DNA from: an uncultured Trueperaceae bacterium
GTDB lineage: Bacteria; Deinococcota; Deinococci; Deinococcales; Trueperaceae
Direction: 5' to 3'
NCBI GenBank assembly: GCA_913057685.1
Contig: CAJXOA010000018.1
Coordinates: 1 to 41,436, forward strand
Length of the DNA stretch: 41,436 nt
Numbering within the stretch: the first letter of the stretch is position 1; the number at the start of each line of letters is the position of its first letter. Below, piece after piece: positions 1 through 41,436 of this stretch. Made by a program: the position numbers and the translations under genes. Below the pieces are notes generated by a model that ran no database searches, was not told the DNA's origin, and saw only the letters and a program-made list of their open reading frames with translations.

Positions 1-394
<394 letters not shown>

Positions 395-507
395 CAGTGC
401 CGGAAACCAAGGGTCCGGCAACCCGTTTTGCAGTGTGTAGTACAGAATCGACGGGTCGTTGCGAATCGGATTGTCAAGGAGCCCCGCGCCCTGAGGCGCG
501 AATTCCA
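395..507 (-). other. 16S rRNA leader (proximal transcript)
   Basis: This is the transcribed leader between the proximal rRNA promoter and mature 16S, about 105 nt long. Read on the minus strand, it starts with a perfect 6-bp stem and 4-nt loop (485-500). A boxA-like element, GCTCCTTGACAAT, follows at 470-482, then the rest of a segment that is repeated upstream at 640-676. The leader ends in an AT-richer stretch just before 16S. No open reading frame is supported here. Confidence 0.7.
446..482 (-). repeat. rRNA leader repeat copy 1 with boxA-like element
   Basis: This is one copy of a 37-bp direct repeat, 35/37 identical to 640-676. On the minus strand its 5' part reads GCTCCTTGACAAT (470-482), which matches the E. 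coli rrn boxA core GCTCTTTAACAAT at 11 of 13 positions. BoxA is the RNA site bound by NusB and ribosomal protein S10 for rRNA antitermination. A 6-bp tetraloop hairpin (485-500) lies just upstream in the transcript, like a boxB. The remaining ~24 bp is conserved between copies and could be a boxC-like or processing element. The boxA call is my pattern match. Confidence 0.78.
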
Positions 508-536
508 AGTATGCCAATCCCCGCAGACCGTGTCAA
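508..536 (-). promoter_or_regulatory. Proximal rRNA promoter
   Basis: On the minus strand a perfect -35 box TTGACA (531-536) is separated by exactly 17 bp from CATACT (508-513), a 4/6 match to TATAAT. Transcription should start near 500-501, immediately before the leader hairpin. The spacing, the perfect -35 and the position upstream of 16S make this a convincing housekeeping-sigma promoter. Confidence 0.8.
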
Positions 537-639
537 CCCTGCGTCATGGGAGGCGGTTCGAGCCGAAGCTCGCCTACCCTCCCGGCGATCCGTGTGAAGC
601 CCCCCTCCCGAAGGAACGGAGCCTCCCGAATCGCGTCGA

Positions 640-676
640 AATCGACGGGTCGTTGCGAATCGGACTGTCATGGAGC
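640..676 (-). repeat. rRNA leader repeat copy 2 with boxA-like element
   Basis: This is the second copy of the 37-bp leader repeat, located about 35 nt downstream of the distal promoter start site. Its boxA-like part on the minus strand is GCTCCATGACAGT (664-676). It is preceded in the transcript by a perfect 6-bp stem with 4-nt loop (689-704; gcgaac / gttcgc). The order promoter, hairpin, boxA-like element, conserved tail is therefore the same as in copy 1. The two copies differ at only two positions, which argues for selection or recent duplication. Confidence 0.75.
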
Positions 677-717
677 GCGGCCCGCGGGGCGAACCCCTGT
701 TCGCGAGCGCAAAAGCA

Positions 718-747
718 AGTGTACGCCCCCGGACGCAGCTACGTCAA
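718..747 (-). promoter_or_regulatory. Distal rRNA promoter
   Basis: On the minus strand TTGACG (742-747) is followed after 18 bp by TACACT (718-723). Transcription would start near 710-711, giving a second, longer rRNA leader. The promoter lies only about 28 bp beyond the stop codon of the upstream same-strand membrane protein gene, and no terminator is evident between them. Together with the promoter at 508-536 it forms a tandem P1/P2 arrangement, as is common for bacterial rRNA operons. Confidence 0.72.
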
Positions 748-774
748 GCGGCGGGCGACGACGCCCCCCCGCCG

Positions 775-1812
775 TCACGCCCCCGGCCCGTCCACGACCC
801 CCTCCACCCGCGTGCCCGACGCACCGGTCGAGCCCGGCCGCTGCGCCTCCGCCGCGACCGTCCCGGCGCGCGTCGCCCGCAGCGCCTCCAACCCACCGGC
901 CGGCAGGGCGGTGACGAGCAACGCCGCGACCCCGGTCACGCGCACCACCGTCGAGACCAGCACGCCGTCCGCCGCCGACGCGCCGAACCCGGCCGACAAC
1001 GCCGCGAACGCCAACTCCTGCACCCCCAGGTTCCCGGGCGTCACCTGCACGTACGTCGCGACCTGCAACAACACGTAGAACGCGACCGCCTCCGCCACCC
1101 CCGCCCCGACCCCCAATGCCGCGAAGCTCACCCACACCAGCACCGACGCCTGCACGAACGCGACCGCCGTCCACCCGGTCACGCGCGCCAGGTACCGCCC
1201 CTCGCGGACGCTCGCGAGCGTCACCGCCACCATCTCCGCGAGGCGGGCCCGCGCCCACGCCGTCGCGCGCAGGCGCTCGGGGAAGAGCGGCAGGATCGCC
1301 AACGCCACCAGCGGCGCCAACGCCGTCACCGCCGTCGCCGCGACCAAGCCCGCCCACAACGGCCACCCCGCCACCTCCACGTGCCGGGCGAACGCCGCGA
1401 CGAAGACCGCCCCGAAGGCGAAGTTCAGGATCATCGCCAACCACGGGGCGTTCACGAAGGCGACCAGGAAGTCCTGGATCGTCACGCCCAAGCGCCGGCG
1501 CAACTCCACCGCCCGGTAGACGTTCCCCGCCTGCGGCACGAACAGGTTCAAGAAGCGCCCCAACACGAACAGGCGCGTCCACGCCGCCACCCCCACCGGA
1601 CGGCGGGCGAACCGCACGAGCACGACGTGGAAGCGCATGCTCTGCACCCCCAGGTAGACGACCTGCAGCGCCAGCAACGCCGCCAGCGGTCCGGGACGGA
1701 GGTCGGCGAGGCTACGGAGGTCGTCCCCGCTGGCGACGACCAGCGCCACCGACGCCGCCGCCGCGACGACGAGGAGGACCCACGGGAGGGAACGGGCGAG
1801 GGCGCGATTCAC
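775..1812 (-). CDS. LPG-synthase-TM / flippase-like integral membrane protein
   Basis: A 345-residue polytopic membrane protein of the lysylphosphatidylglycerol synthase transmembrane family (PF03706, UPF0104), without the soluble aminoacyl-transfer domain. Hydrophobic helices run throughout. The motifs PQAGNVYRAVEL (around residue 110) and VTPGNLGVQELAF (around 255) are the conserved polar signatures of the family. Relatives are placed in lipid or glycolipid synthesis and translocation, but the substrate cannot be read here. The GTG start at 1812 is preferred because the -10 box TACCCT (1819-1824) ends 6 nt before it, as in many genes of this window; there is no Shine-Dalgarno. It diverges from the Nif3-like gene. 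The C-terminal ~30 residues are low complexity. Confidence 0.82.
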   Translation of the reverse strand: MNRALARSLPWVLLVVAAAASVALVVASGDDLRSLADLRPGPLAALLALQVVYLGVQSMRFHVVLVRFARRPVGVAAWTRLFVLGRFLNLFVPQAGNVYRAVELRRRLGVTIQDFLVAFVNAPWLAMILNFAFGAVFVAAFARHVEVAGWPLWAGLVAATAVTALAPLVALAILPLFPERLRATAWARARLAEMVAVTLASVREGRYLARVTGWTAVAFVQASVLVWVSFAALGVGAGVAEAVAFYVLLQVATYVQVTPGNLGVQELAFAALSAGFGASAADGVLVSTVVRVTGVAALLVTALPAGGLEALRATRAGTVAAEAQRPGSTGASGTRVEGVVDGPGA

Positions 1813-1908
1813 GGAAGGAGGGTAGCCGCAGCGGACCGCGGGAACCGTCGCCCGGCGCCCGCTCGCGCGGCGGGGGACCCGAGCGCGGCCGCGCGGTACC
1901 CTCCCCCC

Positions 1909-2661
1909 ATGAAGCGAGACGACCTGGTGCGTTGGCTCGACGCCACCCTCGACGTGCACGCCTACCCCGACCCGTCCCTGAACGGCCTGCAGGTGCAGGG
2001 CCGCGACGAGGTGACGAAGGTCGCCGTCGCGGTCGACGGCAGCCTCGCCGCCTTCGAACAGGCCGCGGAGGTCGGTGCGGACCTGTTGATCGTCCACCAC
2101 GGCCTCTTCTGGGGCGACGCGGAACCGATCACCGGCATGATGGGCCGGCGGGTCCGCTTCCTCCTCGAGCACGATCTCAGCCTCTACGCCGCCCACATCC
2201 CCCTCGACGCCCACCGCGAACTCGGCAACAACTGGGGGCTCGCGGCGCTGTTGGGCCTCGCCGACCTCGCCCCCTTCGCGACGTGGCAGGGCCACCCCAT
2301 CGGCGTGAAGGGCACCTTCCCGAACCCCGTGAGCCTGCGCGACCTGGCCGACACCATCGAGCGCGAGCTCGGCGAGAGCGTCCTCGTGCACGCCGGCGGC
2401 GAGCTCGAGGTCGGATCGCTCGGCATCGTCTCGGGCGCTGCGGCGCGCGAGATCCACACCGCCGCCGACGAGGGCCTCGACGCCTTCCTGACCGGCGAAC
2501 CGAAGCACGACGTCTTCCACGTCCCCTTCGAACGGCACCTCAACGCCCTCTTCGCCGGGCACTACATGACCGAAACGGTCGGCGTGAAGCTGCTCGGCGA
2601 GCGCATCGAGGAGGTCCACGGCATCGACGCCGAGTTCCTGCTCCTCCCGACCGGCCTGTGA
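1909..2661 (+). CDS. Nif3-like dinuclear metal centre protein (YbgI / GTP cyclohydrolase I type 2 family)
   Basis: A 250-residue protein of the NIF3/DUF34 family, close to the usual bacterial length. Metal-ligand signatures are visible: LIVHHGLFWG (about residues 63-72), the YAAHIPLDAHRELGNN segment (about 92-107), and the C-terminal GHYMTETVGVKLL (about 220-232). Family members form toroidal hexamers with two metals per site. Their physiological role is unsettled despite the cyclohydrolase name, and the symbol is withheld for that reason. The start ATG follows TACCCT (1897-1902) by 6 nt with no Shine-Dalgarno, so a leaderless mRNA is likely. The stop codon overlaps the tmk start (GTGA), suggesting translational coupling. 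Confidence 0.9.
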   Translation: MKRDDLVRWLDATLDVHAYPDPSLNGLQVQGRDEVTKVAVAVDGSLAAFEQAAEVGADLLIVHHGLFWGDAEPITGMMGRRVRFLLEHDLSLYAAHIPLDAHRELGNNWGLAALLGLADLAPFATWQGHPIGVKGTFPNPVSLRDLADTIERELGESVLVHAGGELEVGSLGIVSGAAAREIHTAADEGLDAFLTGEPKHDVFHVPFERHLNALFAGHYMTETVGVKLLGERIEEVHGIDAEFLLLPTGL

Positions 2662-3305
2662 GCGACCGCGGCGCGTTCGTGGTGTTCGAGGGCCCCGAGG
2701 GGGCGGGCAAGTCGACGCAAGCCACCCGCCTCGCCGCCCGCCTCCGCGCCGCGGGGCACGACGTACTCGAGACCCGCGAGCCGGGCGGCAGCCCGGCCGG
2801 CGAACGCATCCGCGACCTGCTCCTCGACGCCACCGTCGACCTCGGCGCCGAAGCGGAGTTCCTGCTGTACGCCGCCGCCCGCGCCGAGCACGTCCGCACC
2901 CGCGTCCGTCCCGCCCTCGAGGCGGGACGGACGGTGGTCTGCGACCGCTTCGCCGCCTCGAGCGTCGTCTACCAGGGGCATGCGCGGGGGCTGGACGTCG
3001 CCTGGGTCCGCAGCGTGAACGCCGTCGCGACCGGCGGACTGACGCCCGACGCGACCGTCCTCCTCGACCTGCCCGCCGACCAGGGCCTGGCGCGCGCCGC
3101 GCGGCGCGGCGCGCCCGACCGCCTCGAGGCGGGCGGCGCGGCGTTCCACGCCCGCGTGCGCGACGGCTTCCTCGCCGAGGCGGCGCGGGCGGGCGACTGG
3201 ATCGTCGTCGACGCCACCCCGTCCGAGCCCGCCGTCGCCGACGCCGTCTGGACCGGCCTCGCCGCCACGCTGGACGGCGACGACGGGGCGACCGGGGCGC
3301 GATGA
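2658..3305 (+). CDS. tmk: dTMP kinase (thymidylate kinase)
   Basis: Phosphorylates dTMP to dTDP with ATP in dTTP synthesis. The 215-residue product has the P-loop EGPEGAGKST (residues 11-20), the TREPGGSPAGERIRDLL segment that contacts the nucleotide (about 50-66), the DRF motif in CDRFAASSVVYQG (about 95-107), and a LID-like arginine-rich RRGAPDRLE region (about 150). Length is normal for the family. The GTG start at 2658 overlaps the stop of the Nif3-like gene by 4 nt (GTGA), and the tmk stop overlaps the next gene by ATGA, so the three genes form a tightly coupled operon. The C-terminal GDDGATGAR tail looks unconserved. Confidence 0.95.
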   Translation: MSDRGAFVVFEGPEGAGKSTQATRLAARLRAAGHDVLETREPGGSPAGERIRDLLLDATVDLGAEAEFLLYAAARAEHVRTRVRPALEAGRTVVCDRFAASSVVYQGHARGLDVAWVRSVNAVATGGLTPDATVLLDLPADQGLARAARRGAPDRLEAGGAAFHARVRDGFLAEAARAGDWIVVDATPSEPAVADAVWTGLAATLDGDDGATGAR

Positions 3306-4108
3306 GGCGGCCCCGCGCCCGGCCCGGCCTGCACGCCGTCGCCGCGCTGCTCGCGAGCGTCGTCCTCGCCGCCGGCTGTTCCCCACCGCCCGCCGACGCC
3401 CTGCCGTACGAGGTCGTCGCGCGCTACCCCCACGACCCCGCCGCCTTCACGCAGGGGCTGCTGTGGCACGACGGCGCGCTCTTCGAGAGCACCGGCCTGT
3501 ACGGCGCCTCGTCGCTGCGTCGCGTCCGCCTGCAGGACGGCGCCCGCGAGCGGGTGCGCTACCTGCCCGCCGACGTGTTCGCCGAGGGCCTCGCGCGCGT
3601 CGGGGAGACGCTGATCCAACTCACCTGGAAGCGCGGGGAGGCGTACCGCTGGCCGCTGGACGGCTTCGACACCGCACCCGGCCCACGCGAGGTCCACCGC
3701 TACGACGGCGAGGGCTGGGGCCTGTGCTTCGACGGGGAGCGGTTGGTGATGAGCGACGGGAGCGCTTCGCTGACGTGGCGCGACCCCACCACGTTCGCGG
3801 TGCTGGAGCGACGCGAGGTGCGCCTCGACGGCGAACCGCTGGCGCGCCTCAACGAACTGGAGTGCGCCGAGGGGCGCGTGTGGGCGAACGTTTGGTACGA
3901 CGACCGGCTCGTGCGCATCGACCCCGCCTCCGGCCGGGTGGACGGCTACCTGGACCTGCGCGACCTGCTGACCGACGACGAGCGCGCCGCCCTCGCGGAC
4001 GACGCGGTCCTCAACGGCGTCGCCTGGCGACCGGAGACCGGCACGCTGCTCGTGACCGGCAAGCGCTGGCCGGCCCTCTTCGAGCTGCGCATCCTCGACG
4101 ACCGCTAG
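3302..4108 (+). CDS. Glutaminyl-peptide cyclotransferase, lipoprotein
   Basis: A 268-residue member of the plant/bacterial-type glutaminyl cyclase family (PF05096), a five-bladed beta-propeller enzyme that converts N-terminal glutamine of peptides to pyroglutamate. Family motifs: PAAFTQGLLW, FAEGLARVG, EGWGLCFDGERLVMSDGS, LNELECAEGRVWANVW and LNGVAWRPETGTLLVTGK. The N-terminus is a lipoprotein signal (RRPRARP, then a hydrophobic stretch and the lipobox LAAGC, lipidated Cys26), so it should be anchored outside the cytoplasmic membrane. The ATG overlaps the tmk stop by 4 nt. It is convergent with the FmdB-like gene 30 bp downstream. Only the family is assigned; the natural substrate is unknown. 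Confidence 0.88.
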   Translation: MRRPRARPGLHAVAALLASVVLAAGCSPPPADALPYEVVARYPHDPAAFTQGLLWHDGALFESTGLYGASSLRRVRLQDGARERVRYLPADVFAEGLARVGETLIQLTWKRGEAYRWPLDGFDTAPGPREVHRYDGEGWGLCFDGERLVMSDGSASLTWRDPTTFAVLERREVRLDGEPLARLNELECAEGRVWANVWYDDRLVRIDPASGRVDGYLDLRDLLTDDERAALADDAVLNGVAWRPETGTLLVTGKRWPALFELRILDDR

Positions 4109-4138
4109 CGCCGGCCCCACTGCGGGCGCCGCAACGCG

Positions 4139-4534
4139 TCAGTCGGTCTTCGTCGACCCGCCGCCGGTGCCCTTCGCGCCCGCCCCCGACGCGCCGCCGT
4201 CCTTCGCACCGCCGCCCGACGCACCGGCACCGGTGGTGCCGCCTTCCGACGTCGCCGCCGATTCGTTGCTCGACGACGCGCCGCCCCCGCCGTCGCTCGC
4301 GTCGCCCTTCGTGCCGGCGTCGCTCGCAGCGCCCTTGGACGCCCCGCCGCCCCCGCCCTTCTTGGAGTCGTTGACGTAGAAGCCGGACCCCTTGAAGGCG
4401 ATGCCGACGGGCTGCACGATGCGTTTGACCGGGTCGCCGCTCTCGGGATGCTCGGTCCAGGCGTCCTCGCGGATGCTCTGTTCGACCTCGAACGTCTCGC
4501 CGGTGGACAGGTTCTTGTAGACGTAGACGGGCAT
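4139..4534 (-). CDS. FmdB-like small protein lacking zinc-ribbon cysteines
   Basis: A 131-residue protein. Its first ~60 residues follow the FmdB/CxxC_CXXC_SSSS pattern (MPVYVYKN..GETFEVEQSI, VKRIVQPVGIAFKGSGFYV). All four metal-binding cysteines of classical FmdB are absent; the whole protein has no Cys. Residues from about 62 on are a Gly/Ala/Ser/Thr low-complexity tail with interspersed Lys and Asp, probably disordered. The ATG at 4534 is chosen over 4546 because GGAGGGG (4538-4544) is well placed before it. A TAGGAT -10 candidate lies at 4584-4589, giving a short leader with a real Shine-Dalgarno, unlike most neighbours. Function is unknown; a regulatory role is only a family label. Confidence 0.82.
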   Translation of the reverse strand: MPVYVYKNLSTGETFEVEQSIREDAWTEHPESGDPVKRIVQPVGIAFKGSGFYVNDSKKGGGGGASKGAASDAGTKGDASDGGGGASSSNESAATSEGGTTGAGASGGGAKDGGASGAGAKGTGGGSTKTD

Positions 4535-4583
4535 GGCCCCCTCCATGGGTGGTGGTCTCGCGCCGCGTGGGCGGGCGAGCGGA

Positions 4584-4589
4584 ATCCTA
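4584..4589 (-). promoter_or_regulatory. -10 box candidate for the FmdB-like gene
   Basis: TAGGAT on the minus strand. Transcription would start about 43 nt upstream of the ATG at 4534, leaving room for the GGAGGGG ribosome-binding site. No clear -35 box is visible. Confidence 0.4.
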
Positions 4590-4683
4590 CCCCGCGCTCC
4601 GCGCGGCGTGCGTCGCCGGACGCGGCGTGCGCATGCCGCCCCCCGAACGCCGGCGGGGACGGGCCCCGGGTACCATGCGCGGC

Positions 4684-5687
<1,004 letters not shown>

Positions 5688-5691
<4 letters not shown>

Positions 5692-6680
5692 GGGCCGCGC
5701 TCGCCGCGACCGGGCGGGTGGTGCGGGCGGAGACGTTCCGGCTGCTGCGCAAGCGCCGCATGTACGTTCTGGCCGCGCTCTGGTGGGTCGTCCTGCCGGT
5801 CCTCGTGCTGCTGCTCGCGCGGGTGCTGCAGGTCACGCTGACCGGGTCGTTCGTCGAGGGCGAAGCGGTCTCGGTGAAGACGCTCCTGCAGGGCCTCGCC
5901 TCGCCGTTCGGGGTGGCCCGCGTCGGGCTGGTGGCGCCCGCCTACCTGAGCCCCAGCCCGTACGTCATCGCCGTCGCGCTGCTGGCGGCGGCGGGGCTCG
6001 GCGAACCGCGCACCCACCGGATGTGGAAGTCCACCCTCGTCGCCGAACCCGACCGGCGGGCGGTTCTCGCCGGGACGTTCCTGACGATGCAGGCGTTCCT
6101 GGGGGTGCTGCTGGCGGGCGCGTTCGTGTTCGGGGCGGCGTTCGGGGCGATCGGCACGACCTTCCTCCCGACCGCCGCGGAGGGGGCGTGGGGCCGCCTG
6201 GCGGGCCTGTACCTGCTGCAGTGGGCGCACCTGGCGACGTTGCTGGCGTTCGCGTCGCTGGCGATCTTCGTGCTCCGCAACGTCACGTTGGGCGTCGTGA
6301 CGACGTTCTTCCTGCCGCCCCTCGTCGAGGGCCTGTACGCCGTGTGGCGCGCGACGGCGGGGTTCGAACCGCTGAACCGGTTCAACGCCCTGTTCCAAGG
6401 CCTCGAGCTGCAGGCGACCCTCGAGGCGGTCCCCCGCTGGTTCCTCAGCAACAACCTCTACCTGCCCGCCCGCACGAGCGCCGCACCGCTGTTGGACGAG
6501 GTCGTGGGGACGCTGCAGGCGGTCGGCGAGGAGGCGGGCGGTGGGCCGGGCGGCGCGCAGATCGCCAGCCTGCTCGGCGCGGACCTGACGCTGCCGCACG
6601 CCGGCCTGGTGATGGCGGTGTACGGCGCGATCTTCGTGACCCTGCTGGTCGTCGCCTTCCTCCGCCGGGAGGTCGCGTGA
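5688..6680 (+). CDS. ABC-2 type transporter permease
   Basis: A 330-residue membrane subunit paired with the ATPase just upstream (4-nt overlap). It has a cytoplasmic N-terminus ([15 protein letters not shown]), then a first membrane helix, a long extracytoplasmic stretch ([19 protein letters not shown]), and about five further helices ending in [21 protein letters not shown]. The [10 protein letters not shown] segment resembles the conserved region of ABC-2 permeases in which the cytoplasmic loop contacts the ATPase. The GTG start at 5688 is fixed by the overlap. Its own stop overlaps metH (GTGA), which places metH in the same transcript. Confidence 0.88.
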
Positions 6681-9600
6681 GCGTCGCGGAGCGGCTGCGC
6701 GCTGCGATGCGCGAACGGGTCCTCGTCCTCGACGGGGCGATGGGGACGATGATCCAAGCGCACGTCCTCGACGAGGCGGCGTTCCGCGGGACGCGCTTCG
6801 CCGACCACCCGCAGCCGTTGATGGGCGCCAACGACGTGCTCAGCGTCACGCAGCCCGACCTGATCCGCGAGATCCACCGCGGCTACCTGCTGGCCGGCGC
6901 GGACGTCGTCGAGACGAACACCTTCTCCAGCACGAGCGTCGGCCTGGCCGACTACGCCCTCGAGGGGCACGTCGCGGAGATCAACGAGGCGGCGGCGCGC
7001 CTCGCCCGCGAGGAGGCCGACCGGTTCGCCACGGACGACCGCCCGCGGTTCGTCGCCGGCTCGGTCGGGCCGACGAACCGGACGGCGTCGATGAGCCCCG
7101 ACGTGGAGAACCCCGGCTACCGGGCGATCACGTTCGACGACCTCGCGGAGGCGTACCGGGAGCAGATCGAGGCGCTGCTGCGGGGCGGGGCGGACCTGAT
7201 CCTGATCGAGACGGTGTTCGACACCCTGAACGCGAAGGCGGCGTTGTACGCCTGCGACGTCGTGGCGGAGGCGTCGGGGGTCGAGGTGCCGGTCATGATC
7301 AGCGGCACGATCACCGACGCGTCGGGGCGCACCCTGTCGGGCCAGACGCTGGAGGCGTTCTGGACGTCGGTGCAGCACGCCCCCCTCGTGTCGGTGGGCC
7401 TGAACTGCGCGATGGGGCCCGAGGCGTTGCGGCCGTACGTCGAGGAGCTCTCGCGCCTCGCGTGGCTGCCGACGACCGTCCACCCGAACGCCGGCCTCCC
7501 GAACGCCTTCGGGGCGTACGACGAGACGCCGGCCGCCATGACGGAGGTCCTGGAGAGCTTCCTGGAGGCGGGCCTCGTGAACGTCATCGGGGGGTGTTGC
7601 GGCACGACGCCGGACCACGTCGCGGCGTTCGCGGAGGTCGCGGCGCGCCATGCGCCGCGCGTCCCGCCCCCGCGCGACGCCCTCCCCCGCTTCGCCGGCC
7701 TGGAGCCGCTCGTGATCCGCGAGGAAACGAACTTCGTCAACGTCGGGGAACGCACGAACGTCACCGGGTCGCGGCGGTTCCTGCGCCTGATCCGCGAGGG
7801 GCGCCACGACGAAGCGCTCGACGTCGCCCGCGACCAGGTCGAGGGCGGCGCGCAGATGATCGACGTGAACATGGACGAGGGCATGCTCGACGCGGAAGCG
7901 GAGATGGTGCGGTTCCTCGACCTGCTCGCGGCGGAGCCGGAGATCGCGCGGGTGCCGGTCGTCGTCGACGCCAGCGACCCGGCGGTCCTCCGCGCCGGCC
8001 TGACGCGCCTGCAGGGGCGCAGCCTGGTGAACTCGTTGAGCCTCAAGGAGGGCGAGGAGGCGTTCCTGGCGGCCGCCCGCGAGGTGGCGCGCCTCGGCGC
8101 CGGCATGATCGTCATGGCGTTCGACGAGGCGGGGCAGGCGGACACGTTCGAACGGCGCACCGCCATCGCCGAGCGCGCCTACCGCCTCCTCACGGAGCGC
8201 CTGGGGGTCCCCCCCGAAGCGATCGTCTTCGACGTCAACGTCTTCCCCGTCGCAACCGGGATCGACGCGCACCGCCGCTACGCCGTGGACTTCTTCGACG
8301 CGGTCGCGTGGATCAAGGCGAACCTGCCGGGGGCGCTCACGTCGGGCGGCATCAGCAACGTCAGTTTCTCGTTCCGCGGCAACCCGCGCGTGCGCGAAGC
8401 GATGCACGCCGCGTTCCTCTACCACGCCCGCCGGGCCGGCCTCGACATGGGGATCGTGAACCCGTCGATGCTGGAGGTGTACGAGGAGATCGAGCCGGAG
8501 CTGCGCGAGCGCGTCGAGGACGTCCTCTTCGACCGTCGCGACGACGCGACCGAACGGCTGGTGGCGCTCGCCGAGACCCTCGCGGGGCGCGCGGGGAAGG
8601 CGAAGGAGGCGGACCTCGCGTGGCGCGACGCGCCGGTCGCCGAACGCCTGCGGCACGCCCTGGTGAAGGGCATCGACCGCTACGCCGCCGAGGACGCCGA
8701 CGAGGCGCGCCGGGCGTTGGGCGCGCCGCTGGCGGTGATCGAGGGCCCGCTGATGGACGGCATGAACGTCGTGGGGGACCTGTTCGGGGAGGGCAAGATG
8801 TTCCTCCCGCAGGTCGTGAAGTCGGCGCGGGTGATGAAGAAGGCGGTGGCGGAACTCACGCCGTACCTCGAGGCGGAGCAGGACGGCGCGGCGCACACCG
8901 CGGGGACGATCGTGCTGGCGACGGTGAAGGGGGACGTGCACGACATCGGCAAGAACATCGTGGGGGTCGTGATGGCGTCGAACGGCTTCGCGGTGCACGA
9001 CCTGGGCGTGATGGTGCCGACCGAGACGATCCTCGCCGAGGCGGAGCGGGTCGGGGCGGACGCCATCGGGCTGTCCGGCCTCATCACCCCGTCGCTGGAC
9101 GAGATGGTGGCGGTCGCGAAGGAGATGGCGCGGCGGGGGATGACGACGCCGCTGTTGATCGGGGGGGCGACGACCAGCGCGGTGCACACCGCCGTGAAGA
9201 TCGCGCCGGCGTACGACGGGCTGGTGGTGCACGTCACCGACGCCTCGCGGAGCGTGCCGGTCGCCGCGCGCGCGGTGAGCGACGCCGAGCGCCCCGCGCT
9301 CGCCGCGGAGGTCGCGGAGCGGTTCGAGACCCTCCGCGCGCGGCACGAGGGCCGCACCGAGGCGCGCCGCCTGACGTCGTTGGCGGACGCCCGCGCGAAC
9401 GCCCTGCCGAGCGACCCTGCGGCGGTCGCGCCCCGCCCGAACGCGCCCGGTCGGACGGTCCTGGAGTTGCCGCTGCAGGAGCTGCTCGACCGCATCGATT
9501 GGGGGCCGTTCTTCCACGCCTGGGAGCTGCGGGGGCGGTGGCCGCAGATCCTGGACGACCCCGCGAAGGGCCCGCAGGCGCGGGAGTTGAAGCGGGATGC

Positions 9601-10441
9601 CGACGCGATGCTCGACGATTGGCTGCGCCGCGAGGACGCCGGGACGCGCGCGGTGGTCGGGCTGTGGCCCGCCAACCGCGACGGGGACGACCTGGTCGTG
9701 TGGCGGAGCGAGGCGCGGCGGGAGGTGCGCGCGACGCTGCGGACGCTGCGCCAGCAGACGCCGGCGCGCGACGGCGCGCCGAACCTGGCGTTGGCCGACT
9801 TCCTGGCGCCGGCGCCCGCCGCCGACTGGGTGGGGGGGTTCGCCGTGACGACGGGCCCGTGGGTGGACCGCGTGGCCGCGGCGTTCGAGGCGGCGCACGA
9901 CGACTACGCGTCGATCTTGGCGAAGGCGCTCGGGGACCGCTTGGCGGAGGCGACCGCGGAGCGGGTGCACGAGCGGGTCCGCACCGACCTGTGGGGGTAC
10001 GCGCCGGACGAGGATCTGGACAACGAGGCGCTGATCCAGGAGCGCTACCGCGGCATCCGGCCGGCTCCGGGGTACCCCGCGACGCCGGACGGGACGGAGA
10101 AGGGCCCGCTGTTCGACCTGTTGGACGCGTACGCCCTGGGGATGTCGTTGACGGAGTCGTACGCGATGGCGCCCGCCGCGAGCGTGTCGGGGCTGTACGT
10201 CGCGCATCCGGACGCCCGCTACTTCGCCGTGGGGCGGCTGGGGCGCGACCAGGTCGTGGACTACGCCGCCCGGAAGGGCTGGAGCGTCGCGGAGGCGGAA
10301 CGGTGGTTGGCGCCGTCGCTCGGGTACGACCCCGACGCGGACGCCGAGGCCGCGCCGCGCGACGCCGGTCGCGGGACCGCCGCGCCGGCGGCGGCGCCGG
10401 CGGTGCGGGCGCGCGGGCGCGACGACGGCGGCGCGACGTGA
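6677..10441 (+). CDS. metH: Cobalamin-dependent methionine synthase
   Basis: Transfers a methyl group from 5-methyltetrahydrofolate to homocysteine. The 1254-residue protein has all four classical modules. The homocysteine-binding barrel carries zinc ligands Cys244 (GLNCAMGPE) and Cys307/Cys308 (GGCCGTT). The pterin domain follows, including [17 protein letters not shown] (about 352-368). The cobalamin cap and binding domain carries GDVHDIGKN, with the cobalt-ligand His near residue 755. The C-terminal reactivation domain carries the SAM-binding RPAPGYP (about 1128) and an ESYAM segment. The GTG start overlaps the permease stop by 4 nt and the stop overlaps the HD gene by 4 nt. No cobalamin riboswitch lies upstream, so control must come from the operon promoter at 4671. 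Confidence 0.97.
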
Positions 10442-11058
10442 CGCGCGGCGCCGACCCCGGGGACGGCGACGCCCTCGCCTACCTGCGTCGCATCTACCGC
10501 CTGAAGACGCTGCCGCGCGAGGGGTGGGTGCGCCTCGACGTGGGCGCGCCCGAGTCGGTCGCCGACCACACGTGGGGCACCGCCGCGCTGTGCCTGGCGT
10601 TCGCCGACGCGGCGGGGGTGGAGGTCGGGGAGGCGCTGGAGATCGCCGTCGCGCACGACCTCGCGGAGTGCGAAACGGGCGACGTCGCGACGACCGACGT
10701 CGGGCTGGACGCCGACGCGCGGGCGCGCCGGGACGCCGCGAAGGCGGAGGCGGAGGCCGCCGCGATGGCCGCCCTCGCGGCGCTCCCGGGCGACCTGCCG
10801 AGCGCGGCGGCGCGGGCGCGCATCGTGGCGCGCTGGCGGGCGTACGAGGGGCGGGCGAGCGAGGCGGCGCGCTTCGTGCGGGACATGAACCTGGTGGACA
10901 TGGCGCTGCAGGCCCGCCTCTACGCCGAGGCGACGGGGGACGCCGCCGTCGGGGGGCCGGTCCCGCCGCCGTTCGAGGAGTTCCTCGCCTCCGCGGAGGC
11001 GCGGGCCACGACCGCCGTCGGGCGGTCGCTGCTGGCGCACGTGCGCCGCGGGGGGTGA
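10438..11058 (+). CDS. HD-domain hydrolase (YfbR/HDDC2-like)
   Basis: A 206-residue metal-dependent HD phosphohydrolase. Visible ligands are His44 in ESVADHTWG, the His73-Asp74 pair in [12 protein letters not shown], and a distal Asp in [11 protein letters not shown] (about residue 147-151). The ESVADHTW and HDLAE..TGDV motifs are characteristic of the 5'-deoxynucleotidase YfbR / HDDC2 group, which dephosphorylates (deoxy)nucleoside monophosphates. That activity is inferred from family. The GTG start overlaps metH by 4 nt, so it is the last gene of the ABC-metH operon. It is convergent with the HTH regulator; 55 bp separate the stops. Confidence 0.85.
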
Positions 11059-11113
11059 GGGCCGGACGGGGGGCGGCGGTCGGGGCCCTGGGTGCGGGCG
11101 CCGCCCGGCGGCC

Positions 11114-11785
11114 TCACGCCGGTTCGTCCTCCCCGCCGGGCACGAGGGCGAACTGCAGCAGGTAGGAGGCCGCGCCTTCGTCCGGGTCGGTGTCGTGGCT
11201 CCGGCGCGCGTACGTCGTCAGGAGGTCGGCGAGGGCGTCGCGCAGGGCGTGCGCGTCCTCCTGGCGCAGGCGTAGGGTCGCGAAGGCGTCGACGGCGTCG
11301 ACGTCGCGGACCTCCGCGTCGCTACCGACGACCCAGGTCTCGCCGTCGGGCGTGCGGTAGAGGCGGTAGCCGTCCCACCCGCTGGGGTGCGCGGCCTCGT
11401 GGGCGGCGAGGGCGTCGGCGATGCGGCGGGCGGTGTCCCCGAACCGTTCGCGCAGGACCTCCTGCAGCGACGCGAACGGCGTCGCGGCGTACGGGACGAA
11501 GTAGGCGTCGTGGCTGGAGCGGTAGACCTTGATGGGGCGGCCCGCGCGGGGGCGTTCGCGCACGACGCGCAGCAGGCCGGCGTCCACGAAGGTGCGGACG
11601 CGGTAGAGCATGCGGTCGAGCGAGACGCCGACCTCCTCTGCGGCGTCCTTGACGGTGGCGTCGCGCGCGAGGAACGGCCGGAAGAAGCGCAACGCGTCGT
11701 CGTCGACGAGCAGCGCCGCCTGCCGGGGGTCGTCGACGACGTGGGGGGCGTCGGACGTCGCCCTACCGGAAAACGGGGCTTCCAT
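11114..11785 (-). CDS. Winged-helix (ArsR-like) transcriptional regulator
   Basis: A 223-residue protein. Residues about 30-80 (FFRPFLARDATVKDAAEEVG, then VSLDRMLYRVRTFVDAGLLRVV and a basic wing RERPRAGRPIKVY) form a recognisable helix-turn-helix of the ArsR/winged type. The C-terminal 140 residues, with WDGYRLYRTPDGETWVV, probably sense a ligand or dimerise. I do not recognise a named subfamily. The ATG at 11785 follows TACGCT (11793-11798) by 7 nt. It diverges from the MFS transporter and shares a promoter core with it, so regulation of that transporter is a reasonable inference. Longer reading-frame extensions upstream are antisense to the MFS gene and are discarded. Confidence 0.78.
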   Translation of the reverse strand: MEAPFSGRATSDAPHVVDDPRQAALLVDDDALRFFRPFLARDATVKDAAEEVGVSLDRMLYRVRTFVDAGLLRVVRERPRAGRPIKVYRSSHDAYFVPYAATPFASLQEVLRERFGDTARRIADALAAHEAAHPSGWDGYRLYRTPDGETWVVGSDAEVRDVDAVDAFATLRLRQEDAHALRDALADLLTTYARRSHDTDPDEGAASYLLQFALVPGGEDEPA

Positions 11786-11791
11786 TCCGTG

Positions 11792-11798
11792 TAGCGTA
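11792..11798. promoter_or_regulatory. Overlapping divergent -10 boxes
   Basis: The 7-bp string TAGCGTA holds TAGCGT on the plus strand (11792-11797, toward the MFS transporter) and TACGCT on the minus strand (11793-11798, toward the HTH regulator). The minus-strand box is 7 nt from its start codon; the plus-strand box leaves a leader of about 12 nt. Polymerase could occupy only one orientation at a time. Confidence 0.55.
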
Positions 11799-11815
11799 CC
11801 GCGCAGGCTACCGGC

Positions 11816-13270
11816 ATGACGCACCCCGCCCACCTCCACGACGCCGCCCGCCGGCGGCACGAGGCGGCGCTCGCCGCCGCCGACCGATGGCGCCGGACCC
11901 ACCGCCCCCCGTCGCCCGCCGACCGGCTCACCCGCACGTACGCGACCGCGAACGCCCTCGTCTGGTTCGCGACCGTCACGCCGATCGCGACCGCGATCCT
12001 CTTCGCCCAATCGCGTGGCTTCACGCTCGCCGACGTCGGCCTCTTCGGCGCGACGTACGCCGCCACCGTCGCGCTGCTCGAGCTGCCGTCCGGCGCGTGG
12101 GCCGACGCCTGGGGCCGCGTCCGCACCGTCGTGCTCGGCATCCTCCTGACGGTCGTGGCCCTGCTGGCGCTGCTCGCCGCGTTCGACCTGCCGATGCTGC
12201 TCGCCTACGCCGTGGCGTCGGGCGCGGGGCGCGCCGCGACGTCGGGCGCCCTCGAAGCGTGGTTCGTCGACGCGCTCGAGGCGACCGCGCCCGGCACGCC
12301 GCTGCAGCCGCGGCTGGCGACCGCGAACGCCGTCGAGCTCGTCGCGCTCGCCGCCGGCACCCTCGCCGGCAGCCTCCTCCCCGGCGTCACGGCGCCGCTC
12401 ACGACGTCCGCGGGGGCGTGGCTCACGCCCCTCGCGACGCCGCTCCTCGCCTCGATCGCCCTCCACCTCGTCGCCGCCGCCTTCCTCGCGCTGCGCGTCG
12501 CGCCGCTCGACGCGTCCCCGGCGCGCACGGCGAGCGGGCGGCCCGGCGTCCGCTCGACGGTCGTGGGCGTCGCCCGCGACGCCGCCCGCGACCCGGCGTT
12601 GCGGACGCTGCTGGTCGTGCAGATGGCGTTGGGGGCGGCGATGGCGGGGCTCGAGACGTTCTGGCAGCCGTACCTCGCGGCGCACCTGCCGTCGCCCGAG
12701 ACCCGCACCTGGCCGTTCGGGACGGTGCTGGCCGGCGGCTTCGCCGCCGCCGTCGTGGGGACGTTCCTCGCGACGCGCGCCGCGCGTCGGTTCGGCGGCG
12801 CGTACGCCCGCGTGGCGGCCGGCAGCCTGGCCGTGCAGGCGACCGCCCTCGCCGCGCTCGCCCAGGCCGATGCGGCGTGGGCGGTGGCGGCGGCGATCGT
12901 GGGGTTCTACCTGGCGATGGGTGGGACGACGCCGCTACTGGCGACCCTGGTGCACGGCCGCAGCGTCGCCGCCCGGCGCTCCGCGACGTTGTCCGCGGCG
13001 TCGCTGGCGACCTTCGCGGGCGCCCTCGTGGGGACGTCGGTCGGCGGGAGGGTCGCCGACCTCGTGGGGCTGCCGGTCGTCTGGATGGGGGCGGCGGCCG
13101 CCGGCGCGGTCGCCGCCCTCCTCGTGGCACGCCTCGCCGGTCGCGGGCGCCGGGACGTCCCCGACGCAGCGCGCGCCCCGGAGGAACCGGGGCGCGCGCG
13201 ATCGGTGGCGGGGTCGGCGTCAGGCCAGGGCGCGTCGGCCCTTGAGGCCGCGGCGGACGCGGCTGCGTAG
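11816..13270 (+). CDS. Major facilitator superfamily transporter
   Basis: A 484-residue transporter with twelve predicted hydrophobic helices. The loop between helices 2 and 3 has the MFS pattern in modified form (GAWADAWGRVRTVV). A second half follows after a linker (RVAPLDASPARTASGRPGVR, about 220-240). The first ~40 residues are hydrophilic, with several Arg and His. After the last helix (about residue 435) comes an Arg/Ala/Glu low-complexity tail. The codons for that tail overlap a GC-rich hairpin (13171-13197) and the last 51 nt of the convergent 66-codon gene. Substrate is unknown; efflux under control of the divergent regulator is plausible. Confidence 0.85.
   Translation: MTHPAHLHDAARRRHEAALAAADRWRRTHRPPSPADRLTRTYATANALVWFATVTPIATAILFAQSRGFTLADVGLFGATYAATVALLELPSGAWADAWGRVRTVVLGILLTVVALLALLAAFDLPMLLAYAVASGAGRAATSGALEAWFVDALEATAPGTPLQPRLATANAVELVALAAGTLAGSLLPGVTAPLTTSAGAWLTPLATPLLASIALHLVAAAFLALRVAPLDASPARTASGRPGVRSTVVGVARDAARDPALRTLLVVQMALGAAMAGLETFWQPYLAAHLPSPETRTWPFGTVLAGGFAAAVVGTFLATRAARRFGGAYARVAAGSLAVQATALAALAQADAAWAVAAAIVGFYLAMGGTTPLLATLVHGRSVAARRSATLSAASLATFAGALVGTSVGGRVADLVGLPVVWMGAAAAGAVAALLVARLAGRGRRDVPDAARAPEEPGRARSVAGSASGQGASALEAAADAAA
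13171..13197 (-). terminator. GC-rich hairpin, probable terminator of the 66-codon gene
   Basis: A perfect 11-bp inverted repeat (gcgcgccccgg / ccggggcgcgc) with a 5-nt loop lies 23 bp beyond the stop codon of the minus-strand 66-codon gene. There is no U-tract, which is common for hairpin terminators in very GC-rich genomes. The same bases are coding in the MFS gene on the other strand (residues ARAPEEPGR). Confidence 0.5.
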
Positions 13271-13420
13271 GCCGAACAGGTGGCGCAGGCCGCGGCGTTG
13301 CGCCCGCCCGGTCTCGCGCAGCATCGCTTCGCGGGCCTCCGCCCACTCGTGCTGGCGTTGCGCCAGGCGCTGCAGTTCGCCGTGACGGCGGTGGAGAAGG
13401 ATCGTGTCGTAGTCGCTCAT
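13220..13420 (-). CDS. Small Arg-rich protein, unknown function
   Basis: A 66-residue basic protein starting MSDYDTILLHRRHGELQRLA. The middle is amphipathic helical with many Gln, Glu, Arg and Ala. The C-terminus is strongly basic (LRSRVRRGLKGRR), suggesting nucleic acid or membrane contact. I recognise no family. Support for expression is good: GGAGGT (13426-13431) stands 5 nt before the ATG, and a strong extended -10 promoter lies 79 nt upstream. Two adjacent GCGGCCGC palindromes at 13433-13449 could fold just ahead of the ribosome-binding site. The 3' end overlaps the convergent MFS gene by 51 nt. The longer reading frame to 13552 is not used, because it would start upstream of the promoter. 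Confidence 0.72.
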   Translation of the reverse strand: MSDYDTILLHRRHGELQRLAQRQHEWAEAREAMLRETGRAQRRGLRHLFGLRSRVRRGLKGRRALA

Positions 13421-13498
13421 GGTGGACCTCCGGCGGCCGCTGCGGCCGCGGCGTGGGTGGGGACGTGAAGGCCGAACCCCCTGTCCGGCCAAATACGG

Positions 13499-13529
13499 AA
13501 TATACACCCGGATAGTCAGGGGAATGCAA
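13499..13529 (-). promoter_or_regulatory. Extended -10 promoter of the 66-codon gene
   Basis: On the minus strand TGTATATT gives an extended -10 with TATATT at 13499-13504, a 5/6 match to consensus. TTGCAT (13524-13529) could be a -35 at 19-bp spacing. This is one of the most AT-rich spots in the window and lies between the MTHFR stop and the 66-codon gene. Confidence 0.62.
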
Positions 13530-13559
13530 GGGGGGACGACACGAGCCCCCACCCCGTCG

Positions 13560-14315
13560 TCAGACGACGCCGTCGAGGTACGCCCGGACCGAGGCGCGGA
13601 TCGGCATGAAGTACACGCCGTCCCCCCGCCCCCGCGCGAACGCCGCCAGGCGCCGCGCCACGTCGCGACTGTGCGCCAACGTCGGCACGAACCCGGCCGG
13701 CAGGACCGCCCGGTTGCGGGTCGTCCAGTACCGCGCCGAGCGTTCGCTCGTCACGCTCGTCGCACCCCAGAACCGCGGGACCGTCAGGTCGTCGGTCCAC
13801 TCCGCCCAGATCTCCGCGAGGCGCACGTCGAAGAACGGCTGCGTGAACACGCCGTCCGCCCCCGCCTCGATCTTCCGGTCCAGGTAGCGCCGCTCGCTCA
13901 CGAAGTCGGTCCGGTACGGATCCAACGCCGCATACACCCGCCAGTCCGGCCGCAGCGCCTTCAGGCGCCGGATCAGGGCCACCGAATCGGTGGCGTACAC
14001 CGGCCGCGACAGGTCGGCGGGCGCGTCCCCCGCCACGACCAGGACCTCGCCGACGCCGGCGGTGTCGAGGGCGTCGAGGAACGCCGGGGGGCGGGTGGGA
14101 TCGACGTCGATCGCGCGGAGGTGCGGCACCACCCGGTAGCCCTCCGCCGCCACGCGGGCGGCGGCCTCCCACGAACGCACGCCGAAGCGCAGGACGTCGG
14201 GCAGGTTGACGGTGTCCACCCGCTCCGGCCCACCGATCGCCGCGAGCTCCTCCAACTGCGCGTCGAGCGACGCCGCGTCGCGCGGCAGCAGCTCGACCGA
14301 GACGCGCGCCGTCAC
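13560..14315 (-). CDS. metF: Methylenetetrahydrofolate reductase
   Basis: Reduces 5,10-methylene-tetrahydrofolate to 5-methyl-tetrahydrofolate, the methyl donor for MetH encoded in the same window. The 251-residue product is shorter than the usual ~290. It keeps the TIM-barrel landmarks: SVELLPRD at the N-terminus, VDTVNLPDVLRFG, YRVVPHLRAIDVDPTRP, VLVVAGDAP, and ERRYLDRKIEAGADGVFTQP near residue 160, which carries the conserved FAD/substrate-binding TQP. The GTG start at 14315 overlaps the stop of the small membrane protein gene (GTGA). It is the third gene of a minus-strand operon starting at 15344. The short length and partial motifs leave a small chance of another MTHFR-fold enzyme. Confidence 0.85.
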   Translation of the reverse strand: MTARVSVELLPRDAASLDAQLEELAAIGGPERVDTVNLPDVLRFGVRSWEAAARVAAEGYRVVPHLRAIDVDPTRPPAFLDALDTAGVGEVLVVAGDAPADLSRPVYATDSVALIRRLKALRPDWRVYAALDPYRTDFVSERRYLDRKIEAGADGVFTQPFFDVRLAEIWAEWTDDLTVPRFWGATSVTSERSARYWTTRNRAVLPAGFVPTLAHSRDVARRLAAFARGRGDGVYFMPIRASVRAYLDGVV

Positions 14316-14644
14316 GGGCGGTCCGGCGACGTCTCGGCCGCCTCGCGCGGGGCGCCCACCTCGACGACGCCGCCCGCCTCGAGCGGCGCGGGCGCGTCCC
14401 CGGGCTCCGCGTCGGGCTCGACGAGCGGCGCGCGCGCCACCGTCCACGCGAGCGCACCCCCGACCGCGAGGAGCACGAGCGCGACCGGGGCGGGGTTGCC
14501 CTGCAGCCCGTCGACGAGGCCCGCGAGGCGCGCGAGGGCCCACGCCAGGAACCCCGCACCCACGACCAGGAAGAACGTCGCGAAGCGCCGGTAGGCGCGC
14601 TTCGCTGCGGCGCTCATGCCGTGCTGGGGCGCTTCGTCCGCCAC
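14312..14644 (-). CDS. Small two-helix membrane protein, unknown function
   Basis: A 110-residue protein with two hydrophobic segments (FATFFLVVGAGFLAWALARL and VALVLLAVGGALAWTVA) and an acidic, proline-rich C-terminal tail (VEPDAEPGDAPAPLEAGG). I recognise no family. The GTG at 14644 lies 4 nt after the stop of the hemolysin-III-like gene and is chosen for that tight spacing. An ATG at 14617, in frame, is an alternative start giving 101 residues. Its stop overlaps the MTHFR start by 4 nt, so translational coupling within a three-gene operon is likely. Confidence 0.68.
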   Translation of the reverse strand: MADEAPQHGMSAAAKRAYRRFATFFLVVGAGFLAWALARLAGLVDGLQGNPAPVALVLLAVGGALAWTVARAPLVEPDAEPGDAPAPLEAGGVVEVGAPREAAETSPDRP

Positions 14645-14648
14645 CCGC

Positions 14649-15344
14649 TCAGGCGCCGACGACGTAGCGGGCGATGAGGACGTAGTGCGCCGAGGCGCCC
14701 ATCAACACGAAGACGTGCCACAACTCGTGGTAGCCGAACACCTTCGGGAACGGATCGGGACGCTTGGCGCCGTACACGACCGCGCCGACCGAGTACGCCA
14801 GGCCGCCCGCCACCAACCAGGCGATCGCCGGGCCCGGCAACGCCGCGACCAGCGGCCGCAACGCGACGAGCGACATCCAGCCCATCCCCAGGTACAGGCC
14901 CACCGACACCCAGCGGGGCGCGCCGATCCAGACGACCTTGAAGACGATGCCGAGCAGCGCGAGGCCCCACACGACCGACAGCAGCGCCCACCCGAGCGCG
15001 GAATGCTCCGGCTGCAGCGTCACCATCGCGATCGGCGTGTAGCTCCCCGCGATCAACGCGAAGATCGAGGCGTGATCGAACACCCGCAGGCCCCGCAACG
15101 CCTTCGCGCCCACCTTCAGGGCGTGCAGCAGCGTGCTGGCCAGGAACAACACCACCAGGCTCGCGCCGTAGACCGCCGCGGCGACCGTCCGCATGGGGTC
15201 GCCCCCCGCCAGCACCAACAGCGCGACGAGGCCGGCGACCGCCGCCAACGCCCCGACGCCGTGCGTGAGGGCGTTGATCGGTTCGCGCAGCCAACCGAGG
15301 CCGGGGAGCGGTTTGGCGGCGCCGTACTGCGGGTCGTGATCCAT
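14649..15344 (-). CDS. Hemolysin III / TrhA family membrane protein (PAQR)
   Basis: A 231-residue seven-helix membrane protein of the PAQR/hemolysin III family. The three metal-ligand positions of the superfamily are visible: His in STLLHALK (about residue 73), Asp/His in RVFDHASIFAL (about 90) and the HELWHVFVLMGASAHY motif near the C-terminus. Bacterial relatives (TrhA) have been linked to membrane energetics or lipid homeostasis; haemolysis is not a reliable description. The ATG at 15344 follows TACACT (15351-15356) by 6 nt, a leaderless arrangement. It starts the operon with the small membrane protein and MTHFR. Confidence 0.88.
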   Translation of the reverse strand: MDHDPQYGAAKPLPGLGWLREPINALTHGVGALAAVAGLVALLVLAGGDPMRTVAAAVYGASLVVLFLASTLLHALKVGAKALRGLRVFDHASIFALIAGSYTPIAMVTLQPEHSALGWALLSVVWGLALLGIVFKVVWIGAPRWVSVGLYLGMGWMSLVALRPLVAALPGPAIAWLVAGGLAYSVGAVVYGAKRPDPFPKVFGYHELWHVFVLMGASAHYVLIARYVVGA

Positions 15345-15362
15345 GGAGGGAGTGTAGCGGAC

Positions 15363-16232
15363 CTACGCGCGAGGCGCGTCGTCCGTATCCTCCGGCCCCG
15401 TCGCGACGGGCGCGTCGGCCTGCGACGTCCAGTCGCTCCACGACCCCGCGTACAGGCGGGGCATGGGGTAGCCCGCGACCACGGCGGCGAGCACGTCGTG
15501 CGCGCCGGTCACGCCGGAGCCGCAGTAGAAGATCCCGTCGCGGGCCTCCGCCAGCGGCGCGTAGCGCGCCGCCAACGCCTCCGCCGAACGAAACCGCCCG
15601 TCGTCGTCCAGGTTCCCCGCGAACGGTCGGTTCGCCGCGCCCGGGACGTGCCCCGCGACGGGATCGATGGGCTCGACCTCCCCGCGGTAGCGCTCCGGCG
15701 CGCGGGCGTCGACGAGCCACGTCGACGCGTCCGTCATCGCCGCGCGGACCGCGTCGCGGCTCGCCAGCAGCGCGGGGTTCGGCGTCGCGGTCGAGGGGGC
15801 CGGCGCCGCGGCGGGGGGCGGATCGGCGGTCAGCGGGTGGCCCGCCGCCCGCCACGCCGGCAGGCCCCCGTCGAGGACCCGCACCGCCGGCCGGCCGATC
15901 CAGTGCAGCAACCACCAGACGCGCGCGGCGAACGCGCCGCCGGCGTCGTCGTAGGCGACGACCTCGTGCGCGTCCCCGATCCCCAGCGCCCCCAGGCGGG
16001 CGGCGAACGCGGCGGGGTCGGGCAGCGGGTGCCGGCCGCCGACCCGGTCGTCGCGCAGCGGCCCGGAGAGGTCCTCGTCGAGGTGCAGGTACACCGCCCC
16101 GGGGAGGTGCGCTTCGGCGTAGGCACGCCGGCCCGCCTCGGGGTCGGCGAGCGCGAAGCGGGCGTCCACGATCCGGACGGCGGGGTCGTGCAGGCGGGCG
16201 GCGAGGGTCTCGACGTCGATCAGGGGCGGCAT
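15363..16232 (-). CDS. Thiosulfate / 3-mercaptopyruvate sulfurtransferase
   Basis: A 289-residue tandem rhodanese. The N-terminal inactive domain has VRIVDARFALADPEAGRRAY; the C-terminal domain carries the active-site loop CGSGVTG (around residue 237). This CGSGVT-type loop matches 3-mercaptopyruvate sulfurtransferases better than thiosulfate-preferring rhodaneses (CRKGVT). A Pro/Ala-rich linker (DPPPAAAPAPSTATP) joins the halves. The ATG at 16232 lies 3 nt after the stop of the upstream MFS gene. A TAGACT box (16238-16243) 5 nt before it could also give a separate leaderless transcript. The C-terminus (ATGPEDTDDAPRA) is acidic and unconserved. Confidence 0.9.
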   Translation of the reverse strand: MPPLIDVETLAARLHDPAVRIVDARFALADPEAGRRAYAEAHLPGAVYLHLDEDLSGPLRDDRVGGRHPLPDPAAFAARLGALGIGDAHEVVAYDDAGGAFAARVWWLLHWIGRPAVRVLDGGLPAWRAAGHPLTADPPPAAAPAPSTATPNPALLASRDAVRAAMTDASTWLVDARAPERYRGEVEPIDPVAGHVPGAANRPFAGNLDDDGRFRSAEALAARYAPLAEARDGIFYCGSGVTGAHDVLAAVVAGYPMPRLYAGSWSDWTSQADAPVATGPEDTDDAPRA

Positions 16233-16235
16233 GGC

Positions 16236-17501
16236 TCAGTCTAGCGTCGCGTCGTCGCCGTCGTCGCGGCGGCCGGCGTTCGGGAAGCGCCGCAACGTCG
16301 CGACGACGATGGCGAGGGCGGTCAGCAGGAACACCGACCCCGCCAGGAACGGCGCGCCCGGCAGCTCCAGCACCGCGCCGTCCCCGGAGAAGGCGGCGAA
16401 CAGGCCGCCGGACACGAGCGGCGCGAGAACCGCCGTGGCGCTGATCGCCGACGTGAGGGTGCCCTGCACCGTCCCCTGCTCCTCGGGACGGACGCTGCCC
16501 GCGACGAGCCCCTGGATGGCGGGGCCCGCCACCCCTCCGAGCGCGGTCACCGCGATGACGCCGAGCAGCACGCCGCCGGTCGGGGCGAGGGCGTAGCCGA
16601 CGTAGCCGAGCGACGAGACGCTCAAGCCGAGCAGGATGGTGCGGCGTTCGCCGAGGCGCGCCACGAGCGGCCGGACCAGGACCCCCTGCACGACCGCCGC
16701 CATGGCGCCGACCAACGCCAACGCGAGGCCGTTCTCCTGCGGGCCCCAGGCGTAGCGGTAGTCGGTGTACAGCACGAAGACGGTCTCGAGGCCGCGCTGC
16801 GCGAGGCTGAAGAACACGAAGGCGCCCGCGAGGCCGGCGACGACCGGGTAGGCGCGCAGGCCCGCCAACGCCCGGAACGGGTCGATGCGGTTCCAGGCGA
16901 ACGGTCGCCGGCGTTCCGGCGGGAGCGACTCGGGCAGCACGAACAGGCCGTACACCACGCCGATCGCGGCGACCACGGCGGAGCCGTAGAAGGGGACGCG
17001 CAGGCCGAACCCCCCGAGCAGCCCGCCGATCGCCGGCCCGAGGATGAACCCGAGGCCGAAGGCGACGCCGACGAAGCCGAAGTTCCGGGCGCGCGTTTGC
17101 GGCGTCGAGACGTCGGCGATGTAGGCGTTCGCGGCGGTGATCGTCGCGCCGGTGACGCCCGCCAGGGTGCGCCCGACGAACGCCCAGAGGAGGTTCGGCG
17201 CGAGCGCCAGCACCAGGTAGCTGAGGGAGAACAACGACAACGCCAAGAGGATGACGGTGCGCCGCCCGAAGCGGTCGGAGAGCGCCCCGATCAACGGCGC
17301 GAACAGGAACTGCATCAGGGCGTACACCGCCGCGAGCGCGGCGTACCAGGGCGCCGCGGCGCTGGCGTCGCCGCCGAGGAACTCCGCGACGAGGCCGGGC
17401 AGGACCGGAATGACGATGCCGATCCCGAGGATGTCGAGGAACAGGACCACCAGCACGAACGCCACGCCCGCCTTGCGTCCCCTGCGCGCCTCCTCCGCCA
17501 T
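16236..17501 (-). CDS. MFS transporter, TetA/DHA1-like
   Basis: A 421-residue twelve-helix transporter. It has the DHA1 hallmarks: FLDILGIGIVIPVLPGL in helix 1, the loop-2/3 motif GALSDRFGRRTVILL, and the motif-C-like GFILGPAIGGLLG in helix 5. This is the layout of tetracycline- and multidrug-type H+ antiporters, but the substrate cannot be read, so a resistance role is only a possibility. The ATG at 17501 is preceded by GGGGAGGACC, a good ribosome-binding site, with TAGCAT (17537-17542) further upstream. The reading frame extends to 17747 but that part would overlap the promoter. Its stop is 3 nt before the sulfurtransferase ATG. Confidence 0.9.
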   Translation of the reverse strand: MAEEARRGRKAGVAFVLVVLFLDILGIGIVIPVLPGLVAEFLGGDASAAAPWYAALAAVYALMQFLFAPLIGALSDRFGRRTVILLALSLFSLSYLVLALAPNLLWAFVGRTLAGVTGATITAANAYIADVSTPQTRARNFGFVGVAFGLGFILGPAIGGLLGGFGLRVPFYGSAVVAAIGVVYGLFVLPESLPPERRRPFAWNRIDPFRALAGLRAYPVVAGLAGAFVFFSLAQRGLETVFVLYTDYRYAWGPQENGLALALVGAMAAVVQGVLVRPLVARLGERRTILLGLSVSSLGYVGYALAPTGGVLLGVIAVTALGGVAGPAIQGLVAGSVRPEEQGTVQGTLTSAISATAVLAPLVSGGLFAAFSGDGAVLELPGAPFLAGSVFLLTALAIVVATLRRFPNAGRRDDGDDATLD

Positions 17502-17710
17502 GGTCCTCCCCTCCGCGCGCCGCGCGCGACCCGGGGATGCTAGCACCGCGCCCCGCCTTCGCGGCGGCGCGGGGCGCGGAGGCGGGCAGTGGGGGTGCGG
17601 GCGGGGGCGCCGGCGACGGCGCGGCGGGGGCGCGGGCGCGAGCGCCGATCCGCGTGCGAAGGGGTGGGGGCGGACGCGCCGGGCGGACGGACGCGGGTAG
17701 CATGGCGGGC
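17502..17710. promoter_or_regulatory. Divergent intergenic region between MFS transporter and rRNA methyltransferase
   Basis: A 209-bp gap. It contains TAGCAT on the minus strand (17537-17542), which serves the MFS gene through a 35-nt leader with a Shine-Dalgarno. It also contains TAGCAT on the plus strand (17698-17703), 7 nt before the methyltransferase GTG. The middle (about 17550-17690) is G-rich on the plus strand with no gene, tRNA or convincing hairpin. Confidence 0.55.
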
Positions 17711-18511
17711 GTGACGGCCCCGGACGTCGTGAGCCCCAAGAACCCACGCATTAAGGCGCTCGTGCGGTTGCGCGAGCGGCGCGAGCGCGAGCGGACCGGC
17801 CGCACCCTCGTCGAGGGCGCCCGCGAGGTCCGGCGGGCGGTGGAGGCGGGCCTCGCGCTCGACGAGGCGTACGTCTGCGACCCGCTGCTGGGGGCGGAGG
17901 GCCGCGCGACGCTCGAGGCGCTGGCGGGCGTCCCGGTCACGACCCTGGCCCCCGACGCCTTCGCCCGCCTGAGCCTCCGTCAGCACCCCGACGGCGTCGC
18001 GGCGGTCGTCGCGACGCCCCACCGGACGCTGGACGCCCTCGTCCTCCCCGCCGACGCGCTCGTCGTCGTCGCCGTCGCGATCGAGAAACCCGGGAACCTC
18101 GGGGCGCTCGTCCGCAGCGCCGACGCCGCCGGCGCGCACGCCGTCCTGGCGGTCGGGGGCGAGGGGACCGACCCCTGGAACCCGCACGTCGTGCGCACCA
18201 GCATGGGCAGCGTCTTCGCGGTGCCGACCGTCGCGTGCGACGACGCGAGCGCACGCACCTGGCTCGCCGACCGCGGACTCCACCGCGTCGCGACGACCCC
18301 GCACGCCCACGACGTCCACTGGGACGCCGACCTGCGCGGCCCGACCGCCCTCCTGCTCGGCCCGGAGCACGCCGGCCTGCCCGACGCCTGGCGGGCGGCG
18401 GCCGACGTCGAGGTGCGCGTCCCGATGCGCGGCGCCGCCGACTCCCTCAACACGTCCGTCACCGGCGCGCTGCTCCTGTACGAAGCGGTGCGGCAGCGCC
18501 GCACCCCCTGA
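17711..18511 (+). CDS. TrmH/SpoU-family RNA 2'-O-methyltransferase
   Basis: A 266-residue SPOUT enzyme that uses SAM to methylate a ribose 2'-OH in rRNA or tRNA. The N-terminal substrate-binding domain starts SPKNPRIKALVRLRERRERE. The three SPOUT motifs are clear: IEKPGNLGALVRSADAAGA (about 123-141), LLLGPEHAGLP (about 214-224) and VPMRGAADSLNTSVTGALLL (about 237-256). It fits the RNA-methyltransferase group often called rRNA (guanosine/uridine-2'-O-)methyltransferases; the target base is not readable. The GTG at 17711 is chosen because TAGCAT ends 7 nt upstream; an in-frame ATG at 17702 overlaps that box. It heads an operon with three small genes. Confidence 0.9.
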   Translation: MTAPDVVSPKNPRIKALVRLRERRERERTGRTLVEGAREVRRAVEAGLALDEAYVCDPLLGAEGRATLEALAGVPVTTLAPDAFARLSLRQHPDGVAAVVATPHRTLDALVLPADALVVVAVAIEKPGNLGALVRSADAAGAHAVLAVGGEGTDPWNPHVVRTSMGSVFAVPTVACDDASARTWLADRGLHRVATTPHAHDVHWDADLRGPTALLLGPEHAGLPDAWRAAADVEVRVPMRGAADSLNTSVTGALLLYEAVRQRRTP

Positions 18512-18521
18512 AGGAGGCCCC

Positions 18522-18914
18522 ATGCCCGACGCGTTCACCCCCACCGGCTTCGTCGCCTTCCGTCCCGTCGAGGACCTCGCGGCGGCCCGCGACTTCTACG
18601 TCCGCGACCTCGGCCTGCACGTCGCCCGCGACCAGGGCGCCTGCCTCATCCTGCGCGTCGCGGAACGCGCCTACCTGGGGTTGTGCCAACGCGGCTACGA
18701 CGGACACGACGGCGTGCCGCCCGGCGAGGACCGCGCGATCACGACCCTCCTCGTCGAGGACGTCGGGGCCGTGCACGACCGCCTACGCCGCCTGGGCGTC
18801 GAGGTCGACGGGCCGCCCCGCCACCACCCCGACTTCGCCATCACGCACTTCTTCGCGCGCGATCCCGACGGGCACCGCGTCGAAATCCAGCGGTTCGACG
18901 TGCCGCTCCCCTGA
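18522..18914 (+). CDS. VOC (glyoxalase/bleomycin-resistance fold) protein
   Basis: A 130-residue single VOC-domain protein with paired beta-alpha-beta-beta-beta units: VEDLAAARDFYVRDLGLHVA in the first half and HHPDFAITHFFARDPDGHRV in the second. His and Glu residues (DGHRVEIQRF) sit where metal ligands occur in active family members. The family includes glyoxalase I, dioxygenases and antibiotic-binding proteins, so the substrate is unknown. AAGGAGG lies 6-7 nt before the ATG, making it a canonically led internal operon gene, 10 nt after the methyltransferase stop. Its stop abuts the next ATG directly. Confidence 0.88.
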   Translation: MPDAFTPTGFVAFRPVEDLAAARDFYVRDLGLHVARDQGACLILRVAERAYLGLCQRGYDGHDGVPPGEDRAITTLLVEDVGAVHDRLRRLGVEVDGPPRHHPDFAITHFFARDPDGHRVEIQRFDVPLP

Positions 18915-19094
18915 ATGGCGCGCCGCGAACGCGGTCGCTCCCGCCGCGACCTCCCCACCAAGACGTGCGCGCACTGCGGTCGCCCGTTCACCTGGCGGCG
19001 GAAGTGGGCGCGCGATTGGGAGGGGGTGCGCTTCTGCTCCACGCGCTGCAAGACCGACGCCGCCCGCGCCCGCCGCGGGAGGGACCGGGGGTAG
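18915..19094 (+). CDS. DUF2256 zinc-finger-like protein
   Basis: A 59-residue basic protein, translated by hand from the ATG that directly abuts the VOC stop (TGA then ATG). Two cysteine pairs, CAHC at residues 18-21 and the C-terminal pair Cys41 and Cys45 (FCSTRC), with the linking GRPFTWRRKWARDWEGVRF, match the DUF2256 pattern of a four-Cys zinc-binding module. The N-terminus (RRERGRSRRD) and C-terminus (RARRGRDRG) are strongly basic. Function is unknown; RNA or DNA binding is plausible. Its TAG stop forms the first three bases of the TAGCAT box of the next gene. Confidence 0.85.
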   Translation: MARRERGRSRRDLPTKTCAHCGRPFTWRRKWARDWEGVRFCSTRCKTDAARARRGRDRG

Positions 19095-19097
19095 CAT
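19092..19097 (+). promoter_or_regulatory. -10 box overlapping the DUF2256 stop codon
   Basis: TAGCAT begins with the TAG stop of the DUF2256 gene and ends 7 nt before the GTG of the DUF454 gene. It is the same TAGCAT box and spacing seen before the methyltransferase gene (17698-17703). No strong -35 is visible. Confidence 0.5.
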
Positions 19098-19104
19098 GAC
19101 GGGC

Positions 19105-19599
19105 GTGAGCGCGCCGGCCGACCCCACCCCCGACGAGGACCTGCGGACGGACGACCCCGGCGACGGCGCGGGGCGCACGCCGCTCGATCCGGGGCTCGAG
19201 AACGACCTCGTCGTCGCCAACCCGGTCGTGCGCGGCGTCCTCGTCGCGCTCGGGTGGACCGCCGTCGCGCTGGGCGCGATCGGGGTGGTGCTGCCCGGCT
19301 GGCCGACGACGGTGTGGCTGCTGGTCGCGGCGTACTTCTTCGCGCGCTCCAGCCCTCGGTTCCTGCGCTGGTTGGTGACCCACCGCGTCTTCGGGCCGTT
19401 CGTGCGCGACATCCGCGCCGGCCTGGGCCTCCCCGCCCGCGCGAAGGCGTTCGCGATCTCGATGATCGTCCTGTTCGCCGGATCGAGCAGCGTGCTCGTC
19501 GGGCTCGCCCGCCCCCTGATCGGGGGCGTCATCGCCGTCGTCGGGGGCATCGGGATCGCCTACATCCTGCGGATGCCGACCCGACCGCCGCGCGCCTGA
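19105..19599 (+). CDS. DUF454 (YbaN-like) membrane protein
   Basis: A 164-residue protein with an acidic disordered N-terminus (PADPTPDEDLRTDDPGDG) and then the DUF454 core: LGWTAVALGAIGVVLPGWPT, FFARSSPRFLRWL, HRVFGPFVRDIRAG, followed by two C-terminal helices. E. coli YbaN is the namesake and has no settled function. The GTG at 19105 is preferred because TAGCAT (19092-19097) ends 7 nt before it. An in-frame ATG at 19096 would add three residues (167 in total) but overlaps the -10 box. It ends the methyltransferase operon and is convergent with the DUF3084 gene 24 bp away. Confidence 0.85.
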   Translation: MSAPADPTPDEDLRTDDPGDGAGRTPLDPGLENDLVVANPVVRGVLVALGWTAVALGAIGVVLPGWPTTVWLLVAAYFFARSSPRFLRWLVTHRVFGPFVRDIRAGLGLPARAKAFAISMIVLFAGSSSVLVGLARPLIGGVIAVVGGIGIAYILRMPTRPPRA

Positions 19600-19623
19600 C
19601 CGGCGCAAGCCCGCCCGGGGCCC

Positions 19624-21105
19624 TCAGTCCAGCATCACGAACTCGAGGTCGGCGGGCCCCCCGCGCGTGACGTCCTCGAGGACCCACACGCCGATCGTCA
19701 CCGGGCCGGTCCGCCGCAGCATGAGGCCGGCGAACGCCTCCTCGGTCAACGTCGGGTAGCGCGGCAGTTGGAACTCGTCGAGGCCGGCGCGCCGCAACGC
19801 CGCGAGCGCTTCGGTCTTGAGCGACGCCAACGTCGTGCGCAGGTCGACCTGACTGGTGGGCAGTTCGCGCGTCCCCAGGTGCACCTCGCGCGTGACGAGC
19901 AGCGTGCCGGCCGGCATGACCCGCTCGTCCTCGAACGCCTCGACGACGACCGCCACCTCGAGCGGCGAGAACTGGTTGCGGGGGGACAACAACCGCACCA
20001 GGTCGGCGCTGGGCGTCGCGGTGATGGCGTCGACCAGGATGGCGATCTGGTCGGCGCGCAGCACGACCTCGCCCGCCCCCCGCCGGGCGGTGCTCTCGCT
20101 GGCGGCGTCGACGAACGCGTCGAGCGCCGCGCGGGCCTCGGCGGCGTCCTCGGCGGCGATCGAGCCGCTGTAGATCAGTTCGCCCGCCTCGAACGTCACG
20201 TCACCCGACGCGGCCCGCTCCACTTCGCTCTGCACCTCGCTGAGGCGCCGGGATTGCGCTTCGAGGCGTTGCGTGAGGTCGTCGACCTGCGCCTGCAGCG
20301 CCTCGGCCCGCTCGCCGGCGTCGACGATGCGCGCCTCGAGGCCGGCGTTGAGGTCCTCGAGCCGGTCGTTGCGGGCCGCGAGGTCGGCGTTCGCGTCGGT
20401 GAGGGAGGCGTTCGAGGTCGCCAGGTCGCGGTTCTCCCGCCGCAACGCCTCGCTGTCCTCCTCCAGCCGCGCGGTCTCCTGTTCGAGGACGGTGATGGCG
20501 TCCTGGAGCTGCACGACCTCCGCGCGGGCGACGGCGACCTCCGCCTGCGCCGCGTCGCGTTCGGCGAGCGCCGCGTCGCGTGCGGCACGGACGTCGGCCA
20601 GGTCCGCTTCGGTGACCGAGAGGTCCTCCTCGAGGCTGGCGAGGTCGCCGCGCAGCACGTCGCTCTGCGCGCGGATCGCGTCGCGTTCCGCGGCGGCGGC
20701 GTCGCGCGCGGCGAGCGCCGCGTCCCGCGCCGCTTCGGCGCTGGTGATGGTCGTCCGGGCCTCCTCCAGCTCCCGGCCGAGCGCGCTCAACTCCGTATCG
20801 AGCCGTTCGATCTCGTCCGCCAACGTGCGTTCCTGCGCTTGGAGGCGACTGAGCTCCTGCGCGGTGCGTTGCGCGTTCAGCAGCGTCTGCGTCGCGTTCT
20901 GGAAGGCGAGCGCGAGGACGAGGAGCGTCGCGACCATGATGAGGATGCCGGCGAGCACGCCGATGACCTGACCGGTGCGCTTGGGGCGGGCCCCGAGGAT
21001 CGTCAGGCGCCGCCGACCCGCCCACGTCCCCAAGCGGTCGCCGGCCCAGGCGATGACGCCGGCGAGGAACGCCAGCAGCACCCCGAGGCCGAGGAGGTAG
21101 ATCAC
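19624..21105 (-). CDS. DUF3084 coiled-coil membrane protein
   Basis: A 493-residue protein. Two N-terminal membrane helices (about residues 3-20 and 46-70, VIGVLAGILIMVATLLVLAL) anchor a long coiled coil (about 75-295) rich in Ala/Arg/Asp/Glu heptads with internal near-repeats such as AARDAALAARDA. The C-terminal ~190 residues match DUF3084 (DVTFEAGELIYSG, LLVTREVHLGTRELPTSQVD, LPRYPTLTEEAFAGL). DUF3084 proteins are known mainly in Deinococcota, Cyanobacteria and related groups, with unknown function; an envelope scaffold is an inference. The GTG start at 21105 has GGAG 8-11 nt upstream. The gene follows lptB in the same direction across a 115-bp gap. Confidence 0.88.
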   Translation of the reverse strand: MIYLLGLGVLLAFLAGVIAWAGDRLGTWAGRRRLTILGARPKRTGQVIGVLAGILIMVATLLVLALAFQNATQTLLNAQRTAQELSRLQAQERTLADEIERLDTELSALGRELEEARTTITSAEAARDAALAARDAAAAERDAIRAQSDVLRGDLASLEEDLSVTEADLADVRAARDAALAERDAAQAEVAVARAEVVQLQDAITVLEQETARLEEDSEALRRENRDLATSNASLTDANADLAARNDRLEDLNAGLEARIVDAGERAEALQAQVDDLTQRLEAQSRRLSEVQSEVERAASGDVTFEAGELIYSGSIAAEDAAEARAALDAFVDAASESTARRGAGEVVLRADQIAILVDAITATPSADLVRLLSPRNQFSPLEVAVVVEAFEDERVMPAGTLLVTREVHLGTRELPTSQVDLRTTLASLKTEALAALRRAGLDEFQLPRYPTLTEEAFAGLMLRRTGPVTIGVWVLEDVTRGGPADLEFVMLD

Positions 21106-21220
21106 GGCGTCGCTCCGGCGAACCCGGCCGCGGCGCGGCGGGGGGCAGGACGTCGGGACGCGGGACTGCGGGGGGCGGTGCGGTGCGGTCCGGGGCGACG
21201 GGCGGCGGGCATGGGGGGCC

Positions 21221-22009
21221 TCAAAGCCGGAAGTCGCGCCCGAGGTAGGTGGTGCGGACGTCGTCGTCGGCGGCGAACGCCTCGGGCGTCCCGTCGAAGC
21301 GGATGGTGCCGTCGAACATCAACACCACCCGGTCGGCGATCGCGACGGTCTCGCGGACGCTGTGGTCGGTCAGGAACACGCCCAACCCGCGGCGCTCGCG
21401 CAGGTCCCGCACCAGGTCCTGGATCTCGCGAATCGATTTCGGGTCGACGCCGGTGAACGGCTCGTCCAGCAGGATGAACGCCGGATCGATCGTGAGGCTG
21501 CGGGCGATCTCGAGGCGGCGGCGTTCGCCGCCCGAGAGGGTGTCGGCCCGCTGCTCGGCGAGGGGAAGCAGGCCGAACTCGTCGAGCAGGGCGTCCGCCC
21601 GCGCGTAGCGCGCCTCGCGGTCGGCCTCGTGGAACTCGAGGATCGCGAGGAGGTTGTCGCGGACGCTCATGCGCCGGAACGCGCTCGGTTCCTGCGCGAG
21701 GTAGCCGAGGCCGGCGCGGGCGCGGCGGTGCATCGGCCAGCGGGTGACGTCGCGCCCCCCGAGCTCGATGCGGCCGGCGTCGGGCCGCACGAACCCGACC
21801 ATCATGTAGAAGCTGGTGGTCTTCCCCGCCCCGTTGGGGCCGAGCAACGCGACGATCTCGCCGGGGTCGAGGGCGAGGTCGACCCCACCGACGACGGTCC
21901 GCCCGCCGTAGCGTTTGACGAGGCCGGTCGCGCGGAGCGACGGGCCGGACGGCGCGGCGTGCGCTCGGTCCGCGGGCGGCACGTCGTCGCCGGGGATCAC
22001 GGCCTCCAT
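21221..22009 (-). CDS. lptB: LptB-like ABC transporter ATPase
   Basis: A 262-residue ATPase of the LptB group, which powers extraction of lipopolysaccharide-like glycolipids by LptFG. Walker [17 protein letters not shown] (about 56-71) has the SFYM extension diagnostic of LptB. Also present are [15 protein letters not shown] (Q-loop), the signature [13 protein letters not shown], Walker [14 protein letters not shown], and the DHSVRET H-loop. An N-terminal ~25-residue extension ([16 protein letters not shown]) is unusual. The ATG follows TAGCCT (22017-22022) by 7 nt. Deinococcota are thought to lack classical LPS, so the true substrate may be another outer-layer lipid. No lptF, lptG or lptA is adjacent. 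Confidence 0.9.
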
Positions 22010-22049
22010 GGCGGGGAGGCTACCACGGCCTCCCCGCCCCTCCGGGGCG

Positions 22050-23372
22050 TCAGGCGCCGACCTGCAGGAGGAACGGCTCCTCGACCGCCTCGGCGATCCA
22101 GCGCAGGAACCGCGCGGCGCTCGCCCCGTCGATCAGGCGGTGGTCGTACGTCACCGAGAGCGGCATGACCTGCGTCGGGACGAAGCGGTCCTCCGCCTCG
22201 CTCCAGGTCGGCACGACCCGCCCGCGCGAGACCCCGAGGATCGCGACGTCGGGCGGCGCGACGATCGGCGTGAAACCGGTCCCACCGATCCCACCGAGGT
22301 TGCTGACGCTGAAGTTGCCGCCCTGCATGTCGGCGGGCGTGAGCTTCCGGTCGCGGGCCTTCGCCGCCAACGTCCCGAGCTCCTCGGCGAGCTCGAGGAC
22401 GCTCTTTCGGTCGGCGTCCTTGAGGACGGGCACCAGCAGGCCGGCGTCGGTGTCGACCGCCACGCCGACGTTGACGTACTTCTTGTAGACGATCTCCTGC
22501 GCCTCGACGTCGATCGAGGCGTTGAAGTCGGGGAAGCGCCGCAGGGCGGCGGCGACGATCGCGACGAGCATCGCGGTCGGCGTGAGCTTCACGCCGTGCG
22601 CTTCGGCGACCGGCTTGAAGCGCTTGCGCAGCGCCTCGAAGCGGGTGGCGTCCGCCTCGTCGAAGTGCGTGACCATCGGCACGGTCGACCACGCCTGCGT
22701 CATGGAGCGGACGGTGGCCTTGCGGATGCCGTTCATGGGGACGCGTTCGGTCTCGCCCCAGGCGGAGAAGTCCGGCAGCGGCGCCGGAGCGGCGGCGGCC
22801 GGGGCGGCCGCGGCGCGGGGCGCGCCGCCCTCCGCGAAGGCGCGGACGTCCTCGGCGGAGATGCGCCCGAGGATGCCGGAGCCCTGCACCGCGTGCAGGT
22901 CGACGCCCAACTCGCGGGCGAGGCGGCGCACGCTCGGGGCGGCCGGGATCGCCGAGGCGGCGTCGCTCACCGGTGCGGCGCTCACGCTGGGCGCGGCAGC
23001 CGGGGTCGACGGTTCGGCGGCCGGCGTCTCGGCCGGCGCCTCGGCCGGCGCCTCGGCCGGTTCGGCGGGGGCCTCCGCGGCCGCCTCCTCCTGCGGGGCG
23101 GCGTCGCCGTCGGCCGGGGCGGGCGCCGCCGCGGCGTCGGCGTCGACGGTGGCGACGACCGCGCCGATGGGGACCTCCTGGCCCTCCTCCACCGCGACGC
23201 TGGTGACGGTCCCCGCGGCCTCCGCGGGGACCTCGACGACCGCCTTGTCGGTCTCGAGCTCGAGGATCGGTTGGTCGACCTCGACGACGTCCCCGACGGA
23301 CACGAGGACGGAGACGACGGTGCCGGCGTCGATCCCTTCGCCGACTTCGGGGAGCTTCAGTTCCGTAGCCAT
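22050..23372 (-). CDS. aceF: Pyruvate dehydrogenase E2, dihydrolipoamide acetyltransferase
   Basis: The E2 core of the pyruvate dehydrogenase complex, transferring acetyl from lipoyl to CoA. In order: a single lipoyl domain (residues 1-78) with lipoylated Lys43 in [11 protein letters not shown]; an Ala/Pro/Glu linker (about 80-140) with AEAPAEP repeats; the E1/E3-binding domain ([20 protein letters not shown], about 146-165); a second linker; and the catalytic domain with the active-site YDHRLIDG near residue 410. At 440 residues with one lipoyl domain it is smaller than three-lipoyl enterobacterial AceF. GGAGAGG precedes the ATG. It lies 13 nt downstream of aceE, an operon. Confidence 0.95.
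23017..23064. repeat. 12-bp near-tandem repeats in the aceF linker
   Basis: The plus-strand unit tcggccggcgcc occurs exactly at 23029-23040 and 23041-23052, flanked by degenerate copies. It encodes the EAPA-type linker of AceF and keeps frame (12 = 4 codons). Such linkers vary in length between strains; it is a coding low-complexity tract, not a separate element. Confidence 0.7.
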
Positions 23373-23385
23373 GGTTCCTCTCCGT

Positions 23386-26112
23386 TCAGGCGACCGCGGG
23401 GTCGGGCGCGTCGCTGGGCAGATCGAGATCGGTGCGGGCCTGCGCGAGCGTCGCGTCGTCGACCTGCCCCGCGTCGGCGAGGGCGCGCAGGGCGGCCCAC
23501 GTGACGTGCGCTGCGTTCACTTCGAAGTGCGCGCGGAGCTCCTCGCGCGCTTCGCTGCGCCCGAACCCGTCGGTCCCGAGCGACGTGATCGGCCGGTCCA
23601 GGTAGGGCGCCAGCATGTCCGGCAGCGCGCGGACGTAGTCCGACGCCGCGACGATCGGACCGACCGCGCCGTCCAGTTGCGCGGCGAGGAACGACGTCTC
23701 CGGTTCGCCGCCGTCACGCAGGCGGTTGCGGCGTTCGGTGGCGGCGGCGTCGCGATGGAGCGCCTTGTAGCTGGTGACGCTCCAGACGTCGGCGGCGACG
23801 CCGTACCCCTCGAGCCGCTCCGCCGCCTCGAGCACCTCGCTCATGATGGCGCCGGACCCGAACAGCTGCACGCGCTTCTTGGCGTCCTTCTTCGCCGACG
23901 GTCGGTAGGGGTACAGCCCGCGGGTGATGCCCTCGACGAGCGCCTCGCGGCTCAGGTGCTCCGGCGCAGCCGGCTGCGGGAGGTTCTCGTTGCCGATCGT
24001 CAGGTAGTAGAAGACGTCCTCCTGGCGTTCGTACATGCGGATCAACCCCTCGCGGATGAGGGTCGCCACCTCGTACGCGAAGGCGGGGTCGTACGCCTCG
24101 AGGTTCGGGATCGGCAACGCCAGCAGGTGACTGTGGCCGTCCATGTGCTGCAGGCCCTCCCCCGGGAGGGTCGTGCGGCCGGCGGTCGCGCCGAGCATGA
24201 AGCCGCGCGTCCGCATGTCGCCCGCCGCCCAGGCGAGGTCGCCGATGCGTTGGAAGCCGAACATCGAGTAGTAGATGTAGAAGGGGACCATCGGCACGCC
24301 GTAGTTGGCGTAGCTGGTGCCGGCCGCCACGAAGCTCGACATCGCGCCGGCCTCGGTGATGCCCTCCTCGAGGATGGCGCCGTCCTTCGACTCCTTGTAG
24401 TACAGCAGGTTCTCCTTGTCGACCGGTTCGTACAGCTGCCCTTGCGAGCTGTAGATGCCGATCTGCCGGAAGAGCGCCTCCATCCCGAAGGTGCGCGCCT
24501 CGTCGGGGATGATCGGCACCACCCGGTCGCCCCACGTCGCGTCGCGCAACAGCTTGCGCAGGACCGTGACGAACACCATCGTCGTCGAGACCGCCCGGTC
24601 GCCCGTCCCCTCGTAGAACTCCTCGAAGCCGTCCGCGTCGGGCGCGGGCAGCGGCTCGTGGTTCGGGGTGCGGGCGGGCAGGTACCCACCGAGCGCCTCG
24701 CGGCGCTCCTGCAGGTAGCGCGCTTCGGGGGAGTCGGGCTCGGGACGGTAGAAGGGGAAGTCACCGATCTCCTCGTCGGAGACGGGGATGTCGAAGCGGT
24801 CGCGGAACGCCCGCATGTCCTCCTCGTCCAGCTTCTTCGTCTGGTGCGCGGGGTTCTTCGCCTCCGCCGTCTCGCCGAGCCCGTAGCCCTTCACCGTCCG
24901 CGCGAGGATGACGGTGGGGCTGCCCTCGTGCGTCACCGCGGCGCGGTAGGCGGCGTACACCTTCGTCGGGTCGTGCCCGCCGCGGTTGAGGCGGTCGAGG
25001 TCCTCGTCGCTCCAGCCGTCGATGAGCGCCTTCAGCTCCGGGGTGTCGAAGAAGCGCTCGCGCAACTCCGCGCCCCCGAACGCCGCGTAGCGTTGGCTTT
25101 CGCCGTCCACCATCCGCTCGAAGCGGGCGGCGAGGAGGCCGTCCTGGTCCTTCGCGAACAGCGCGTCCCAATGCCGGCCCCAGGCGACCTTCACGACGTT
25201 CCATCCCGAGCCGCGGAAGATCGCTTCGAGCTCCTGGATGATCTTGCCGTTGCCGTACACCGGCCCGTCGAGGCGCTGCAGGTTGGCGTTGATGACCCAG
25301 ACGAGGTTGTCGAGTCGCTCGCGCGAGGCGATCTTGATCGCGCCCAACGTCTCCGGCTCGTCGGTCTCCCCGTCGCCGAGGAACGCCCACACCTTGCCGT
25401 CGCCGCGCTCCTTGAGGCCGCGCGCCTCGAGGTACCGCGCGAAGCGCGCGTTGTAGATCGACAGGATCGGCGCGAGCCCCATCGAGACGGTCGCGAACTG
25501 CCAGTAGTCCGGCATGAGCCAGGGGTGCGGGTAGCTACTGAGGCCGGGGTGGTCGGGCTGCAGTTCGCGGCGGAAGTTCCGCATGTGCTCGACCTCGAAA
25601 CGGCCCTCGAGGAAGCTGCGGGCGTAGATGCCGGGGCTGGCGTGCCCCTGGACGTACACCAGGTCGGCGTTCGTGCCCGCCTGGGGCCCACGGAAGAAGT
25701 GGTGGAACCCGACCTCGTACAGCGTCGCGGCGGAGGCGTACGTCGCCAGGTGTCCGCCGATCCCGTCGCTGTACTTGTTCGCCCGCACCACCATCGCCAT
25801 GGCGTTCCAGCGGATCAGGGCGCGGATCCGCCGCTCGAGATCGAAGTCGCCGGGGTAGTCCGGCTCCTGGTCGGCGGGGATCGTGTTCACGTACGGCGTT
25901 TCGGCGCTGAACGGCACCTCGACGCCGTGCTCCTGCGCGTGCGCCTCGAGGCGTTCGAGCACCTCCCGCACGCGCGCCTCCCCGCCCGAGCGCAACACGT
26001 ACTCGAGCGAGTCGAGCCACTCGCGCGTCTCGATCCGCTCGAGGTCGGCGCGTACGTCGTCCGGGAGCGCGCCCCGCTCGGTCGCGGGCGCGTCGTCGCG
26101 CGCATCGCTCAT
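23386..26112 (-). CDS. aceE: Pyruvate dehydrogenase E1, homodimeric
   Basis: Thiamine-diphosphate enzyme that decarboxylates pyruvate and loads acetyl on the E2 lipoyl group. The 908-residue single chain is the homodimeric AceE type. Motifs: the cofactor-binding GDGETDEPE (about 246-254) with the later [29 protein letters not shown] near residue 95; [14 protein letters not shown]; and [13 protein letters not shown]. The ATG at 26112 is chosen because GAGGAGGG lies just before it; an in-frame ATG at 26178 would read through the leader hairpins. The gene is cotranscribed with aceF from a -10 box at 26219-26224. No lpd (E3) is in the window. Confidence 0.96.
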
Positions 26113-26153
26113 GGTCCCTCCTCTCGCGCCTCGGCACGTCGCGCCGGCGCAGG

Positions 26154-26176
26154 GCGCCGGGCCGTCGGCCCGGCGC
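26154..26176 (-). promoter_or_regulatory. aceE leader hairpin, proximal
   Basis: A perfect 10-bp inverted repeat (gcgccgggcc / ggcccggcgc) with a 3-nt loop, in the aceE 5' leader about 42 nt upstream of the start codon. It follows the distal hairpin after 4 nt. There is no U-tract, but in a GC-rich genome such a stem could act in attenuation or in mRNA stability. Confidence 0.55.
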
Positions 26177-26180
26177 ATGG

Positions 26181-26204
26181 CGGGACCGCGCGAGCGCGGT
26201 CCCG
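26181..26204 (-). promoter_or_regulatory. aceE leader hairpin, distal
   Basis: A perfect 10-bp inverted repeat (cgggaccgcg / cgcggtcccg) with a 4-nt loop, starting about 8 nt after the predicted transcription start (near 26212). The two leader hairpins together take up half of the ~100-nt leader. Confidence 0.55.
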
Positions 26205-26218
26205 TTCGTCATCGGGGC

Positions 26219-26224
26219 ATGCTA
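26219..26224 (-). promoter_or_regulatory. -10 box of the aceE-aceF operon
   Basis: TAGCAT on the minus strand, the same hexamer used before several other genes here. It lies 106 nt upstream of the aceE ATG and 33 bp from the mtnN stop. No convincing -35 box is visible. Confidence 0.5.
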
Positions 26225-26256
26225 CCGCAGAGCCCCCCGCTGCGGAGGCGCCGTCC

Positions 26257-26982
26257 CTACGCGACCTCGCCGGCGCCGACGTCGAGGCGGGCGAGGAGGC
26301 CCCGCACCACGCGCTCGGCGCGGGCGGCCGCCCGCTCGGTGAACGCCCGGAAGTCGGTCTCCGCGGCGTGGTCGGCGGTATCGCTGATGCTGCGCACGAC
26401 GACCCACGGCACCCCCCAGCGGTGGCACACCTGCGCGACGGCAGCGCCCTCCATCTCCGCGCACGCCGCGTCGAACGCCGTGCGGATCGCCGCCCCCGCC
26501 TCCGCACCGGCGACGAACGTATCGCCCGACGCGACCCGACCGATGCGGACGGTCGCCTCCCCGGCGACTGCGGCCTCCGCCGCGGCGAACGCCGCGTCGC
26601 GCAACGCCGCGTCCGCCGGCCAGGCGACCGGTTCGCCCGGGACCTCGCCGGCGGCGTAGCCGAGGCCGGTGACGTCGACGTCGTGCTGCACCGCGTCGCG
26701 CGCCACGACGACGTCCCCGACCGCCAGGTCGGGATCGAGGGCGCCCGCGACGCCGGTGAACACGACCCGCCGTGCCCCGAGCGCGAGGAGTTGCTGCGCG
26801 AGGGCGGCGGCGTTGGCCTTCCCGACGCCGCACACCGCCAACAACGTCGGGTGCCCGTCGAGGGTGCCCTCGTGGACGTCGAACGGCCCGTAGCGCACGG
26901 TGCGGCGCTCGTGCAGGTTCGGCAGCAACGTCGCGATCTCGGCGTCCATCGCCCCGATCACCGCGGTCGGGCCCTCGCTCAC
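26257..26982 (-). CDS. mtnN: 5'-methylthioadenosine/S-adenosylhomocysteine nucleosidase
   Basis: Cleaves adenine from MTA, SAH and 5'-deoxyadenosine, feeding methionine salvage and the methyl cycle. The 241-residue product has the family landmarks: AVIGAMDAEI with the N-terminal catalytic Glu (about residues 8-17), VFTGVAGAL, VASGDTFV, AEMEGAAVAQV with the substrate-binding Glu (about 173-180), and RSISDTAD with the catalytic Asp (about 195-202). The GTG at 26982 overlaps the stop of the upstream gene (GTGA). The longer frame starting at 26997 is not favoured. Together with metH and metF in the window it covers SAH detoxification and homocysteine remethylation. Confidence 0.93.
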   Translation of the reverse strand: MSEGPTAVIGAMDAEIATLLPNLHERRTVRYGPFDVHEGTLDGHPTLLAVCGVGKANAAALAQQLLALGARRVVFTGVAGALDPDLAVGDVVVARDAVQHDVDVTGLGYAAGEVPGEPVAWPADAALRDAAFAAAEAAVAGEATVRIGRVASGDTFVAGAEAGAAIRTAFDAACAEMEGAAVAQVCHRWGVPWVVVRSISDTADHAAETDFRAFTERAAARAERVVRGLLARLDVGAGEVA

Positions 26983-27578
26983 GGGGCCTTCTCCCACACG
27001 AGTTGACCGAGGTACGCGCCGCTCAACGTCAGCGGCAGCGCCAACGCCACCATCCGCACCGCCACCGGAAGGTCGGGCGAGAAGATCTGCACCCCGAGCG
27101 TCATGACGACCATCAGGGCGCCGCCGAGGACGACGACGAAGCGGGCGCGGGGCGCACCGCGACGCAGCATCCAGAGGGTCCCGAAGTACCCGTAGAGCAG
27201 GTAGAAGCTGGCGGAGACGAGGTCGGCGACGAGGCCGTCGTCGCTGGGCGGCGCGACCGCTTGCAGGGCGATGAAGAACAGCGTGGCGCTCATCAGCACC
27301 CCGGAGAAGCGCCCGGGCGCGCCGGCGAGGGGGCGGCGGCGCGCGCCGCCCTCCTTCGCCCCCGCGTCGCCCCCCTTGGCCTCGCCCCCGTTGCCGGCGC
27401 TCCCCTTGGCGTCGCCGCCCTTGGCGTTCCCGCCGGCGGCGCGCCGCGCGGCGCGGGCCTTGCGGGCCTCGCGTCGCTCGCGGCGGCGCGCCGCCTTCTC
27501 GGCCTTGGCGCGCTCCTTCTCCTTCTCGGCCTTCTTCTCCTTCTTCTCCTCCGCGCGGCGGAGCTGTCGATTCACCAT
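26979..27578 (-). CDS. Membrane protein with highly charged N-terminal helix, unknown function
   Basis: A 199-residue protein in three parts. Residues 1-50 are a Lys/Glu/Arg/Ala helix or coiled coil (RRAEEKKEKKAEKEKERAK). Residues 50-85 are a Gly/Ala/Lys low-complexity linker. Residues 90-199 hold about four membrane helices (FSGVLMSATLFFIALQAVAP onward). I do not recognise the family. The ATG at 27578 follows TACCCT (27585-27590) by 6 nt, a leaderless start, and the stop overlaps mtnN by GTGA, so the two are probably coupled. The charged arm suggests ribosome, nucleic acid or phospholipid contact at the membrane, but that is speculation. Confidence 0.72.
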   Translation of the reverse strand: MVNRQLRRAEEKKEKKAEKEKERAKAEKAARRRERREARKARAARRAAGGNAKGGDAKGSAGNGGEAKGGDAGAKEGGARRRPLAGAPGRFSGVLMSATLFFIALQAVAPPSDDGLVADLVSASFYLLYGYFGTLWMLRRGAPRARFVVVLGGALMVVMTLGVQIFSPDLPVAVRMVALALPLTLSGAYLGQLVWEKAP

Positions 27579-27584
27579 GCCCGC

Positions 27585-27594
27585 AGGGTAGCGT
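27585..27594. promoter_or_regulatory. Overlapping divergent -10 boxes
   Basis: The 10-bp string AGGGTAGCGT contains TACCCT on the minus strand (27585-27590; 6 nt from the membrane protein ATG) and TAGCGT on the plus strand (27589-27594; 8 nt from the decarboxylase GTG). They share the central TA. Only 24 bp separate the two start codons. Confidence 0.6.
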
Positions 27595-27602
27595 GCCGCA
27601 CC

Positions 27603-28763
27603 GTGACGGACGCCGACCTCGCCGCCCTCGCCGCGCACCACGGCACCCCGACGTACGTGCTGGACCTCGACGACGTCCGCGCCCGCCTCGCGGAGCTCCG
27701 CGCGGCGTTCCCGGACGCGCACGTCCACTACGCCGCGAAGGCGAACGGCCACCCGGCGGTCCTGCGGGCGTTGGCGGAGCGCGGGGCGGGGGTGGAGGCG
27801 ATCACGGAGGGCGAACTCCGCGCCGCCGCCGCGGCGGGCGTGCCGGGGTCGGCGCTGCTGCTCGGGGGGCCGGGCCAGGACGCCGCGGCGCGCGCCGCCG
27901 CGCGCGAGCTCGGGGTGGCGCTCGTCAGCCTCGACGGCCGCGCGCAGGCCGCCGCCTGGCGGGCGGAGCCCGGTCCGCTCCCGCGCTTCCTGGTGCGCGT
28001 CCACCCGCAGCTGGACCCCGCCACCCACCCGCACCTGGCGACCGGCGCGATGGGATCGAAGTTCGGCGTGACGCCCGCCGTCGCCGCCGCGCTCGCGCGC
28101 GACCTGGCGGAGGTGGGGCGGTTGGCCGGTTTCCACGTGCACGTCGGCTCGATGATCGCCGACCCCCGCACGTACGACGCCCTCCTGGCGGTCCTCGACC
28201 CGCTGTTCGACGCGGTGCCCGAGGCGCGCGTCGCGAACCTCGGGGGCGGCTTCGCGGTGCCCGGCGCCGACCTCCCCGCCGTCGCGGCGCGGGTCGTGCC
28301 GTGGGTGCGGCGCCGCGGCCTGGAGCTGCGGCTGGAGCCGGGGCGGTTCCTCGTCGCCGACGCCGGCACCCTGCTGACGCGGGTGCTGTGGCGCAAGGAA
28401 CCGGGCGAGACCGGCGGGCGGACGCACTGGATCTGCGACGCCGGCATGACCCACTACGCGCGGCACGCCCTCTACGGTGCCGAACCCCCGATCCGGGGGG
28501 TGGGGACGCTGCGCGGCCGCCCGGCGACCGGGGACGTCGACGGGCCGGCGTGCGAGAACGGCGACCGGCTCGGGACCGACCGGACCCTCGCGGCGGACGC
28601 CGGCGACCTCCTGGCGGTCGGGCGGGCGGGCGCCTACGGTGCGGCGATGGCGTCGACGTACACCGCCGCCCCGCGCCCGGCGGAGGTCGTGATCGACGGT
28701 GGGGTGGCGCGCCTCGCGCGCCGGCGGGAGACGCCGGCGGACCTCGCGGCGCGCGACGCGTAG
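27603..28763 (+). CDS. lysA: Diaminopimelate decarboxylase-like PLP enzyme
   Basis: A 386-residue member of the alanine-racemase-fold ornithine/DAP/arginine decarboxylases (group IV). It carries the PLP lysine Lys46 in [16 protein letters not shown] (about 178), the phosphate-binding GGGFAVPG (about 216), [11 protein letters not shown] (about 244-254), and a substrate-binding [11 protein letters not shown] with Cys near 317. LysA normally has GPxCESGD, so a Ser-to-Asn change is visible. The C-terminal [14 protein letters not shown] is as in LysA. Meso-DAP decarboxylation to lysine is most likely. Another carboxynorspermidine/ornithine-type substrate cannot be excluded, particularly as Deinococcota often use the AAA lysine route and ornithine-containing wall. 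The GTG start is probably leaderless. Confidence 0.82.
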
Positions 28764-28830
28764 CGGCGGCGGAGGCCACTTCGCGTCCCGGCGCCCGGTC
28801 GGACCCCGGGCGCGGCGCTACACTACGGGC

Positions 28831-30336
28831 ATGAGTGCACGCAAGATCGTCATCATCGGTTCGGGCTTCGGAGCCCTCGGCGCGGCGGCGCGGCTGCTGG
28901 CCGACGGGCACGACGTCACCCTCTTCGAGGCCCGCGACAAGCTCGGGGGGCGGGCGTACACGTACGAACAGGACGGCTTCGTCTTCGACGGCGGACCGAC
29001 GATCATCACCGCGCCGTGGATGTTCGACGAGATCTGGGCGAAGGCCGGGAAGAACCGCGAGGACTACGTCTCGTTCGTCAAGTGCGACCCGTTCTACCGG
29101 ATCTTCGACGACGCCCAGGCGTTCTTCGACTACAACGACGACGAGATGTTCATCCTGAACGAGATCCAGAAGCGCAACCCCGACGACAAGCGCGGCTACC
29201 TGAACTTCATGAAGACGACGAAGTCGATCTTCGAGAAGGGCTTCGTGGAGCTCGCCGACGAGCCGTTCCTGCACTTCACCGACATGCTGCGCGTCGCGCC
29301 GGACCTGATCCGCCTGCAGAGCTACAAGAGCGTCTACCAGTACGTCTCGCAGTACGTGAAGGACCCGTTCCTGCGGCAGGTGTTCAGCTTCCATCCGCTG
29401 CTGGTGGGCGGCAACCCGTTCGACACGCCCAGCATCTACGCGATGATCCACTACCTCGAGCGGGAGTGGGGCGTCTGGTACGCGCTCGGGGGGACCGGCA
29501 AGCTGGTCGAGGCGTTCGAGCGCCTCATCACCGAGCTGGGCGGCGAGATCCACGTCGACCGCCCCGTCGCGGAGATCCTCGTCGACGGCGAGGGACGCGA
29601 CCGGCGCGCTCGCGGGGTGCGCCTCGAGGACGGCACCGAGGTCCGCGCGGACGTCGTCGTCTCCAACGCCGACGTCGCGACGACGTACATGAACATGATC
29701 GCGCCGCAGCACCGCACGAAGTACACCGACCGCAAGCTGGAGCGCATGGACTACGCCATGAGCCTGTTCGTGCTGTACTTCGGGACCGACAAGCAGTACC
29801 GCGACGACGGCCTCCTCAAGCACCACAACATCATCCTCGGGCCGCGCTACGAGGGCCTGCTGCGCGACATCTTCAAGAACCAGGGGCGCCTCGCCGACGA
29901 CTTCAGCCTCTACCTGCACATGCCGTCCTACACCGACCCCAGCATGGCGCCGGAGGGCCACGAGTCGTTCTACGTCCTCTCGCCCGTCCCGAACCTGAAG
30001 AGCGGGATCGATTGGCGCGAGCAGGCGAAGCCGTACCGCGACGCGATCATGAACTTCCTCGAGGCGAACTACCTGCCGGGCCTGCAGGAGCACCTCGTGA
30101 CCGAGCACTACATCGACCCGCTGCACTTCCAGGGGGACCTGCGGAGCTTCCGGGGGTCGGCGTTCGCGTTCGAACCGAAGCTCACGCAGTCCGCCTGGTT
30201 CCGCCCGCACAACCGCAGCGAGGAGATGGGGAACCTGTACTTCGTCGGGGCGGGCACGCACCCCGGGGGAGGCCTGCCGGGCGTGCTGTCGAGCAGCAAG
30301 ATCGCCGACAAACTCATCAACGAAAGCGTGGCGTGA
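28831..30336 (+). CDS. crtI: Phytoene desaturase (CrtI type)
   Basis: A 501-residue FAD-dependent desaturase. The N-terminal dinucleotide motif is [20 protein letters not shown] (about residues 7-26), followed by [13 protein letters not shown]. The family region [15 protein letters not shown] lies near 192-206, and the C-terminal FAD contact is [20 protein letters not shown]. CrtI converts phytoene to neurosporene or lycopene in carotenoid synthesis. The ATG at 28831 follows TACACT (28819-28824) by 6 nt. The protein is richer in Lys, Tyr, Phe and Ile, and its gene less GC-rich by eye, than its neighbours; this may be constraint or old transfer. No phytoene synthase is adjacent. The aldehyde dehydrogenase follows after one base. 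Confidence 0.9.
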
Positions 30337-30337
30337 C

Positions 30338-31774
30338 GTGGCGGACCTGACCCCCCTCGAAGGCAAGTACCTGACCGGCGGCTGGCACGCCGCCGACGCG
30401 ACCTACGACGTGATCGGGCCGCTGTCGGGCGACGCGATCGCCCGCGCGGCGCACTGCGGGCCGGACGAAGCGAAGGCGGCGGCGGACACCGCCTGGGAGG
30501 CCTTCCAGTCGTGGCGGACGACCACCGCGTTCGAGCGCGCGGAGCTGCTGCGCACGTGGCACGACGCGATCCTCGCCAACGCCGAGCTCCTGGCGCGCAC
30601 CATGACGCGCGAGATGGGCAAACCGATCAAGGAGGCGCGCGGCGAAGCGGCGTACGCCGCGAGCTTCGTGCGCTGGTACGAGGGGGAGGCGACCCGCGCC
30701 TACGGCGAGGTCTTCCCCACCGCCGCGGGCCACAAGCGCGGGCTGGCGCTCCGCAAGCCGGTGGGTCCGGTGTACGCCGTGACGCCGTGGAACTTCCCGG
30801 CGGGCATGGTGACGCGCAAGGCGGCGCCCGCCCTGGCGGCGGGCTGTACGTTCATTTTGAAGCCGGCGGAACAGACGCCCCTCACCGCGATGCTGCTGGC
30901 GGAGTTGTGGCGGGAGGTCGGCGGGCCCGAGGGCACCCTGCAGGTGCTGCCGACGAACGACCCGGCCGCCGTCACGGCGCCGTTGATGGAGGACCCCCGC
31001 ATCCGCAAGGTGACGTTCACCGGCAGCACCGAGGTGGGGCGGATGCTGTACGCGCAGAGCGCGGAGACGATCAAGCGCATCAGTTTCGAGCTCGGGGGGC
31101 ACGCCCCGTTCGTGATCTTCGACGACGCCGACCTCGACCAGGCGGTGCGCGAGACGATCGCCTGCAAGTTCCGCAACGCCGGCCAGACGTGCGTCTGCAC
31201 GAACCGCATCTACGTCCACGAAGCGATCGCCGACGCCTTCACCGCGAAGTACGTCGAGGCGGCGAAGGGCCTGCGGGTGGGCGACCCGAACGACGACGCG
31301 ACCGACGTCGGGCCGCTCGTCGACGCCGCCGGCCTCGCGAAGGTGCAGGACCACGTGCGCGACGCCGTCGCGCACGGCGCGGACGTCGCCCTGGGCGGCG
31401 AAACGCAGGGGGACCTGTACTTCCTGCCGACGGTCCTGACCGGCGTCACGCCGGACATGAGGATGATGCAGGAGGAGACGTTCGGGCCGGTCGCGCCGAT
31501 CCTGACGTTCGCGAACGAGGCGGAGGCGATCGCGCTGGCGAACGCCACGCCGTACGGCCTCGCGTCGTACGTCTACACGAACGACCTGGGCCGCGCCTGG
31601 CGCATGGCGGAGAACCTGGAGTACGGCATCGTCGGCATCAACGACGGCGTCCCCAGCGCCGCGCACGCGCCGTTCGGGGGCGTCAAGCAGAGCGGCATCG
31701 GGCGCGAGGGCGGCCCCTGGGGGCTCGACGAGTACCTCGAGGTGACGTACGTCTCGATGGGGTTGGGGCACTGA
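30338..31774 (+). CDS. NAD(P)-dependent aldehyde (succinate-semialdehyde type) dehydrogenase
   Basis: A 478-residue ALDH-superfamily enzyme. It has the N-terminal PVGPVYAVTPWNFPAGMV (about 146-163), the cofactor glycines in TFTGSTEVG (about 226-234), the general-base Glu in FELGGHAPF (about 250), the catalytic Cys in NAGQTCVCTNR (about 284), and EETFGPVAPI. The CVCTNR segment and overall likeness favour the succinate-semialdehyde dehydrogenase (GabD) group. The GTG start lies 1 nt after the crtI stop, so the two are cotranscribed. Given that context an aldehyde formed from carotenoid or isoprenoid chemistry is an alternative substrate; this is inference only. Confidence 0.9.
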   Translation: MADLTPLEGKYLTGGWHAADATYDVIGPLSGDAIARAAHCGPDEAKAAADTAWEAFQSWRTTTAFERAELLRTWHDAILANAELLARTMTREMGKPIKEARGEAAYAASFVRWYEGEATRAYGEVFPTAAGHKRGLALRKPVGPVYAVTPWNFPAGMVTRKAAPALAAGCTFILKPAEQTPLTAMLLAELWREVGGPEGTLQVLPTNDPAAVTAPLMEDPRIRKVTFTGSTEVGRMLYAQSAETIKRISFELGGHAPFVIFDDADLDQAVRETIACKFRNAGQTCVCTNRIYVHEAIADAFTAKYVEAAKGLRVGDPNDDATDVGPLVDAAGLAKVQDHVRDAVAHGADVALGGETQGDLYFLPTVLTGVTPDMRMMQEETFGPVAPILTFANEAEAIALANATPYGLASYVYTNDLGRAWRMAENLEYGIVGINDGVPSAAHAPFGGVKQSGIGREGGPWGLDEYLEVTYVSMGLGH

Positions 31775-32136
31775 GCGACGCCCCACCCGAGGGGGCGGTC
31801 CGGGCCCTCCTCGAGCGGCTCGCCGGCTGCGCGGACGACGACGCGGCGGCCGCGACCCTCCTCGCGGTCGCCAGCCCCCGCCTCGCCGGCGGCGTCGGCG
31901 GGGCCGCCGGCCTCGCCCGCCTGTTCGCCACGCCGCTGTGGGCGCCGTGGCGGCGGGCGGCGCCACTGCGCCTGGGGGCCGGCGAGCGCATCGACGACGC
32001 CGCCCGCGTCGAGGTGACGTTGGCGGCCGACGACGGCGGCGAGGTCGCCTACCTGGTGTCGCTGCGTCGCGACGCGGAGGCGGCGGACGGCTGGCGGGTC
32101 AGCGGCGTCGCGCCGGCCGCCCGCCCCGACCTCTGA
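31771..32136 (+). CDS. Small NTF2-like (DUF4864-like) protein, probable CTG start
   Basis: A 121-residue soluble protein. The N-terminal helices (VRALLERLAGCADDDAAAAT, LLAVASPRLAGG) followed by alternating strands ending EVAYLVSLRRDAEAADGWRV and SGV resemble the DUF4864/NTF2-like pattern. Function is unknown. No ATG, GTG or TTG lies in frame near the expected N-terminus. The frame opens at CTG (31771), overlapping the aldehyde dehydrogenase stop as CTGA, exactly like the GTGA overlaps elsewhere, so CTG is taken as the start. G-rich sequence just upstream could act as a weak ribosome-binding site. Translation probably depends on coupling. It is convergent with the lipoprotein gene, 11 bp away. 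Confidence 0.6.
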   Translation: MSDAPPEGAVRALLERLAGCADDDAAAATLLAVASPRLAGGVGGAAGLARLFATPLWAPWRRAAPLRLGAGERIDDAARVEVTLAADDGGEVAYLVSLRRDAEAADGWRVSGVAPAARPDL

Positions 32137-32147
32137 CGCCCAAGCCG

Positions 32148-32714
32148 CTACAGCGCTTCGATCAGGAACGTCACGTCGCGGGTGCTGCCCTCGCCCGCGT
32201 CGAAGGTGCCGGACACGCGGCGGGTGAGGTCGTACGCGTCGGCGGGGACGTCGACGCGGAGGGTGCCCTCGAAACGGTAGGTGACGGTGTCCTCGTCCTG
32301 GAAGGCGCGCTCGCGCACGAGCCGCACCTGCCACAACTCCGCGCTCCAGCCGGGCGCCGTCTCGACGTCGCGAAGCGACACGACGGCGCTGGCGTTCGCC
32401 GACTCGCTGCGGATCCCCCCCGGAATCCAGGTCCGGACCCGCCGTTGCGCCGTCTCGGGGTCGAGGCCCACCGCCTCGAGGTCCAACGTGAACGCGACGA
32501 ACACCGTCGACCCGGCCGGCACGCGGTAGGTGGCGTCGCGCGCGTAGTCGACGCGGGCGGCGTCGCCCTGCGCCAGCGGACCGCAGGCCGCCAGGAGGGC
32601 GAGGGCGACCAGGGCGACGGCGCCACGAACGGCGGCACGAACGGCGGCACGGGGGGCGACATGGTGGGCGACACGGGGGCGGCGGGGGACCGTCGGGCGG
32701 GTACGTCGGGGCAC
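32148..32714 (-). CDS. Predicted lipoprotein, unknown function
   Basis: A 188-residue secreted lipoprotein. After a basic N-region (PRRTRPTVPRRPRVAHH) comes a hydrophobic stretch, VALVALALLAACG, with lipobox LAAC. The mature part is mostly beta-strand-like, with paired strands such as TVFVAFTLDLEAVGLDPETA and TYRFEGTLRVDVPADAYDLT, and no recognised domain. The GTG at 32714 is chosen because GGAGG (32720-32724) lies 5 nt before it; a GTG at 32735 overlapping the malQ stop would add seven residues. It is the last gene of the permease-malQ operon and could be a surface-exposed accessory protein. Confidence 0.72.
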   Translation of the reverse strand: MPRRTRPTVPRRPRVAHHVAPRAAVRAAVRGAVALVALALLAACGPLAQGDAARVDYARDATYRVPAGSTVFVAFTLDLEAVGLDPETAQRRVRTWIPGGIRSESANASAVVSLRDVETAPGWSAELWQVRLVRERAFQDEDTVTYRFEGTLRVDVPADAYDLTRRVSGTFDAGEGSTRDVTFLIEAL

Positions 32715-32731
32715 GGCAACCTCCGAGGGCG

Positions 32732-34273
<1,542 letters not shown>

Positions 34274-34289
34274 GGGCGGGTCGCCCCCG

Positions 34290-35219
34290 TCACTTCTCGA
34301 ACGGCTTGCCGACCGCGCCGGGCGGCACCGCCCGCCCGACGAAGCCGGCGAGGACCAGCATCGTGAGGATGAACGGGATCGCCTGCACGAGGGCGGGGGG
34401 CAGCAGGTTGCCGCCGCCCAACAGCGTCCCGATCGCCTCGAACGTCCCGAACAGCAGCGTCGCGCCGAGCGCCCCGAACGGCGTCCACTTGCCGAAGATC
34501 AGCGCGGCGAGCGCGATGTAGCCCCGCCCGCCGGCCATCTCCGCGACGAACTGGTTGAGGTTCCCGATCGACAAGAACGCGCCCCCCAGGCCGGCCAGCA
34601 CGCCGGACAGGACGACGCCGTAGTAGCGCATGCGGCGCACGTCGATGCCGACGCTGTCGGCGGCCTCGGGGTGCTCCCCGACCGACCGCAGGCGCAGGCC
34701 GAACGGCGTGCGGAACAGCACGTACCAGGCGGTCGGGACGAGCAGGAAGGCGAGGTAGACGAGGGGGCTGAACTGCACCGCCCCGACCCCCCACGTCGGG
34801 AGGGTGTTCTGCACCCGTTCGCTGGTCGTGGAGTTGTCGTAGAGGCCGGTCAGGAGGACGGCGGGGATGCCGATCGCCATGAGGTTGATGGCGGTCGCGC
34901 TGATGATCTGGTCGGCCTTGTAGCGGATCGAGACGACGGCGTGGATCCAACCGACGAAGCCACCGACCGCCATCGCGGCGAGCACCCCGAGCCAGGGGGC
35001 GAACCACACGACGGCGTTCGGGTCCTGCGCGACGTACGGCCGCTCGACGAGCTGCGCGGTGATCGCCGCGCCGAGCGCCCCGAACACCATGATCCCCTCG
35101 AGCGCGATGTTGACGACGCCGCTGCGTTCGCTGAACAACCCCCCGAGCGACGCGAACAACAGCGGGGTCGTCGCCCGAATCGCGGACGCCGCGATCGCAC
35201 CGATCAGCAACCAGTCCAC
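34290..35219 (-). CDS. ABC transporter permease, nucleoside (BmpDEF/NupQ) type
   Basis: A 309-residue integral membrane subunit of the BPD_transp_2 family (PF02653), the second permease of nucleoside/simple-sugar-type importers (YufQ, NupQ). The family signature is clear: TPLLFASLGGLFSERSGVVN, IALEGIMVFGALGAA (about 19-50), FGLRLRSVGEHPEAADSVGI, SGVLAGLGGAFLSIG and AEMAGGRGYIALAALIFG. About eight helices are present. GTG at 35219 lies 1 nt after the stop of the first permease. The partner ATPase and BMP-family binding lipoprotein are not in the window and must be encoded elsewhere. Confidence 0.9.
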   Translation of the reverse strand: MDWLLIGAIAASAIRATTPLLFASLGGLFSERSGVVNIALEGIMVFGALGAAITAQLVERPYVAQDPNAVVWFAPWLGVLAAMAVGGFVGWIHAVVSIRYKADQIISATAINLMAIGIPAVLLTGLYDNSTTSERVQNTLPTWGVGAVQFSPLVYLAFLLVPTAWYVLFRTPFGLRLRSVGEHPEAADSVGIDVRRMRYYGVVLSGVLAGLGGAFLSIGNLNQFVAEMAGGRGYIALAALIFGKWTPFGALGATLLFGTFEAIGTLLGGGNLLPPALVQAIPFILTMLVLAGFVGRAVPPGAVGKPFEK

Positions 35220-35220
35220 G

Positions 35221-37467
35221 TCAGGCCTCCCCGTCCGAGGGCGTGCCCTCGTCGCTCGCGGCGGCGACGAGCGCCGCGTCCGCCTCGTCCACCTCGCCGC
35301 GCCGTCGGCGCCAAGCGGCGCGTTGGATCGGGTCGCTGAACCGCTCGGGCAGGAACCCGCGCGCGGCGATGAACAACACCACCAACGCGAGGATCATGTT
35401 GACGACGTCGCGCGTCAGGTCGGCGAAGGCGATCGACAGGGTCGACCCACCGTTCTTCAGGACCCCGAACAGGAACGCCGCCAGCACGATGCCGACGGGG
35501 TTGTTCCCCCCGAGCAACGCCACGGCGATCCCGTCGAACCCGTCGTTCGTCGGGAGCGACTGGCGCAAGGCGTAGTCCTCGAGCGCGCCCCCGAGCACGT
35601 AGTGCGTGGCGGTCAGGCCGGCGAACGCGCCGCTCATCGCCATCGCGACGACGGTGCTGCGGGCGATCGACGCACCGCCGTACTCCGCCGCCTTCGGCGC
35701 GTCGCCGACCGCCCGCAGTTCGTAGCCCCACTTCGTGCGGAACAAGAAGATCTGCATGAACACCGCCGCCCCGATCGCGATCAGGAACCCGGCGTTGAGG
35801 TTGCTGGGGGGCACCTCGAACGGCACGGCGCGCCACCCGAGGGCCCACCCGACGCCGTACGTCGCGGCGGCGGCGACGCCGGCCGCGAGGGCGCGCCGCG
35901 GCCAGGTCGCGAGGCCGATGCGCGCCCCGAGCGTCGCGCCCAGCACGAGCACCACCGCGGTCGCGGCGAGCGCCGCCCAGGCGGCGGCGTCGACGGTGGT
36001 CGCCGTCGAGCCGACCATCGTCGCGGGGTCGACCCCGAACGCGGCGGGGAGCTGCGGCAACCGCGCGGTCTCCTGCAGCGGAACCGACTTGGGGTCCGAC
36101 CCCTCGACCTTGAACGGGAGGTTCAGCGTCACCGGGCCGTCCCCGGCGCGGGGCAGCCCCGCAATGACCATCACGCCGAGCAACGCCACCGCCACGAGCG
36201 CCGCCGACCGCCGGGGGCTGCGGCCGGCCAACCGCCGGACGGGCCGCGCGAACGCCGCGAGGATCAGCACACCGGCGGCGATGCCGAGCGCGGTCAGGAT
36301 CCGCAGGGCGGAGGCGGCGAACACCGGGCTGGAGCTGAGGACGAACAACAACAGCGAGCTGGCGACGAAGTTCAGCAGGATCGTGTTGATGACCTCGTTC
36401 GCCCCGAAGCGGGCCTTCAGGAACCCGGGGAGGGCGCCCCACAAGCCGCCCCCGAGGGCGGCGGCGGCGACCGAGGCGGGCAGCACGAACCAGCCGGGAC
36501 CGGGCAGGTAGACGCCGGCGAACATCGCGAACAGCCCCCCGAGCACCATTTGGCCGGGCGCCCCGATGTTGAACAGGCCGGCCTTGAAGCCGAAGCCCAC
36601 GCCCAAGCCCGTGAAGATCAGCGGCGTCGCGAACTTCAGCGCTTCGGCGAAGCCTTCGAACGTCCCGAGCGACCCGGCGAAGAGCGTGTAGTAGGCGTAC
36701 CAGAGGGTATCGAGGCGCCCGGCGAGGTACGTGCGCCAGTCGTCCACCACCACCTCCCGCCCGATCGGCGTGGGTTGCAGCGCCAGGATCACGACGGCGG
36801 CGGCCGCGAGCGCCAAGAGGATGGCGGTCGCGGGCACGGCGGCGACGTCGATGACGCGCCGCACGAGGCGGTCCACGGCGGGGTGCAGCCGCACCCCGAA
36901 GGCGAACGCCAGCGCCCCGGAGAGGATCGCCAGGAACGCCGTGAGGCCGGGCGCCACCCCGCCGTACGGGAGGGTGCGGATGCGCACCCCGACCTGGAGC
37001 GCCTCGAGGCGCGACGTCTCGACCGGTTGCGCGTCGTACCGCGCGAGCAACGCCTCGAGCCCCTCGACGTCGGTGCGCCCCCCGGGGTCGGCGAGCGCCT
37101 CCTCCAGGGCGCCGCGCACCACGTCGCGCTGCGCCGCCTCGTACGCCCCGGCGTGCCGGTCGAGGCCGACGAGGGTCGTGGCGATCAGGACGGCGCCGGA
37201 CGCGATCCAGACCGCGCGGTGCGCGCGGCCGCGGATCGCCGCGCCCGCGCCGAGGCCGGCGAGGCCGAGCAGCGTCAGGCCGAGGACCGCCCCCTGGCCA
37301 GGCACGTCGACCGGGTCGGTGCGGCCGGTCAGGTCGACGACGCGGTCGGGGAGGAGCGTGAGGGCCGCGCGGGAGCCCGCTTCGCGCTCGAAGCTGGCCC
37401 AGGGGGCGAAGGCGACGGCGAGCAACGCAAGGAGCGCGAGGGCGGCGACGGTGATGCGTTCGGACAC
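35221..37467 (-). CDS. ABC transporter permease, nucleoside (NupP) type, strongly enlarged
   Basis: A 748-residue first permease of the same importer; YufP/NupP relatives are usually ~340-370 residues. Residues 1 to about 230 form an extra region with several membrane helices and a soluble segment (EEALADPGGRTDVEGLEALL). The canonical domain starts near 250 with EALKFATPLIFTGLGVGF and GLFNIGAPGQMVLGG (about 295). An added stretch of about 150 residues (roughly 400-560) carries helices and an extracytoplasmic loop with LPFKVEGSDPKSVPL. The domain then resumes with FRTKWGYELRAVGDAPKAAE (about 574) and GNNPVGIVLAAFLFG. The GTG follows TATCAT (37475-37480) by 7 nt. It heads a four-gene operon. 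Confidence 0.85.
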   Translation of the reverse strand: MSERITVAALALLALLAVAFAPWASFEREAGSRAALTLLPDRVVDLTGRTDPVDVPGQGAVLGLTLLGLAGLGAGAAIRGRAHRAVWIASGAVLIATTLVGLDRHAGAYEAAQRDVVRGALEEALADPGGRTDVEGLEALLARYDAQPVETSRLEALQVGVRIRTLPYGGVAPGLTAFLAILSGALAFAFGVRLHPAVDRLVRRVIDVAAVPATAILLALAAAAVVILALQPTPIGREVVVDDWRTYLAGRLDTLWYAYYTLFAGSLGTFEGFAEALKFATPLIFTGLGVGFGFKAGLFNIGAPGQMVLGGLFAMFAGVYLPGPGWFVLPASVAAAALGGGLWGALPGFLKARFGANEVINTILLNFVASSLLLFVLSSSPVFAASALRILTALGIAAGVLILAAFARPVRRLAGRSPRRSAALVAVALLGVMVIAGLPRAGDGPVTLNLPFKVEGSDPKSVPLQETARLPQLPAAFGVDPATMVGSTATTVDAAAWAALAATAVVLVLGATLGARIGLATWPRRALAAGVAAAATYGVGWALGWRAVPFEVPPSNLNAGFLIAIGAAVFMQIFLFRTKWGYELRAVGDAPKAAEYGGASIARSTVVAMAMSGAFAGLTATHYVLGGALEDYALRQSLPTNDGFDGIAVALLGGNNPVGIVLAAFLFGVLKNGGSTLSIAFADLTRDVVNMILALVVLFIAARGFLPERFSDPIQRAAWRRRRGEVDEADAALVAAASDEGTPSDGEA

Positions 37468-37528
37468 GGGGGGGATGATACCGGACGTCGCCGGTCGACC
37501 CGGCGAACGCACCGCGGACCGGGGGGCG

Positions 37529-38482
37529 TCAGCGGGGCTGCAGCCAGCGGGCGCGCAGCAGCGCCGCGAGCGCGGCGCGCCGCAATGCCCCCGGGGCGGC
37601 GGACGCGGCGCCCTCGGGGACGTCCGCGTCGTCGAGGCGGTGCCCGGCGCGGGTGACGGCGCGCCGCTGCCGCCGCTCGAGCGCCGCGAGGCGCGCGCGG
37701 TAGCGCGCGACGTCCTCGGGATCGACGGGCGTACGGCGGCCGTCCTCGACGTCGACCAGCTCGACCGCGTCGGGGGCGGGGTCGCGCTCGACCGGCGCGA
37801 GGGTGCGCAGCATCGCGAGGTGCGCGCCGCGCGCCCGCACGGCGCTCAGCAGCGGCGTGACCGGGCCGGCGTCGAGGCCGTCGCTCAGCACCAGCACCTG
37901 TTCGGTGCGACCGCGCCGCGGGGCGCGTGCGAGGCGCCGTGCGAGGCGCGCGAACGGACCGTCCACGGTCGCCGTATCCCTGCCCCCCGCGCCCGGGGTC
38001 CCCCCACGCGCCGCCTCCCCCTCGGCGCCGGCGGATGCGGGCTCGAGCTCGCGGAGCGCCACCAGGAAGCGCTCGACCGCGGCGTCCCCCCCGCGACCGG
38101 GGGTCGCGTCGACCGCCGGCCCGGACGCCCGCAGGAACGTCAGACGCCCCTCATCGCGGGCGGCGGGACGCAGGACCGTCGCGAGCGCCGCGAGCCACGC
38201 CGGCTTGCCGTGCAGCGCCATGCCGGCATCGTCGTCGAACAGCACCAGGACGTCCGCCGCGCGTTCGGCGTGGTAGGTGCGGGTCGTGAGGCGCCGCGTC
38301 CGGGCGTACGCCCGCCAATCGACGTGCCGCGGTTCGTCGCCGGGCTGGTAGGGGCGGGCGTCGAGGAACTCCAGCGACCCGCCCGCCGCGAGCGCCGTGC
38401 GTTCCCCCGCCCGCGCACCCCGCGCGGGGGTGACGAGGGCGTAGCGGGCGAGCTCCGCCGGGCTCGGTCCCGCGTCGCTCAC
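37529..38482 (-). CDS. DUF58 protein (MoxR partner, vWA-like)
   Basis: A 317-residue DUF58 protein. The diagnostic segment DARPYQPGDEPRHVDWRAYA (about residues 38-57) is present, then a von Willebrand A-like region (VLVLFDDDAGMALHG, then later QVLVLSDGLDAGPVTPLL) with an altered metal site. A Gly/Ala/Glu-rich insert (AGAEGEAARGGTPGAGGRD) splits it. The usual N-terminal membrane helices of DUF58 proteins are not seen, so it is the soluble short form. The GTG start overlaps the moxR stop by 4 nt. MoxR-DUF58 pairs act as chaperone-like systems for metal insertion or stress responses; the target is not visible. Confidence 0.87.
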   Translation of the reverse strand: MSDAGPSPAELARYALVTPARGARAGERTALAAGGSLEFLDARPYQPGDEPRHVDWRAYARTRRLTTRTYHAERAADVLVLFDDDAGMALHGKPAWLAALATVLRPAARDEGRLTFLRASGPAVDATPGRGGDAAVERFLVALRELEPASAGAEGEAARGGTPGAGGRDTATVDGPFARLARRLARAPRRGRTEQVLVLSDGLDAGPVTPLLSAVRARGAHLAMLRTLAPVERDPAPDAVELVDVEDGRRTPVDPEDVARYRARLAALERRQRRAVTRAGHRLDDADVPEGAASAAPGALRRAALAALLRARWLQPR

Positions 38483-39456
38483 GCGCCGGGCGCGACCTCG
38501 GGGACCCGCGCGACGAGGTCGCGCACGAGGTCGTCGACGTCGCGCCCCTCCACCTCCGCCTCGAACGACGGCAGCAGGCGGTGCCGGAGGGCGGGCGCCG
38601 CGGCGCGGCGGAGGTCGGCGTAGCGGACGTGCGGACGTCCCTCGAGCAGGGCGTAGCCCTTGCCGGCCAGCACCAACGCCTGCGCACCGCGCGGGCTCGC
38701 CCCCAAGCGAACGCCGGGCAGGTCGTGGCTGGCGTCGACGAGTCGCGCGGCGTAGTCGAGGCCCGCCCGAGCGATGGGCACCGCCCGCAGGCGCGCCTGG
38801 AGGTCGGCGAGGTCGGCGTGCGCCAGCACCGCCGCCGGGTCCGCCTCGACGTCGCCGGTCGTCGCGTCGAGCACGTCGACGAGGGTGGCGGGGTCGGGAC
38901 GGGGGACGATCAGTTTGAACAGGAACCGGTCGAGCTGCGCCTCGGGGAGGGGGTAGGTGCCCTCCATCTCGACGGCGTTCTGGGTGGCGAGCACGAGGAA
39001 CGGCTCGGGCAGGGCGTGCCGTTCGCCGGAGGCGGTGACGGCGTGCTCCTGCATCGCCTCGAGCAACGCCGACTGCGTCTTGGGGGTCGCGCGATTGATC
39101 TCGTCGGCGAGCAGGACGTTGCAGAAGATCGGGCCGGGCCGGAACTCGAACCGCCCACCGCCGTCCTCGAGGAAGACGCTGCTGCCGGTGACGTCGGCGG
39201 GCATCAGGTCGGGCGTGAACTGCACGCGCCCGAACGTCAGGTCGGTCGCGGCGGCGAAGGCCCGCACGAGGCGGGTCTTGCCGAGGCCGGGCGCCCCCTC
39301 GACGAGGACGTGCCCGCCGGCGAGGGCGGCGACGATCAGGTCGTCGACGAGGGCCTCCTGGCCCAACACCGCGGTCCGCAGCGCGGTGCGGAGCGCGTCG
39401 ACGGCGGGGGGTGCGGAGGCGGCATCGGACGCGGGGTCGCCGGGGGATTCGCTCAC
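38479..39456 (-). CDS. MoxR-family AAA+ ATPase
   Basis: A 325-residue AAA+ chaperone-like ATPase. Walker A EGAPGLGKT (about 55-63), Walker B VLLADEINRATPKTQSALLE (about 115-134), sensor-1 ATQNAVEMEGTYPLPEAQLD with the arginine RFLF (about 160-185), and the C-terminal AAA lid (VRLGASPRGAQALVLAGKGY) are as in MoxR. The GTG at 39456 follows TATCCT (39464-39469) by 7 nt, a leaderless start; the extended frame upstream is antisense to the GNAT gene. It is coupled to the DUF58 gene by a 4-nt overlap and diverges from the acetyltransferase. Confidence 0.93.
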   Translation of the reverse strand: MSESPGDPASDAASAPPAVDALRTALRTAVLGQEALVDDLIVAALAGGHVLVEGAPGLGKTRLVRAFAAATDLTFGRVQFTPDLMPADVTGSSVFLEDGGGRFEFRPGPIFCNVLLADEINRATPKTQSALLEAMQEHAVTASGERHALPEPFLVLATQNAVEMEGTYPLPEAQLDRFLFKLIVPRPDPATLVDVLDATTGDVEADPAAVLAHADLADLQARLRAVPIARAGLDYAARLVDASHDLPGVRLGASPRGAQALVLAGKGYALLEGRPHVRYADLRRAAAPALRHRLLPSFEAEVEGRDVDDLVRDLVARVPEVAPGA

Positions 39457-39496
39457 GCCGCCCAGGATACTCGCCCGTGCGCGTACACTCGGACGT

Positions 39497-40072
39497 ATGG
39501 AACTCGCCCACGGTCGCGTCCGCTTGCGACCCCTCTCCGCGCTTCGGCGGGACGACTGGCGGCGGGTGCACGCCCACTTTCGCGACCCGGAGATCGCGCA
39601 CCTCAACGGCACGCCCCCCAACCGCATGCCGCTGTGGTTGTTGCGGCGGGTCCTGAAGGCGGACGCGAGCCGCAGCGACCGGGCGACGTTCGGGATCTTC
39701 GACGAGCGCGACGCCTACGTCGGCACCGCGGAGCTGTACGACATCCAGCCCGACCGCGCGACGCTCGGCATCATCATCGGCGAACGCAGCCACTGGAACC
39801 GGGGCTACGGGCCCGAAGCGATGCACGCCCTGCTCGCGTACGCGTTCGAGGAGGTGGGCCTCGAGGTGGTGCGCCTCACGACGTTCGCGGACAACCCGCG
39901 GGCGCAGGCGGCGTTCAGGAAGGTGGGGTTCCGCGAGATCGAGCGGTTGCCCGCCCGCGAGGGGCGGACCGACGTCGTGATGACGTTGCGCCGTGAGGCG
40001 TGGCGGGCGGGCCGCACCGAACCCGCACCGCACGCCGCCGCTGCGCTTGACACCGCCCCCGCCGACGAGTAG
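39497..40072 (+). CDS. GNAT-family N-acetyltransferase (RimJ/RimL-like)
   Basis: A 191-residue acetyltransferase of the Acetyltransf_3 type. It starts MELAHGRVRLRPLSALRRDD, has the acetyl-CoA P-loop region IIIGERSHWNRGYGPEAMHA (about 94-113, a variant of R/Q-x-x-G-x-G/A), and ends with LTTFADNPRAQAAFRKVGF as in RimJ/RimL relatives. The substrate (protein N-terminus, amino acid or drug) is unknown. The ATG follows TACACT (39484-39489) by 7 nt. The last codons carry the -35 and -10 boxes of the tRNA-Lys promoter, and the TAG stop is part of that -10. The C-terminal 25 residues look unconserved. Confidence 0.88.
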   Translation: MELAHGRVRLRPLSALRRDDWRRVHAHFRDPEIAHLNGTPPNRMPLWLLRRVLKADASRSDRATFGIFDERDAYVGTAELYDIQPDRATLGIIIGERSHWNRGYGPEAMHALLAYAFEEVGLEVVRLTTFADNPRAQAAFRKVGFREIERLPAREGRTDVVMTLRREAWRAGRTEPAPHAAAALDTAPADE

Positions 40073-40075
40073 CAT
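40047..40075 (+). promoter_or_regulatory. Promoter of the tRNA-Lys/tRNA-Glu unit
   Basis: A perfect -35 TTGACA (40047-40052) is followed by exactly 17 bp and then TAGCAT (40070-40075). Transcription should start near 40082, about 11 nt before tRNA-Lys. The -35 and spacer lie inside the GNAT coding region and the -10 begins with its TAG stop codon. With the proximal rRNA promoter it is the best -35/-10 pair in the window. Confidence 0.8.
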
Positions 40076-40092
40076 CACGACTTGCTGACGTT

Positions 40093-40168
<76 letters not shown>

Positions 40169-40172
40169 GCTC

Positions 40173-40247
40173 GGCCCCTTCGACTAGCGGTTAGGTCACC
40201 ACCCTTTCAAGGTGGCGGCACGAGTTCGAATCTCGTAGGGGTCACCA
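40173..40247 (+). tRNA. tRNA-Glu (anticodon UUC)
   Basis: A 75-nt cloverleaf with encoded CCA. The acceptor GGCCCCT (40173-40179) pairs with AGGGGTC, with one G-U pair at position 2-71. The anticodon loop CTTTCAA (40204-40210) between CCACC and GGTGG has anticodon TTC at 40206-40208. The T-arm has GTTCGAAT. A strong terminator follows 4 nt after the CCA end. Confidence 0.96.
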
Positions 40248-40250
40248 GAT

Positions 40251-40283
40251 GCGAGGAGGCACGCGCCTCCTCGCTTCTTTTTT
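40251..40283 (+). terminator. Rho-independent terminator after tRNA-Glu
   Basis: A perfect 10-bp stem (gcgaggaggc / gcctcctcgc) with the loop acgc is followed by TTCTTTTTT. It is the only classical hairpin-plus-U-tract terminator I saw in the window, and it ends the two-tRNA transcript. Confidence 0.95.
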
Positions 40284-40334
40284 CGTTCGTTCGGGGGTCT
40301 CGCCCTGGACGCGCGCCCCCGCGCGAACCGCCGT

Positions 40335-40343
40335 TGGTATCCT
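40335..40343 (+). promoter_or_regulatory. Extended -10 promoter of tRNA-Val
   Basis: TGGTATCCT supplies the TGN extension and a TATCCT -10 (40338-40343), placing the start near 40350, about 25 nt before tRNA-Val. No good -35 lies 15-19 bp upstream, so the TGN extension may compensate. Confidence 0.5.
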
Positions 40344-40374
40344 GCACGCCGGCTCCGCGGCGGGAGGCCCGCGC

Positions 40375-40449
40375 GGGCGCTTAGCTCAGCGGTAGAGCGG
40401 CCGCCTTACAAGCGGTAGGTCGGCGGTTCGATCCCGTCAGCGCCCACCA
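40375..40449 (+). tRNA. tRNA-Val (anticodon UAC)
   Basis: A 75-nt cloverleaf with encoded CCA. The acceptor GGGCGCT (40375-40381) pairs with AGCGCCC (40439-40445), with discriminator A. The anticodon loop CTTACAA (40405-40411) has anticodon TAC at 40407-40409. The D-arm AGCTCAGCGGTAGAGC and the T-arm GTTCGAT are canonical. It is transcribed separately from the Lys-Glu pair. Confidence 0.97.
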
Positions 40450-40467
40450 GCCCGCCGTCGCACGTCG

Positions 40468-40492
40468 CGCCCCGCGCCCCCGGCGCGGGGCG
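40468..40492. terminator. GC-rich bidirectional hairpin between tRNA-Val and ABC permease
   Basis: A perfect 11-bp inverted repeat (cgccccgcgcc / ggcgcggggcg) with a 3-nt loop lies 18 nt after the tRNA-Val CCA. It directly abuts the stop codon of the convergent permease gene. There is no U-tract on either side; placement between convergent units supports a terminator role. Confidence 0.6.
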
Positions 40493-41263
40493 TCACTGCA
40501 CCAGCCGGACCCGCATGCGCCACACCGCGAACGCCAGCAGCAGCGACCCGAACGTCACGAGGTAGGCGACGTCGAGCGGCATCGAGCTGGCGTCGCCCCC
40601 CATCACGCCGCGCAGGAGTTGCACGCTGCGGTAGAGGGGGGTGGCCTCCGCGACGGCGGCGAGCGCCGGGGGGAAGCGTTCCGCGACGGGGAAGAAGATG
40701 TCGCTGAACAGGAACGACGGCGTGAGGAACAGCGTGAAGTAGTAACTGAACAGGTCGATGGTCGGCACGATCGACGTGAACGCCAGGCCGAGCGCCGCGA
40801 AGGCGAACCCGACCAGCGCGATCGCGCCGAGCGCCGCGATCAGGCGTGCGTCGAACGCCGTCCCGAAGGCGATCGTGACGAGCAGGAACACCCCGCCGTA
40901 GATCAGCGCGCGCGTCACCGCCCAGGCGGCCTCGCCGAGCGTGACGTCCTCGATGCCGACCGGCGTGGCGATCGTCGCGTCGTAGATGCGGCCGAAGTGC
41001 AGCTTCACGAAGACGTTGTAGGTCGTCTCGAACGACGCGCCGTTCATGGCCGCCGCCGCGATCAGGCCGGGGATGATGAAGCCCAGGTAGTCGCCCTCGA
41101 ACGCGCCGCCGGTGCTGACGTAGAAGCCGAGCCCCACGCCGAGGCCCAGCAGGTAGAACACCGGCTCGAAGAAGTTCGGGAGCAGCCCGTAGTACCAACG
41201 GTCGCGGTACACCCAGGCGTTGCGGAGCCACACCCGACCGATGCTGGCGAGGTGCCCCGTCAT
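40493..41263 (-). CDS. ABC-2 type transporter permease (NodJ/DrrB-like)
   Basis: A 256-residue permease with six membrane helices. It begins with a cytoplasmic arm (VWLRNAWVYRDRWYYGLLPN), then the ABC-2 features FEPVFYLLGLGVGLGFYV, the amphipathic coupling segment FVKLHFGRIYDATIATPVGI (about 85-104), and a C-terminal TPSFLFSDIFFPVAERFPPALAAVAEATPLYR stretch typical of the NodJ/DrrB branch. Such exporters move polysaccharides, lipids or drugs; the substrate is unknown. The ATG overlaps the stop of the upstream ATPase gene (ATGA), so the two form one transporter unit. Confidence 0.9.
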   Translation of the reverse strand: MTGHLASIGRVWLRNAWVYRDRWYYGLLPNFFEPVFYLLGLGVGLGFYVSTGGAFEGDYLGFIIPGLIAAAAMNGASFETTYNVFVKLHFGRIYDATIATPVGIEDVTLGEAAWAVTRALIYGGVFLLVTIAFGTAFDARLIAALGAIALVGFAFAALGLAFTSIVPTIDLFSYYFTLFLTPSFLFSDIFFPVAERFPPALAAVAEATPLYRSVQLLRGVMGGDASSMPLDVAYLVTFGSLLLAFAVWRMRVRLVQ

Positions 41264-41436
41264 TCGCGCAGTCCGTGGCCGGTGAGGCGCAGGAACAGGT
41301 CCTCGAGGTCCGCGGGCCGCACGAACGTCGCGTCCGGATGGGCGCCGTCGTCCAGGACGCGGCGGAGCGCCGCCGCGCCGTCGTCGACGAACACCGCGAC
41401 GCGCCCCCCGGACCGTTGCAGCGGCTCCCCCCCCCC
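41260..41436 (-). CDS. ABC transporter ATP-binding protein, C-terminal end only
   Basis: The last 58 codons and stop of a gene that enters from beyond the right end. The hand-translated end contains VAVFVDDGAAALRRVLDDG and RPADLEDLFLRLTGHGLRE, the usual C-terminus of DrrA/NodI-type ATPases (PSLEDVFLRLTG). No Walker or signature motif is inside the window, so the call rests on this tail and on the 4-nt overlap with the permease. The terminal run of ten C bases encodes Gly residues and may be unreliable. Confidence 0.8.
   Translation of the reverse strand, partial: GGGEPLQRSGGRVAVFVDDGAAALRRVLDDGAHPDATFVRPADLEDLFLRLTGHGLRE

Follow-up and report, generated by a model that had tools for sequence, protein, structure and literature searches.

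Two -10 boxes sharing a TA between divergent start codons 24 bp apart in an uncultured Trueperaceae bacterium

How are two divergent genes transcribed when their start codons lie so close together that the putative -10 boxes serving them share base pairs, and do the two genes then have to take turns? This question is raised by a gene pair in the window, by which we mean the whole 41,436-nucleotide stretch of DNA analysed from an uncultured Trueperaceae bacterium. If transcription starts where predicted, the pair would have nearly the smallest possible divergent regulatory region, its 24 bp amounting to two boxes beside two translation starts, and it offers a clean setting for asking how much sharing of a single -10 element two polymerases tolerate before they interfere with each other. 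Bidirectional promoters were reportedly the subject of work by Warman, Grainger and co-workers (Nat Microbiol 2021).

Geometry of the spacer and the genes on either side

The two -10 boxes sharing a TA between start codons 24 bp apart are a real feature of the sequence (Table 1), and the coordinates agree with an earlier sequence-only reading, which had described TACCCT and TAGCGT as sharing the central TA; this TA lies at 27589-27590. Each of the base pairs T27589 and A27590 is position -12 of one box and position -11 of the other, and the flanking start codons are the ATG at 27578-27576 on the minus strand and the GTG at 27603-27605 on the plus strand. By spacing arithmetic, the predicted divergent transcription starts lie 23-25 bp apart, a ANNNTANNNT core with starts 7 nt from each box giving 23 bp. 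Given this predicted distance and the shared base pairs, the claim that two polymerases would not find room at once holds.

The overlap of opposite-strand -10 elements at 27589-27590 is as expected for a shared -10 bidirectional promoter, and the TANNNT upstream of both start codons as expected for Deinococcota -10-motif leaderless promoters, as is the lack of a recognisable -35 box: the best matches to TTGACA at a spacer of 15-19 were 3/6 bases on the plus side and 2/6 on the minus side. The sequence-only reading had gone further in stating that there was no room for -35 boxes, but such room exists inside the opposite gene, where hypothetical -35 boxes of either promoter would fall. A GGAG-like ribosome site is absent from the 20 bp preceding the plus GTG.

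Table 1. Coordinates of the divergent pair and of further features discussed in the text
Feature	Position	Strand	Basis or remark
mtnN (MTA/SAH nucleosidase)	26257-26997	-	NF004079, 240 bits (cut-off 169)
Minus gene, 199 aa, lysine/arginine-rich N-terminus, hydrophobic C-terminus	26979-27578	-	Matches in 5/5 genomes of the genus
Predicted minus transcription start, A of ATG, 7 nt from box	27578	-	Predicted from spacing
Spacer between the two start codons, holding both -10 boxes	27579-27602	both	24 bp; sequence
-10 box TACCCT of minus gene	27585-27590 (read 27590 down to 27585)	-	6 nt from ATG; relatives' boxes
TA base pairs common to both boxes	27589-27590	both	Sequence
-10 box TAGCGT of plus gene	27589-27594	+	8 nt from GTG; relatives' boxes
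Predicted plus transcription start, 0-2 nt before GTG	27601-27603	+	Predicted from spacing
Plus gene, LysA-like PLP decarboxylase, 386 aa	27603-28763	+	PF02784, PF00278
MoxR-type AAA gene (second pair)	adjoins 39457-39496	-	TATCCT 7 nt from GTG
GNAT acetyltransferase gene (second pair)	adjoins 39457-39496	+	TACACT 7 nt from ATG
DUF4147/MOFRL kinase gene and 94-aa gene, divergent across 18 bp	L058:7681-7704 (G000:C9)	divergent	Boxes overlap by 5 bp; Pfam for kinase

As for the genes themselves, the window copy of the minus protein matched no Pfam or NCBIfam family. The family to which it belongs, with an N-terminus like MNRQLRRAQAK, charged at first and then hydrophobic, is membrane-protein-like and is conserved opposite the decarboxylase in the window and 21 other loci. 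Its end is overlapped by mtnN, and the two are likely to form one operon. The plus gene scores 281 bits against TIGR01048, below the cut-off of 298. Searches of Pfam and NCBIfam found no DNA-binding regulator domain in either the plus or the minus gene, so the pair does not present itself as a divergent regulator and its target.

The TANNNT motif in the host and in relatives

Across the host genome, sampled as 20 stretches of 20 kb together with the window and analysed with simple codon-model gene calls, TANNNT at a spacer of 5-8 nt precedes 77 of the 357 called starts above the score limit and, for comparison, 1/1013 of the in-frame internal ATG/GTG codons that were sampled; with the window left out, the counts were 70/325 starts and 3/921 internal codons. 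The window pair itself lies outside the set of 357 starts, since the caller missed the minus gene altogether and set the plus start at 27003, and closely spaced divergent starts of this kind should serve as a warning for gene callers. The host spacers peak at 6 nt (9, 44, 20 and 4 starts at 5, 6, 7 and 8 nt, respectively), the value found for the minus box, and TACCCT is the commonest hexamer in the sample (12/78). The plus side has TAGCGT (4/78) at a spacer of 8, which is found at 4/357 host starts as compared to 64/357 at 6-7 nt.

Leaderless mRNAs had been proposed on both sides. This appears likely for the minus gene, with its box at 6 nt, whereas on the plus side, where a spacer of 8 nt marks the limit of the host leaderless range, the leader would possibly be 0-2 nt long and the mRNA probably only near-leaderless. 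The plus promoter may in addition be weak, as suggested by the spacer uncommon in the host and by the triplet preceding its box, which is GGG in the window where TGn is usual in relatives.

The window also holds a second double-leaderless divergent pair, formed by a MoxR-type and a GNAT acetyltransferase gene 40 bp apart, with boxes that do not overlap (Table 1).

For the comparison with relatives, the decarboxylase was searched for in 61 genomes, 53 of which had a match with an E-value no higher than 0.001, some of these matches being weak, and 30 loci (L009-L038, the window's own included) were examined for the divergent partner by means of its N-terminal motif. The divergent pair is kept in 22 of the 30, all within the window's family; the eight loci without a partner comprise two outside this family, one on a contig ending 111 bases upstream, and five others, and for two of the eight (L021 and L033) the minus protein has a match elsewhere. 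On the minus side, TANNNT stands 6-7 nt before the first ATG in 22/22 loci, with spacers counted from that first ATG and tandem-start cases set by hand from the sequence. On the plus side, it stands 5-12 nt before the start in 21/22 loci, most often at 10 nt (9/21); as several in-frame starts are possible in 10 of the 22, the start with a box was counted, and this start is the one aligned with the window's in 7 of those 10. The sole exception is the AT-rich L036, with GAGGAG in place of TANNNT. TGn precedes the plus box in 18/21 loci and is replaced by GGG, GGG and CGG in the window's genome (G000), its sister species (G004) and the same-genus G003, respectively. When named genomes were scanned for the minus protein, a single locus was obtained, on the same contig as in G003. 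Relatives support both start codons as predicted, and their plus genes would tend to have a short leader of a few nucleotides.

Taken together, these patterns bear on the explanation that neither box matters and that both are chance resemblances, TANNNT having three fixed bases only. We strongly disfavour it and consider it highly improbable: the joint chance of both boxes at a spacer of 5-8 is 1e-4 to 9e-4 (1.15e-4 in shuffled versions of the 24 bp and 9e-4 in random sequence of 75% GC), both sides are conserved in relatives, and the TANNNT signature is host-wide.

A more specific alternative would confine promoter function to the minus box. Transcription of the plus gene would then begin inside the minus gene, giving its message an antisense 5' leader, and TAGCGT would be a by-product of the palindromic TA. 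Given one TANNNT, a single further fixed base suffices for an opposite-strand box sharing its TA, and overlaps also arise with a control motif whose core is palindromic (5/7 rows, see below); the rare plus spacer of 8 and the loss of TGn on the plus side point the same way. Nevertheless, a plus-side TANNNT lies near the start in 21/22 loci, those with long spacers included, the GTG lacks a GGAG-like site in the 20 bp before it, and TAGCGT and its spacer are retained in G004. We thus regard a promoter function restricted to the minus box as unlikely, and a function of both boxes as the preferred reading.

The whole spacer is 23/24 identical between the window's genome and G004, versus 159/248 fourfold sites (P 3.4e-4); since 156 of the 1134 24-mers of the plus gene are likewise at least 23/24 identical between these two genomes, spacer conservation lends only modest support. 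These are also the only two of the 22 loci in which the boxes overlap. As the boxes stand apart at the other loci, the overlap at this pair looks like a derived state, and with relatives keeping wider spacings the pair appears to illustrate a route from two separate promoters to a shared one.

In G001, a member of the same genus in which the decarboxylase was not found, TACGCT still stands 6 nt before the minus gene. At this locus (L098), the gene opposite has TATACT 7 nt before its ATG and, judged by eye, looks similar to the phytoene-desaturase-family gene that lies at 28831 in the window.

Overlapping boxes at other loci

Overlap of predicted -10 boxes recurs beyond the window pair. The host genome itself has a second case between a DUF4147/MOFRL kinase gene, which we take to be of the glycerate 2-kinase type, and a gene for a 94-aa protein without a Pfam match (Table 1); here the caller missed the 94-aa gene and began the kinase 96 bases further upstream, and the kinase start adopted rests on relatives. 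The 94-aa protein has a match in 40/41 genomes, and among the 25 loci retrieved for it a kinase match is present in 14 and absent from 11. Overlapping boxes, with neither spacer longer than 9 nt, occur in 9 of the 14 Trueperaceae loci holding both genes, and these nine come from five genera; the overlap is 5 bp at L141, L142, L143, L153 and L155 and 2 bp at L144, L151, L156 and L159.

The fixed-spacing pattern, in counts that include loci with only one real side, is enriched in the 50 genomes of family f4, where it occurs 70 times as compared to 8 times for its reversed form and 5 times for a permuted one. Enrichment was also seen when the start could be either ATG or GTG, with 25 versus 2 (control) in eight genomes of f3 and 31 versus 4 in eight of f4. 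In the window's own family (f1, 39 genomes), the pattern was found 96 times versus 65 in the control, with AT-rich members dominating. At the level of the order, 17 of 18 pattern loci were checked; 5 of them are flanked on either side by a frame of 70 codons or more, and one of the 5 did not pass the GC test. Twenty hits with 6/6 spacing among the matches listed were tested (19 in f3 and 1 in f2; three further listed f3 hits were excluded), and in 12 of the 20, as read from the table, each side carries a frame of 70 codons or longer whose GC periodicity is coding-like. These 12 represent about nine distinct gene pairs, as three pairs of hits look orthologous. The sole 6/6-spaced hit in the window's own genome (C4:74141) is not a divergent gene pair, its minus frame being 4 codons long.

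The spacing between boxes was also surveyed by a scan for divergent pairs in which each side has a coding frame preceded by TANNNT at 5-8 nt, in sampled stretches of seven genomes that include the window and thus the window pair, known beforehand. A first scan (G000 with the window, G010, G056, G038 and G046) gave 51 rows, 7 of them overlapping and 0 at an offset of 0-8; G043 and G099, scanned after the spacing rule stated below had been set down, added 13 rows, of which 6 overlap (5 distinct pairs), 1 falls at 0-8 and 2 fall at 9-20. The latter two genomes confirm the overlapping class but are too few for testing the gap at 0-8 (1 versus 2 at 9-20). The 64 rows from all seven genomes correspond to 61 distinct gene pairs, of which 12 overlap, 1 lies at offset 0-8, 15 at 9-20, 14 at 21-40 and 19 beyond; the overlapping rows fall at offset -6 six times, at -1 five times, and at -3 and -8 once each. 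The double-leaderless habit is uneven among genomes, with few such pairs in the samples of G010, G056 and G099 (5, 4 and 1 rows, respectively).

Control motifs gave 7 rows with 5 overlapping for AT...A and 5 rows with 1 overlapping for TT...A, as against 64 rows with 13 overlapping for TA...T. Because TA, like AT, is palindromic, overlap needs fewer fixed bases, so that some of the overlapping cases may be spurious or may simply evolve readily, and the spacing pattern as a whole is partly a counting effect of the palindromic TA. It is with more doubt than confidence that we put forward the wider generalisation, namely that overlapping -10 boxes flanked by leaderless genes are a recurrent, conserved packing in Deinococcota, in which boxes either share bases, mostly with an 18- or 23-bp geometry, or are separated by about 9 bp or more, arrangements between the two being avoided.

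A probable shared promoter and its relation to known systems

In our view, the window pair probably has a bidirectional shared -10 promoter of the 23-bp class, formed by two -10-motif promoters that lack a -35, the distance from each to its start codon being about that of a leaderless promoter. This reading builds on what is directly observed, namely the geometry, the start codons, the conservation of the boxes and the host-wide motif signature. Polymerase with the housekeeping sigma factor would bind the 10-bp ANNNTANNNT core in either orientation, one of them yielding a leaderless mRNA for the membrane-protein/mtnN operon and the other an mRNA for the LysA-like decarboxylase that is leaderless or has a 1-2 nt leader, with the site occupied by a single polymerase at any time. 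The spacer would have shrunk, starting from separate boxes, in the lineage of the window's species and its sister. Transcription starts, sigma factor use, occupancy and promoter strength enter this model as predictions from the sequence.

The sequence-only reading had gone on to a strict switch, in which the shared TA forces alternation and either gene, when expressed, turns the other off. Simultaneous occupancy would indeed be excluded by the base pairs in common and the predicted start distance of 23-25 bp, and for bidirectional promoters it is accepted that two polymerases exclude each other sterically (NAR 2026, PMC12825309). According to the same source, however, the five E. coli bidirectional promoters tested are all too weak for competition at the basal level: weakening one direction barely raises the other, although strengthening one direction lowered the other. 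By analogy, near-independent expression is to be expected here; such independence, which the sequence-only reading had named as an observation against it, is the outcome expected for weak promoters. Furthermore, the pair persists in 20/22 loci with the boxes apart, and neither gene has the regulator domain searched for above. The exclusion stems from closeness and not from the shared TA, and is not confined to boxes with a TA in common: in 20 stretches of the host genome, 14 of the 41 called divergent gene pairs are less than 70 bp apart. Strict alternation is thus a claim we do not uphold and hold to be quite improbable. Under the shared promoter that we favour, the two genes would be expressed nearly independently at ordinary weak activity, and interference would be expected only under strong activation of one direction.

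Both components of this promoter have precedents. Mutations and reporter assays in Deinococcus radiodurans identified TANNNT located about 6-7 bp ahead of ORFs as the -10 element of a promoter that needs no -35, although a -35 added at 17 bp strengthens the promoter; the motif is tied to leaderless mRNA and precedes about 30% of the phylum's ORFs (Zhong et al. 2025, PMC12340547). Upstream fragments of 50 bp taken from other members of the phylum are active in D. radiodurans R1 (PMC12340547). The window boxes resemble such Deinococcus-Thermus promoters (PMC12340547; Zheng et al. 2011, PMC3160421) in the phylum, in the TANNNT motif, which stands at 6 nt on the minus side and 8 nt on the plus side as compared to about 6-7 nt there, and in having no recognisable -35, an element those promoters do not need. 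They differ in that two of them overlap, the promoters being described there for single genes. The words 'divergent' and 'bidirectional' have 0 occurrences in the main text of either paper, with 'divergent transcription' appearing once in PMC3160421.

For bidirectional promoters, divergent starts 7-25 bp apart are given as the definition (Microbiology 2023, PMC10268837), and in E. coli, promoters whose -10 elements are common to both strands are described as bidirectional, with preferred start distances of 18, 10 and 23 bp (PMC12825309). The window pair resembles these in its opposite-strand shared -10, its predicted distance of 23-25 bp and the steric exclusion that would follow. It differs in that the tested E. 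coli examples, as presented in PMC12825309, have -35 hexamers flanking the -10 on either side, whereas the window pair has no recognisable -35 and would have little or no leader, its start codons edging the shared element.

A double-leaderless divergent pair is in itself not new. In Mycobacterium tuberculosis, where 'closely juxtaposed divergent promoters' are called common, prpD and Rv1129c are likewise divergent neighbours, both leaderless by mapped starts where those of the window are predicted (Cortes et al. 2013, PMC3898074). Unlike in the window pair, one partner there regulates the other, and the figure legend and passages on this pair do not mention a -10 overlap. A search of titles and abstract openings, lying mostly outside the subscription literature, returned no report of overlapping -10 boxes between two leaderless genes. 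Overall, the window promoter seems to combine, in an extreme form, two promoter types already known.
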